From Clavaria fumosa (lineage: Eukaryota; Basidiomycota; Agaricomycetes; Agaricales; Clavariaceae), in contig OX637805.1 of the NCBI GenBank assembly GCA_951802425.1, forward strand, positions 1,550,001 through 1,614,000: a stretch of 64,000 bases of DNA. Direction: 5' to 3'. This document shows, piece after piece, positions 1 to 64,000 of the stretch. The first letter of the stretch is position 1. Every line of letters begins with the position of its first letter. Under the pieces are notes generated by a model. It saw only the letters and a program-made list of their open reading frames with translations. It searched no databases and was not told the origin of the DNA. Position numbers and translations under genes: made by a program.

Positions 1-2208
1 GAACGATGTGCGGGTCTCAGCCTCTGGGAAGACCTGTACTGGTGCATCCTCCTCCACCATCTCTCCATAGTCTGGCCTCCGTGAGAGTGCATCCGCTTTC
101 GTGTTTGACTTCCCAGTACGGTACTTGATCTCGAAGTCAAAGCACTGGAGCTCTCCAACCCAACGGACCTGCCTCGGTTTCAACTTCTGGGGCTTCCGGA
201 AGTACTGGAGGTTAGCATGGTCCGTCCAGATTTCAATAGTCTCTTCCACCCCAATCAGGTAAGCCCGCCACTCGCGTAGTGCCCGGATTACAGCCAGGAA
301 CTCCTTGTCGTACACATTGTAATTCTTCTCAGCTGCAGTGAGGGCTTTGGAGATGTAGTCTACAACTCTCCAAGTCCCATCCACCTGCTGCTGTGAGAGA
401 ACTCCTCCAGTCGCCAAGTTGCTCGCATCTGTTTCTACCTTCCATCTCCCTTTGTCTTGTGGTAGAGCCAAGACCGGGGCTGATACTAGTGCCAGGCAGA
501 GATCTTGGAAGGCTGCTTCCTCCTCCTCCTCCCATCTCCACGGGACTTTCCCTGTCAGCCGGAAGAGTGGTTTTGCCCGGGCAGAGAGATTTGGGATGTG
601 CCGGCGGAGGTAGTTCAGCATCCCGTTGAATCTTTGTACCTCTTTCACATTTTTCGGTCTGGGCCAGTTACGGATCGCCGCGCCTTTAGCTGGGTCATGC
701 TCTAGACGGTTGTGGGAGATCTTCATCCCCAGGAAGAAAACCTCACTCTTCTCGAACTCGCACTTGCTGAGTCTGAGACACAGGCCATTCTCCCCAAACT
801 TCTTCAAGACCCGATCCATCCAATACCGATGTGTAGCCAAATCCTCTGCAAACACTATAACATCATCGACATAGGCTCGGACATGCCCCCCTGCAATCTC
901 TTCTCTCAACACATGGTTCATGAAGCGCTGGAAGGTTGCAGGCGCATTCTGCAGCCCAAACCACATAACTGCCAGTTCGAAGAGTCCACGGGGCGTTAGG
1001 AAAGCACAGCGGTGCTGATGTTCTGGCCAGACCTGCATCGATGGGAAACCTCCCTTCGCATCAATCTTGGAATAGATGGTCACCCCCTTTAACACATCCA
1101 CAGTGTCTCGTATGAGGGGGAGGGGGTACTTGTCTTTGATTAGATACGAGTTCAGCCTAGAGTAATCGATAATCGGCCGCAGCTTGTCCTTCTCACGTTT
1201 GAAGAAGAAGGGGCTCGCGTACGGGGACTTCGAAGGTCGGATTCGTCCAGAAGCTAGCTGCTCATCCACCCAGCGATTCATTTCCACCATCTCTTCTCGC
1301 GTCAGAGAGTATAGCTTAGAGGAGAGGTGTCCAGGGTCTGTTTTAAACTCGATTTTGATATCAAAGTCAGGGCAGGAGCGGGGGAGCTCATCCCACTTTG
1401 CTTCACTAAAAACCAAAGGGTAGCGGCTGGGCCAATCAGGGGTAGGGCCAGTGTTGGGAAAACGGGTGTCCGGGATACTGGCCGAGGCCAGGGTACTTGC
1501 TTTTGGTGGACCTGAGGGTCGAACAGGGGACCGGTGGCTGTGTGGGGAGGAGGCACAGGAGTTGGGGCAGCGGGTGAGCCTTACTTCAGCTTTCACCCAG
1601 TCAATCTCTGGATTATGACGCTTTAGCCAATCATGCCCAAGGATCGCCGTGTGGGACTGAGTCTTCCCTAGCAGGAAGTGGATCCGCTCCTGGTGGTCGC
1701 CAACCGTCACAAGCAGCTCCATCCCATACCGGATCTTACCATCTCTGTTCTGTGTTCCATCCACATTATACATGGTGATTGGATTCAGCAAGGGAGATGG
1801 TTCCAATCCCACTTTTTTCGCCCACTCCAAGTCCATAAAGCAGTTGGTGCAGCCTGAGTCGACAAGGGCTTTCGTAGTTGCCCCTTTGCCAGTGCTGAGA
1901 GCCTCCAGGTGCACCTGGATGGAGAGCTCTTGGGGCATACGCAATAGGGTGTCCTTCAGCACCTCTGCAAGGTGCTTTGTTGGCTCCACTTGGCTGCTAG
2001 TCCCCTTTTCTCTTTTCGGTATTTCACTTTTAGCGGTTTCCGTTTCCGCTTTGTCCTTCACCTCAGCCCCAATCTGGGTGTGTCTCCGCTGCAAGATAGT
2101 GTATTTTGGGATACTAGCTGCGGGTACAGGGACGGGAGGGGGGCTGGGATATCTACTCCTGAGACTCCAGTTCGGACTCACTGGGCCTCGTCTCCAAAAT
2201 CCGGCTCT
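1..2208 (-). CDS. Element A pol: aspartic protease, reverse transcriptase, RNase H (partial)
   Basis: Pol polyprotein of a Ty3/gypsy element, open from 2208 to the window edge (736 codons). In order: retropepsin with catalytic ALVDSGCTN near 1850-1870 and the flap-side ILGHDW near 1625; reverse transcriptase with the LRPIIDYSRLN block near 1150-1190 and catalytic YVDDVIVF near 853-876; RNase H with VETDASN near 420-440 and a conserved SNTKADALSRRPDYG end near 70-110. The frame is -1 relative to gag and overlaps its last codons, so it is probably made by ribosomal frameshifting. Integrase and chromodomain should follow outside the window. I checked every codon of the frame and found no stop. 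Confidence 0.9.
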
Positions 2209-3182
2209 TCAACAGGAGCCCTCTTCTCTCTCTCGAGCAAATCCAGGCGGTCTCGGAGCAGTGCAATCTCGTTCTCATAGTCCTCTGCACTACGTGCCTG
2301 GCTTTCCACGGTGCGGATCTGCGGCCTCAGGATCTGCGGACGTGTGTCCTGGAGCTGGCAATCTCTCACCATGTGACCAGCTTGGCCACATCGGAAGCAG
2401 GTGCGCAACACTCCAGGGGCACGGGCACGATCCACCACCATGGCATCACCGGCATTGGTGGGACGCAGCATGGTGGGAGGGGCAGGGGTGCGGGCCAGAG
2501 GCTGGGCCAGGAAGGGACGGGGGGCTGGGGCGAAGCGGGTTTGTTGAGGGAGGGGGCGGCTGGTTGCAGGCAGAGCAGGACGCACAGAGTTCTGTTGTGC
2601 GATGACTCCATCGAGGCGATGCTGCTGAGCGTCTAGCTTTTCGGCAAGTGCCTTCCACTGCACATAGGTCTCTGGCATTGGCGAAACACCATAGACCTTT
2701 CCTACTAGCCTCCTGCTCAGATTCGACTCCAGCCAATGGACCAGGATGTCCGAATTGGCCACTTCTGTCATCCCTGCTCTTCGGAACATTGTTTCGAACT
2801 TTGCGAAGAACTCAGGTGCCGTCATGACACCTTGTTTCAACTTCGCAATATCTGCGAGGGCAGTCGCACGGTCGTTCGGGTCATCGAACGCTCGCTTCAT
2901 CTCTTCCACAAATTCTGCCCAGGTTCCAACCTCATTGTTACCCAGGATTTCCTCTCCCTTCACATTTGCCCATTCTGCGGCAAACCCCTCGCCAGTAATT
3001 TTGCTGAGGGTGTAGAGGACCTTTGCCAGGTCCGTGGCATAGATTATCGGATTCGCCATAAACAGGAGGCGGAGCGACCGGAGGAATGTACAGAAATTTC
3101 TTTTTTGCCCATCGAATGGGGCGACGACTAAATCCAGCCTCGTGGCATGGACTTCAGGCGGGGCGACGTGGTCAGCCATCAC
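2178..3182 (-). CDS. Element A gag (capsid-nucleocapsid) protein
   Basis: A 334-residue gag protein that forms the particle of the retrotransposon. The capsid-like part has the usual retrotransposon gag blocks (WANVKGEEIL, WAEFVEEMKRAFDD, FFAKFETMFRRAG). A CCHC zinc knuckle, CFRCGQAGHMVRDC, lies at about residues 265-280. A short charged heptad-like segment (YENEIALLRDRLDLLEREKR) lies near the C terminus. The start is the double Met at 3182. The frame ends in TGA at 2178-2180 and overlaps pol in the -1 frame. There are no internal stops. Confidence 0.9.
   Translation of the reverse strand: MMADHVAPPEVHATRLDLVVAPFDGQKRNFCTFLRSLRLLFMANPIIYATDLAKVLYTLSKITGEGFAAEWANVKGEEILGNNEVGTWAEFVEEMKRAFDDPNDRATALADIAKLKQGVMTAPEFFAKFETMFRRAGMTEVANSDILVHWLESNLSRRLVGKVYGVSPMPETYVQWKALAEKLDAQQHRLDGVIAQQNSVRPALPATSRPLPQQTRFAPAPRPFLAQPLARTPAPPTMLRPTNAGDAMVVDRARAPGVLRTCFRCGQAGHMVRDCQLQDTRPQILRPQIRTVESQARSAEDYENEIALLRDRLDLLEREKRAPVEEPDFGDEAQ
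2196..2202 (-). other. Candidate -1 ribosomal frameshift heptamer, element A
   Basis: On the minus strand the gag codons CCG GAT TTT GGA contain G GAT TTT in gag phase, six codons before the gag stop and inside the 31-nt gag/pol overlap. GGAUUUU is a known -1 slippery heptamer in RNA viruses. A slip here would feed straight into the open pol frame. I did not fold the downstream RNA. Confidence 0.55.
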
Positions 3183-3821
3183 AGGCCCTGGTGGTGGTGA
3201 TGGGGTTTCGGGGACGTCGGTAACAGGGGAATCGGGGGGGAGCTGGGCTCGACCCGGTCTCGGACGCAGACGCTGTAAATAGAATTCCGGGCCTTGGGCA
3301 CTCAGGATTTCTTCGATCTCTTAGCAGTCCTGTCCTCTCAGGCTGCTCTCTATGTATCTAGGTACTTATAGAACTCTTATTCTATAAAACTTGTTGCTAG
3401 CGTGGGGCCCAAATGGTGTCCCAGGTGGTCACTCCACAACTCCTAGTGAGTTGCCCGTGTGCCCTTCTGACAATGGTCACAGAGCAAGGGCCCTGTCCAC
3501 TGGACCAGGAAACTACAGAAAAACTATGTATAGGGCCTTTCCGTGCCCTGTACACTACACGATTCACTGGTACGTAGCTGTAAAGCAAAGTTCCGGGCCT
3601 TTGGCACTCGGTGTCTCTTGGGGAGGGTCACAGTAGACTTCCTCTGGGTCTGGTCACGTGTATCTACACACAGTAAAAATTTCACACGGTTCTGTTGCAC
3701 ACCGTGGGCAGGGTAAAGAGAAAGAGGATGAGGGGGATAAGCTGTCACAGAGTGTGACAGTTTGAGATAGGGGTCCAGGCTAGCCGGGTTAGGACACGGG
3801 GCTAGGGCAGACAGGGGTTGA
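3183..3821 (-). other. Element A 5' leader between LTR and gag
   Basis: Untranslated leader of 639 nt. Immediately inside the LTR the element strand reads TCAACCCCTGTCTGCCC, which does not begin with the TGG of a usual tRNA primer-binding site. Priming may therefore be unusual or the site degenerate. I see no convincing ORF on either strand. Confidence 0.5.
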
Positions 3822-4137
3822 TGTTAGTATTGTGTCAGACTTAGTCTCACGGTTCACACAACTTAACATAAGGTCGATGATGACGATACTAACATAAGGG
3901 GAAAAGGGTACAAGTAAGAAAGCGACGTAGTATATATAGCGAGCGGTTCGGGAGTTGCCGGCGTTCCCACGCTCGGACCCCGTGCGTCACGTGATGCGTC
4001 CAGGCCCGGGTCACGTGATTTTCCCATTATGTAAGCCACCACCCGTTCGGGTCACGTGACTCGTCCGCAAACTTCCTGCAACTCTTTTGCGATCCTTTCT
4101 TGGCCTTTCCAACCTGCTGATGTAAGCGATCCTGACA
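3822..4137 (-). repeat. 5' LTR of element A (316 bp)
   Basis: On the minus strand it begins TGTCAGGATCGC and ends AATACTAACA, giving TG...CA termini. It is related to the plus-strand LTR of element B at 25013 (shared TGT[C/T]AGGATCGCTTA start, CACGTGA-like repeats, GAGCGTGGGAA block, CCCCTTAT.TTAGTAT block) but clearly diverged. A and B are therefore different members of one family. Confidence 0.8.
3931..4058 (-). promoter_or_regulatory. LTR promoter: three CACGTG boxes upstream of a TATA box
   Basis: Palindromic CACGTG sites lie at 3988-3993, 4012-4017 and 4053-4058. A TATATATA stretch at 3931-3938 follows in the transcription direction of element A. CACGTG is the classical core bound by bHLH factors in fungi (Pho4/Cbf1 class). 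In the related LTR of element B the same positions read CACATGA/CACGTGA, suggesting decay of a shared regulatory module. Function is inferred from position only. Confidence 0.5.
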
Positions 4138-4711
4138 TGGACTCTGGCGAAAGGGGATAGTCACTTGGGTCCCCCTAGGAGCTCGTGAGGCTGTTCTTGA
4201 GTTTGAGCATGACCTCCCTGCTGCTGGACACCCTGGGCCCTGGAAGTTGAGAGCAGCACTAGTGAAGGGTTATTGGTGGCCGGACATGGTAAAAGATGCA
4301 GATCGGTATGCCCAAGGGTGTGAGACATGCCAGCAGACGAAGCCCGACCGTACCAAGCATGCTGCCCCACTGCACCCCCATCTGGTGCCCGATGGTCCCT
4401 GGTCGGTGATCTCATGGGACATAGTCGGTCCCCTCCCCCTCTCCCGTGGACATAATGCCATCCTTGTTATTGTTGACAAATTCACGAAATGGACACTGCT
4501 CGAAGTGATCGGGCTCGACCTCACAGGACTTGGAGTGGCCCGTCTCCTCCGGGATCAAGTGTTTCGTGACCATGGAGTCCCTCACAAAGTTGTGAGTGAC
4601 CAGGGGTCCCAGTTCATGTCCTGCTTCATGAAGGAGTTCTACTCCATGATCTGGGTAAAGGCAAATCCAAGTACTGCCTTTCATCCGCAGACTGATGGAC
4701 AGACGGAATGG
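4138..4711 (+). pseudogene. Element B integrase, N-terminal part
   Basis: Open from the junction with element A. It begins with the pre-integrase segment WRKGIVTWVPLGAREAVL, then the HHCC zinc-binding module (HDLPAAGHPG ... GCETCQQTK). Next comes the catalytic core with first Asp in SWDIVGPLP, second Asp in VVSDQGSQF, and the terminal HPQTDGQTE. Element D is inserted immediately after the codon for the final catalytic-core Glu. The gene therefore cannot be expressed intact. Confidence 0.85.
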
Positions 4712-5644
4712 TGTAGTAGGTATTATGTGTATTGGCTGCAACTGCTTGATTACAGTCAAGTTCTTCAGGGGGGGTCTGACCCAACACCTAAAACAGTGAG
4801 TGCAACCTTGGAGGGTGTGGAGGATGAGTTAAATGAGTTGATAAGACGAGAGTATACGATGTCCAAGGTGTCCGATAGATTCCGATATGAGTCCGATATC
4901 AGATCTGATGTCGAGCAAGAGAGTAGTCGAAGATACGAAGGACTGGCAACAACGAAGGCCAGCAGAACGATGTGTACGACGAAGGACGAGCCTAATGGAG
5001 CTCACGCAAGATGTGGGCAATGAGAATAAGCTGCTTTTTGTAGAGTCCGATACGTTCTTAAGTACATTTTTGTAATTACAAATGCTCCGGATTGTACCGG
5101 ATGATCCGGAGGTCATGGGGAATGGGGGAAGGTCATAGGTAAGATCATGTGGAGGTCATAGGTCATGGAAGAAATGGCATAGTACGTAGAAATGAAGAGT
5201 CCGAATTAATCAGTCATCTGGAATGCTGGTAGGAAAGAAGAGAAGGCATAATCGAGTATAGTACATAGTAGATAAAACACTTTTGAGTGTAGAAACGTTT
5301 ACAAATTCAGAGGAACACATGATATGAAATTTACAGCATTAAGGATGAAACAGGGGAGAGTACATGAAACATCGGTCACAAGGAGCGCTAAGCAGAGTAA
5401 AGTAATGAAATTGGAGTATATGGGCGCCATGGATCACCTGTGTAATGAGGAATTTAATTTAACGAGGGTCCAGTACCGGATAGTTATCGGATGAGTATCG
5501 GGCTTTACGGACGGTCATCGGAGGGCATCGGATGGTGTCGGATGGTGGTCGGTTCACGTTGGGTACAAGGCGGATGCGTGCTGAATTCTTCGGATGGTAG
5601 GTATCTGTCATGTTTCCGTGCTGGAGCCGTATATTATCCTTACA
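4712..5644 (-). repeat. 3' LTR of element D (933 bp)
   Basis: Reads TGTAGTAGG...CCTTACA on the plus strand. Compared by eye with the partner LTR at 13782-14714 it shows about 21 differences, of which about 20 are transitions and one is a G/T transversion. That suggests decay by cytosine deamination, as with CpG methylation or a RIP-like process. Confidence 0.9.
5477..5593. repeat. Helically phased CGG array in the D LTR
   Basis: CGG triplets on the plus strand start at 5477, 5488, 5499, 5508, 5512, 5519, 5529, 5539, 5550, 5571 and 5591. Apart from 5512 the steps are 9-11 bp or about twice that, close to one B-DNA turn. Most sit in TCGGATG-like words. The same array is in the other LTR at about 14547-14663, with one triplet lost to TGG. 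CGG is the core half-site of Zn(II)2Cys6 regulators, and this element encodes such a cysteine pattern. Confidence 0.75.
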
Positions 5645-5789
5645 TTCTCCCGGGGGCTGAAAATGCGACTGTCCTCAGTTGCAACCAAACGAGGACAAAC
5701 ATCGCTTGTTGATTGTGCGGCGCGTCGCGTGAGTCGCCTAAGTCCAAACACACTTGTTTTCTAACCAGCACTACGACCAAACCATCAAC

Positions 5790-7329
5790 ATGAATGACTT
5801 CGACGCTACAATTTTGCAAAACACGGTGCAGGCGATGGTAGAGGCACGAACTATGGCGCCAGGCGATTCGCTGCTGGAACAGGGGCAGGATGCGGAGTAC
5901 GCGGAGTGGGTGGAGACGTATGGGGGTGATGCGGTGCATAACCAGGTTTCTTATTTATCGTGTTTTACTGACACAGTTTTTCAGGATGATTTCCTTGCCG
6001 GTTACGTGGCCGCAATTGAGGAGGACGTGGATATCGATGAGGGGTTAGTCCTCATTGCCCGTAGGTTAAAAAAATGGCGCAAGTTACGTGGCGAGGAGTG
6101 GGCCACAGAGCGGGCCAAACGTCGTGAGGAGGCCGAGGCTGCAAGACGCACGGAGGAGGAGAGGGTTGCCGCGGAGAGGGCGACGGCAGAAGCAGAGGTG
6201 GCGGAGAGGCGGACCGAGGAGGCTAGGGCGGCAGAGAAGAGGGCGCGAGTTGCCCGTGCACGCCGGATCATCGACAGCGAGGACGAGGAGGGCGATGAGG
6301 CGACGGTGGCGGGGGTAGCAGCAGCAGCAACAGCAACAGCAGCAGCGGCGATGACAGCAGCGGAGCGGGTGGAGGAGGAACCGGCAGGCGTGGATGAATT
6401 GTCCGTGCCGCACATCGTCGAGATCAAGGCAGACGGGACGGTCAAGAACACGGAATCGGCCGTGGGTGCAGAGGAAACGTCGGGGAATGGTCATCGGACC
6501 GTTTGGGGGACCGACGGGGTAACTCCCATTGGTACAATCGAGGTGGGGTCCGTGGATGCAGCGGCTGGGGGGCACGGCGTGGTCATCAAAATGCCCGTGC
6601 TGGAGGCTCGAGTCGGGGGGCGGATGATGGCGACACCGGTGTGGGTGGAGATCACGAGGCGGAAGGCGGCGGAACGGGGGCGAGGCAGGAGGACCGGAGT
6701 GGGAGCGGCGGTGAGGTCTCGGGCTGCACGTCAGCCCGAAGATAAGGTAAGTTGTTAATTTATCTGATCAATTCTTAGCTGATTTATCCATAGGAGCACG
6801 AGCCGGGATGTGACGCTTGCATTCGGAAGGGACGCAAGTGTTACAGGTTGGAGGGGGTGGCATGCCGGTGGTGCAGGGTGTATAAGGTTTCGTGCAGCAT
6901 ATCAGCTGCTCGAGGTAAGTGGAAAATTCTTTGTTTCTGTGTATAAGAGAAAAACTGAAGGTTGGAATTTTTTAGGTGTGAAACCGGAGAAAGGAGCAGG
7001 GTCCGGAGACAAGGGTAAGTCGGAAGAACTGTCGGTCACGTATCGGCTAATGGCATGTAGCAGGTGCGGGGGTGGCGGAGGCGCCGGGCAGTAAGCGGCC
7101 GTGACGGGTGGTGGTACACATGCCGGTGCGCGACCAAACGACTACGGATGAGGATGGGGAGGACGAACTCGAGGCTGAGGAGAGCGTGGAGGTGGTAGAA
7201 GAGCCACCGGCAAAGCGGAGGAGGTCGGAGATGGGGCCGGGGCCGAGTCGGAAGGGGAAGGAGAGGGAGCCGGCATCGGGGTCCAAGGGCAGGGAGGCTC
7301 TTGGACGGGCGTTAACAATGATGGAGTGA
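5790..7329 (+). pseudogene. Antisense spliced accessory gene of element D: coiled coil plus Zn2Cys6-like cluster
   Basis: A plus-strand gene inside minus-strand element D, between the 3' LTR and the end of pol. Exon 1 starts at ATG 5790 and runs to 6746. Introns 6747-6793, 6915-6975 and 7015-7063 all begin GTAAGT and end in AG, and the reading phase closes across all three. Exon 1 encodes about 319 residues including a long charged helix (Arg/Glu/Ala heptads, nt 6075-6270) and an acidic SEDEEGDE patch. Exon 2 holds CX2CX6CX7CX2CX6C (nt 6809-6895), the spacing of a fungal binuclear zinc cluster. The last exon is in frame but interrupted by one TGA at 7102-7104. Beyond it the frame continues to 7329 with acidic residues and a KRRR nuclear-signal-like stretch. 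It may be a DNA-binding regulator carried by the element. Homologous function is not known to me. Confidence 0.7.
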
Positions 7330-7420
7330 GGCTCCGATCAGGTGAAGGCGGGAGCAGAGCTGGTGAGGGCGGGTGTGGAGCTGCTCCGGGTGCTGCTCCT
7401 CGAGTAGCCGTCCACTCCTG

Positions 7421-7468
7421 TAAATAATAATATATATATATATATATTTTATATATATATATTTTTTT
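7421..7468. repeat. AT dinucleotide repeat and A/T-rich tract
   Basis: Pure TA/AT run of about 40 bp between the antisense gene and the end of pol, followed by a 20-nt T run at about 7578-7597. These convergent 3' ends probably hold the polyadenylation signals of both the antisense gene and pol. Confidence 0.7.
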
Positions 7469-7657
7469 GTATATGTTGGAATATGTGTCAGAAATGTGAC
7501 GGACAGTGAACGAAAAGTAAGGGAACTCAAGAATTGGAGATTGAAAATGCTGTGTGGAAGATTTGGACTTGTCCGATTTTTTTTTTTTTTTTTTTTTGGG
7601 GGTAGTTGGAATCAGCGAATGAAGGATGGATAATAAGTTAGAATAAGTAAAAGGCGT

Positions 7658-10600
7658 TCAATGGTTTGTCCGTAGCTTTCGGACTGTTCTAGGACGGTGC
7701 AGAGGTGTGTCGGATGTATTGGATTCGTCGGCAGTGTGGTCGGAATTGTCAGATTGTGCATCAGGGTCAACGAAACGCTCTGCGTGTGTGACGGGTTCGT
7801 CATTATCTTGTTCAACATTGGGGCTGATATCGGATGCTTCACGGTGAGGTTTGGGTGGGGAGTCATTTGTGTGGTCTTCCAGGGGCTCGATAATTGAGGT
7901 GACCGGAATCGATGTCTGCGTTCGAGGATAGTAGGGAATGATTCGAAAAGCGGCATATCTGATTTTCAAAACCGATCCATCTAGTTCCAATAAAATGTAT
8001 GCGCCATGTGGAGATCGGCGGACAACGATCATGGGTCCGAAAAATCGAGGCTTGGTCTTCCGGTTCAGTTCCATTTCGATGGCTGAATTTCGAATAAGAA
8101 CAAGCGATCCGGGTTCGAAGTCGAAGTCGAAGATGGCGTTCCGGTGGGCATCGATAAATTGCTTAATGGATTGCTTTCGGGCGTAGAGAACCTTGTCGGA
8201 GATCAGTGCGAGGTCTTCCTCTCGTTTCTGCAGTTGACGGGCGCGAAGTGCGATAAGTTCCGGCGTTGTCATCAGGGCGTCGGCAGTGGGAATCATGTAT
8301 GTAGCCTCAGCTATATCAAATGGGAGAAGAGGCTCGACTCCGTGAGCAATGTAGAAGGGGGAGAAACCAGTGGAACATTGGATGGTGACTTGTTCGGCCC
8401 ATATTACAGACGGAAGAGCATCGGGCCATTTCGATTCGTCGCCGTTTGCCGATTTGATGAGTGATTCGCGGACGGAGCGGTGAGTGCGTTCGATGACACC
8501 ATTGGCACGAGAGTTGTATCCGGATATGCGGATGTTGTGTATTCCGTACCGTGCTTGCAGTAGGTCGAGGGCTTTGACAAACGGTGCCCCATTGTCGGTG
8601 ATAATTTCTTCAACAGCTCCCCATCGGCAGAGGATATCTTTGAATATGAATGATCCGATGAGTCAGGCAGTTTCGTTTCGGAGCGGTCTGGCTTCTGGGT
8701 AAGCGGAAAGTGAGCATCAGGCGTGAACGAGGAGTCGGAATCCGCGGGCTCTGGGTAAAAACATGGTGTCAATATGGACACGTCGAAAAAGCGCAGCGGG
8801 GGTAGCGACAGTTGGAGGGATGAATATCTTGCGAATTTGTCGTGTTTGGCACTGGTGGCATGTTTGTACAAACCACTTCACATCCTGGTCTAGCATCGGC
8901 CACCAGAATCGGGTCAGAAGGTGTGAGCGAATAACGTAAACTCCCTTATGTCCCAGTGAATCGTGTGCTTCCGTTATAAGAGCGAGTCGTTTGTCGTCTG
9001 GAGGAACGATTTGATGATGTCCGTTGGGTTGGCAGCGCCAGAGTTTGTCGTTGAGTATAAAGAAATCGGATGTGGATCGGACCAAATGTCGGAATTCCGT
9101 AGCATCCATGTCCGATGATCGAATAGGGTTGCGGAGGAATGCTTCGATGTTGTGGAGGCGCTGCTGGTGTTTGATGGCCGCATCAGGTCGGGGAATAGTC
9201 GTGGTGGCGGGCTTGCTAGGAGGGGATTCGTTCAATTCCATCGAATTGAGTAGCATCGATCCTGTGTAAACGTTGAAGTAGGGGTAGGCGACTTGGGTTT
9301 GATTGGTGTCGGATAAATGGTGCGATTCCAATTTTCGGTTGATGAGCTCCGTGACGAATACGTAGCTCCAATCAATCCAATCTTCATGGTCGTCGGTTTC
9401 TGTGTCAATTTCATTATCTGCGGCTCGTCGACGGGACAATCCATCGGCTCCAGTATGCTTATCTGCGGGAATGTGAGTCAAATTGAAGTCGAAAAGTAGG
9501 ATGCCGGCAATCCATCTGTTCATCGCAGCGTTTGGTTGAATGTCGGGATTGTTGAGCATTCCTTTGATAAATTTTGCGTCCATTTCGACGGTGAATTTCA
9601 GGAGTCCGATGAGGTAAATGCAATATGATCGGAGTGCTCGGAACAGTCCGTATAATTCGATTTTAGCTTGCGAATATCGGGCTTCACGTTCATTCCAGGT
9701 GATCGATCCGAATCTTGAGGGGTATCGAATCCCATCTTCGCTGACTTGGAATAATGCAAAGCCGACAGCGATGTTGGAGGAATCAACGGCCATAATCACG
9801 GAATGTCCGGAACGGTAGTCGATAGGTCGGATGGCAGAACAGTTGAGAATGGCATGTTTCAGTCGATCCATCGAGTTTTGTTCTTCTTCTCCAAAGTTAA
9901 ATGGCACATCTTTTCAAGTCAGGTTGACAAGTGGACGGGCAAGTAGAGCATAATTCTTGATGAAGTGCCAGAGGAGTCCGCAAACGCCTAGAAATGATTG
10001 GACGTCAGTCAATGATTCACATGATGGCCAGTCACGGATCCGTTGGACATTTGATGAATCGGGTATACGGCCTTCGTAGGTACAGGTGTGTCTGGTGATG
10101 ATCGCTTCCGGTGCGCAGATCGTCGTCTTCTTTCCGTTAAACGTTCCTCCGACTTTCTTGACTCGTTGAAGTACCCAGTTGACGTTGTTTAGGTGTTCCC
10201 ACACAAATCGGCGGATCTGCGGATTTTCTGGAATGGTTTCGTAGGTGCTGTCGGGTAGTTCATATCGGGTCTCGGGGCCTTTGATGGCTACGTCGTCTAT
10301 GAAGGGGATGGTGATGTGAGGAATTTCATCCTGTAAAATATGAGTGATGTCCCTATGCATTATCTGAGTCGCGTTGGTGTATCCCATCGGCACGCAAGTC
10401 AACCACTTTGCTCCGAGGGGGGTTTGAAATGTAGTAAGGTCTCGGCTTCGTTCGTCGAGGGAGTGTTGATCGAAGGAAACAAAAAGGTCGAGGGATCCAT
10501 AACAACCACGTCTAGTGAATGATTCCGCAAAAACTTCCATGATTGGAGGGACGGCGGAGTCTCCGATCGTGACTTTGTTGAGAGGCTGAAGGTTGTGGAC

Positions 10601-11422
10601 AAGCCGGAGCGACTTTCTGTCTTTCTTCAGAACGCAAAACCATTGAGATCAGTATGAGGAGTTTGATTCTTCATAGACTCCGGCAGCAATCTTTTCTTGG
10701 ATAACTTTTAAAACGTCATTGTAGATGCCGGGTGGGATCGGAATATTCTTGAAGACCCAAGGGATGTGTTCGACCGTCGGGATAATTATCGGATCGAAAT
10801 ATTTCGCGTCGAAACGTCCTTTTTCAGTCTCTTTGCAGGCGAAAGCATCCTCTTGGATCTTAATAAGATGGTGTATGAGTTTTTCTTCCTCCGGCCACAA
10901 GAATCCTGTTCGGTTGGCGTTATGTGCGTCCTTTCGATCCTGTGTGTACCTGGGGCCGGGAACGAACTCAGGCGGATGCTTTGGCAGGATAGGAATGTCG
11001 GCGAGGGGGTCCGGGTGTCGGCATCGGATGATCCGAAATTCTTCGGGAACGATTGCTTTAATCGGGTTGATGCGGTTGGCCACTTTCTTGTATTTCTTCC
11101 CGACATATACGGGTATAATTGCTTCTGTTGGTGATATTTCGATGGACTGGACATTGGAATAAAAGGTAGGCTGAGGTGATACCAGTGTCTCCGATGCTTT
11201 GTTAATGATTTTCGGAGGTCCGGATGGCTCGAGAGAGATGTCCCAAAAATAGGTGAATGGCAATGGGTCGAGAGTCATTGATGGTACAGATTGAGATGCG
11301 TGAAACGAATGAGCAGGAGATAATTGGACAGTTGGAGTATCGGATGTGGGTATAGCTTTGATTTTGGTGACCATCGGGTAATCGTCCGAAGATTTGGTCA
11401 GGTCCAATACTCCAGCTATCAA
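7658..11422 (-). pseudogene. Element D pol: RT, RNase H, integrase with four nonsense codons
   Basis: One continuous reading frame (frame 2 throughout) interrupted by TGA at 10649-10651, 9914-9916, 8717-8719 and 8663-8665. The RT has its catalytic FIDDVAIKG near 10280-10302. RNase H runs from about 9780 to 9430 with MAVDSSN and the final ADGLSRR. Integrase follows with the HHCC module (HDSLGHKG ... CHQCQ, about 8950-8845), then core segments VHIDTMFLP, ITDNGAPF and NSRANGVIERTHR. The C-terminal tail is acidic with no obvious chromodomain. All four stops can be explained by single C-to-T or G-to-A changes. Confidence 0.85.
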
Positions 11423-13854
11423 AAATCCGGATTGTTAGTTTTTGTTTTTAAAACTTTCCGGAGCGAAATTCTCTCCCTAGTCGGCACGATGATTCTCTCT
11501 CCAGTGTTCGGATCGTTTAGAATCAAGTCTTGGGCTCCGTGTGGGTGATCTATCATTTGCGATCTGGTCAGCATAAAGAACGGATGTCCGATAAGTACCT
11601 CGCATGGCAGGGTATCGGCAACCTGCATTTGGACGTGGAAGGTGCATGGTCCGATCTGTAATGGGAAATTCTTGATCTGTCCGAGTGTCGGTGCGATGGT
11701 GCCGTGTGAGGATTCCATGTGTAGTATACATTCGGAGTATAGGGGATTGCCGAGCCGCTCCCAAACGTCACGTCTCATTGCGACGATTGAGCTTCCCTGG
11801 TCTAGGAGACATTCTGCTGTGATCCGACCATCGAGGGTTCCTTCTACAATTCGGAGCGGTGTGGCGTCGACTGCTACGACGAGATCTGAGGTGTCCAGTG
11901 CGGCAGCGTCCGTAAATAACGTGTTCTGCAAAATGCCAGTGGTGACAGGAACTCGTTTAGCCGTTACCATGTCTTTCATCTTCTTTCGAACTTCTCCGGA
12001 AATCGCTAATAGTTCGCGCTGCGTCATCTGGACCAGGACATCGAGTGCCCAATCGAAAACTTGTTGAATGGTTTTCGGGTCTTCGACCAGTGCTTGGTAA
12101 TGGTATTGAACATCAGGCCGGTCGATCTTCGCGGGCTTTGTTGGTTGGGTGGTTGTTGGCGGGGTTATAACCACTGCAGGTAGAGGGGGCAGTCGAGATG
12201 GTTGCGGATCGTTGTTCCTGATGACGGGCATTCGCTTTTTTCCTTTGTCTACCTTCTTTGCAACTTCGTTAGCAAAAATGCGAGCCATGTCTTCCAGTTC
12301 AGCATCCGGTTGTTCTTCGTCGTCAGATGTGTTGTCCATGTCGGCATTGTCATCGGACATCATCATCGGCTTGACTTCAAACACGGCTGTTGTCGTCAGT
12401 TGTACGTTCTGGGACTGATATGTTGCATAGTACTTGTCGAAGCGTTCGGAGAGGTTCTTTCCAACGATAGAACCTGGTAGGTAGCGTCCGGAGGGTAAAC
12501 AAATCCTATTTTCGCTATTCCGGACACATTTCCCTGCTGCAATATACTCGAGGGCCTTCGGGCAGGCACTGATGAAGTGACCAGTTTCCGAGCAGAAATT
12601 ACATGTTCGGTTTATCGGTCCATTGATTGTCCTTGGTGCCGGTCGCTTGGCCGTGTCTTGGGATGATGCCGATAAAATAGATTCGAGCCGAGCCATGCTG
12701 GATGCAAAGGTCGCAAGGGCAGCCGATATGTCGAATTCTTCTTTCTTAATCTTGGGTTGCGCTTCTTTCCCGGGGGCTGCGGATGCGAAGCGGATGGTTC
12801 TGGAAGAATAGTCGGTGGACGCAGAAAGAGGGGACGTTGATGACAATAAAAATTCGGCAGCGGCATGTACTTCGTTCATCGGGTATGGATCCTCGGGGTG
12901 GTGGTCGGGAAGCTTTATTGCGAGCCTACTTTCAATCTGGCGTCTTGTGTGGTCACCAAATCCAAGAATGTATAGGTGGTTTTTGTCATTAGTGGTCATC
13001 CGCTGCGATTCTATGAGGTGTGAGGTAATGCGGAGGAAGTCCCTGTAATATTCTCCATGTTCGGCACGCATATATATGCCCTTTTGTGCCGAGTCCAATA
13101 TGAAACGATCAAGATCGGCGACGGAGAATAACCTTCCACCATCGGCACCTGGATACAGTCGTCGGACTGCTGCTTTAAACGTGTCCCAGGTCCAGGCTTC
13201 ATCTGGTGGTGGTGGTGTTAAGGTTTCCCATAAGAGGCAGGTATCGGTGTCGAGGTAGTGCTTTGCGTAGCAGATCAGGTCGGCTTCCGGAGCGTTGGGA
13301 TTCACGCCGGTGAGGATGATATGTATGTCTTCGAAGTATCTGTTGAGATGTGTCGGTACTCCGTCGAATACTGGTGCGCCGTGTGCGCCTCGGAGTGGAT
13401 ATCTCGCTTGATTGGCCATTTGCTGTTCGATGTCCAGTGGAAACTGTAAAATGTTCAGGTCGAGTGGTAATGGTGTGAGCGGTGACAGGGATGATTGTGG
13501 TTCGTCGGGTAGGAGCTGTGGTAAAGCGATAACTGGTGTATTGAAACTGGTGTGAGAGTATACAATGGAAGAGATGCTGGAGATATTTGATGGGTGAAGG
13601 TGAGAAGATTCGATAACTTCTCCAGATGGTTCAGATTGTGGCAAGTCCGATGTCGGTAGCTGAATCTGGGCTCTCAGGCGTTCGGAACGTCGAGGGTTGG
13701 ATGCTGATGATCCTCTTGGGATCCTCGAAGGTGGTTGTGAAGACGTTTTTGTGGCCCCCGCCTCGCGGTGGGCTCCAGAAATGTAGTAGGTATTACGTGT
13801 ATTGGCTGCAACTGCTTGATTACAGTCAAGTTCTTCAGGGGGGGTCTGACCCAA
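11419..13854 (-). CDS. Element D gag-protease
   Basis: An intact frame of up to 811 codons. The first Met (13854) lies inside the 5' LTR. A more natural start is the Met at 13419 (MANQARYPLRG), just before the capsid-like region. A CCHC knuckle CNFCSETGHFISACP lies near 12560-12600. The C-terminal region holds a retropepsin-like site with the variant ECLLDQGSSIVAMR near 11780-11820, where Asp-Gln-Gly-Ser replaces the usual Asp-Thr/Ser-Gly. The frame ends TGA at 11419-11421. Pol continues in the -1 frame. Confidence 0.85.
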   Translation of the reverse strand: MGQTPPEELDCNQAVAANTRNTYYISGAHREAGATKTSSQPPSRIPRGSSASNPRRSERLRAQIQLPTSDLPQSEPSGEVIESSHLHPSNISSISSIVYSHTSFNTPVIALPQLLPDEPQSSLSPLTPLPLDLNILQFPLDIEQQMANQARYPLRGAHGAPVFDGVPTHLNRYFEDIHIILTGVNPNAPEADLICYAKHYLDTDTCLLWETLTPPPPDEAWTWDTFKAAVRRLYPGADGGRLFSVADLDRFILDSAQKGIYMRAEHGEYYRDFLRITSHLIESQRMTTNDKNHLYILGFGDHTRRQIESRLAIKLPDHHPEDPYPMNEVHAAAEFLLSSTSPLSASTDYSSRTIRFASAAPGKEAQPKIKKEEFDISAALATFASSMARLESILSASSQDTAKRPAPRTINGPINRTCNFCSETGHFISACPKALEYIAAGKCVRNSENRICLPSGRYLPGSIVGKNLSERFDKYYATYQSQNVQLTTTAVFEVKPMMMSDDNADMDNTSDDEEQPDAELEDMARIFANEVAKKVDKGKKRMPVIRNNDPQPSRLPPLPAVVITPPTTTQPTKPAKIDRPDVQYHYQALVEDPKTIQQVFDWALDVLVQMTQRELLAISGEVRKKMKDMVTAKRVPVTTGILQNTLFTDAAALDTSDLVVAVDATPLRIVEGTLDGRITAECLLDQGSSIVAMRRDVWERLGNPLYSECILHMESSHGTIAPTLGQIKNFPLQIGPCTFHVQMQVADTLPCEVLIGHPFFMLTRSQMIDHPHGAQDLILNDPNTGERIIVPTRERISLRKVLKTKTNNPDF
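11422..11428 (-). other. Candidate -1 frameshift heptamer, element D
   Basis: The last gag codons are CCG GAT TTT followed by the TGA stop, so G GAT TTT lies in gag phase directly against the terminator. A -1 slip enters the pol frame (TTG ATA GCT). The same heptamer, again preceded by CC, occurs at the gag/pol overlap of the unrelated element A. Confidence 0.55.
13765..13778 (-). other. Possible primer-binding site of element D
   Basis: Inside the 5' LTR end the element strand reads TTTC then TGGAGCCCACC, beginning with the TGG expected to pair with a tRNA CCA end after a 4-nt gap. The tRNA is not identified. Confidence 0.35.
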
Positions 13855-14714
13855 TGCCTAAAACAGTGAGTGCAACCTTGGAGGGTGTGGAGGATGAGTT
13901 AAATGAGTTGATAAGACGAGAGTATACGATGTCCAAGGTGTCCGATAGATTCCGATATGAGTCCGATATCGGATCCGATGTCGAGCAAGAGAGTAGTCGA
14001 AGATACGAAGGACTGGCAATGACAAAGGCCAGCGGAACGATGTGTACGACGAAGGACGAGCCTAACGGAGCTCACGCAAGATGTGGGCAATGAGAATAAG
14101 CTGCTTTTTGTAGAGTCCGATACGTTCTTAAGTACATTTTTGTAATTACAAATGCTCCGGATTGTACCGGATGATCCGGAGGTCATGGGGAATGGGGGAA
14201 GGTCATAGGTAAGATCATGTGGAGGTCATAGGTCATGGAAGAAACGGCATAGTACATAGAAATGAAGAGTCCGAATTAATCGGTCATCTGGAACGCTGGT
14301 AGGAAAGAAGAGAAGGCATAATCGAGTATAGTACATAGTAGATAAAACACTTTTGAGTGTAGAAACGTTTACAAATTCAGAGGAACACATGATATGAAAT
14401 TTACAGCATTAAGGATGAAACAGGGGAGAGTACATGAAACATCGGTCACAAGGAGCGCTAAGCAGAGTAAAGTAATGAAATTGGAGTATATGGGCGCCAT
14501 TGATCACCTGTGTAATGAGGAATTTAATTTAACGAGGGTCCGGTACCGGATAGTTATCGGATGAGTATCGGGCTTTATGGACGGTCATCGGAGGGCATCG
14601 GATGGTGTCGGATGGTGGTCGGTTCACGTCGGGTACAAGGCGGATGCATGCTGAATCCTTCGGATGGTAGGTATCTGTCATGTTTCCGTGCTGGAGCCAT
14701 ATATTATCCTTACA
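13782..14714 (-). repeat. 5' LTR of element D (933 bp)
   Basis: Partner of the LTR at 4712-5644, same orientation and length, and transition-biased divergence of about 2 percent by eye. Right boundary TTACA is followed by the target duplication acgg, then by the continuation of element B integrase. Confidence 0.9.
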
Positions 14715-15326
14715 ACGGGCAAACCAGGAGATGGAGATCTATCTCCAGGCTTACGTGGACCATCTCCAGGATGACTGGGCTGAATGGTTGTCCACTGTGG
14801 AGTTTGCTCTTAATAATTGTGAGCACTCAGCAACAGGACAGACACCTTTCTTCCTCAATTATGGATGACACCCATGGAATGGGGGGCTCCAGCCACCTTC
14901 TGAGGTGAACCTGGCAGTGGACGAGTGGATGGCTAAGCTCACGGAGTCCCAAAGAGCAGCCAAGGAGGCAATGGAGAAAGCGGTGGCAGTGATGAAGAAG
15001 AGCTACGATAAGGGGAAATGCCCAAGTCGGGAGTACTCTGAGGGAGATCTGGTCTGGCTGGATACTAGAAACTTGAAGATGGACCAGCCCTGTAAAAAGC
15101 TTGACAACAAGAGAGCAGGCCCCTTTGCAGTTGAGGAGAAGGTGGGACCTGCTGGGTATCGCCTCAAGCTCCCTCAGGCCTGGTGCATCCATCGGGTCTT
15201 CAATGAGTTGCTGTTGACACCATACCACCCCCTTTCCTTCCCTTCTCAGAACCTGCCTCCCCCTCCACCCCCTACAATTGATGATGACCACCTGGAGTAT
15301 GATGTGGAGGCGATCCTTGATGTTAA
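14715..15326 (+). pseudogene. Element B integrase, C-terminal part
   Basis: Continues the integrase core split by element D, starting RANQEMEIYLQAYVDHLQDD with the LNNCEHSATGQTPF block. A TGA at 14866-14868 follows LNYG. The frame then continues with the C-terminal DNA-binding region: VWLDTRNLKM, KLDNKRAGPFAVEEKVG and YRLKLP, a GPY/F-like module, and a proline-rich linker. It is cut at 15326 by element C within a codon run that resumes at the chromodomain at 24828. Confidence 0.85.
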
Positions 15327-16814
15327 TGTTAGGGCCTGTCCCGTCTCGATAATAGTGCCGGAGATCGACTTGTTGGTGACCTATGCTGAAGACTTGCTAA
15401 GACCAATCAACTGTTGAGCACAGTCGAGAATGCTCAGTCCCAGAAGGTCGTGAAGACGTCTCAGAAGATGTAAGAATTGAAGGAAGATAAGTATAGAAAG
15501 AGAAGACGTCGCTGGGAAAGTCGCGAAATCAGTAGACGAAGTGTAGAGCAGGAAATTGATGAGGAGGGGGAAATGAGTAGGCTGAGAGGGTCGCGAAGTC
15601 GACTGACGAAGCATGAAGAAAGGAATAGACGAGGTGGGGGAGACTGGTAACGCTGAGAGGGTCGCGAGATCGACCAACAAAGCATAAGAAAGGGAAAGGA
15701 CAAGGTGAAGGAAATAGACGATGTAGAGAAGGTCGCAAGAGATTGCGACGATATTGATAAGTAAGTCGGTTGAAGGTAATGACTTTGCCAACCAACTGGA
15801 GAACCTGTAGGGTTCCAAGATCAGTACCAAGATGAATAAGAGAGGATACTTAGATTGCGCAAGTTGTACAAGTGCAGAGGGCAAGTTAGAATAGAGTAGA
15901 GTGTGTCTTGGCGATCTTGTGGTCACCAAGAGAGACAAGACCTATCAATTGCGGTGGTTCCAAGCTCAAAGGGTGTACTAGCCTCAAGCTTAAACCAATG
16001 TGCATCAATATCAAGTCTAGAGTACCATAAGTACATGCGAGACCTTATATACATACGTACAGAGAGTATAATGAAAAAGGGAAAGTACAGAGGTCGCCAG
16101 GTGACAAGACTATAGTAGTACAGGGTATGTTTAGTCATAAAGTGACTAGGCGTGTGTTCTACTAAGGTCGCGAGGGGTTAGGTATGCATAGGTAAGGTCG
16201 TGAAGATGACCTGTCACGGGTCGCGACCTAGTTAAATAAGTATATACATTGCTATAACTATGGAGGGATTCTCGGATCATAAGTAACATAATTATAGATG
16301 ACTGAGGAGAAGAAGGGATGCATATTTGAAGTGTACATACAGCTGACCGTTGGTGGTGTGTTTGAGTGTTAAGGTCGCGAGATCATAAGAGCAATCATGT
16401 GGGTGACGCTAGTGACGCAGGTGACCTATGGGTGGGTAGTCACATGGGTAACGCTGGTAACGCAAGTAACGGTCGTAACGCTGGTAACGTATTGGCACTG
16501 GTAGTGGTAGCGCCGGGGGTGCCGCACAGCAAGTCATGTGCTGGTGGAAGTAGAGGTGTATCGGTGTGTCGTGCGTAGGATTGGTGGGTCCGGGTGAAGT
16601 ATGTGCATAGAGTGAAGTAGTAGGAAGTGTCGCGAGTACAGCATGGTGGTCGCAAGTGTCGTGTGAGCGCGGGGGAGGTTGGAGAGGCTTCCGGAAGGAG
16701 ACAGCGGGTCCCAAAAGTGTGTAGAGGGACTCGCGAGGTTGTAGAGGGTCATCGGGAAGCTTGTGGATGTGGGTGAAGTCGGCTTGGGCAAGGAAAAATG
16801 AATGGGTCCTGACA
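15327..16814 (-). repeat. 3' LTR of element C (1488 bp)
   Basis: 27 bp longer than its partner owing to an extra stretch of ggtaacg-type repeats near 16455-16490. It carries dispersed copies of TCGCGA (15591, 15662, 16168, 16221, 16375, 16630), mostly inside GGTCGCGA, plus decayed versions such as GTCGCAA and GTCGTGA. Confidence 0.85.
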
Positions 16815-16930
16815 TTACCCCCCCTTCAAGCCTCGAGCCCTGCAAGAGTGGAGGTCACGTGATGATTAGTCAGTGCGATGTTTGTTGATCAAGTCACGAC
16901 ACCCGAAATTTTTCTCTAAGTCCAACCACC

Positions 16931-17388
16931 ATGGTCTCTGCTTTCATCAAACAACACAAAACTGAAACCAACAAGGACGAGAACAAGGTCGCGCACAAAA
17001 TGCGCATATATGATGAAACAGAACCCAGCCTCAATCTGGGGATCCTAGAAGATGCGCTGGCCCATCAAAAGGCTGAACAGGTGCGATGTGTGCGTTCCCG
17101 AGAGGAGGTCGCGAAGTGCGAAAATAAGAACAAGGTCGCAAGTTTCGTATTCTTAATGATAAGCTAACAGTTTGTTTCTAGAATTATGTGACCAATGCGA
17201 GAGTATGGTTGGTGAGCTCCGCGAGGCTCGCTTTCAAGGATGGCAAGGCCTCGAGATGGTCTTCTTCGCCTACGAAGACCTCTTGATGAAGTCACCGAAA
17301 GAACTCCTGTCGTGGGTGGAAAGGTGGGTGGAGCAGGAACAGCGTCACGTGAGGAGGGAGTTATTGGATATTCCAAGGGTGGACCATT
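16931..17388 (+). CDS. Antisense small ORF pair of element C
   Basis: A plus-strand coding-like region in minus-strand element C, 117 nt inside the 3' LTR. ATG 16931 lies in a good context (ccaaccaccATGG). It opens a Lys/Glu-rich exon of about 50 codons. A second open stretch at about 17181-17388 reads ELCDQCESMVGELREARF and ends LLDIPRVDH before a stop. A branch-like gctaac and acceptor tttctag (17161-17181) sit between them. I could not fix the donor, so the junction is uncertain. The location and strand match the antisense gene of element D, but the proteins do not look alike. Function unknown. Confidence 0.5.
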
Positions 17389-17639
17389 GAGGTTTTGAGT
17401 TGAAGGCTCCCGAGGCTGGAGAGGAGGAGGAGGGGGAAAAGAAAAAACTCGCAAGTGTGGAAGGTGGGGAAGGAGCAGAAGGGTCGTGAAAGGGGAAGGA
17501 AAAAGCTTGTGACCAGTAGATAAAAATTTTCTTGTTGTATTTTTATTGCGTATATATGAATTGCTGTGAAGTCCGAAGTGAGAAAGTGAAGAAAAAACGA
17601 GAAAGAGGCAAGGAAAATTATTGAGTTGCGCAAGTCATG

Positions 17640-20600
17640 CGAGGTTTTTCTGGGTAGGTCATGTGGAAGTCCTTGAGGAGTTCCTTCGAGCCGGAAAGTG
17701 ATTCTATTGGTTCCCAGGTGTCATCCTCGGGTCCGTAACCTTCCCATCGTACGAGGTAAAGCACTTTCCCACCCCTCCTTCGAGAATCTGGTATGTCAGT
17801 GACTTCATAATGTTGTTCACCGTCGACCTCGATAGGGGGCGGGGGTTGCTGTTGCTACTGGGGGAAAGCGTCATCGTAGACCTTTTCGAGTAACGAAACA
17901 TGGAAAACGTCATGAATTTCTCGCATCGATTTCGGTAACTGGAGACGATATGCGTGAGTCGAAACTTTCGCGAGTATGGGGAAAGGTCCGGCTCGTTTTG
18001 AGTCCAATTTCTTCATCAGTCTCTTCGTCTTCACATTCCGCAAGTCTAACCACACCTTCGTTCCTTCTTTCCAGTCCGGTGTAACCTCTCTCTTCCTGTC
18101 TGCAAAGCGCGAGTAGGCCTCGTTCACAACCTTGAGTTGATCTTGTAAGTGCTGATGGAGCGTCTTGAGATCAGTCGCGACCATGTGGGCTTCATGCGCG
18201 GGTATCCCTTCGAGGGAAATCATGAGTCTTGGGTGGTATCCCTTGTTCGCGAAGAATGGGGAGACACCAGTCGTGCTGTGGGGGGTGTTGTTGTATACGA
18301 ACTCGGCGAGCGGAAGTTGGTGGGTCCAGTCATCCTGCTGGTAGTTCATATAGATTCGTATATATTGCTCCAAGATCTGGTTGACTCGTTCGGTTTGTCC
18401 GTTGGTCTCGGGATGATAGGCTGTGGAGAGATTGGAAGTAATATCCAGAGCCTGACATAATGAAGACCAAAACTTAGAAACGAATAATCTTCCTCTATCC
18501 AACACTATATCTGCAGGTAGCCCATGCTTTGAGAAGACGTGGGTGATGAAATGTTGAGCTAACTCTTTCGCAGTGTCGGTAGTGTTGGTGGAGATAAAGA
18601 TTGCTTGTTTCGTAAGTTGGCAGACGACAATGAGAATCGAGTCAAAGGTCGCTGAGAGGGGGAGGGCTTCGATGTGGTCTATCGAAATCGAAGACCAAGG
18701 TCGCTCGCCTATAGGCAAGGGCTTGAGGAGTCCGTAGGGTTTGTGCCAGATGGGTTTTGCCCTTGCGCAGGTGTGACAACCACGGACGTAGACGGTTACA
18801 TCTTTTCGGAGTCCTGGCCAGAAAAACAACCTATTTATTAGTTGGGTTGTCTTCCTTATACCTGGATGTCCTCGTAGTTTGTGGTCGTGGTTGGAGCATA
18901 GGATATCGAATCGGAGGGAGTTGTGGTTGGGGACGTATATTTTACCGTTGCGAAGTAGTAGTGAGCCATTGGGCGAGAGCAAGAATGCCTTGTCGTGACC
19001 TTGAGGAGCGCCCTGTGATTTCTTGGAGAAGTAGGAGTCGCGAGGGGCATGTCGAATTCGCGAAATCAGGGCTTCTTCGTTGAGGATAACGGCTGCTCAA
19101 AGTAGTTCCGGCAGTATTGCAACCTTGTTGTTTTGCGCATTAGTTGCGGGTTGGTCGGACTTCTTCGGGTAGACGTCGGGTCATCGCATGAGGGCATCTG
19201 GCTTCATGCCTAGCTTTCCTGCTCGATAATGAATTACATAGTCGAAACTGGAAAGGTACTCTGCCCAGCGGGCTTGTCGATGGCTGAGTTGCTTCATGGT
19301 GGTAAAATGTCGCAGGTTGTTGTGGTCTGAAAAGACCTGAATTTGGTATCGCGCACCTTTGAGGTACACTCTCCATTGCTTGAAAGCATCATGTATCACG
19401 AGTAGCTCTTTGTTGTAAATGTCGTAGTTGAGCTCTGCAGCGATCATTGTACATGCGTGGAAAGCGATGGGACATAGCTCATTAGTCGCGGGATCAGTTT
19501 GAGAGAGAATGGCTGCTATCGCGTAGTCAGAAGTGTCGCATTCAAGAGTAATGGGGTGATCAGGGTCGTAGTGCCGCATTCAAGAGTAATGGGGTGATCA
19601 GGGTCATAGTGCCGGAGGACAGGAGCTTTGGTAAAGGCTTGTTTGAGGATATCAAAGACTTCTTGGCATTGCAGGCTCCATTTCCACGATGTGTCCTTGC
19701 AGAGGAGTTGCGTAAGTGGAATAATGATGCCGGAATAGTTGTCTATGAATCATCGATAAAAGTTAGCAAAGCCTAAAAAGCTCTGAAGGTCGTGGATCTT
19801 CGTAGGTACGGGCCAACTTAGGATGGCCTGTATCTTCGAAGGGTCCATGGCAATTCTGTCGGGGGACACTATAACTCCGAGATATTTGACCATCGCGGTG
19901 TGGAAATCACACTTCTCGGGTCGTGCGTGCAGGTCTGCCTTTCGTAGATGTCGTAGAACCTCCCGGACGTGGTCGTGATGTTGTTCGAGGTTGTCCAAGT
20001 AGATTAGGATGTCGTCGAGGTAGACTACCACATTCACATTGACCAAATCATGGAAGATATCATTCATGAGGTGCTGAAAGGTTGTGGGTGCGTTCGTGAG
20101 TCCAAAAGGCATGACAAGATATTCGAACGCACCATAGCGAGTGCGGAACGCAGTTTTCCACTCGTCTCCTTCAGCTATCCTTACGTTATTATATCCAACA
20201 TGGAGGTCAATCTTGGAGTAGATTTTGGCCGATCGTAACTGGTTGACAAGGGTCTCAATTCAGGGAATAGGGTAGTGATTTTTGCGGGTGATCTTGTTGA
20301 GACCTCGATAGTCAACACAAAGGCAAAGGCCTCCATCTTTGTTCTTCGCAAAGAGTACTGGTGCACCTGCGGGGGATTTTGATGGCCGAATGAAGCCTTT
20401 GTCCAACATGTCATCCAAATAATCTTTCAACGTCTTTAACTCCACTTCTGACATGTTGTACGGCTTCCCGTGAGGAGGTGTTTTGCCTTCCTCAAGTTCA
20501 ATTCGGTGGTCGTAGTCATGGTGCAGAGGTAATTCCCAGGCTAAATCTTCGGAAAATACGTCCATAAAGTCATGGTACTCGTGCGGTACTGTTTCTTCGG

Positions 20601-21440
20601 GTTTTGGAGGGGGTTGAGTGGTCGCGGAACTCGCAAGTATGGATTCGTCGTCATGGGGGTTGTTCGTGGGTTGGAAGTATAGGAGACCTATAAATTCTCC
20701 TTGTTGCTCCAAGCAGCGAAGCGTGGTGGCCTTGACCAATTGAACTCGCGGGGGTTTAGAGGGTTTCGGTGCCGAGTTCGCGAGGTCAGGGGGAGGTTTA
20801 CTCGGGGGTTTCGCATCCAGAAGGGTGAGAGGGATAGTCGCGGAGCAGGCTGTCTGTCCGAAACTAAAAGTGAGGTTGGTCCAATCGATCCTAGGGTTCC
20901 AGGTTCGCAACCAATCGAGCCCTAGAACCACAGGAGTGAGAGGATGAGTTTTAGTGATGAGGAACTTAATGGATTGGATAGTATCGTCGGGGAATTTCGT
21001 ATTAGCGTGGACATAGTGGGTTATATTGGAGCTGGAGGAACTTCCATCGAAGTATTGAAGTGGTAGAGGTTGTGGAAGTGGCATTAAGAGGTTTGGACGG
21101 GAGTTCGTGAGGGTGAAATCGATGAAATTCATTGATGAGCCGCAATCAACGAGAGTATTTAAGGGAATTGAGCTGAAATCTGGTATTTGTGTCTTTATGA
21201 GGAAGGATTGGGAAGACTGGGAAGCAATGGGAGTATTAGAAAGGTCGCGAGGAAACTGAGGGGAAGAGGAACTAGTCGCGGCCCACGCGAGTATGGGGGT
21301 TGGATCATCGCGACTCAGAGTTCCCCCGGAAGCTCCTGAGTCGCTTCCTCGTTTAACTCTTCGTGCGGGTCATCCACATCCTCTTCTACTTCTTCCTCAA
21401 CTTCATACTCTTCCCGTAAGTCTTCTTCTCCTTCCTCTAG
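17640..21440 (-). pseudogene. Element C pol: protease, RT, RNase H, integrase, chromodomain (decayed)
   Basis: Minus-strand pol remnants. Protease ([10 protein letters not shown] near 21130-21150) and RT N part lie at 21132-20260; RT with LVYLDD-type [11 protein letters not shown] and [11 protein letters not shown] at 20112-19750; RNase H (ECDTSDYAIAAIL, MKPDAL) at 19579-19181; integrase at 18982-17855 with HHCC, D, D and HPETNGQTERVNQ. After a TAG at about 17852-17854 a chromodomain follows (VLYLVRWEGYGPEDDTWEP). Stops are mostly TGA or TAG one transition from sense codons. A 38-bp tandem repeat at 19538-19613 shifts the frame inside RNase H. Confidence 0.85.
19538..19613. repeat. 38-bp tandem duplication in element C RNase H
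   Basis: 19538-19575 is repeated immediately at 19576-19613 with a single g/a difference. The added length is not a multiple of three, which explains why the pol frame changes between the RT and RNase H segments. Confidence 0.9.
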
Positions 21441-21452
21441 TGTGAAGACAGC

Positions 21453-23312
21453 TCATCTGGCTAATCGTCGATCGGGGCATGCAATGCTGTAATGTCCCAA
21501 CTTTCCACATCTCAAACAAAGATTTCCCTGATGACAATGTTCTCGTTCCTCATCGCTGAGGGGGACGTAGGGCGGATTCGGATTTGGCTGACGGGGCAGA
21601 TTAGCGGGTCGCGGCGAAGTCACGGGATTCCCTGCGGCTGGTTGGGGCATCGTAGGATTATTGCCAGCAGCTGGATAAGGTCGTGACATTGTCTGGTAGT
21701 TGTGATTTCTGCCTTGTTGAGCCAAGGGGCGATTTCCACCTTGTTGGGCAGGGGGACGGGGAGCAGGAGGGTTAGCGCGGAATTGAGTTCGGCGAGTCTC
21801 ACTCTCATATTCCCAGTGCCTCTGGTCAATCTGCATAGCCAAATCACGAAGTTCCTGATACATCATAGGTCATGGAATGACTTTCATGGCCTCTTTAATA
21901 CATGTGGACATCGAGCAGTAGAGCTCTGACTGCAAGGCGGCCGAATTCCAGTTGGATTCGAAGGCGAACGACTCGAAGCAGATGATGTGGTTCGAGAAGC
22001 GCTCGTTTTCAGCCATTTGCAACATGCGGAGGTTCTGGTCCGCCTCAATCTGCGTATTAACCACTCCAAACATCCCTCCAAACTCACGGATAAAGTCTTC
22101 CCACGAGTGTAAGGCTGGGTGGTAGGGATTGAATTGAAGGAGGGAGGTGTAGTGGCTCTGCACAGTGTCCGTGAGATAAGAGGCCACAAAAGTAACCTTC
22201 TTGTGGTCGCCTTGGAAGGTTACAGGTTTTGCGAAGAAAGTCATAAGACATTCCATGACAAAGGGTTTCCATCTATGCCAGTCGTGACCATTAAATGGCT
22301 CGGGGCATCTGGTGTCGAGTTTGGATTCTCAAGCGAAGGCGTCTCGGGTCAATGGTCCTTCGGAGGGAGGAGCCTGGTAATAGTAATGGTGGTGGTGGGT
22401 ACCAGAGGCCTCATCTCGAAGCGCGGCGGTGGGGTGTGGAGGCATAGGTGGGATCGGAGGGACTTGTGGGGCTTCAGCCTGAGACGGGGGGCGAGATGCT
22501 GGTCACGTCTCGATCGGAGGTACTGGTCGCACTTCCAGTTGTGGAATACGGAAGGGCTCGACCGGAATCTCGAGGCGAGGGGCAGGTTGAAGCATTGCTT
22601 CGGTCCCTATAGGGTCGCGAGGGAGCGCCCTACTCGGAGTAGTGGCTGGCTGTGTCCACGTCGGCCAGCTACTGTGAGGGGCGGTGTACCTTGGGATCCT
22701 GGAGACAATGGCTGGTCACTCATCGGGCGTGGCAGGATTCGCGAAATTCTGAAGAGATTGGGCCGCGACCTGGAAAAGCAGGGCCATATCCCAGGGTCCT
22801 CTGGTGGGTTGAACCTGTCTTGGAGGTCGTGAGGGGGTATCCAGATCAGGAGGAGTCAGAACTCCATGGTCGGTAGTTCCTGGATACTGACGCTGACTCT
22901 TGTATAACCGGTTCTGTGGGTTAGCTCAGAATCTATCCATCAATCGTACCAATGCCTCGTAGAGGTTTGTTGTCTCAATGAGATATGCAAGTTCTTCATC
23001 GAGAGTTCCAGCCTTGTATTGGTGGCGAGTATTGTTAAGGATTTGGTAGGTGTGGTGGTGAGGGCGATCGAAGCGCGGGTAGCCGAGCTGCTCCACGAGC
23101 GATTCGGCCTCTTCTCACAGTGACAAGGTGTGGCTAGGTACGATTTGGGTGGGTTCTTCAGGCTGTGATTGAACGACGGACGTGGGTCGTTCTTGTATGG
23201 TGGTAGGCGGCTTGCGAGTAGTCTCCAAGATCATTGGAGTGATCGCACAGCTACCTGTGCGTGTCTGGAAGTGATGAGTGGTTGGTTGGGGAGGAGTGTG
23301 ACTAGAAGACAT
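21453..23312 (-). pseudogene. Element C gag (decayed)
   Basis: Gag remnant. The start region at 23312 (MSSSHTPPQPTTHHFQ) is followed by several in-frame stops, a capsid-like part at 22256-21870 and a zinc knuckle CLRCGKLGHYSIACP near 21480-21530, ending at a TGA at 21453. The original frame appears to continue past that stop into an acidic tail before protease. The protein is not expressible from this copy. Confidence 0.75.
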
Positions 23313-23366
23313 AATAGGGTGCTATCCGGGTGTTGAGTGGTGGGGTGAGGGGGAGACTTGATATTA

Positions 23367-24827
23367 TGTTAGGGCCTGTCCTGTCTCGATAATAGTGCTG
23401 GAGATCAACTTGTTGGTGACCTATGCTGAAGACTCGCTAAGACCAATCAACTGTTGAGCACAGTCAAGAATGCTCAGTCCCAGAAGGTCACGAAGATGTC
23501 TCAGAAGATGTAAGAATCAAAGGAAGATAAGTATAGAAAGAGAAGACATTGCTGGGAAAGTTGCGAAATCGGTAGATGAAGTGTAGAGCAGGAAATTGAC
23601 GAGGAGGGGGAAATGAGTAGGCTGAGAGGGTCGCGAAGTCGACCGACGAAGCATGAAGAAAGGAATAGACGAGGTGGGGGAGACTGGTAACGCTGAGAGG
23701 GTCGCGAGATCGACCAACAAAGCATAAGAAAGGGAAAGGACAAGGTGAAGGAAATAGACGACGTAGAGAAGGTTGCGAGAGATTGCGATGATATTGATAA
23801 GTAAGTCGGTTGAAGGTAATGACTTTGCCAACCGACTGGAGAACCTGTAGGGTTCCAAGATCAGTACCAAGATGAATAAGAGAGGATACTTAGATTGCGC
23901 AAGTTGTACAAGTGCAGAGGGCAAGTTAGAATAGAGTAGAGTGTGTCTTGGCGATCTTGTGGTCACCAAGAGAGACAAGACCTATCAATCGCGGTGGTTC
24001 CAAGCTCAAAGGGTGTACTAGCCTCAAGCTTAAACCAATGTGCATCAATATCAAGTCTAGAGTACCATAAGTACATGCGAGACCTTATATACGTACATAC
24101 AGAGAGTATAACGAAAAAGGGAAAGTACAGAGGTCACCAGGCGACAAGACTATAGTAGTACGGGGTATGTTTAGTCGTAAAGTGACTAGGCGCGTGTTCT
24201 ACTAAGGTCGTGAGGGGTTAGGTATGCATAGGTAAGGTTGCGAAGATGACCTGTCACAGGTTGCAACCTAGTTAAATAAGTATATACGTCACTATAACTA
24301 CGGAGGGATTCTCGGATCATAAGTAATGTAATTATAGACGACTGAGGAGAAGAAGGGATGCATATTTGAAGTGTACATACAGCTGACCGTTGGTGGCATG
24401 TTTGAGTGTTAAGGTCGCAAGATCACAAGAGCGATCACGTGGGTGATGCTAGTGATGCAGGTGACCTATGGGCAGGTAGTCACGTGGGTAATGCTGGTAA
24501 CATATTGGCGCTGGTAGTGGTAGTGCCGGGGGTGCCGCGCGGCAAGTCACGTGCTGGTGGAAGTAGAGGCGTATCAGTGTGTCGCATGTAGGATTGGTGG
24601 GTCCGGGTGAAGTATGCGCGTAGGGTGAAGTAGTAGGAAGTGTTGCGAGTACAGCATGGTGGTCGCGAGTGTTGTGTGAGCACAGGGGAGGTTGGAGAGG
24701 CTTCCAGAAGGAGACAGCAGGTCCCAGAAGTGTGTAGAGGGACTCGTGAGGTTGTAGAGGGTCATCAGGAAGCTCGTGGATGTGGGTGAAGTCGGCTTGG
24801 GCAAGGAAAAATGAATGGGTCCTGACA
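23367..24827 (-). repeat. 5' LTR of element C (1461 bp)
   Basis: Partner of 15327-16814. Differences are dominated by C/T and G/A changes (for example gtcccgtc/gtcctgtc, gtcgcgag/gttgcgag), plus one 27-bp length difference. Just outside the LTR the element strand reads TAATATCAAG with no clear tRNA-complementary start. Confidence 0.85.
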
Positions 24828-25001
24828 GTTAAGAAGGTGGGGCGTGGAGTGAGATACCTGGTGAAGTGGTTGGGATACCCTGTAGAGGAGAACACTTGGG
24901 AGCCACGACGGAACCTCACCAATGTGGCACTGCTTCTCCGGGACTTCTTCCTTGCTCACCCCGACAAGGCCAAGCTAGCTGGTCGGGACACCCAGCCTTA
25001 A
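24828..25001 (+). pseudogene. Element B chromodomain (pol C terminus)
   Basis: Resumes the element B frame after element C. It begins VKKVGRGVRYLVKWLGY, then EENTWEPRRNL and an LLRDFFLAH helix, ending DTQP and TAA at 24999-25001. This is a canonical chromodomain of a chromovirus integrase, a module that targets insertion to heterochromatin marks. Broken only because it is separated from the rest of pol. Confidence 0.9.
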
Positions 25002-25302
25002 GAGGGGGGTGATGTTAGGATCGCTTATGTAAGCCATCCCAAAGTGCAGTTGTGGAGAAACTGGGAAGGTTGTTGGAAGGTCACATGACCTGTGGCTGGG
25101 TCGGATTATGTAATCATGCAAGATCACATGACCTGGGGCCTGGGCACATCACGTGATCCGAGGGTCTGAGCGTGGGAATGCCAGCAAGTGCCGAAGCGTT
25201 CGCTATAAGTACTTTCGCTTTTCCTTTTTTGTACTCTTTTCCCCTTATCTTAGTATTGTCGTCATGACCTTACGCTTGAGTTGTGTGAGACCCAGTCTGA
25301 TA
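25002..25302 (+). repeat. Polypurine tract and 3' LTR of element B
   Basis: AAGAGGGGGGTGA (25000-25012) is the polypurine tract. The LTR starts TGTTAGGATCGC at 25013. Its 3' end is unclear: similarity to the A LTR (GTCTGATACT against GTCTGACACAATACTAACA) fades near 25302, so the end may be truncated. Confidence 0.65.
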
Positions 25303-25315
25303 CTCCCCCACCCCA

Positions 25316-25447
25316 GCACATCCCAGTTAGGAGGTCACACCCTTCCAGTTGACCACCTTACTCCCCCAGAACACAGACTCAATCACCCTTTATCTAATAA
25401 CTTTAACACCTTCTCTTCCTCCTGCACCATAAGGCGTGAAGTGTGAG
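25316..25447. repeat. Direct repeat, copy 1 (about 132 bp)
   Basis: Begins gcacatcccagttagg and ends cgtgaagtgtgag. It is repeated at 25644-25777 with few differences. Copy 1 directly follows the fading end of the element B LTR. Origin unknown: it may be an old solo-LTR piece or target-site DNA copied at insertion. Confidence 0.7.
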
Positions 25448-25643
25448 ATGACTGATCTCAGCCCGGAACGAGCTCGAGATTGACATCTCAAACCCAGCCG
25501 GATTTTTAACTCCGAACATCCCGGCGCTTCTTTCCCTCAACCACCTCCATCTCCATAGTAGAACCCTTCGTAGCACCCTCTGCAGTTTTTCGTACCCTCC
25601 CTCCTCTCCCTCGATTGAGTCTGCCGGGGGGCTCCCCTGCCCC

Positions 25644-25777
25644 GGCACATCCCAGTTAGGAAGTCACACCCTTCCAGTTGACCACCTTACCCCCCCAGAA
25701 CACAGACTCAATCACCCTTTATCTAATAACTACAATGCCTTCTCTTCCTCCTGCACCATAAGGTGTGAGGTGTGAGA
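25644..25777. repeat. Direct repeat, copy 2 (about 134 bp)
   Basis: Second copy of the 25316 repeat in the same orientation, separated by about 197 bp of unrelated single-copy sequence. The 25448-25643 spacer and 25778-25931 show no coding signal I can support. Confidence 0.7.
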
Positions 25778-25931
25778 GTGGTGATTTATCTCACTTGTGC
25801 TAAGCCCAAAGTGGCCAGAACCTGGCATTCGGCATACGCCGAGTTTCAAACTCAATCACGCGTTGCTCGTGACTCCACGCCTCGCCTAAATCTGAGGCGG
25901 CAAGCTCGTCGTCACCTCTGGCTCCTTCCAC

Positions 25932-27037
25932 ATGGCTAGATTCAGCACCGACAGAGCACGCAAGCCGTACATCGTGAGTCCAGCCTTGTGTCTTAGCCTC
26001 TGCTAGTGCCGATGCTCACGAAGGCTCTCTGATACGCGCAGCGCGCTGGTGCGAGCACCGTTGACAGGTGGCAGCATGACAGAGCACCGCCCGAAGCCCC
26101 TGCGGCCGCTTCCAATGGCAATCGTCTGCCTGCGAGTATCAACACGAAGCTCGTCGTGTCGAACCTGCATTACGAAATTACGCCGAAGGACCTTACTGTG
26201 TGTTGCCATCTCCTCTTTCTTCTTCGCCTGGACGCTCTTTCAACCTTGCCTCATACACACTCCAAAAAAAAAAAAAAGTCCATCTTTGGACAGATAGGCA
26301 CACTCATCCGTGAGCCACATATTAGGGTACGAAACCAAGCCATCCGAATTTCCACCCGAGAAATGCATCACGTTCCGACTTCTGCCCTCGATTTTGGGTA
26401 ATGCCGCGTGCTCTTTCCCCGACCAGTATGATCGCAGCGGCCGCTCCTCCGGCGTCGCCATCATCACCTTCGAGACCCCCGCCGAGGCCACTAGGGCCAA
26501 AAATCAGTTTAATGGAATCCTCGCCAAAGGTAAGAGCCCCCCCCCCCCCCCCCTTCTCCGCCTCACCCCCCTCTTCCGACTGGTCTCTCGCTACCACTCG
26601 AGTTCACTGCTTGTGGGCCGCCCCATCTAACCGTTGTCGCAGGACAGCCCATGTCGATCGCTTATGACACTCTACAAGTTTCGCGTCGCGTCGTCAGCGC
26701 GCCCTCTCTCCTGAACAGGATCCAGAGGCCCCCTTTGCTCAAACGCTTTGGGAGGGACGACGACTCCGTCAGACCACCCTCAGGACCGTGAGTGCCGAGT
26801 TCCTCCCCGTAATGAACACATACCGACGGGGGGAGTGTCGACAGGCGAGCGGGTGTCGGGCCAGTTCGCTCTCGAACTGCACGAGGACGTGTGCCGGTCG
26901 CCGGCCCCAGGAATGTGAAAACTGTGGAAGATCTTGACAAGGAATTGGACGCTTTTATGCTTGACGGAAAGGATGAGAGTGTTCCACCCAGTGCATCTGC
27001 TGTGGCCCAGCCAGAAGGCGATGATGAAATGACTTGA
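25932..27037 (+). CDS. YRA1: mRNA export adaptor of the ALY/REF (Yra1/Mlo3) family
   Basis: Nuclear RNA-binding adaptor that couples transcription to mRNA export by recruiting Mex67. Proposed exons are 25932-25973, 26042-26197, 26279-26326, 26427-26529, 26643-26787 and 26845-27037. The first two are less certain. Exon 2 gives the basic DRWQHD region and the start of the RRM with RNP2 LVVSNLHYEIT. The following exons give IFGQIGTLI, RNP1-like SGVAIITFE and FNGI. The last exon encodes Arg/Gly-rich ARGRVPVAGPR and the diagnostic C-terminal helix EDLDKELDAFM. Two acceptors are unusual: intron 2 ends in a 14-A run before AG, and intron 3 has a long poly-C tract. The true N terminus could include an upstream exon. 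Confidence 0.8.
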
Positions 27038-27196
27038 CGACGCGCCGTCATTAACGCGTCATTATTTATCATTTTCCGCTGTACACAAGTGGAAATCTTG
27101 TGTTTGCTCCAACCCTATCTTACACCGGCTCGTCGTATGTACATTTACTGTACGTGTTGTGTTCTTGACGCGTAACCAGCACAAACAAACAAAAAA

Positions 27197-29904
27197 TCAG
27201 TGGAACTTTACTTCCCATACTCGCACACATCCATCTGCTCCAGAACTGACAAGGGTGCCTGGCGTACCAATCCAAAGCACCGCGTTGACGCCTCCGGGGT
27301 TAGCCCGAGGGATGGCGATCTTCTTGAGTGGCTGCTCCACGCTACAGATGGAGACGTTTGTGTCCAGAGAGCCAGAGGCGCAATGCTTGGAGTTGGCGGT
27401 CCATGAGAGAGAATTGATACGCGCGGAATGGAACGCCCAATGTGAATGCAAGGCCTGTTGGGAGGTAGAAAGAAGGCAGGGCGTTAGTGAATATCCACAC
27501 TTGGACTATTTGGGGGAGGGAGAGTGCCTTTCGTCCAGCTACGTCGAACAGAACGATGCGTCCATACGACTGTGTACCCATTTGGTCAAAGAAGGCACCA
27601 AAGCGAAAGAAAGGCGACGAGCTCACATCACCGGCGGCTAACATAGTCCCGTCCGGAGAGAAAGACACGGCGCTGACGGTCCCCTTGCACCCTTCCAGCA
27701 CCGCGATCTCCTTCAGCGATTTGCCGTCCCAGGTATATAGATGCACTTTCGCGTCCTGGACAAACATCGCAACTGTCAGCCCCGCAGTTCGTCCGCTCCC
27801 AGCCTGCGGAGCGCGGACGAACCTCGCTGCCTACGCCAACAACCCCCTTCGATGCAGCGATCGAGCTGGGCGTGAACGCCGTCTGCAGCTCGAACACCTT
27901 CTGGTTGTGCCGAATGGCTTCGACGCCCTTGAGCTCGGCGACGAACGCGGTCCCGTCGTCGGAGCTGGCGACCGCCTTCGGCTGCGAGCCGGTCGAGAAA
28001 ACGGCGGGTCTGTCCCCAGTACGTCAAAAAATCGTGGTTACAACGGCACCGCGGTGCAACGCTAAAAAAAAAATTGTGCCTTACGCATAGCTTCCGCCTT
28101 GCATTTCCCTGACTTTGTCGTCGAATCCGATGGAGAGCGTTCTTCCGTCCGGAACTGGGGCTAGCCCAGTCACCAGCGTCGCGTGGCCGTCGCCGTTCAC
28201 GAAAGAAGCTTCGCCGCCGGGTACGGTGTAAGAGAGCACTCGGCCATCAGCAGTCCCCGCTAGGAAAGTATCGTCGGACGTAGGCGCAATGGCGGTGACG
28301 GGCTTTTGCGGACCCTGATAGACTACGTATATGCCACCTCTCACTACAAGAGTGAAGCACAGGGCTCACATTGAGGACTCTCGCGGGCTTGTCATGGCTC
28401 CTCGCATCAAACACATTAAGGACACCGGACAAGGAGAGCGAGACGATGTCTGCCGTGCCCGCCCAGACGTTTCCGACTTGTTGATGGTTTACTCCCGTGC
28501 CAAGCGTCCAAGTTGCCACGGCTTTTCGAGTCTCAACATCCCCTGGAACAGTAATCATCCATATATGCCGATTTTTTCAAAGAACTTCAAATTCACAAAG
28601 CTTCACGGTGCAATCCAACGATGAGGTCGCCAGCGATTTGCTATCCGGACTCCAACTGCACGCTGTCTTTGGCGCAAAGTGGGTATAGCGAGATAAATTA
28701 GCCTGCATCAGAAGGTTAGACTCACGACGGAACCCTTGTGAGCAGCCTCTGTAAATTCAGCCAGAGTCTCCCCAGTTTTGCCGTCGTACAAGAATATCTT
28801 GGCATCTGAGCCGACGCTCGCGAAGTGATCGCCAGACGGCGCATAACGAACGTCCTGAACGAATCTAGTGTGAGTTTTGATCGCCTGCGCGAACGTCAGT
28901 CGTGCTCTTGAGGTGCGATGGGACGTTTCCCTCTACCTTGTCGTATTTGAAGGGCACCCCTGGGAACGACAAGCTTAAAAAACCACCTAGACATTATTGA
29001 ATCAACAGAGATGGCACCTTGATAGAAAGCGATATTCCCATCGTCGGAGGCGGTCACCGCTTTGAAAGGGCGTTGATGTCTGATGGAGACAGCGTTGATA
29101 GTCTGACCGCGCAGAACGATAGAAGGTCAGTACAAAATGGTGCACGCAACAGAATAGCAGAATAGTGATCCTTACTTTCGAGTGGCCTCCAATCACTCCA
29201 CAAGATGTGCCAGTGTCCATCAAGAATGCATGGCCAAACCTGCACAGGACGACGGGTCAGTTTCCGCCCCGGCGGAGATTGGGAATGCGAGACTTGTCTC
29301 TTCCTTCACCAACTGCGATGATTCGTTTGCTTTCGCCGTCCCATTCTAGATCGTTGCTGCGAGTCGGATCAGAAATCAAAGCCAAGGAGGGTGGAAGGAC
29401 CAGGTAGGTATACGTACATACGGCTGGACATGACCTTGTACTCTCCCTTCACGACCTGGTCCTCCCCAATGACATCCCAGATCTTTACTGACAAAAGGCG
29501 GCCCGTGCTATGAGCTGGGCCGGCAGAGGACGATCATACCAGACCTACCATTGCCCGATGCATCCGCGGATGCGCAGTAATATCCAGAAGGCGAGATGCG
29601 CGCTATGGTGGTGTTATACCCATGCCCATCGTACGTGATCGCATGTGAGGGTCTCTAACAGACTCCTGTGAGTCTCGACGAGGGCCTAAAGACCGCGGTG
29701 TGCTACTGACATTCAGATCGCGTATCTGGGAGCGATGAACATCATCTGAACGGGTTTCACGGTAGCAAGGAAGACAGGATAGCACACGATGACCGATTTG
29801 CTGTTGGTGTAGATGACCTTGTCTTTGCTTGCGCTGAGCCTTGTGGGTGTGCCCCGCGCGGTGACGGGATTGGCGGGGTAGATTGCGACGCGCTTGAAGG
29901 ACAT
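27197..29904 (-). CDS. AIP1: Actin-interacting protein 1 (WD40 repeats)
   Basis: Cytoplasmic double beta-propeller protein that works with cofilin to disassemble actin filaments. The N terminus at 29904 (MSFKRVAIYPANPVTARGTP) and following short exons give the family order: YTNSKSVI, then the spliced HGYNTTIARISPSGYYCASA, NDLEWDGESKRI, FGHAFLMDTG, ISIRHQRPFKAVTASDD and FVQDVRYAPSG. Later repeats include AVSFSPDGTMLAAGD and LSWTANSKHCASGSLD. It ends GADGCVRVWEVKFH and stop at 27197. At least a dozen short introns split the gene. I have not fixed each boundary. It is convergent with YRA1, with 159 bp between stop codons. Confidence 0.85.
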
Positions 29905-31162
29905 GACGGCTTAGAGACCTCGAGATGTCACGCGCGTGTGCTTCCGGTGCGCAGCTTTTTCTCGTGCGTCGAATGTTGGTGGGCCACTGGTATTTGCGAC
30001 CTCACTAATGAACACCCTCGCTTGGTCTCATCGACTCAGCTGTGTCCAGGGACAACGAACGTTTCCGCTATCGCCTCGCGTTCTCATATCAAGACTCAAA
30101 GCCGCCCCACGGTCCGGGCAAAAGCGGTCGACCGGCCCGGGGCTTGTGGAATTGCAGAGACTCAACTAGCGGCAAGAAATTGAACAACCCACAGTACAGC
30201 GAGAAACTAGAGTAGGCACAACGCCAGGATATGCCCATGCCAAAAAAAAGAGGGAACCATCGCCCGCATCATCATCACAAGCACATTTACACCTGTTCGT
30301 GTCGCGCTCAGCGGATTGCCACGTACTGTGAGTTGAAAAGGAGCAATCCCAGACCACGCAGAACACAAACGTCCACTTATCCGCGAGAGGCACGATGGCC
30401 TCGTCTCCCCACCCGAGGCGGAGCGATCTGCCGTATTCCCATTCCTTCCGCGCTGCGCATTGAGAAACGGTCAAATAACGGGGTGGACGGAGAAGATGGG
30501 ATATCTAGGGGACGGACTTGCGATGAGCTGGTACCCCTCGCCTTGTAGGATGAGCTTCGCCGGCTGCTGTTCGTACATGTGGACTAGTACGAGGGTCTCA
30601 ATCGTTCTCTGTGTTGGTGGTGTACAACAGGAGCGGATGTCTGGCCCATGGCAGACACACACTCACTGTGATCTCCGCCTGGGCGAGGTGAAACCGCGCG
30701 AGTACGCCTACGTTCGGCCTCCTGTGAGTAAATGAATGAATGAATGCATGTGCATCGGAGAACGAAGCCCCGTTTTGGAAAACCAAGAGCGGGATGCACT
30801 CGCAAGACGTGCGCACGTTTTGGTCATGATGCGGACTTGCGCGACGTGCGCCGGTTTCACCGAACATTTGTCGCCCACCGCAGACCCTGAACATGGCGGA
30901 AAGAAGATGAGGGACGTTTGGTTGAGCGTGAGTTGCATCCTGCGCGAAGAGAGAGGCCAGTGAAGGCCAGTCAATGACGCGACGCGCGACTTTGTGATAG
31001 TCAGGTGACCTTGAACTATTTTATTTTATTTCTATTGATTTACAACAACGCTCATTTGACTTCCATGCAACCAATGTATCCGAACTGTACAGCGCTTGTG
31101 TAAAAGTGTATATATTCTCCAACTCCAACTCCGGCAGCAAAATTGCCCGTGAGATTCACTGA
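29905..31162. other. Region between AIP1 and the thioesterase
   Basis: No gene I can name. A minus-strand open stretch at 30471-30662 ends LVLVHMYEQQPAKLILQG...YPIFSVHPVI. It has a protein-like composition and an AG acceptor (CCAACACAG) in front of RTIETLV, so it could be the last exon of a small gene, but I find no convincing upstream exons. A T-rich stretch at 31017-31045 could be a 3' end. Confidence 0.3.
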
Positions 31163-31903
31163 TTGCTCCGCCATCGAAAGTCTAATTCCGCCTTTCAACC
31201 GATGTCTGCCAACTCGAACAAACTAAGAGCGAGAAGACGCTCCGACTACGCGTATTTCCAGCCTTTCCAGACACGATGGCAAGTCAACGTCTCGATTTCA
31301 ACTTTGTTTGCCAAGGGTGAAGCTCAAGCACCTCACCCCCCCCCCTCCTCATTTTTTCCAGGACTGACAACGACCAATACGCACACATGAACAACGCCGT
31401 GTACTTCCATCTCATCGACTCCATCGTCAACATGTACCTCATTGCACATTGCAACCTGTCTCCGACCACGTCACCGCAGCGCGGCCTCGTTGTCTCCTCG
31501 TTCTGCGAGACAAGTCCCCCCCCCCACTTTCTTCTTTCCCAAGTTGTGACATGACAAGGTCTACTTCCCGTCACTCACTCATGACATGCACCCCCCCCCC
31601 CCCTCCGCAGTACTTCGCCCCAGTAACCTATCCCCAGCTTCTCGATCTGGAGCTCAGGGTCACCAAGCTGGGCACGAGCTCCGTCTCGTCTCCTACGAAG
31701 TGGGCATCTTTGTGGCCGGCGGCAGCGAGGACACGCCCTGCGCCGTGGGGGGCTTCACGCACGTCTTCGTCGACCGCGAGACAAGGAAGAGCGGCGCCCT
31801 CCCCGCCGAGGTCAGACACGGCCTGCAGAAGATCCGCGCATCTGTCTCGGGCGATGGTGCATCCACCCCCCCGCCGCCGCCGCGCGGGGCGGCGAGACTC
31901 TAG
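31163..31903 (+). pseudogene. Hotdog-fold (4HBT) thioesterase, frameshifted by a 5-bp duplication
   Basis: Acyl-CoA thioesterase-like protein of the YbgC/4HBT type. One frame gives FQPFQTRWQ at about 31245-31275. After a poly-C intron comes the catalytic-region signature TDNDQYAHMNNAVYFH at about 31370-31415, then GLVVSSFCE. After a second poly-C intron comes YFAPVTYPQLLDLELRVTKLGTSS at 31612-31682. The conserved continuation VSYEVGIFVAGG and FTHVFVDRETRKSGALP is in another frame. The switch lies at a tandem GTCTC GTCTC (31683-31687, 31688-31692). Removing one unit would put both parts in one frame, so this copy looks disrupted unless the assembly is wrong. The first exon junction is unresolved. 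Confidence 0.7.
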
Positions 31904-32475
31904 GGTCTGTGGCACATCCGTCTGCCAGCCCCCCCCCCCATTTGATGTTCGTTGACTACAGTTCTGAAAAAAAAAATGAAACGCTTTGCTTGACCCCATC
32001 ACTCTCCGTGCTGCGTCAAGGGATCCTCCCCCCCCTCCTCCGCCCGTGTATGTTCGCCCGAGGTGTCAACCAAGCATCGGGGACATCAAAAGCACCCGGG
32101 GACACACACTCGCGACCGGACATTGAAACGATGACCCCCTTTTTTGGTGACGTGATCTCCCTTTTCTCTCTAACTCCCCCCCCCCCCCTTCCAAGGTTTT
32201 CCCCCGTCCCCGTTTCAAAGTGCGTCCGAGAATAATACAGGACACACACTGCGCTTGGACCCTGGCCCCCACCCCCCCCCCCCCCCCCCAAGCGGCGTAA
32301 GCGCCAACCCCCCCACAGCACGAGAAGAGGGGCCATGCGTTTACAATAGCCCCCCATCGCCCCACCACTCCCAACTCTCGTCCGCACCCCAACAACTCCT
32401 CCCCACCACCGCCCATCCACCCGTCCAACCCAGCCCAACGCACGCACGGCACGGCACGGCAACCCCAAGGCAAAC

Positions 32476-33177
32476 AATGCAACGCTACTCCATGCGGCAC
32501 CACTTCTACACGACGCGCCACGCGCAGACGCTCGTCGCGGCGTGGCTGCGCGACGTCTGGCAGGGGCGCCGCGCGCTCGCGCTGCCGGACGCGGCCGCGG
32601 CGCGCGCGTTCCCGTTCGCGAGCGCGGACGTCCCGTTTCGCGTCGGTGCTGGTGCTGGTGCTGGTGCCGGCGCTGGTGCCGGAGGCGCCGAGTTCTGGTG
32701 CCGCATCGTCTTTTCGGAGCACCACACCGCCGCGGCGCGCGGTGGCGGCGCGCATTATGACTGGACGGTATTCCTCAGTTGCGTTCGTTGCGCCGGTCCC
32801 CCCGCCTGACCACACCAGCTCATATATTTCTCCCCCCCCCAACCACACACACGCCAGACTCCGCATACGTAGGCGCCTTCGTCTGCCCCGCCAAAAACTG
32901 GGTATGGCCGCTCACCGAGAGCGGCAACAGCGACGGGCACGGCGACGGCGACGGCACGCCCGCGTTCGCGCGCAACTTCGTGCTGTGGGGTCTGATCGCG
33001 GCGGTGGACGGGCGGGGCGTGGTGTACGCGACGCGGGGCGGGCTGCGCGACGCGCGCGGCGCGCGGGTGTGTGCGGTGCGCGACTGGTGGGACGTGTGGG
33101 CGCCCGCGGCGCGCGACGGGCGGCGCCGCGCGGGGTGGTATCGCAGGTGGTATGCGCGTCTGGGGCGGCGTGAGTGA
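32476..33177 (+). CDS. Unrecognised GC-rich gene
   Basis: Two strongly coding-like stretches of very high third-position GC. Exon 1 from ATG 32476 (MQRYSMRHHFYTTRHAQTLV) encodes an Arg/Ala-rich helix, a Gly-Ala dipeptide run (32646-32690) and EFWCRIVFSEHHTA, ending near HYDWT at 32768. Exon 2 starts near 32860 (DSAYVGAFVCPAKNWVWPL) and ends with a Trp/Arg-rich tail (WYRRWYARLGRRE, stop 33175-33177). The intron contains a C run. I could not choose a donor that closes the phase (the exon 2 frame needs one extra base). No family recognised; no signal peptide or membrane segment. Confidence 0.5.
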
Positions 33178-34144
33178 GTGCTGGGTGTTGAGTGTTGAGT
33201 GGGCTGGGGGGGTGGGGGTATGTTGTTCCCCCCCGCGGCGTACCCTACCGCCGACGCTGCGCCACCCCCCCCCCCGGACCAATTACTCCCGAGTCCGGTC
33301 TCGGGGGCACTGTATCCCCCTAGACACACACATCTCACATAAAACCCAGTCGGTAATGAAAAACCCGGGTTGTTGCTTTCTTTGTTTGTTTGTTGCTTTA
33401 TTACTGTAACGTTACCTACCATCCTCAATAGTAGAGAAAAATATAATGGAAAAAGAAAGGGGGGAAAAGAAATCGGGCAGCGGCGAGTTCTGGTGCTGCA
33501 TCGTCTTCTCGGGGCACCCACGTCCCCGAAAGACTAACTCCCAAGTCCGGCCTCGGGGATACTTACTGTGCTTGTCCTCAGTCAGACCCTGTGACAACGT
33601 CGCTCTGTCGTGTTCGTGCTATCGTTTCCTCGTTCCTCGTGAAATTATTTTTTGGCTTTTTCGTCATTTCATTACAATACCCTCCTCGATGGTAGAGAAA
33701 AATAAAAAATGGAAGAAGAAAAAAGAAAATGGAAGAAAGGTGAGGGGAAGGAAGGAAGAGCGGGTGCGTCACGAGAGCCTAAAATAAACAGCCGCTCGCC
33801 AGGGGCCAAAAGCCAAAGGGGGGGAAGGGGGAGGGGGGGGAGAGAGGAACAGCGATAAGAGCAGACGCAGGGCGCCAAGAACGAGGGAAGGAGAAAGCGG
33901 AAATAAAGAGTAAGGGGAAATGAAGGGACATACACCGGAGTAGAGTAAGTATACATACTGACGTTTCAAGAGAGGAACAGAGAGAAAAAAACTAGCAAGG
34001 GGTCAAGTAAACGTATGACGAAGTAAAGGCGCAGAGGAAATTTAGTTGGAACGTAGTAGGGCAAAAAAGAAAGAAAAAAAAGGCCAATTTTTTGTGTTTC
34101 TCAATCTCTCAATCTTCCAAATTTTATTTTACGCCCTGTCGTTT
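33178..34144. repeat. Non-coding region with a diverged tandem duplication
   Basis: Two related blocks, about 33275-33450 and 33530-33715, share CTCCC[A/G]AGTCCGG.CTCGGG.., then poly-T, TTCATTAC and CCTC[C/A]TC.AT.GTAGAGAAAAATA. Between them (33482-33518) is a copy of the exon segment at 32688-32726 encoding EFWC.IVFS. No gene supported here. 33780-34040 is purine-rich. Confidence 0.5.
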
Positions 34145-36087
34145 TCACTCCTCCCTCCGCGCGGTCGGGACCGACATATACGGCGGCGGCAGCACCTCAG
34201 GCGGCGCAGCCCTCCGCTGCTCCTCCGCCTCCTCCTCCGGCGTCCACATCCTCCCCCCATCCTGCGCATGCACCACCGAGCTCGGCGGCCGCCCCTGTCC
34301 CTGAGGTCCCTGCAGACCACTCCCACCCGCACTCCCCGCACTCGCCTCGCTCGGCCGACTCACATGCGAGTACCTGCCCCCCGCACCCCCATCCATCTCG
34401 TCAAACTCGCTCGAATTCGCAAGCGCCAGGCGCGGCTGCCCCGATCCCCCGGCGCCGCCGCCGTAGTACCCCATCGCCTCCCGCTCCTTCGCGCTCGCAC
34501 CAGAGCCGGGCTGCAGCGCCAGCGGCACCCCCGCCCCCAGGCCCGCCACGCCCCCGTACGCAGCGCCGGACGACCCGCTGTGCGTCGACTGCGTCGTGCT
34601 CGTCGCGCGCAGCAGCCCCGCACCGCCACCGCTGCTGCTGCCGCCCCCGCCGCCGCCCCCGCTACCAGCCACGAGGCCTTGCGCGGAGTACCCCGACGAC
34701 GACACCTGCGAGGGCGTCGGCTGGTGCTGGTACTGCTGCTGCCCGTACGCGCCAGGGTACGCGGACCCCCCGGCCAGCACGGCTGCGTCCAGCGGCGGTG
34801 GCGGGCCGTACCCGCCAGGACCGTACCCAAACGCCAGCTGCTGCTTCTCGCTCATGCCTCCTCCTCCCGGGTAGTACCCCCCATTCGGCCCTCCGTAGCC
34901 GGGCGATGGCAGTGGGTACGAGGCGGGCGGCGGCGACGTCGACATCCCCGTGCGTGGGTCGTATTGCAGTTGTTGTTGCTGTTGCTGTTGCTGCTGCTGC
35001 TGCTGTGGAGGCAGCATCCCAGGCAACGTCGCGCCGTTCACATACGGGCCTGTCTCGTACGCATTGAACGGGGTCACCTGAGAAGCCGCACCCGCACCCG
35101 CACCCGCAGCGGCGCCGACGCCGAGGGCCATGTCCCCTTCGTCCGCGAGGTTCGGCCCGCCGCCGTTAACGCCGTACTTGTCCCCGGCGACGGAGTTGAC
35201 GCGGTCCGGGTCGAAGATGCCGTCAAAGTCGTCGCGGTTGCGGCGCCGCCGGAAGAAGATGAAGACGAGGATGAGCGCGATGAGCGCGACGATGCCGCCG
35301 ACGACGGCGCCGATGATGGCGGGGGTGTTGTTTGACGCGCCGCGCGCGCTGCCGGAGGAGGCACCTGGGGGGACTGTGAAAGTGGACCCGGGGGCTACGA
35401 CGGTGGTGCGCGCGACGACGGTGGTGAAGACGACGCCATCGCTGCTAGTTGCGCTAGAGGGGGTTGGTGAGCACCGGCAAGACTTGTGAGGTTTCATAGG
35501 AAAAAGGTGCTTACAGGGACGCGGAGGAGAAGACGACAGATGTTGGGGTGGTGGGAACTACGACATTTTGTGACGTCGTGGTCTCTGTGGAGCGGGTTGA
35601 TGCTATGGAGTGGAGTGAGAAGACGTTCTCAAGAAGAGATCAGAATGTGTGGGAACTTACGAGTTGTGGATGGGTTGGTTACGGTAGAAGGTGCTGTCGG
35701 TCTTGTAGTGGGTGAAGTAGTGGGTGTGGTGGTGGGTGTGGTGGTAGTTGACGGAGTGGTCGAAGTGGTGGTGGTTGATGATGAGGTGGTGGTGGTGGTG
35801 GGCGTTCCAGTGGTCTGAATGACGGTCGGAAGCGTGATGACAGCTAGTGAGAGTGGTAGATTAGGATCCGGACGTCATAAGCAGAGAGAGCGGAGACGGA
35901 AAGAAGAGAAAAAGAGACAGAACACGGGGGGGGGAGACAAACTGGTCGTAGACGCAGTTGTGAAAGGGGTGGTAAGGATCATACCAGTGGTGGAACGGTC
36001 AGTGAGTGAAGATGAAGATGAAGAAGAAGAGGAGGTAGAAGAGGAGGTAGACGAACTCGGCCTTATTGGAGCTATGGGATTGGACAT
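34145..36087 (-). CDS. Single-pass Mid2/SKG6-like membrane protein with glycine/glutamine-rich tail
   Basis: Proposed CDS has four exons: 36087-35985, 35843-35661, 35602-35515 and 35453-34145. The phase closes and gives 560 residues. The N-terminal 125 residues are almost all Ser/Thr/Pro, the type of heavily O-mannosylated ectodomain seen in wall-stress sensors. No classical signal peptide is visible. One transmembrane helix follows (AIIGAVVGGIVALIALILVF) with a basic stop-transfer FFRRRRNR. The cytoplasmic tail is long and disordered with a run of 12 Gln, Gly/Ser-rich segments and YGGPNGGYYPGGGG. It ends with a PPPY motif (PEVLPPPYMSVP), a known ligand of WW-domain ubiquitin ligases of the Rsp5 class. 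Sensor function is inferred from architecture. Confidence 0.75.
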
Positions 36088-37502
36088 GGTGGAAGGGGGG
36101 ATAGGATAGACCGAGGAGGGGGGGGGGGAATAAGAGGGAAGAGGTTAAAAAGGAGGTAGTGATCCGATAAGGAGAGAGAGCCTTTCAAAGGCGGCGAAGA
36201 GTAGTAACGCTGAGTGTGATGCAACGTGCACCAGGCGCTGTTTTAGAAGTGTCGTTATAGGGGCGGAGAGTTGAGAAAGAGAGTATGAGGGGGGGGGGAG
36301 TATAAGGGGGGGTGGGATAATGACGGGTTTCAAACGCCACTTCTTCGGAAAGAGAGAAAGCGGAAAAGGGAAGAAAGAAGAAGAGAGAAAGAAAGACAGG
36401 GAGAAACAGAGAGAGGGAGAGAGACAAAGATGTAAATGATGATGTTGATCCGATGCCGAGATCAAAAGAGAACAAAGAGAGAGGGAAAGGGAAAGAGAGA
36501 TAGAGATAAATGTTACTTACTATCCATGGTTGGTTGATAGTTGATGGATACAGAGACTCGTCGTTGTCGTTGTCGTCGTCGTCGTCGTCACAGTACACAC
36601 ACAGTAGTCAATTTCAGTCTTGCAGCTGTGCAGTTCTCCTCTCTCCTAAATTATATTATTATAATATTATAAATAGACACAGCCTCGTTTTAGTTACTGT
36701 CACACTTCTGTCACTCTGTTACTCACTCGGTAAGGAACAGCCTCCGATGTCTATTACTCCGATGATACTCTACTACTCACTCACTCTGTACTTCTACTAT
36801 CTACTCTCTCTCTCATCATGACTAGTACTATACTACCCCCCATCCATCTCTATGTCGACTCGAATCACAACGTGTATTTATTCCTAGGTGGTCATCCATC
36901 CATCTTGTTGTACCTATCCCAAAACACAGCCCTTTCCTCTTGATCGTCCTTTTAGCGGGGGTCAGGGCTGTCCCTGCGCGCTAAACCGTCTTATCTCCAC
37001 AAGTTTACTTCAGTCAGTGGCGTACACGAGACATCAAATCATGTGGTCTCTCATCCCAAGCGCGCGGTGTGCCCGACTGTCAATAGAGGCACGAGCGGCT
37101 CACGTTGCCCGCCTCCGTAATGGAACGCATTGACAATGACATGACAGGTGTGCAGTGCAAACCAACGTGGCCACTGCCCGCGTGTTAGTCCTAGACAACC
37201 AATGCAACAACTACTGTACAACCCAAAAAAAGAAAACACACAACCCTCGCCGAACCTCACGCCGTGCACAGCTGCGATTCAGTGGCAAAACGCAGAGGTT
37301 GCGTCGTACGACGCACCGCACCCGACGTGCCCGCTGTGAAACGAGCAAAAACGCCAAGCATCCCCTTGAATTCTTTAAAAAGGGACGCGTCGTCACGTGG
37401 ATTTCACGTGTGACGAGTAGTGGTGGCTGCGCGCGCGTGATGTGTGTGCCGGCGACGACGATCGAAAACGCTCGCAGAGCCACACACACAGCGTCTCTTC
37501 CG
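36088..37502. other. Divergent intergenic region (promoters of the membrane protein and MAD3)
   Basis: Contains a G run (36118-36132), a long purine-rich stretch on the plus strand (36345-36510, pyrimidine-rich on the strand of the left gene, typical of fungal promoters) and an A/T-rich patch at 36645-36675. The MAD3 frame is open upstream of 37503 to 37155, but no start better than 37503 is evident apart from an ATG at 37440. Confidence 0.5.
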
Positions 37503-40500
37503 ATGAGCACAAACACCGCCAGCAGCGCCAAACCCAGCGCCACGGCAACAGCGACGGCTACAGCAACAACAACAACAGCAACGGCGACTGCGACTGCGAC
37601 TGCGACGGGCGAGCCGAGCACGCCCAGCAATGCCTTCATCGTCGACGGCGACCTCCTCGAGGCCGCCAAGGAGAACGTCCAGCCCCTCGCGGCGGGCCGG
37701 CGCGTCACCGCCCTCTCTGCCGTCCTGAGCACCCCGCACGCGCTGCGCGACGCGTCGCTCCGGCGCGAGCGTGCCCAGCTGCGTGCCGCCGTCGACCAGG
37801 CACTCCGGCGCGAGCGGCGCCGCGCTGATGGGGAAGTAGGCGCACGCGCGGACGTGGGCGAGGACGAAGTGGAGGAGGAAGAAGAGGAGGAGGAAGAGGA
37901 CCCGGGGTCGCTCACGCCGCGCACGCCGCCGAGCGCGCTCGACGCGTACGAGGCGTTCGTCGCGTGGACGCTCGAGCACTACCCGCACGGCGCGAGCGCC
38001 GAGTCGGGCCTGCTCGCGCTGCTCGAGGAGGCGACGCGCGTGCTCATGGGCGTTGGCGATGGCTTGCGTGGGGACGGGCATGGGCGTGGCCGAGGAAGCG
38101 GAGGAAGTGGAGGAAGCGGCGAAGGAAGCGGAGGGGCCGGGCGCTTCGCTGCGCATTTGCGGTACCTTAAGCTTTGGGTGCTCTATGCGCGCTTCGTCGA
38201 GCGCCCGTGTATCGTCTTTCGCTTCGTGCTCGCGAACGATATTGGCACGCGCTGGGCGCTGCTGTATGAGGAGTTTGCGCTCGCGCTCGAGCGTGCCGGC
38301 CGGTGCGTGTGCCAGTCCTTTCTCATTCTTATTTGCATTCTTATTTTCTCATTCTTACTCTTCTCTTCATTCTTATTTCCCGCGGCGCAGACACAAAGAA
38401 GCAGACCGGATCTACGAGCTCGGCCTCGCGCGGCACGCCGCGCCGCCCGAGCGTCTGCGCAGCCGCTTCCGCGACTTCCAGAAACGCATGATGTCCCGTC
38501 TCGCCGTCGCCCCCGCGCCTGCCCCGCCCTCCACCAGCACTAGCGCCAACACTATCACCCACTCGAACACACAAAAGAAACGCACCGTCCTCGGCACCGC
38601 CGCCGCCGCCAACCCAGCACTCTTCCCCAGCGCCCCCGCCCCGCCTCGCCCCGGCACCGGCACCGGCAGCAGCAGCGCGATGCTGCTGCTGCTGCCCCCC
38701 GCCACACACGGCGTGTCCGTCTTCCACGACGCCGCCCCGTCCGCGCCCTTCTCCTTCTCCCCCACTTCTCTGGCTGGCACATCCGCGGCTGCGGCAATGG
38801 CTGCGGCAATGGCCACGGCACCCGACGACGCGGCGGCCTTCCCGACGAACGCGTACCCCGCGCTGGGCACGCGCCGCACGCGCACGAAGGAGAACGTCCC
38901 TGAGGTGCGCAAGATGGCGGGGCAGGTCATGGCGGCGCGCCCCCGGCGCGGTGCCGGTGGCGCCGGTGGTGCTAGTGGTGGTGGTGCTGGTGCGGTGGCG
39001 CGGCGGTCTGCTGGGGGAGGGGGAGGGGGAGGGGGAGGGGCGCCAGTGATTAGTGTGTATCGGGACCCGGAGCCTGGGCTGGAGGCGGCGGACGTGAACG
39101 CAGAGGCGGAGGCGGGGGCGGAGGCAGAGGCGGACGGGCCGCCACGCGGGTTCATGGTCTTCCGGGATGGTGAGGAGGGTGCTCGTGGTGGCCGCCACCC
39201 CGGCGGACACGATCACGACCACGAGCAGGAACAGGAACAGGAACAGGAACAGGAACAGGAGCAGGAGCAGGAGCGGGAGCAGGAGCAGGGGCAGGAGCAG
39301 AAGCAGGACCGCGAGCGGCGCGGTGGCGGCGGCGGCGAGGGGGACGGCCACGAGGGTGCCGCTGCTGATGTGACGCCACCCCCGCCCGAGCCTGAACCCG
39401 AGCCTGAGCCTGAGCTTCGCCGCGACGGGACCACCCCAACGGGCCATGTCGCTGGCGGGACCCCCGGCGGCACGCTCAAGGCGCTCGAGGCGGAAGAAGA
39501 GGGCGCAGGCGGAGGCGGAGGAGAAGGCGGCGCTGGTGATGATCACGCCAAAAATGGCGAGAGTAAGAATGACGGGAATGACGGCGACTGCGCGCGCGAG
39601 GGAGACACCGCCCGCCCTGCGTCCCCCCCGTCTCTGCTGTCACAGCCGTTGCTGCTGCTCCCTACCCATCTCGCCACCGACGCCGACACCAATACCAACA
39701 CCGACACCACCGACACAGCCAGCACACGCGGCACAGCCAACACACCCGCACCCGCACCAGCACCCGCCATCGCCGCCGCCGCCACCGCCACCGCCACTGC
39801 CACCACTGCCACGCGCAGCGCGGCCCCCGCGAGCCGCGTCCGCCCCGCGCCCGCCAGGCCCAATGCCGGCACTAACACTAACGCGAGCACTAACACAAGC
39901 ACTAGCACTAGCAGGCGGGCTGGCTTGAGCGCAGGCGCGATAGCGGGCCGCCGGCTGTGGGGCGCAGCTGTAGGGTCGGGATCAGGGTCGGGGTCGGGGA
40001 CCCCGGCGCGTCCTGGTGCTGCTGCTGCTGGTGCTGGTGGGGGCGCGGGTCCGCGGCTGACGCGCGGCCTTGGCCTCAGCACTGGCGCTAACACTGGCAC
40101 TGGCACCGGCACTGGGCAGCCCCGGGGCAGGAAAGACGGTGCGCCCGCGCCCGCGCCCTCGGCGTCGGCGTCGGCGTTACGCGCACGCACGGGCGCTGCC
40201 GCTGCCGCTGCGCCTCCTGCGCCTCCTCCGCCCAGGGGGGCCCGGCCGCGCGGCGGCGGCCCCGCGCTGGCTGTCGTTGCTGGTGGTGCGTCCTCGTCCT
40301 TGAGGACCGCGAAGACGAAGGTGGCCTTGGCGAAACCGAAAACGACTACGGCTGCTGCTACGGCTACGGCTACTGCGCCGGGGGCGGGGGCGGTCCCCGC
40401 CGCGGCGAAGACGAAGACAGCCACGGCGAGGACGGCAGCTATGACGGCGCAGCAGCCGACACAGACACAGACGCGGACGGGGCGGGCACAGGCACAGCAG

Positions 40501-41156
40501 CACACGCAGACACAGACGCAGACGCAGACGCAAACACAGACGCAGACGCAGGTGCCGACACCGCCCTCCGGGCCCTCCTCGGGGTCCGCGCCGTGTCAGG
40601 ACGCCTTGGGCGCTGGGCCCGCATCTGGACGCGGGGATCTGAATATGAACGAGGTGCGTGGCGTGCGCAGAGCCTGTGTGCCCTTTACAATACGTCCTGT
40701 TCCTGACTTGATATGGTGCAGGTGAAGCGCACGCTTACGCCCCCCGGCGCCGGCGCCGGAGTGGGGACGGGGACGGGCGGCGCAGGCGAATGCGAGCGCG
40801 AGCGCGAACGGAACGACAGGGGAAGGGAAAGGGAACAGGCAAAGGACGGGGGAAAAGAAAGAGACGGAGACAGGGAAAGAGACAGGGAAAGAGAAAAAGA
40901 TAGAGATAGAGACAGGGAAAGAGAAAAAGAAAGAGATAGAGACAGGGGCAAAGAAAGAGATAGAGACAGGGAACGGGAGCGGGAGAAAGGCAAAGGCCCA
41001 CTGCTGCTGGGGCGCGCCGCGCACAGCGCGTCTGCCGCGGCGGAGGCGGAGGCGCTCCGCAAGGACCCGCTCAAGAACCACCCGGGCCGCCATGTGCGCC
41101 TGGACCTGGGGCTGGACCTGGATCTGGACCTGGACGACGACGAGCTGCCCGTGTGA
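37503..41156 (+). CDS. MAD3: Mitotic checkpoint protein Mad3/BubR1-like
   Basis: Spindle checkpoint component that inhibits APC/C-Cdc20. Exons 37503-38302, 38391-40653 and 40722-41156 close in phase to 1165 residues. KEN box 1 is at residues 56-58 (AAKENVQP). The Bub1/Mad3 N-terminal TPR-like domain (about 145-300) shows YEAFVAWTLEHYPHG, SGLLALLEEATRVL, LRYLKLWVLYARFVE and LANDIGTRWALLYEEFA. KEN box 2 is at 433 (TKENVPEV). ABBA-type motifs flank it: VSVFHD at 375, ISVYRD at 487 and FMVFRD at 521. There is no kinase domain, as expected for Mad3. The rest is highly repetitive: Glu-Gln dipeptides, Ala/Thr runs, Gln-Thr dipeptides and an Arg/Asp/Glu-rich run. That makes it about twice the usual Mad3 length. 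Confidence 0.9.
39223..39306 (+). repeat. Hexanucleotide microsatellite in MAD3 (Glu-Gln repeat)
   Basis: Fourteen or so units of GA[G/A]CAG encoding alternating Glu-Gln, with occasional Arg and Gly interruptions. In-frame, so length changes alter the protein by dipeptides. Confidence 0.85.
40456..40551 (+). repeat. CAGAC[A/G] microsatellite in MAD3 (Gln-Thr repeat)
   Basis: Repeated CAGACR hexamers encode a Gln-Thr run interrupted by Arg/Gly/Ala. It lies just before the last intron of MAD3. Confidence 0.85.
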
Positions 41157-41756
41157 TAGGGACTCGCCCGCTGTGGCTTTGCGTCCGTTCTCCCTCTCTC
41201 ATCTCTCTCTCTTTCTTCCTTTTGCGTTTAACTTGCCTTATTTTTCTCTCGCTGTGCTGATGGCTGACTCCTTAGGGTTTTTCGACGTGTGCTTGTCCGC
41301 GAGATGTGATTATTAGTGATAGTCCACATGACAATGCATGCCGTATTTGAGCGCAGAATTAAAGTCCTATGTCCACGTCGTATAAAGTAACACTGCAGTC
41401 CGGAAACGCACTCGACAGCGACACCGGGGGCGCACCTTGGCGGTGATGACGGTGCCGTCATCGCCGACCCCACGCGAATGGAGAATACGGGTCCCGGGTG
41501 TAGCGATATGCAGTGGCGCAATCATACGAGCTCTGCGCCCCCGCCGTCGTTCGCCCGGGCTCGTGAAGGTGGTGGGCCCATGGGGCGCACCCCAGTTCTG
41601 CTCTTCTTTCGTTTCTCGCTCTTGCTTTTCCGATTTTGTCTTGTCTTGTAGCCGAGTTCCTGCGTCCCACCCCTGCCCGTGTGTCCAGCGAAGACATCTC
41701 CAACCGTGGGTCGTTCGGCGTGCCCACTTGGTTGTATGCCCCCGTGACCCACTTAC
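41157..41756. other. Convergent intergenic region MAD3 / PAP2 enzyme
   Basis: Between two stop codons on opposite strands. Pyrimidine-rich after the MAD3 stop. I see no further gene. Confidence 0.5.
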
Positions 41757-43444
41757 TCACAGCCCTTCATTCATCTTGAAATCGTCGAAGACCTTTTGGG
41801 CGATGGTATCCCTGCGGTGTCCCCAAGGAACATGGAAAAGAACGCGCGCAAGAACAGCCTTTAGACACTCGAAAGCAAAAACGGATCGAGCAAAGAGGAC
41901 GGACGAACCCAGCAATGATGCCCTCATCACACGCAAACCTGAAATGAAGACCCGCAAACACACGCGAGTCGCCGACGTCCTGCACGAGCTGGGTGATGGA
42001 GTCGTACGTGCGGCTGAGCACGCCGACGGGGTCCCCCGAATTGGCGGTCGCGTTGGAGGAGACGGTCACTGGCGGACTGAGCACGTCAGATCCCAGATAC
42101 CTGTGTTATCGAGATGGTGAGGACGGCGAAGGAAAAGGAACCCGAAAACGACCAACCGCCGAAGTATACCGCCGACGGAGCTGGAGAAAATGGCGTGTCC
42201 GGAGATGTACTCCGGATGTGTGGGGGTGTAGGCCAGCGGAGTCCAGTTGGGATCAAACAACCACTGGCCGTCCGCGAGGTACGTCTGGTTGAAGCGAATG
42301 GCTGTCACTGGCCTCCACGAGTTGTACTAGAAGCAATCCCGAATCAAGTCAGTTCAGTAAGGGCATTCGGTCGACTGATCGGAGAAGTATCTCTATCGAG
42401 ACTCACCGTATACTTGGTCGCGTACTCGACGATACCAGCGTTAGCGAGCGTATGGCCGATCATGGCGTAGAATTTGGCGGACATCAGGACATTGTCCTGG
42501 AATCTGTTGCCTATTATTGATGTTACATAGCGGGGCTGGAACGTAGCCATCCCCTCCAGAAAAAGATACGCCGTCTATCCGAAGAATGTGATCATTTAAG
42601 AAGACGGCGTTTGGTAAAGAAAGATCACAACGAGGCTGATCGGTGGGGGAAAGACTGACCTCGGTTTCTCGTGCGGTCCTGTTACTCCCTGACCTGATAC
42701 CCTTCTCCATCACTTCCTGGAGAAACATGACATAATTTGGCTGGGTGGGGTCCGGAGGTGGTATCGGCCACGGTTGGGTAGCCCCGACATTGCCAAATAG
42801 CCGGATAAAAGGCGCAGACGGGGCGAGAGGCTCTGCCGGGAAGTCAGGGGGAGTGGCCTGGTATACGCCCACCCCAGGAGGCCTGTAGTCATAACGGACA
42901 AACTGGAAAAAAATGCCTAGGGTCAGGATGCACGTTATTTTATCACGCGAGACTTGGGCTTGCCCTGATAACGCCATCACCCAACCTTGAGCTGATAAAT
43001 TTCAGAGCGGCGTCTGAACCGAGCTGCCGACCGGTGGATAGCTGGTCGGTGGAGGGTTTCATGACATCTTCGATCGACTTCACCGCCAAATCAAAGCTTT
43101 GGTACTGCGGGAGGAAAAGGGATTGCAGCGTGTCGTGGGCGGCGAAGCTCACTGCGAGCTGCTGCACAGGGAGAGACTCGTTAGCGGCGCAGGTAGCCGC
43201 GACATAGATCGAGCTGTGGACGTAGGCCATGACGTATGCAGCATGGGCAGAAGGGATCGCAGGAACGGAGGCGTTGATGGCGAGCGCAACCTGGTCATTC
43301 CTATCCGAGATGGTCAGTTTGCCACGCAGGAAAATAGACGCGAAGATATTACCAGAATTGAACGATGTCCCCTGGATACCGGTTGTTTGTGGAGCATACT
43401 GCAGCAATGAGGAATGCGAGGGTGGATATAGACTTGAGCAGCAT
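41757..43444 (-). CDS. Secreted vanadium-haloperoxidase / PAP2-superfamily enzyme
   Basis: Extracytoplasmic enzyme of the vanadium chloroperoxidase/acid phosphatase superfamily. Start 43444 (MLLKSISTLAFLIAAVC, a good signal peptide). Exon 1 ends at 43353; intron 43301-43352 closes the phase into NDQVALAINASVPAIPSAHAAYVMAYVHSSIY. Later exons give FVRYDYRPPGVGVYQATPP, SAKFYAMIGHTLANAGIVEYATKYT, then WRPVTAIR, PTHPEYISGHAIFSSSVGGI and SRVFAGLHFR. These supply the Lys, Arg, SGH and R...H oxyanion-binding residues of the family. The stop is at 41757. Whether it halogenates or hydrolyses phosphate esters cannot be told from sequence. Several inner intron borders are unresolved. Confidence 0.8.
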
Positions 43445-44332
43445 TGTCAGATTGAGAAGACATCGCGTCGAAGTGCCTATTATATGGAGGTTGCAACAAG
43501 ACGTTCCTATTCCTGCCGTAAGGAAGCACGAGGTGGAGAGGTCCCTTTTCCTTTAGTTCCGAGACAGAGCCCTAGGGTGAGTTGGGAAAGTTGATCGCGA
43601 TTGCGTCCGTAGCGTAACCTCAGCGGTAATCTTCTTGACTTTGCACGAACGCGCGTCGCCTGGCATCGAGTGCAGGACATTTGTCCGATAGATTCAAAGT
43701 TCCACTGGGCATGATCCCGTTCGACATTTGTTGGCCAGAGCTGACCAGCAGACCGCGACGTTGTAAGTTATTGTCAACCCACGGATCAAATCACCTCAGC
43801 CTCGAGCAGGATAAACATCCGAGGTTGGTCGTGGCGACAACAAGGAGTGGGAGTAGAAGTTCACCCGTGTCATGGGGACACGCGAAGTCCTTGGACGCAC
43901 ACACAAGACTAGTCCCCTCCAACGATGACCACCAAACCCGGAAACAATCCTCGGCCACCAAGCGACCCTAACCAGGTTTCGTGGATGTCCGCATACAATA
44001 CGGGCGCCAGCCGATTGCTACAGTTAGCTTTTGGCTCTCGCCGTCGTCCTGGGTCTTCTCTCACTCACCTCGATGATGAAGGGAGGGGCGGCGGGTTTAC
44101 TAAATAGGAAATGCTGCGCTGTTGTGCGTGCCAAGTTATTACCCGTGTCGTGTCCAAATTGGTGTTGTTCCCTCCTTCCTTTCCTCACAGGCCTCATCGC
44201 TGGCAACAGCGCCTCAGCACAATCCCTCCGCCTGTTTGACTCTAATATCCCTCCTCCCGACGTTTCCTACCACATTCCCTGCTTCTCTTGATTCCCATTT
44301 CAATTACTTTCATCGTACATTTCTACACCTTC
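43445..44332. other. Divergent intergenic region
   Basis: Upstream of both neighbours. A plus-strand stretch near 44187-44240 reads LTGLIAGNSASAQSL, which resembles a signal-peptide end and could be a 5' exon of the protease at 44333, but I cannot connect it in phase with certainty. Confidence 0.4.
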
Positions 44333-47266
44333 ATGCCAGCACAACGGCGCCAAAAGCTGGACGACGCGAGGTTGCGTGCTCGAGCCCCTCCGCCCGTCGG
44401 AGACGCTTCAGGCGTGCTGCTACCTCTCACCATGGTCGGAGACGGAGTCTTGGACGCGTAAGTTGTCTTTATCACTGTTGAAGGAAATAAGCTCCGTTCC
44501 ACCCGAGCTTCTCTTCCCGCCTTCGATAGAGCCATCGTTGCAGGCTTCTGTCTGCGCGAGGCAACCTAACTGTTCAACACCTATATATTTGCTTTCGCCT
44601 TGATCTACTTGTGCGTACATGCGTGCAAGCCTTTTTTTGCATGCGACGACGCCAGATCGTTTTCATTCCCCATTTTTCATTCCACTTCCTTTTTAAATCA
44701 GACAATATTAATACCTTCTTCCACTCCACAGAATCTATACTGTCTCTGTCCTAGTAGGAACGGATGGCTCCCAAAATCTATCACTTCAAGTTGACACCGG
44801 CTCTTCTGATCTTGTAGGTCGCACTACTGCGCAGTCCCTTTATTTAACAACTGAACGTTCTGAACGATCTTCAGTGGATAGCTTCAAGTACTTGTTCATC
44901 TCCACCTTGCTCTCAAACTAATGGTCGACTCTATAACCCTTCACAATCAAGGCCAACTGGTAAAGATTTCAACATTCAATTTCTACGCGGGCGTGCTTCG
45001 GGTCCCATCGTATGGGATCAGGTCGAGATTGGCGGATACACTGTCCAAAACCAAGCCTTTGCTGCAGCCGACACCGTCATAGACGAGGACCTTACCCCTG
45101 AATTCTCCGGTCTCCTGGGCCTCGCTCTTCCGACCAACTCCTTCATCTCGACCCAGATTCCCCCGAGCACAGGCAGTACACCCGACGGCGCGACCTTGCC
45201 ATCTAATATCTTTGGCATCTCCCCTGTGTCTGCCGCCCCGGCCGCGCGCTTTCTCTCCCTCTCCTTGGCTCGTCCCGGCTCAAACCGTGTGCCATCGTTC
45301 CTCGGCATCGGCAAACATCCGCCGGACGTCGTCAATGATCCATCCGCTGTGCGGTACACCTCTATTGTTGGCGATCAGACAGGCGTCTTCTGGAAGACGA
45401 CCGTAGAAGGAATCACTGTTTGGGTCGATGGACAACCTAAACCCGTGTCACTGGTGAGCGAGATTGGTAATGGAGCGGCCCTTGAAGCCACCCTCGACAC
45501 TGGCGTGTCTGTTATCCTTACATCGTCTTCGGTCGCGAATGGGATCTATGGAGCGCTGGGCATAGCCCCCTCCAGCGACGGTAATTGTAAGTTGCCCTAG
45601 TTCTTCTGCCGCTCGTGCAACTTATCAGCTCACGGCAATGCCCAATGCGATAACGACCGCTTCCTTAGACTATATTCCCTGTGAAACACCGCTCAACATT
45701 TCTATTCAATTGAGTGGGCACGACGTGATCCCCTTACACCCGCTTGATATGACCACCCCACCCGCTCAGGACGCCACGTCTAAAAGCTGCATTGGTCTGA
45801 TTCAACCCGCAGATGAAAAGCTAAGCGAGCCGATTGGAGACATGATACTTGGCGTTGCCTTCATGCGGAATACTTATACTGTCATGGCATACGACGCACC
45901 CGACGCTCGGGGGCGATTCAACTCTGGGTTGTCGCGCAGTGGTCCCATTATGCCGCGACTCGGTCTCCTCCCACTGACGGACCCAACGACGGCTTTGGAG
46001 GAGTTCCGCCAGGTTCGGGTGCTCAAGCAGCCGCTGAGTGGGCAACCTCCACCACGCGGCTCTGGGGCGAAGAAGTCGACTCGAATCGGCATCGACGTAC
46101 TGATCGGAGTGTTGTCCTTCCTTGGGCTCTGTCTCCTCTTATTCGCTGGGCGTTGGTTTTTCGTGCGGCGGCTGCGCGCGCGTGGTAGAACCGGGGACAC
46201 CAAATCACGTCGTATTTTCACCAGCCTCGCGATCACGAAGCCCGAGAGCAAAAAGAAGAAGACGAAGAAGGGCAAAGAACCTTCGGCAGAGCCCACGGAG
46301 GATCAGGGCCCCGAGAAAGATCGAATTCCCGTCGAATCCACGATGAGCAGCGGGCTGACGCAGGTCAAAGGGGCTGAAGAGAAGGATGGTGAAGTCCCTC
46401 ACAGGGATCTCGGTGCTGGGCCTCCTATTGTGCAGAACTTGAACTCCAGCTTGGAAGCTGGAGCGGGACAGCTTCCTCTTACGGAAAATCCCACGAGCAA
46501 ACGGGACACCCCCTCCGAAGGCCAGCCGCAATCTTCGAACATGCAAGGTAACGGCAACAACGAGTTCTCCCCCTACAAGCCTCCCAATCCATCTTCCGCA
46601 TCGCAGCACCCGACATCCACTGAGTTAGAGAATGGCCTTGGATCGTCGTCCACTGCGGAGCCGAACAGAAGCGGGGCCGAGGCGAGCATTCCTTTGTTGG
46701 TGCCCGCGAGGGGCTACTCTTCTGGTGGTCATCAGGAAGGGCCGTACGACCCGCCGCTCGCGTCGTTGCCCGAAGACGACCCGTTCGCGTCATTGCCCGC
46801 AGACGACCCGTTCGCGTCCACGGCCGATTTACCACGGCCAATCCCGCCAGCCTCGAGCCTGGCACCGTCGTTGACGCGCCCTGTGGCGGCCGCGTCTCCT
46901 CCCACTTTTCTGGTGTCGCCGTACGTGGATGCTGCCGTGGCCGACTACTTCCCGCCGCTACCACCCCCGCCGCCGCCGCGCCCTGCCGCACAATCGCGGG
47001 CAGCAGTGAGAAGTAATGAGTTTGGGATGCCGGTGGAGACGAGCAACGGAGGTGCGGAGGGAGAGGAAGAGGGCGTCGTCCTCATGACGGGCATCGGGAC
47101 CGCCATGCGGGGCGGCAGGATCGACATGCTGCGCCAGGCAGGCGGGGTGGGGGGCAGGGTGGGGAGCATCATCTTCCTACCGGAGACGCGACCCGCCGGC
47201 GGCCCCTTGCGCGTTGGTTTCGCGGACCGTGTCAACCCGCCCGCGGATTCTGTCCCTGGACCGTGA
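44333..47266 (+). CDS. Membrane-anchored pepsin-like aspartic protease
   Basis: A1-family protease. Exons 44333-44457, 44732-44813, 44875-45586 and 45669-47266 close in phase to 838 residues, though an upstream signal-peptide exon is likely missing. Active sites are VDTGSSDLWIAS (about residue 62) and LEATLDTGVSVIL (about residue 274). Fold blocks include FSGLLGLALP, VPSFLGIGKHP and MILGVAFMRNTYTVM. A transmembrane helix (IDVLIGVLSFLGLCLLLFAG) with a basic stop follows near residue 460. Then comes a roughly 365-residue Pro/Ser-rich cytoplasmic tail. The tail repeats ASLPEDDPFASLPADDPFAS, giving two DPF motifs, a known class of AP-2 appendage ligand. That suggests endocytic recycling. Yapsins are GPI-anchored, so a TM anchor with a tail this long is unusual. 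Confidence 0.85.
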
Positions 47267-47664
47267 CAGCTAGTTTTCCGTGGCCGCTTACTCAACTGGA
47301 CATGAGTCTTTTTCCTTCTTCCAGCTGGAGCTTTCACCATATTCCTGACATTCTCCAAAACTACTGTGTACTATACATCGCTAACTTGTCATTCGCTCTG
47401 CTGTGATATTTAGGATCAATATGGTACTTCTAGGCACGCTGCTTGGCTCTTCATCCTGTCTTCATCCCATGTCAAATGCTGCCTCGCATGTCTTACTGAA
47501 TCTCGCGTTGAGTCGATTGACCTAATTTATCAGTAGCGGACGTGCGGCTTTGAACGAGTGGGGTTCTACAGCCTACGTCCAAAAAGCGTAATCCAGAAAA
47601 TCCCAACCCGCGGATCTCTTGCGGCATGGTGTTACAAAATCCTGATCTCAGGGTTATAAAACTA
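47267..47664. other. Convergent intergenic region
   Basis: Between the protease stop and the stop of the next minus-strand gene. Nothing else recognised. Confidence 0.5.
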
Positions 47665-49168
47665 CTAATGTTCTGGTATAAATCCAACACTCGGGCTATC
47701 ATCAAGAGCCAAAAGAGCCTGCTTTGCATCGAGGAGCCATTCCTGTGCATAAAGTGAGCGCCGTGAACGCCAACCATTCAACTATGAAACGAGCTAGCTG
47801 CTCACCGTGACGAGCTCTTGTCTGCCATCGTCTCTGATCTCTTTCCACCTGCCTTCGTACACCCTGAGCAAGTCCTGGAACTCGGCTTTCTGCCTCTCGT
47901 CATCTTTGACCGCGGTCCGGATCAGCGAGCGGAGTACGCAGACACCCGCGACCCACGCTACCTCTTCGTCTTCCCAAACTGCGTCGCGCGCAAACGAGGA
48001 AGAGAACACCCGCGCCGCGGGCTCCGTTGTGGGACCAAACACCCCCAGTTCGAGCGCTGCTCCATGTATCCGCGCCCACTGGATGTAGTCCTTGCGTCGT
48101 TGGCGATCCGCCGCGATGCGCTGCATGTCCTCCGTCATAGATGACGGCGATGATGATAATGACGTCATCGCGGGTGGAGGCGGGGAAGACGTGCTCGCTG
48201 AGCTTGGGCGTAACAGGGCAGCGGGCACCCAGACCGAGCACTTGCGCAGCTGCATCTGCAGCGCACACGCGCCTGCGGGCGGGCCCGCGACGGAGGCATG
48301 GACAACCGTAGGCGGGAATAACGCGCACGCGTCCAGAAAGCGTCGGACGAGCACATGTGATGGTGGCGGCGGAGGCGTTGGACGGTTCGGTGAGTTGGAC
48401 GGGGCTTGTGGTGGCTCCGCCTCGGTGGCGACGGCCTCGAAAAGGGCGTGGATGACTGTGGTTAGCGGCGTGGGCGACGGATGCGACACCGTATAGATCT
48501 GGAATATAGTGGAGAGCGTCGATGCATCAATCGCGGGTGTGAGAAAGGCATCGCGCATGGTGGTCACGTTGAGATTGAGGGGGATGTTCTGTGCGGTGAC
48601 GGAAGAGTTTGGGTGGCCTTCACCGGTAGGGGGATTTGCCAACGGTTCCTCGGAGGTTGACTTGGCAGTGGCGGGCGTGTCATGACTTGTAACCAGGCCG
48701 GTGTTGTAGCTGGACTTCCCCGCCTCTGCACCTGATGCAAACGAGATCCTGGTCAGTCTAGCGAATGAGCACTGAATTTTGCATGCTGTTGACCAACTGT
48801 ATACGACGGATCTTTGAATGATTGGGGTGATCTGCGGCTCAACTTGCGGCGCGCTCGTCCTACCGTGTTCTTGAACCAATTGTATATTTGCTGGGAAGGT
48901 AAGGAAGAGCCTACGCTTAGATCTCTTGACTCACCTCCTTGAACCTTCCCTCTGCTGCGTCACCGTTGTTGGGCCATGCGTTGGGATCAGCAGGAATCCC
49001 GAACCTCACGATGAACTCGGCAGCCTTATCAAGCGCAAATTTCTTGGCATCCCCCCTGACAGGACTCTGAGATTTGTGCTCGAATTCGCTTAGGTTGCTA
49101 CGCAGGAAGTGTAGCTGTTCTTCGGTGTACCTCGGAACCCGGGGTTGCGCTGAGCCTGAGGTCGACAT
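47665..49168 (-). CDS. Unrecognised 446-residue protein with an N-terminal YNWFKN region
   Basis: Exons 49168-48935, 48890-48805, 48748-47806 and 47742-47665 close in phase and give 446 residues. The N terminus (YTEEQLHFLRSNLSEFE...FALDKAAEFIVRFG) is helical and leads to RFKEQIYNWFKNTVGR, whose W-F-x-N-x resembles the recognition helix of homeodomain-like folds. I would not call it one without a search. The middle is Pro/Ser-rich. The C-terminal third contains AADRQRRKDYIQWARIHGAA, FQDLLRVYEGRWKEIRDDGR and WLLDAKQALLALDD, likely helical. No signal peptide or membrane segment. It looks like a conserved basidiomycete hypothetical, possibly nuclear. Confidence 0.75.
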
Positions 49169-49607
49169 CTGTGGCGTTGCTTAGCGTAAAGACCCCAGTT
49201 CAAGGGTCCTTCCAGAAGCCATGCAGTGATAACTGTGCTTGGTCAGCATGACCCAACTAACTATTCCCAATTGCCCCACAGCATCCTTCAATATGAACAC
49301 ATGTGGGCATGCCTTACTTCTCTGATACTGCAAGTTATCAGGAGCAATGGCGTTTTGACATCAATGATGTATGTCATGCTTTGAGTTTTGGTAGTACAGT
49401 ACCCATGACCTTCTACCAAGAGTCTATGTGTTCTTCACATTAGAGCTTCCCTGCTGTTTTCCCTTTGTGTCATGATTGAGTGCTTCCAGCCTGTCATCTT
49501 CCTCTAGTAATTCAGCACTATGTGAGACTATCATCAAAGTCAATAATCAGATTCTAGATCATATGGTATAGAACAGATGGGGAAAGGGTTCATCCGTGTA
49601 TCTAGCA
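49169..49607. other. Intergenic region upstream of the 446-residue gene
   Basis: A/T-rich and without an ORF of note. Promoter of the gene to its left and terminator of ERG6 to its right. Confidence 0.5.
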
Positions 49608-50865
49608 TTAAAGAGGTTTCCTGCATATGACGAGGTACATCGGTGTGAAAAGCTTACAACGCGTCAGGGTGTGACTTGCGCACAAACAAAGATATGCGCA
49701 TACCTTCGTCTGACCACCCTTCACTAATGCAGTCGCGCCAACCAATAATGCTTCTGACGTTTGGACAGTACCTTTGGGTATCAAGCGTACAAACTCCAAT
49801 ATTTTCATCAACTGGTGGGTGAATGCCCTTCCAGGAGGGCATGTCCTAAACACTGTGACATAGTCCCACCACGTCTGAGCCTTGCGGATGTCACCCTCGA
49901 GGGGATAATACCAGGGGACGTGGTCGTCTCTGTCCGCAAGGTCCTCTTCATGCTCAATGACGAAACCCACAGACTTGAGCACCTCTCGGGATTGCCGGAG
50001 AGGGCGCATTTCCGGTATGCCGTTGCCAAATTCAATTTCATGCGCGAGAGCCTTGTGTGAGGAAATCGATGGGTCCCAGGCATCGGTCATACACCATTCG
50101 TAGAGGCCAAACTGCGGATAACCTTTCTGAGCAAAAGTGAACACGGAATGCGAAATGGAGAGGCCTAACCACGCCTCCAGGCTTGAGAACTCTTCTGATC
50201 TGATCGTAGACACCTTCCCAAGTCGGGGCATGTACGGTCGACTCAACAGCGTAAACTATGTTATCGAGCGTCGTTGGTATTATTTTCTCCGGAAGGCATG
50301 ACTAGCTCACCTGCGTCGAATGAGTTCTCGCCAAACTGTTCGACCAGCTTCATGAAGTCTCCGGTTACGAACGCCAGCCTGTTCTCGAGTCCCGCCTCTC
50401 TGGTGTACCTCCTGGCCCGGTGAACTTGAAACTCGTTGTTGTTTAAACCGACGATACGCACGTCCGCGAATTGAACTATTTCGCGAGCAGGACCTCCAAC
50501 GCCACACCCCACGTCGAGGACTTTCATGCCAGGACGAAGACCCATTTGCGCGGCCAGATAATGCTCGTGGCGGGCTATAGACGCAGCGAACGACTCCCCT
50601 TTGTAGAAACGCGAGAAGTGGAAGCTTTTCCCCCAGCCGTACTCGTATAGCTCAGTAGCGCCGTCATAAAAACCTGATCACAAGGAGTTCATACGTGACA
50701 AGGCGGGGAAAGCCAAACTTTACCGTTCACGACCTCGGTGTAGCTCCCTAAACGGTTGTCGTTATTTTCAGCTGTATCTGTCGCGAAATCGCCCTTCTGC
50801 CAGAAGTTGGTGTAACCTTGTATTCGTCCCTCGACGCGGGCGTCGCCATTCGCATCTTGTCTCAT
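49608..50865 (-). CDS. ERG6: Sterol 24-C-methyltransferase
   Basis: Transfers a methyl group from S-adenosylmethionine to C-24 of zymosterol-type sterols in ergosterol synthesis; acts at the ER or lipid droplets. From the Met at 50865: ANGDARVEGRIQGYTNFW, then across an intron YEYGWGKSFHFSRF and SIARHEHYLA. The SAM-binding motif I is LDVGCGVGGPARE (about 50480-50520), followed by VVYAVESTVHAPTWEGVYDQI-type sequence across an intron. An intron at about 50110-50175 joins LKPGG to FGLYEWCMTDAWDP. The last intron (about 49655-49705) joins GGQTK to LFTPMYLVICRKPL. A few residues upstream (SSRMRQD) also look family-like, so the start may be further 5'. Confidence 0.88.
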
Positions 50866-52102
50866 TCTTGAGCTGGGGTCAAAAGAGATGCTGCTCGTAC
50901 GATGATCAGAATTTTCGTCCTCGTGATCTATGAGCTCGGCATGGCACGGCTCCTTGACCGATATGTTTCGTGGCCTATGACTGGGAAACCCGTTTCAAAG
51001 ATATCCTGCACGACTGCGTTCAATACAGGTATCAATATACGCGGTGTGAAGTCTGTTCAGCGTCCGTTCGAAGTTGCACATCTCGTGCCCAAATTCGAAG
51101 ACGCGACTGAGATCACCTCTCTTGTCAGACTTATTGGCTTCTGGTGGGATGACTTGCGCCGAGCTCACTTTCACCACCCATGAAACCTGAACCGCGTGAT
51201 GCGTAGAAATCACTACAGTACTATGGGCTGTCCGACCACTCACAATATCATCGGATGGCTCCCTGAGATTTGTTATTCATTGCTGCTTGTCTACTCACCA
51301 TTACTATGTACAGCCTCGACAATTCGTGTTCATAAATTACTCCAGGTAGAGTGAACTAGATAGAACCTTTTCACGGTGGCGCAGTCAATCTCAAGGTGGA
51401 CGATCCATACATGCCTTTCTCCAGTGTCTTCCTTTTCCAAGGAAGAGATGGCCTTTAAGCAATGGACGTCCACGGCCGACACCAAAACCGACAGTTATGG
51501 CTATGGTGGCAACGATAGAGGCCATTATCCGCTGGCGATACTGCCGTGGACGATGCCATGTCCAGTGTACTCCAAAGTCAAACGGGTAAATCCCCTTCGC
51601 AGCAGCAATCCCGAAGCTCCGATCACGGTCTTCAACTTGTTGCTAGCCTCACCAACCCGTTTGCACATCGCACAGAATGAAGCGTTACGACAGCCTTTTA
51701 CTCAGGGGCCAAACTGGATAACCACAATGACAATGATTGAAACGGTACGGCAGAGGATAACAATGAAGCCACCAAATGTTTCTTATCTAATATATTATTA
51801 CATAATCTACCTCCGTGTATTTGTATGTGTTTACCTGTATTACGTACTAACCTATATTCGGATGAGTCAATCTTTTCTTTTCCCAGTCCTCTCAGAGCAC
51901 ACACAAACACACCTGTCTAGCTTGCATGCAACATACCGTCACTCCAACCGCACGCGATTCTTGACTCGTCATCTCAACACACCCAGCACCCCACCTTCTC
52001 TCTCCCCTACCACTATCGTCTCCGCTCTCATCGCTGGCCTGCTCATCGTTTGCAGCGTCCATCACCATCCTTGACAAGGACAATAATCCATCCGCAATCA
52101 AG
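50866..52102. other. Divergent intergenic region ERG6 / RRM4
   Basis: Holds possible 5' exon sequence of ERG6 just above 50866. Open stretches at 50902-51243 and 51376-52074 lack recognisable domains and I do not call them genes. 51785-51870 is A/T-rich. Confidence 0.4.
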
Positions 52103-55100
52103 ATGGCCTCTCCCCAACTTGAAAACACCCCAAACATCCCAGAACCACACCCCTACCTCCACGAACCCGTCATTTATATCACTAGTCTCCCTCCCTACAT
52201 AACAGACGAGATGCTTGCAGCCGCTTTCGCTAGCTGCGCTCCTTTCAGACCCATCATTCCTAGAGATGACTCACAAAGACCTTTGTCCGGGACAATCGAG
52301 TTCAAATATTTAGACAGAGGTCGGTCTACATCGACTCACCCATCACATTGCGCAAAACCAGCTAACACAGCCCTTATCGTTACCCAGCCGAAAAGGCCCT
52401 TGCTACTCTCCAAGGGCGTCCCATCCCAAACACTATGCCACCCATTCCGCTCGTCCTCTCCCCGTGGCCACCAACAGACCCACCCACGCCGCTCCCCCCG
52501 CCGTCCGCGCTCCCACGCATCGTCAAGCAGCTGCCGCCACACTACAACGACGCGCACCTCTTCGACCTCTTCAGACCCTTCGGCGCGCTCGCATCCGTGC
52601 GCTCGCAGACCGGCTTCGGCCCGGACGTCGCGATAGTCGAGTTCTGGCGCGAGGAGGACGCGCGTACCGCCGAGGAGGCTATGCATTGCGCCGAAGTCGA
52701 CGGCATGAACATATCTGTACAAATTTTCCAATCCCGCAGACCCTCCACTGGCAGCGCCATGGCCGTCCCCGCGCATGAGTTTAGCCCCAATGCAAATGCG
52801 CCCACTTTTGTGCCCACTGGTACCATGTATGCGTACCCAACTCAGGTGTGTCTCGTAACGCTGTTGTGTTGTCTACTAAAGGGTTCCTTGACGCGTTTGT
52901 CATCCCCTTACAGTATTCACCTCCGCGTGGCACCCAGTACCTCATGCGACCAACCATGTTCGTTCACGGTCCAGGCCAACAGGTGCAGTTGGCTCCTCCG
53001 ACCGGTCCCGGCTCAACAAGCCATAGCGGTCTCATCGATCCATGCAACTTATTTTGTAAGGTATGATTCATCTGTGTTCCGCAGAACTTTTGTGCGCATG
53101 TGCGATTCCTTCTTTCTTAGAACCTTGACCCAGACATCGACTCGAACGGACTCTTCACCCATTTCCGTCAGGTGAGCGCCATACTGGGGTTGCCCTTCTC
53201 CCTCCAGAAGGATCTGACCATTGTCCTTTCTACAGTTTGGGCAGATAGTGAGGTATGCCACATTCCCCGGGTCACTACTTGAGCATCGTTGACTTAAAGG
53301 AATTCCAGTGCCCGTGTAATGCGGAACGAAAACGGGGAAAGTCGAGGGTTCGGATTCGTCTCTTACCAGACACCAGATCAAGGTACGACACCATCCCCGT
53401 CCCTTCTTCGTCCATCCTCTCTTCGTCCACCTTCTCGTATATCTCTAAAACGACGTACACAGCGTCGGCTGCGATGCGCACGATGAACGGTGCGCAACTG
53501 GGCTCCAAGCAGATTGTGGTGCGCCTGCACGAGCCGAAGCAGCTACGGCAGGAGAAGCTCGCACAGCGCTTCGGACACAACGGCCACCCACGGAGCGCGA
53601 GCGGGGCGACGAGCCCGACCGTCAGCGAGGGTGGCGAGAGCTACATCGGCTGGTCCAGCCCCCGCCAGCGGACGTCCGCGCTTGGATCCCCGGTGTCGAG
53701 CCAGTATGACAGACCGGAGAGGGGGAGACGAGGATCTGGCAGCTATTACAATGTGAATACACTTTTTCTCTCTGCGTGACCATGCAAGGAGGCTCATCTG
53801 TGCACGCTTTTAGGCTGCGTTGTCCGGCACGCTCAACCTGCCCATGCGGTATGACGACCTCGCAGCGCTCTCGCCGGTGGTGCGCAAGGAGGTGCTCACG
53901 GGCGAGCTCAGCCGGCGCGTCAAGTCCATGGGCACCGTCGCGCCGAACGATGTCGACCATGTCGTCGAGGCGCTCGTCGGTCTCTCTCTCGGTGAAGTCG
54001 TGCAAGGTATCCAAGACGCGTCGAGGCTCGCACAACAAGTGGACACAGTGGCCCGGTCGCTCTATCCGCCCGCACCATCTGTCCTGTCGCCCGCACCAGT
54101 GCCCGCACCCATACCAGCGCCAGCGCTAGCGCACACGCCCGCGTCCCCTCCGGAGAAATCGCCCTCGCCATCGGTCTCGGCGTCCGCAAGCGTGTCCGTG
54201 TCCGCTTCGCAAGACTCGCGGTTGCTGGATCCCAGCGGGCTGTCCGCAACCGCGTCCGCGCCGGAGCACCCCTCGACGCCGATCTCTATGAGCGCGTCGC
54301 TGCTGTCGACCCCTCCGCGGACATCGTCGCCGTCTGGCTCTGTGTGTCCGGCCTCTGCAGGAGCGGTGGGCGCGGGAACAGGCGCAGGGAGTAGACCCGG
54401 GAGCGGGACGGCGTCGGCAGGGGCGGCGACAGAGCGGGAGCGCATGCACGCGGCGGTGGCGCGCCTTGAGACGCACCGTCAGGCGGAGCTAACGGCGTTA
54501 GTGATGAGTCTGCCAAAGCGCGAACGCGCGCTGTGTCTGTTCAATGTGGAGGTGCTGCGCGCAAAGTTAGCGGATGCGAAGATGGTGCTGGATAGCGAGG
54601 TTGAGGGCGGAGAAGACGGGGGTGGGGACAAGGGTAGTGGGTATGGAGGGGCCACTCCTCCCGACGCGCCGCCGCATGTGCCCGCTACAAGCAACGGCAA
54701 CGACCACGATCCCATCACTGCCGCAACAGTAACAACACAGACCGACTTGACGGAGTCGCGGTCGTCGCCATCTCAGCCGCTGACGCTCGCGTCGCTTGCA
54801 AAGCTGCCAGCGGCAGAGATCATCCGGCTGGCAAACTCGACGCCGGGGACGGGGCTGCTCCCGAAACCGGACCCGCTTGTGGTGAAGGCGACGGACGAAT
54901 TTATCGATAGTTTGTTGGACAAGCCGATCACGGCTCAAAAACAGGCTTTGGGCGACAAACTGTGCGTTTCATTCCTATGGTATAGTGGCATAGTTAACCT
55001 GGATGGTCCCGCTCTTTTTAGGCACAAAGTAGTGAAGACGTTCGGTATTAGAGGCACGCCCAAGTTGACCATCATGCTGCTCGACTCGGACGATTTGCGG

Positions 55101-55187
55101 GCGTTGGCGCATCTCATGAACAGTTACCCATCCGTGCTGAAAGAGAAGGCGATGCTCGTTGGGGCGGCTTACATAAAGAAGAAATGA
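52103..55187 (+). CDS. RRM4: Rrm4-type RNA-binding protein: three RRMs and C-terminal MLLE domains
   Basis: Nine exons (52103-52319, 52388-52845, 52914-53060, 53121-53171, 53236-53252, 53309-53382, 53463-53752, 53814-54961, 55022-55187) close in phase to 855 residues. RRM1 starts VIYITSLPPYITDEML; RRM2 starts RIVKQLPPHYND; RRM3 (exons 3-7) has FCKNLDPD, then SRGFGFVSY and LHEPKQLRQEKL. The C-terminal half has MLLE-like modules. One is LAALSPVVRKEVLTGEL...VVEALVGLSLGEV. The last is TAQKQALGDKL...LTIMLLDSDDLRALAHLM. This matches Ustilago Rrm4, which carries mRNAs and ribosomes on early endosomes along microtubules and is tethered through its MLLE domains. The linker (54080-54420) is Pro/Ala/Ser-rich. 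Exon 5 is only 17 nt. Confidence 0.85.
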
Positions 55188-56322
55188 GGCCTCGCAGCTT
55201 TACATTTCTTTTTCTTCTGTTCGTTCCCCTTCTTTTCTTCTCGCTCGCTCATCTCATCCCCCCTTGCTTTTCTCCGCTCTCTTTGCGTTGCTCACAGTTT
55301 TACCTCGCACTCATTCATCCCCGATTGCTTCTTCACCTGATTCTCACTCGTGTTTCCCTCACATTCCGCTTTCTTATGGTGATCAATCACATACAGTACC
55401 TTTGGAATGGAAAGGAAGCGATTCTAGTTGCACACTACCCGTAACCCCTTTAATCCACTTGCCAGGAATTTTTCTTCCATCTACTCCTTTGCGCAGACGA
55501 CCCTTTATCTTTCGTTTCCCTAGCTTGCCCAAAGTGTTCATATATCTGTAAACAATTCTTTTCTTTTCTTTACGACGCCTTACGATCCCCGTCTTTGCCT
55601 TCATGAAAACCGAAACGACAATCAATTGATCAATACTGAAAGTCATGAGTCAACCCATCCAACATAAACAGAACGACATTTGGGCGAAGAGCCCAACGTT
55701 GCGCAAGATTTCCAGTGTAGTGACAGTGAGACTGTTATAGCCGCCGGAAAACCCGTCATTCGTGCAAGGTAGAGCGCGGCGGTAAAGAATTAGTTGGCAT
55801 CTGAATGGGCCGCAAATGAAAGAATTGGCCGCGGTGGCATGTCACCCTCCCCAAAGGCAGACCGCCCCATATGTATGACACCTTGATACCTCTTATCATG
55901 ATCATTCCATGATATGTTGTTGTAGTGTCTCGTGGAGGCCCACGGACTCGCAAGGGTTCTTCAGCAAGGTTCAACGCAATGTATTTGCAGAGAAACACCT
56001 TTGTCATCATCCCAATGTCCGTAACGAATAGGCTTGCACCACTCGGCTCTTGTCCCAGGCCTGAGGTAGAGATTGCCGCCAAAAGGTAGCTCAAACGATA
56101 CCACGAGGGCAAGTCGTCTGACTCTTTCGCTGCGGCCTTCCGCGCATACCTCCCGAGAGCAAAGAAAAATCTTGCACCAAGCGCGGGAGATCCTCTGGCG
56201 CATTGTATATGGGGTTACCTGAAATAGGCAACGGTCACGAGGTCACGCAATGTGGTACGCGTACGCTCTGTCGCAAGCTCCTACACACTTCGACAACAAA
56301 GCCTCCAAGCCTCAAGTCGAAC
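55188..56322. other. Intergenic region RRM4 / PRE1
   Basis: Pyrimidine-rich downstream of RRM4. A minus-strand open stretch (55756-56203) contains WDDDKGVSLQIHCVEPC and, in another frame, HYNNISWNDHDKRYQG. This hints at a decayed gene, but frames change and no family is recognised. Confidence 0.35.
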
Positions 56323-57032
56323 ATGGAAACATTACTCGCCTTGAGCGGCAAAGGATATGTTATCGTTGCCGCGGATAGTAACGTCGACAGGTTTATCCTG
56401 AAAATGAAATCCGACCAAGACAAGATCAAAGTCCTTGGTCCTCATCTGCTGATGGCATACAGCGGCAGTGAAGGTATACAGCCAATACCCAAAATCAAAG
56501 CTCACGTTCCAATCTGACCGTCACCATACATAAAAACACAGGCGACTCTGGCCAGTTCACAGAATACGTGGAGCGGAACATCCGACTCTACCAGATTCGA
56601 AATCTTTACCCCCTCCGCCCGTCAGCGGCCGCCTCGTGGATCCGCCGTGCTTTTGCTGAAGCACTGCGAAAAAACCACATACAATCGGACGTTCTCCTTG
56701 CCGGATATGATACGGATTCACACGAGCCGCAGCTCTATTGGATTGATAATCTTGGCACCCAGGTGAAGGTGCCCTTCGCGGTGCATGGATGGGCTGGACA
56801 TATTGTACTGAGTTTATTCGACCGGTCCGTGTCTCCTCCTATAATTTGTATGACTTTATCTAACGCGACGTATATCTACACCAGATATCATGATCCAGAG
56901 GCATCCCTCGAAGAGGGCTTGGTCGTACTCAAGCAATGCCTAGACGCAATTTCAAAGCGACTCATCTTTCCATCAAATGTCTTCACAGTCAAAGTAGTCG
57001 ACAAGGATGGTGTGAGAGAGGTGAAATTATGA
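56323..57032 (+). CDS. PRE1: 20S proteasome subunit beta-4
   Basis: Structural (non-catalytic) beta subunit of the 20S core. Exons 56323-56473, 56542-56824 and 56885-57032 close in phase to 193 residues, the size of the family. It starts METLLALSGKGYVIVAADSN directly on the first beta strand. There is no propeptide and no N-terminal Thr nucleophile, as expected for beta-4. Other blocks: LLMAYSGSEG, DSGQFTEYVERNIRLYQIRN, VLLAGYD, LYWIDNLG and SLEEGLVVLKQCLDAISKRL. Confidence 0.93.
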
Positions 57033-57482
57033 GGTCGTCGTGCTGCAGCGTCTCGCCGTCTAGTAGAGAAGAATTATAACACAACACCGGCGCATGTAGT
57101 TTACTCGATTGACGACCATTGCAACCTACCTTACGACTGCTATCGCTCAGCGCTTCGTGTTCACCGCCTCATCCTTTTCACCTCGCCACGTTCTCCAACA
57201 TCGAGTTGTCCGAGAGGTTCCCTCTTCATGGCCACTTGCTGCTGAGCGAGGCCAAGTCCTTGAACAGGTCGTCTACGTGGACGTTTGAATGGCTCAATAA
57301 AAGGTCAATACATCCACACGAAATGGAGACATACTGCACCCCATCTGCAGATCTTTTCACGGCATGCGTGGACATGGTTGATGCGATTGGCCGATGAGCG
57401 GAAGGGTGTTGGCCATTCTGGGGCGGGCGGACAGTCTGGCCATGGCTCGAAGGGGAATCCGTCTTCCCATATGCCGTGGTCA
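57033..57482. other. Convergent intergenic region PRE1 / RAD52
   Basis: Between the two stop codons. The Rad52 frame may continue into this region through an additional intron after HFPPGM (GTGTGT donor at about 57510), but no clear exon is visible. Confidence 0.4.
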
Positions 57483-59170
57483 TTAACGAGCCCATGTAAA
57501 CGAGCGACGGGTACACACCATTCCAGGAGGAAAATGGAAACCGCCAACAGATGGCGTAGTGGGACGTTTGCCTTCAGGTATAGCCGGAGCGCTTGGAATA
57601 CTTTGAACCTCACGGGGCACGATGGAGCCCGAGGAAGCAGTCGGGAGGACTCCACGCTGTTGTCGTTGGCGAATCTCGGAGTTGACTGGGTGGGTGTTGG
57701 CATCGGGGTGAACGGCTTTGTCGATCAATCGCGATTGTCCTGCGTTCTGCGGTCGGGTCGTTGTTATTTTGGATTGAGGAATCGTTGGTGCACATACTGG
57801 CGGCTGCACCAAAGTTCGTTGAAGACGTTGGTCGTGCGCGCTGCTCTTCAGGTCTGCAGTAGGTCGATGCGCCCCAGCCTGCTGTAATCGAGAAGGAGCC
57901 GCATTACTCGTTTGCCCCGGGCGGGCTACCACGTTGTGCACAAGGATCCCAGTAGCGGCTGATCCAGCAGCCATGGGCGCAACTTTATCACCAACGATGG
58001 TACGCGACGTCCGGCCTTCATCCCGACCGGTCTTGGACTCGCCAGCCTTATCCTCGAGCCTCGTTCGACGGCCGACAGTAACGTCGTCGCCCGGCAATGT
58101 ATCCGTGTCTCTCACCGCATCGAGGAAGGCAACGTCATCCGAATCGAATGTAAATGATTCATCTGCATTTGGGACATCAGCACCTGGTTCGACGAAGGCG
58201 ACGCGTCTATTGGTGGGTAGACATTGATTTTCCTGCTTCATTGCGTGGGATTGGGCAGTAGGAGTGGTCTTGGGAGTGCTGAGCCCCGTGGATAAGGTTG
58301 GTACAGCAGTCGCCTTGCCCTTGGGGACGCTCGATTCTGGACGTTTATGTTGGGTTACTGCTGTTCTTTGAGGCCGTGGAATCATGGCTTCGCCAGATGG
58401 GGCGCAAGGTTCGGATACCAATGACATCTCTGATTCAGGTGGACGCAACGGTTTTGCTTCTTCTATGTTTGGCCCACTATATAATTTGGATGGGTCAAAT
58501 TTGCGCTGATAATCATTAAATCAATATAGTTTCGTCACTGAGTTGGGTCTTACTGGAGGAGCTTTGAGCTTGACCACTTCCTGAGTGTAATGTTTGTCGT
58601 AGAGGCAATTGCCAAGCAAATTCCCGAAATTTCTCAGAGCGCGTTTCAATCCATCTGTAACGGCTTCCTTCTTACACTAGTACCCATCAGCTTGTTAAAA
58701 ATAATGTGTAGATAAATTCAGACCTTGTCTAGAGCGGCTCCTTTGCTTTTCGAATTCTCAGCGGTCCCATAACCAATGTCTTCATGATACGTCCCATCTC
58801 TCAACGTCACCCTCACAATCGCCGTGACGCCTGCGTTGCACCTCTTCGATTCCTCGTTGACGTCAATGAAGTCTGTTGTCAAACTGATAACGCTCGAACT
58901 CCAGCCGTTGAAGCCGAAAACTTCATTCGCAATCTGTATTAACTTCCAACCCTCGACATACGTCAGCCTTGGGCCACCCCCTGGACCGGGTCGCTGAGAG
59001 ATGTGTTCGGGGCCAAGCCTCCGGTTAAGCTGAACTTGGAGACTCGCAGTCTTTGTCGCCGTGGCCTCACACATGTCCATGAATGATGGGTCCAGGCGGA
59101 ATGATGTTTCCGGTCGGCTCTGGAGCGACAAATTTCTATAGCCAGCGAGCTGCGAGGTGCCTTCCATCAT
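57483..59170 (-). CDS. RAD52: DNA repair protein Rad52
   Basis: Recombination mediator that anneals DNA strands and loads Rad51. Exons 59170-58724, 58670-58554 and 58505-57483 close in phase to 528 residues. The N-terminal annealing domain shows [77 protein letters not shown] and then [20 protein letters not shown]. The C-terminal half is disordered and Pro/Ser/Thr-rich with an acidic [16 protein letters not shown] patch. It ends GGFHFPPGM and a short basic tail. Met at 59167 is an alternative start. Confidence 0.92.
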
Positions 59171-59532
59171 GTTGATACAAATTTCAAGTTTCAAGCGCAA
59201 TAGGACGCGTTTGACGCCGAGCTGACAGAAGTTTGGTTTGGTCGATAATATGCGCGTCCCGCGCTCGCGAGCCTCTCCACCACGTGATCTGTTCCCTGGT
59301 TGTGATGTCAGTGTCACATTGTCACACCTGTCAGTGCACATCACAATGTGCAACCGTGACACTGTCGCCAACAACCAGTTCGGCGCGCTGTCAGACTTGA
59401 AATTTGGGCTAAGGATCTCTTCCGTGCCCTACTGGCTACCCGTTCGCCATGGTGAGCGATGCTACCTCATTGCAAAAAGGCCGTTCGTATTGAACATCAC
59501 TCCAGGATATTCACACGCAGTTCCTCAAGTTC
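59171..59532. other. Divergent intergenic region RAD52 / F-box gene
   Basis: Contains ATRATATT-like and Mlu-like short motifs but nothing I can call with confidence; promoter region for both neighbours. Confidence 0.35.
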
Positions 59533-60555
59533 ATGGCGAACGAGGATATTTTTTATCCTGATCATGCTGGATGCCTCCGGGCCGGCCTACCCACTACGCC
59601 ATCTCGTCGTATCACTTTGCGAAGGCGCCTCAGTGGAAATTTGGCGTTCATCGAACGACTCCCAAACGAAATCCTCGGAGTCATCTTTACTTTTTGCCTC
59701 CCGAAGTATGAACATTTGCTGCCCCACATTGCAGACGCTCCGCTGCTTCTCTGCCATGTCTGCAGCACTTGGCGCAAAGTTGCCATAGGCATTCCACAAC
59801 TGTGGGACTCGCTAATGTTTGTCCTTCCACCAAAGACGACATCAAAAGCCGTCTCATTCGGCGCAACAACTTGGTTGAGCCGCTCTGGCATTCTACCGTT
59901 GAAGATACGACTGGACGCTCACCCGGCTTATAAAGTCCCTGTTGACTTTTTCGACATCTTCGCACCCTACTTCCCACGTTGGCACAACCTTAAACTTCAC
60001 ATCACAAGTGACGCGCTTGAAACGCTCCTCCGTCACCCTATGGCCTGGTCTCAACTGACCACATTCAAACTGAGTTCAGATGTATCATTAGTCGATTGCT
60101 TTTCCATCCTCGTGCGATGTCCCAAGCTTCAAGAATGCTTTTTTATGCGCGTCATGGAGCCTTACAGTCGAACGCCCCCTCCCAATATCATTCCACTCCG
60201 GAATTTACATCAGCTCAAAATCTACGGGCGCGGTGATCTATACGCCATTCTCGATTGCTTAGAGACTCCGCAGTTACGTGACCTGGAGATTACTTTCTAT
60301 TTCCCAGCCCCTTGGCAGAAGCAGCGAATGCTTGCTGTGTTCACCAGGTCCAGATGTCCGCTACAACGCCTCACCATAGAAGGCCTCGATATTCCCGAGG
60401 CGGATATGCTGGATTGCGCGCGAAGACTCCCGGATCTGCTTGATTTTACGGCGGTTTTTGGCGGCAAAAATCTTGTCCCGCCAAAGGTTGTGGAGATTAT
60501 ACAAAAACGGCGTGACCGAATCGCACATCGTGAGGGCACACGCGCAGCACCATGA
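59533..60555 (+). CDS. F-box protein
   Basis: Single exon, 340 residues, ATG 59533 in the context ttcATGgcg. The F-box is at about residues 40-95 (IERLPNEILGVIFTFCLP...LLCHVCSTWRKVAIGIPQLWDSL), the Skp1-binding module that places substrates in SCF ubiquitin ligases. The rest has irregular leucine-rich segments (LTTFKLSSD, LVRCPKLQECFF, LRNLHQLKIYG, LRDLEITFYF, LQRLTIEGLDI), like the large lineage-specific F-box families of Agaricomycetes. Substrate unknown. Confidence 0.85.
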   Translation: MANEDIFYPDHAGCLRAGLPTTPSRRITLRRRLSGNLAFIERLPNEILGVIFTFCLPKYEHLLPHIADAPLLLCHVCSTWRKVAIGIPQLWDSLMFVLPPKTTSKAVSFGATTWLSRSGILPLKIRLDAHPAYKVPVDFFDIFAPYFPRWHNLKLHITSDALETLLRHPMAWSQLTTFKLSSDVSLVDCFSILVRCPKLQECFFMRVMEPYSRTPPPNIIPLRNLHQLKIYGRGDLYAILDCLETPQLRDLEITFYFPAPWQKQRMLAVFTRSRCPLQRLTIEGLDIPEADMLDCARRLPDLLDFTAVFGGKNLVPPKVVEIIQKRRDRIAHREGTRAAP

Positions 60556-60892
60556 TACACGGTTGACGGAAGTCCACATTTGCGTAATCACGGACTCACT
60601 ATTTCCTTTATCTTCGCGAGGTCACCTCGATAATCTCAACGTCAAGTGCAACACTCGATAAGTTTTTATCACACGCAATGACAACCCTATGTTCCACGTG
60701 CTACCCCTGTGCTCACTCTATGTCCGATACGGGCACCAATCATTCTCTCGGGACAACGTGTCCCTAAGAAGCAATTTGAAACGAGCGCCGAGATAACGAA
60801 AACCATCACGCGACATTCCCACGCAAGAGTGATCATAAGGGTGCATGGGGATAGCTCTGGACTAAGAGATCTTCCACCGCTGATAGTCATCG
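60556..60892. promoter_or_regulatory. Upstream region of pLGIC copy 1, similar to that of copy 2
   Basis: About 110 bp before ATG 60893 (from AACGAAAACC...CACGCGACATTCCCACGCA) resemble 63065-63170 before copy 2 (AACGAAAGCC...CACGCAACGTTCCCACACA). The duplicated unit therefore includes at least the proximal promoter or 5' leader. Confidence 0.6.
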
Positions 60893-62716
60893 ATGAACAA
60901 ACCGTCCTACAGCGAGCAAGATTTCAAGCGTTTTGTCGAACACCTTAAGCCAAATGAGCACTCCAATCTCTTCGTCGGGTTCAACCACCACGAAATTAGC
61001 GAAATATTACAGGACACTCCATTCTACACTAAGGAGAGACAACACATTCCTGATCTCAAGGCTCTATACGATCACCTCGGTCCCATAGGCTATCATCGTC
61101 TCTTACCACCTTACCATCCCCCAGTCAATTTCGAAGGGAAACCCAATATGACCGTACAGATTAAGTCACTGAGAATCGAGTATTATGACAAGATGACCAA
61201 CAAGTTGAAGCTAAACATCGAGCTAGTGGCGTTGTGGGAGGTAGCTCTGAGCGAGTTTCGCGAAGGTGTGTACACAGATGATGGTGGCACCAATCTACCT
61301 GTGCGTCGTTTACTGGTTGATTTGACATTGACATTTTTAACACCTTGAACTTCGACAACTGTTAGACTTATCCAAAGTTACCATCCGACTCGCAAATGCA
61401 TATTTTCAAGCAGAATGCTTCTAAGGACAAGTCTTTTACTGGGCCAGGATTGCTTCTCAAAGCCACAGAAGGACCTCGCGATGCTCCTTTCTATGCAGGA
61501 GAAGACCTAGAGCCTGCAAAATTCATCTTCAAAACCGCAAATCCCCTTCCTGGCAAAAAGCGATATGGCAAGTTTGTCAAATTTCAATTTCAATCTAGGG
61601 CAGTGCATACGTATGACGTTGTGACCGAAGGCAGGCTATTATTCCCTATAATCATCTCATCGGGATGTGACAAATCTTGAACAGGGAATTATAAGGAGTT
61701 CCCTTTCGACACCAAGACCATTGTACTTCATTTCACCTCAGACGTTATCAACAGCCGTACGTCCAATGTCATAGCCCTAACCGATTTTGACGTGAATATC
61801 ATCAGAGATCAAATTCAAGGAGCCAGACAATCCAAATGATATTAAAAAAATCGTCCAATCGTTGAAGGCTCGTTCTCGAACGAACGAATGGATAACCAGC
61901 GGTAGGTTGATATCCTCTAAGTGTGGGATGCTCTAGATTTCAATATCTTACTTTGTGTCTTTCAGAACGGGACATCGACATCAAGCTGCTCCACCGCGAC
62001 CTCCATTTCAAGGATTGGCCACAAGACCCCCAACACACAAAGAGGTCTAAGGTATGATCATCGATGGAACCGCTAATATTCATCTGGTATATCTAATCAT
62101 TGTGCAAGATTGTGTTGACGGCCCGATTCAAGCGAAGCTGGCCATACTGGTTTATGAAAATGGTTCTTCCTATGGATATCATTACATTCATCGGCATCAG
62201 CGTGTTACTGCTGGTTCCGGCCATTGGTGATGTCGGTCCGAGTGCGTCGGAACGCATCGCTATGGTGGGACTTACTGTATCTGTCCTTCTTGCACAGGTG
62301 AATGCATTTGAACCTAATGATGGTTGCAACTCAAATATATCAATTTAGGCAGCATTCACAATCGCCGTCCAGCCAATGCTTCCTGACATTGCCTATGTTA
62401 CTATAATGGACATACACAATAACTTCTGCTTCTTGTGCGCCGACCGGTATTTGTATTGTATTCTGCAGCTGATGATACGGGGTGTAGGGTCACAGCAGCC
62501 GAGTCCATTACCTTTGCCGTGATACCGGCAGATTTATGGGCTATCTTCCGCAAATCCCCGACAATCTACCTCGTTTGGGGTGCAGCACAGTTCATACTGT
62601 TGGCGGAACAACTAGTGCTTTGCTATCCTTTACTTCTGCGTAAGGCGCCAGTCACGAAGGATAGTGCGCTAGAAGAAGTAGTTTTCGGACCCGGGGGCGG
62701 GGGCGGGCCCACCTGA
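60893..62716 (+). CDS. Pentameric ligand-gated ion channel-like protein, copy 1
   Basis: Proposed exons 60893-61300, 61366-61666, 61685-61756, 61806-61901, 61966-62051, 62109-62297, 62349-62434 and 62488-62716 close in phase to 488 residues. Residues 1-90 are a lineage-specific extension with no signal peptide. The first ligand-domain strands read MTVQIKSLRIEYYDK and LNIELVALWE. The loop motif NYKEFPFDTKTIVLHF is at 238-253, lacking the animal Cys pair (Pro-loop type). RTNEW and a basic pre-M1 ARFKRSW follow. M1 has its proline (MVLPMDIITFIGISVLLLV, about 338-356). M2 begins SERIAMVGLTVSVLLAQAAF (about 366-385). The M2-M3 loop is LPDIAYVTIMD; M3 and M4 (SPTIYLVWGAAQFILLAEQL) follow. It should form a homopentameric, probably cation-selective channel. 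One proposed intron is only 18 nt; without it an in-frame TGA remains. Confidence 0.8.
61667..61684 (+). other. 18-nt GT...AG segment containing TGA, copy 1
   Basis: GTGACAAATCTTGAACAG starts GT, ends AG and contains the only in-frame stop in this part. Removing it keeps phase and joins IIISSG to WNYKEFPFD. Eighteen nt is far below normal intron size. The same segment, with one change, is in copy 2 at 63924-63941. Confidence 0.5.
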
Positions 62717-63170
62717 TTCCAAGCTTAATGTAAGTCTTTTCTACTGCTCATAAGCACCAGCCAGATCCTTAGGATGACTGTCTTGCAATCCACTTTATTC
62801 CTTCAGCCAGCATGGTTTGTTCTTGCGGATAACTTATTTTCTGTAGGCTAGGGTATGTCTCTTGTTCGCACATGTTCCTCAATCAACTCTTGTTTGGGGA
62901 GGGCCTTGGGGTCTTCCTCAGTTGTGCTATGAACAGGCGGAGAGAGCAAAGGCAACACCCACAACCTACTTCGCCCGCCGCTCTTTGTCGTTGGCTTCTC
63001 CTGTCGCTTCCATTTACGGGACTTTCACTTGAGATAACCGCGTCCCTGAGGAGTAGCGCCCAGATAACGAAAGCCCACACGCAACGTTCCCACACAGGAG
63101 CGATAACCAGTACCCATTCATCCTCTGGCATCTTCGGGCTGAGAGACCTGCATCCTCCGCTGATACATCA
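62717..63170. other. Spacer between the two channel genes
   Basis: 454 bp holding the 3' end of copy 1 and the 5' region of copy 2. An open stretch from 62872 has no domain and is not called. Confidence 0.5.
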
Positions 63171-64000
63171 ATGACAGACAAGCCGTACGACGAGGAAGAT
63201 TTCAAGCATTTTGCCGAATACCTTGGGCCAAATGAGCGCCCCAATCTCTTCGTCGGGTTCAACCACCACGAAATTAGCGAAATTTTACAGGAGCGTCCAT
63301 TCTCCACTAGGAAGGGACAACACATTACCGATCTCAAGGCTCTATACGAACACCTCGGTTACACAGGCTATCATCGTCTCTTACCACCTTATCATCCCCC
63401 AGTCAATTTCGAAGGGAAACCCAGCATGACCGTACAGATTGGGTCACTGAGAATCGAGTGTTATAACAAGACGACTAACAAGATGAAAGTGCATATTGAG
63501 CTAGTGGCGTTGTGGGAGGCAGCTCTGAGCGAGTATCGCGAAGGTGTGTACAACGATTATTGTGATAACACCAATCTGCCTGTGCGTCGTTTACGGGTCG
63601 ATTCGACGTTTACATTTTTAACACCTTGAACTTTGACAACCATTAGACTTATCCAAAGTTACCACCCGACACGCAAATGCATATTTTCAATCAGAATGCC
63701 GTTAGGCACATATCTTTTCTAGAATTGTTTCTCAAGGCCACAGAAGGACATCGCGATACTCCTTTCCACGCAGGAGAAGTCCTAGAGTCTGCAAGATTCC
63801 TCTTCGAATCCGCGAGTCTCCCTACATCTGGCAAGCTTGTCAAATTTCAATCTAGGGCAGTGCATACATATGACGTTGTGACCGAAGGCACGCTATTACT
63901 CCCTTTAATCATCTCATCGGGATGTGACGAATCTTGAACAGGGAATTATAAGGAATTCCCTTTCGACACCAAAACCATTATACATCATTTCACCTCAAGC
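63171..64000 (+). CDS. Pentameric ligand-gated ion channel-like protein, copy 2 (partial)
   Basis: Tandem paralogue of 60893-62716, truncated by the window edge. Exon 1 63171-63581 (MTDKPYDEEDFKHFAEYLG...) ends at the same LP|GTGCGT donor as copy 1. Intron 63582-63646 and exon 2 63647-63923 follow. The same 18-nt GT...AG segment (63924-63941) precedes the NYKEFPFDTKTI loop. The sequence ends shortly after. Relative to copy 1 it has substitutions throughout and a shorter loop (PTSGKLVKFQ) in the ligand domain. Both copies keep the conserved features, so both look selected. Transmembrane part not visible. Confidence 0.75.

Follow-up and report, generated by a model that had tools for sequence, protein, structure and literature searches.

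A locally duplicated fungal gene family that probably encodes Cys-less pentameric ligand-gated ion channel subunits

The fungal genes described here are probably members of a small, locally duplicated family encoding Cys-less (Pro-loop) subunits of pentameric ligand-gated ion channels (pLGICs). The window, a stretch of 64,000 bases corresponding to bases 1550001–1614000 of contig 12 in an assembly of 48.8 Mb and 17 contigs, contains one complete pLGIC-like gene (copy 1) and the beginning of a second (copy 2), which are 80% identical. The original prediction had described these as a tandem pair. Tandem duplication was borne out but the number of copies was underestimated, as the contig DNA beyond the window completes a head-to-tail array of three genes (60893–62716, 63171–64967 and 65435–67187, counted in the frame of the window). 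Of these, copy 2 is cut by the end of the window, and copy 3 falls entirely outside it. A whole-genome search with copy 1 located an intact copy 4 and a truncated copy 5 some 230 kb from the array, also on contig 12. The five copies are listed below, with positions on contig 12 itself marked C12.

60893..62716, + strand: copy 1, 8 exons, 476 aa, TGA stop; 44.3 bits against the pLGIC profile
63171..64000, + strand: the part of copy 2 in the window, with exons at 63171–63581, 63647–63887 and from 63942 onward; the full gene runs to window-frame position 64967 and encodes 468 aa
65435–67187 (window frame), + strand: copy 3, 453 aa
C12:1381595–1379834, - strand: copy 4, intact, 465 aa, from the whole-genome search with copy 1
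about C12:1379380–1377980, - strand: copy 5, broken, with an in-frame stop and apparent frame breaks, ending early in M3

All gene models were predicted from sequence alone, by fitting each to splice signals and to the other copies. Copy 1 had been read as a full-length subunit of 488 residues; it is indeed a complete gene of eight exons, but its product is 476 residues long, and the two sets of splice sites differ somewhere. The present model includes a GC-AG intron 2 and places intron 7 at 62435–62487. All of the landmarks named for copy 1 were recovered, namely the MTVQI strand, FPFD, a basic pre-M1, the M1 proline, SER before M2, LPDIAYVTIMD, M3 and M4. The model of copy 1 is as follows.

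60893..61300, + strand: exon 1, an N-terminal extension of ~85 aa followed by a predicted beta1-beta2 that carries the conserved Trp W115
61301..61365, + strand: intron 1, GT-AG, phase 0, at a position common to all four intact copies
61366..61630, + strand: exon 2, mid extracellular domain
61631..61684, + strand: intron 2, GC-AG
61685..61756, + strand: exon 3, with the Pro-loop FPFD at 61699–61710
61757..61805, + strand: intron 3, GT-AG, phase 1
61806..61901, + strand: exon 4, with the beta9 Trp W277 at 61889–61891
61902..61965, + strand: intron 4, GT-AG, phase 1
61966..62051, + strand: exon 5, end of the extracellular domain
62052..62108, + strand: intron 5, GT-AG, phase 0
62109..62297, + strand: exon 6, with the pre-M1 Arg R318 (62133–62135), M1 (~62145–62219), an extended M1-M2 loop and the first part of M2 (from ~62250)
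62298..62348, + strand: intron 6, GT-AG, phase 0, within M2
62349..62434, + strand: exon 7, with the end of M2 (~62369), the M2-M3 loop and its conserved Pro, and the start of M3 (~62385)
62435..62487, + strand: intron 7, GT-AG, phase 2, within M3
62488..62716, + strand: exon 8, with the end of M3 (~62521), a short M3-M4 loop, M4 (~62561–62638) and the C-terminal tail

The conserved introns claimed for the pair extend to the whole set: all seven are found at matching positions in each of the four intact copies, with lengths of 49–65 bases in copy 1 and 48–65 bases over the four. Intron 2 has a GC-AG boundary in copies 1–3 and GT-AG in copy 4, and the GT-AG at the same site supports the unusual boundary in the others. 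The predicted exons of copies 1–4 contain no stop or frameshift. Exon lengths among them differ by multiples of three only (exon 2, for example, is 265, 241, 217 and 253 bases long), whereas the differences between intron lengths (1, 2, 4, 6 and other values) are not confined to multiples of three. Hydropathy and alignment place four hydrophobic segments (M1–M4) in each of the four copies, after a predicted extracellular domain of ~200 aa. Structure prediction covered exon 1 of copy 1, as one contiguous stretch of the window, and gave helices followed by two long strands at low confidence (pLDDT 51, pTM 0.39, 2 sequences).

The relationship to pLGICs was assessed against 46 proteins gathered with a GLIC homologue as query, 38 of which were aligned as a pLGIC profile. 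Comparison of the four fungal copies with these 38 proteins by hhalign gave a probability of 96.3, an E value of 1.8e-9 and a score of 74.0, over 256 columns that run in register and in the correct order from beta1 to M3. The best of 60 profiles with shuffled fungal columns (blocks of 20) scored 31.4, and the reversed profile 19.1. The membrane half alone reached 50.5 against a best of 19.6 in 40 shuffles, while the extracellular half alone (residues 86–309) reached 26.1 against a best of 19.4 in 40 shuffles, in an alignment of only 38 columns. For the first 85 residues alone there was no match, their score of 12.4 falling below the best of 20 shuffles (24.0). A profile HMM built from the 38 pLGICs scored 42.2–49.1 bits in all four intact copies, compared with a best of 1.8 bits among 525 control ORFs (at least 60 aa, stop to stop, six frames, window positions 1–60800). 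In the reverse direction, the fungal HMM matched 9 of the 46 pLGIC proteins at the filters used, with a maximum of 20.1 bits.

An HMM search with the two pLGIC domain families, proposed as a check on the original prediction, gave a match to one of them. PF02932 matched all four copies below its cut-off of 28.1 bits (20.3, 18.1, 14.4 and 14.9 bits in copies 1–4). Three of six control pLGICs also fell under this cut-off (the GLIC homologue at 24.1 bits, others at 24.7 and 23.2) and three exceeded it (41.4, 46.6 and 58 bits). When whole genomes were searched, homologues of ELIC and GLIC scored 23 and 21.9 bits, so the fungal match is near that of a distant member. PF02931, the ligand-binding domain, found no match at E ≤ 1 in any of the four copies; all six control pLGICs passed its cut-off (60.3–96.8 bits). 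This is a real difference and counts against an ordinary member of the superfamily, although PF02931 models the known members and is not a defining trait.

Against PDB sequences, copy 1 had 32 matches at E ≤ 10, comprising 29 pLGICs and three of a Mediator subunit (best E 0.02), and a three-copy profile had 21, of which 20 were pLGICs (best E 0.092). None of these is significant singly, and their weight lies in their consistency. Together with the profile comparison, the result for the membrane domain by itself, the sub-threshold PF02932 matches in four of four copies and the seven conserved positions considered below, they support the pLGIC membership that had been proposed. The evidence is strong for the membrane domain and weak for the extracellular domain taken alone.

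Close relatives did not emerge from wider searches. Within a collection of 5.8 billion protein sequences, copy 1 as a whole had no match at E ≤ 0.01 among the 7997 candidates sharing most words, and its residues 300–445 had none at E ≤ 10 among 604 candidates; the collection includes some uniref and nr entries, and absence from it is weak evidence. No relatives were confirmed in prokaryote genomes and viral contigs, which were scanned by just two short peptide patterns. When PF02932, PF02931 or one bacterial pLGIC was used to search the fungal genome itself, nothing was returned, but the family controls were silent too, so this shows little. One weak match on contig 10 (E 0.008, in the whole-genome search with copy 1) was dropped, as by eye its frames look like a wax-synthase-type gene. 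In a tree of the membrane half, the four copies formed a clade set apart by a very long branch (5.3 changes per column), and a placement was not obtained; its 46 rows, left after 5 of 51 were removed as chimeras or fragments, include no full animal or protist sequence. The closer resemblance to prokaryotic than to animal channels that had been proposed drew no support from this tree.

Seven positions are listed as conserved through the pLGIC superfamily in Table 1 of the survey by Jaiteh et al. (2016; PMC4795631): F/Y, P, D, the beta9 W, the pre-M1 R, the M1 P and the M2-M3 P. All seven are kept in all four fungal copies (F230, P231, D233, W277, R318, P330 and P384 in copy 1 numbering). Residue counts were made against 47 comparators, namely the 46 gathered proteins (three laboratory chimeras and one fragment included) and an ELIC homologue. 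The Pro-loop FPFD, present in four of four copies, aligns with the F/Y-P-x-D of beta6-beta7, whose P and D occur in 47 of 47 comparators, and the beta2 Trp is likewise kept in every copy and every comparator. Leu occupies the 9' position of M2 in all four copies and in 43 of the 47 comparators; the survey gives 75% for this residue in the family and 79% for a basic residue at 0' (PMC4795631). The copies had also been described as Cys-less, which stands: none of the four has two Cys in the Cys-loop arrangement. In copy 3 a Cys precedes the loop and another follows it, but the two are 38 residues from each other.

Among known systems, the prokaryotic Cys-less pLGICs (GLIC, ELIC and relatives) share with the fungal copies a Cys-free Pro-loop, the pre-M1 Arg, the M1 Pro, L9', the M2-M3 Pro and a short M3-M4 loop; identity to them is at most 29% over residues 310–414 (GLIC, 27 of 94 columns). 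Unlike them, the fungal genes have introns, an N-terminus of ~85 aa that is unmatched and no visible signal peptide; their M1-M2 is longer and their M3-M4 shorter, and they lack the 0' basic residue and the PF02931 match. The Asp and Arg of the W-x-D-x-R-L stretch, which is invariant in the 38 aligned pLGICs, are also missing from the fungal copies. The animal anion-type Cys-loop receptors (GABA-A and glycine) are alike in the M2-M3 region, with VGL at 1'–3' and LPxxxYVxxxDI...C.L; this region resembles the glycine-receptor membrane domain carried in a GLIC chimera, and many of the PDB matches were GABA-A subunits. Typical animal Cys-loop receptors have Pro at -2', Arg at 0' and a long cytoplasmic loop, none of which is found in the fungal copies, nor is the Cys-loop pair. 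The Cys-less pLGICs of protists and invertebrates, likened here by description only (Jaiteh et al., 2016), share a eukaryotic host, the absence of the Cys pair and the seven conserved positions.

If the fungal proteins work as pLGICs do, each subunit would begin with the N-terminal extension, continue into a beta-sandwich that closes with the Pro-loop region, and then form four membrane helices. Such subunits, five to a channel and drawn from a single intact gene or from several of the four, would assemble at the cell surface around a pore lined by M2, with the Leu at 9' as the putative gate. A stimulus would bind the beta-sandwich, and the signal may then pass through the pair formed by the Pro-loop Asp and the pre-M1 Arg, and through the M2-M3 loop, to open the pore.

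An unlikely reading, but the one that fares best among the alternatives, is that the genes are relics, i.e., true descendants of pLGICs that are no longer receptors and are drifting or becoming pseudogenes, with frames still open since duplication and gene conversion were recent. The dN/dS ratios (Nei-Gojobori), which are point values from four sequences, bear on this in both directions. For the extracellular domain they were 0.90–1.16 among copies 1, 2 and 4, as might be expected of drift, and 0.61–0.71 against copy 3. For the membrane domain they were 0.53–0.72 among copies 1, 2 and 4 and fell to 0.32–0.39 in the three comparisons with copy 3, which speaks against decay. Among copies 1, 2 and 4, introns 6 and 7 have hardly diverged (p-distance 0.02–0.06), whereas introns 1 and 3 differ by 0.11–0.20; this suggests gene conversion across the 3' half of these copies, and a homogenised 3' half would suit a relic family, as would the missing signal peptide and the plainly broken copy 5, which ends beside repeat sequence. 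Relics would less readily account for four genes free of stops and frameshifts in their predicted exons, for exon length differences that are all multiples of three, or for the retention of all seven conserved positions in every one of them. The membrane domain looks constrained, and the sensing half may be either diversifying or relaxed.

Somewhat less probable again is a membrane protein derived from pLGICs with another job or orientation, whose N-terminal half may stay cytosolic, so that the channel would be gated from within the cell or reside in an internal membrane. A signal peptide is usual in the pLGIC family. None was visible in the four copies by hydropathy (the best 11-residue window of the first 60 residues had a mean of 0.32–1.01), and a scan for hydrophobic ATG-started exons within 900 bases upstream found no signal exon common to the four; it is mainly this that raises doubt about orientation. 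The upstream scan did give candidates in each copy, however, and one hydrophobic ATG-started stretch, some 300 bases upstream, occurs in both copy 2 and copy 3 but not in copies 1 and 4; a first exon could also lie beyond the 900 bases searched. Large N-terminal domains can, moreover, be translocated by a reverse signal-anchor, and the conserved Pro-loop and pre-M1 pair favour the usual arrangement of domains. The duplicated pair had been taken to argue for a working receptor, and that claim is weakened by the absence of a visible signal peptide and by the extracellular-domain dN/dS near 1 in copies 1, 2 and 4.

The membrane domain also departs from that of typical members, and its spacings would fit another job or orientation. 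From the M1 Pro to Leu 9' there are 40 residues in the fungal proteins and 29–32 in the comparators; between the M2-M3 Pro and the beginning of M4 the counts are 38 and 44–47 (46 of the 47 comparators were measurable, one having no residues there). The 0' position of M2 is Met in all four copies, with no basic residue; among the 47 comparators it is R in 34, Q or N in 12 and a gap in one. A basic residue at 0' is not universal in the pLGIC family. Given the Met at 0', no prediction of ion selectivity was made.

The Pfam matches under the curated cut-off and the lack of any match in the 5.8-billion-sequence collection would be congenial to an unrelated four-helix membrane protein that resembles pLGICs by chance. 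Such a coincidence is very improbable given the shuffle and ORF controls and the seven conserved positions, all present in order.

The array is flanked on its upstream side by a Rad52 gene and an F-box-like gene and on its downstream side by RRP46 and HIT genes, and is therefore part of the fungal chromosome. The assembly contains 23 matches to Fungal_trans, three to hydrophobin and five to DUF6533, which we take to be fungal families, and none of the three was matched in 14 control genomes. The short spliceosomal-type introns, the Rad52, RRP46 and HIT neighbours and these families support a fungal origin of the genes, as the argument against contamination from introns kept across the copies had already held. 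Contaminating DNA from another organism, in keeping with a 2016 survey that detected no fungal pLGIC (PMC4795631), is the least credible explanation of all, as the genes lie at two separate sites within a 2.6 Mb contig, carry introns of 48–65 bases in four copies and, at copy 5, adjoin within about 60 bases a repeat that occurs at many other places in the assembly (at least 42 matches, itself included).

The belief that no fungal member was previously known agrees with the literature as far as it was covered: pLGICs were not detected in Fungi by the dedicated survey of the superfamily (Jaiteh et al., 2016; PMC4795631), and no later report of a fungal pLGIC was found in titles or abstract starts among the matches listed in a literature search. 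On our preferred reading, as a family of Cys-less pLGIC subunits, these genes would be fungal relatives of the animal neurotransmitter receptors and the bacterial receptor-channels, and would fill the fungal gap in that survey. They may further represent, though we offer this only tentatively, a fungal Cys-less lineage that lacks a signal peptide and has a remodelled membrane domain, its M1-M2 loop lengthened and its M3-M4 loop shortened. The sensing domain of such a lineage would be diversifying fast in tandem arrays and possibly face the cytosol, perhaps through an inverted topology. If true, this would extend receptor-channel systems beyond animals, bacteria, archaea and protists. The family would provide a natural test of how much latitude the pLGIC fold allows in the length of its loops, its signal peptide and the charge of its pore, and a means of learning what these channels respond to in an organism without nerves.

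The array of three head-to-tail pLGIC-like genes has a Rad52 family gene just upstream, and its immediate downstream neighbours are the RRP46 exosome subunit and HIT-domain genes:

window 58718-59428, minus strand: Rad52 family gene (PF04098, 128.6 bits)
window 59533-60555, plus strand: single-exon F-box-like ORF (PF12937, slightly below its cut-off)
window-frame 67707-69505 (7707-9505 of L001, contig DNA that runs past the window end): RRP46 exosome subunit gene and HIT-domain gene

Elsewhere in the window, an ORF with an aspartyl protease match is possibly part of a retroelement:

window 11419-13854, minus strand: 811-aa ORF (PF13650)

The truncated fifth copy, in the C12 stretch that also carries copy 4 (L013), ends close to a repeat sequence:

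C12:1377971-1377501 (L013:2002-2472), minus strand: the 471 bases that follow the fifth copy, with genome matches to parts of them

Parts of these 471 bases are matched at many places in the genome. Several of the matches form pairs in opposite orientation with a spacing of about 1.2-1.4 kb, a layout like that of an element whose ends are inverted.

Introns 6 and 7, in the 3' half of the gene, are nearly identical among copies 1 and 2 of the array and copy 4 in L013. This near identity of intron sequence suggests that gene conversion has occurred between the two pLGIC-like arrays, which lie 230 kb from each other in opposite orientation.
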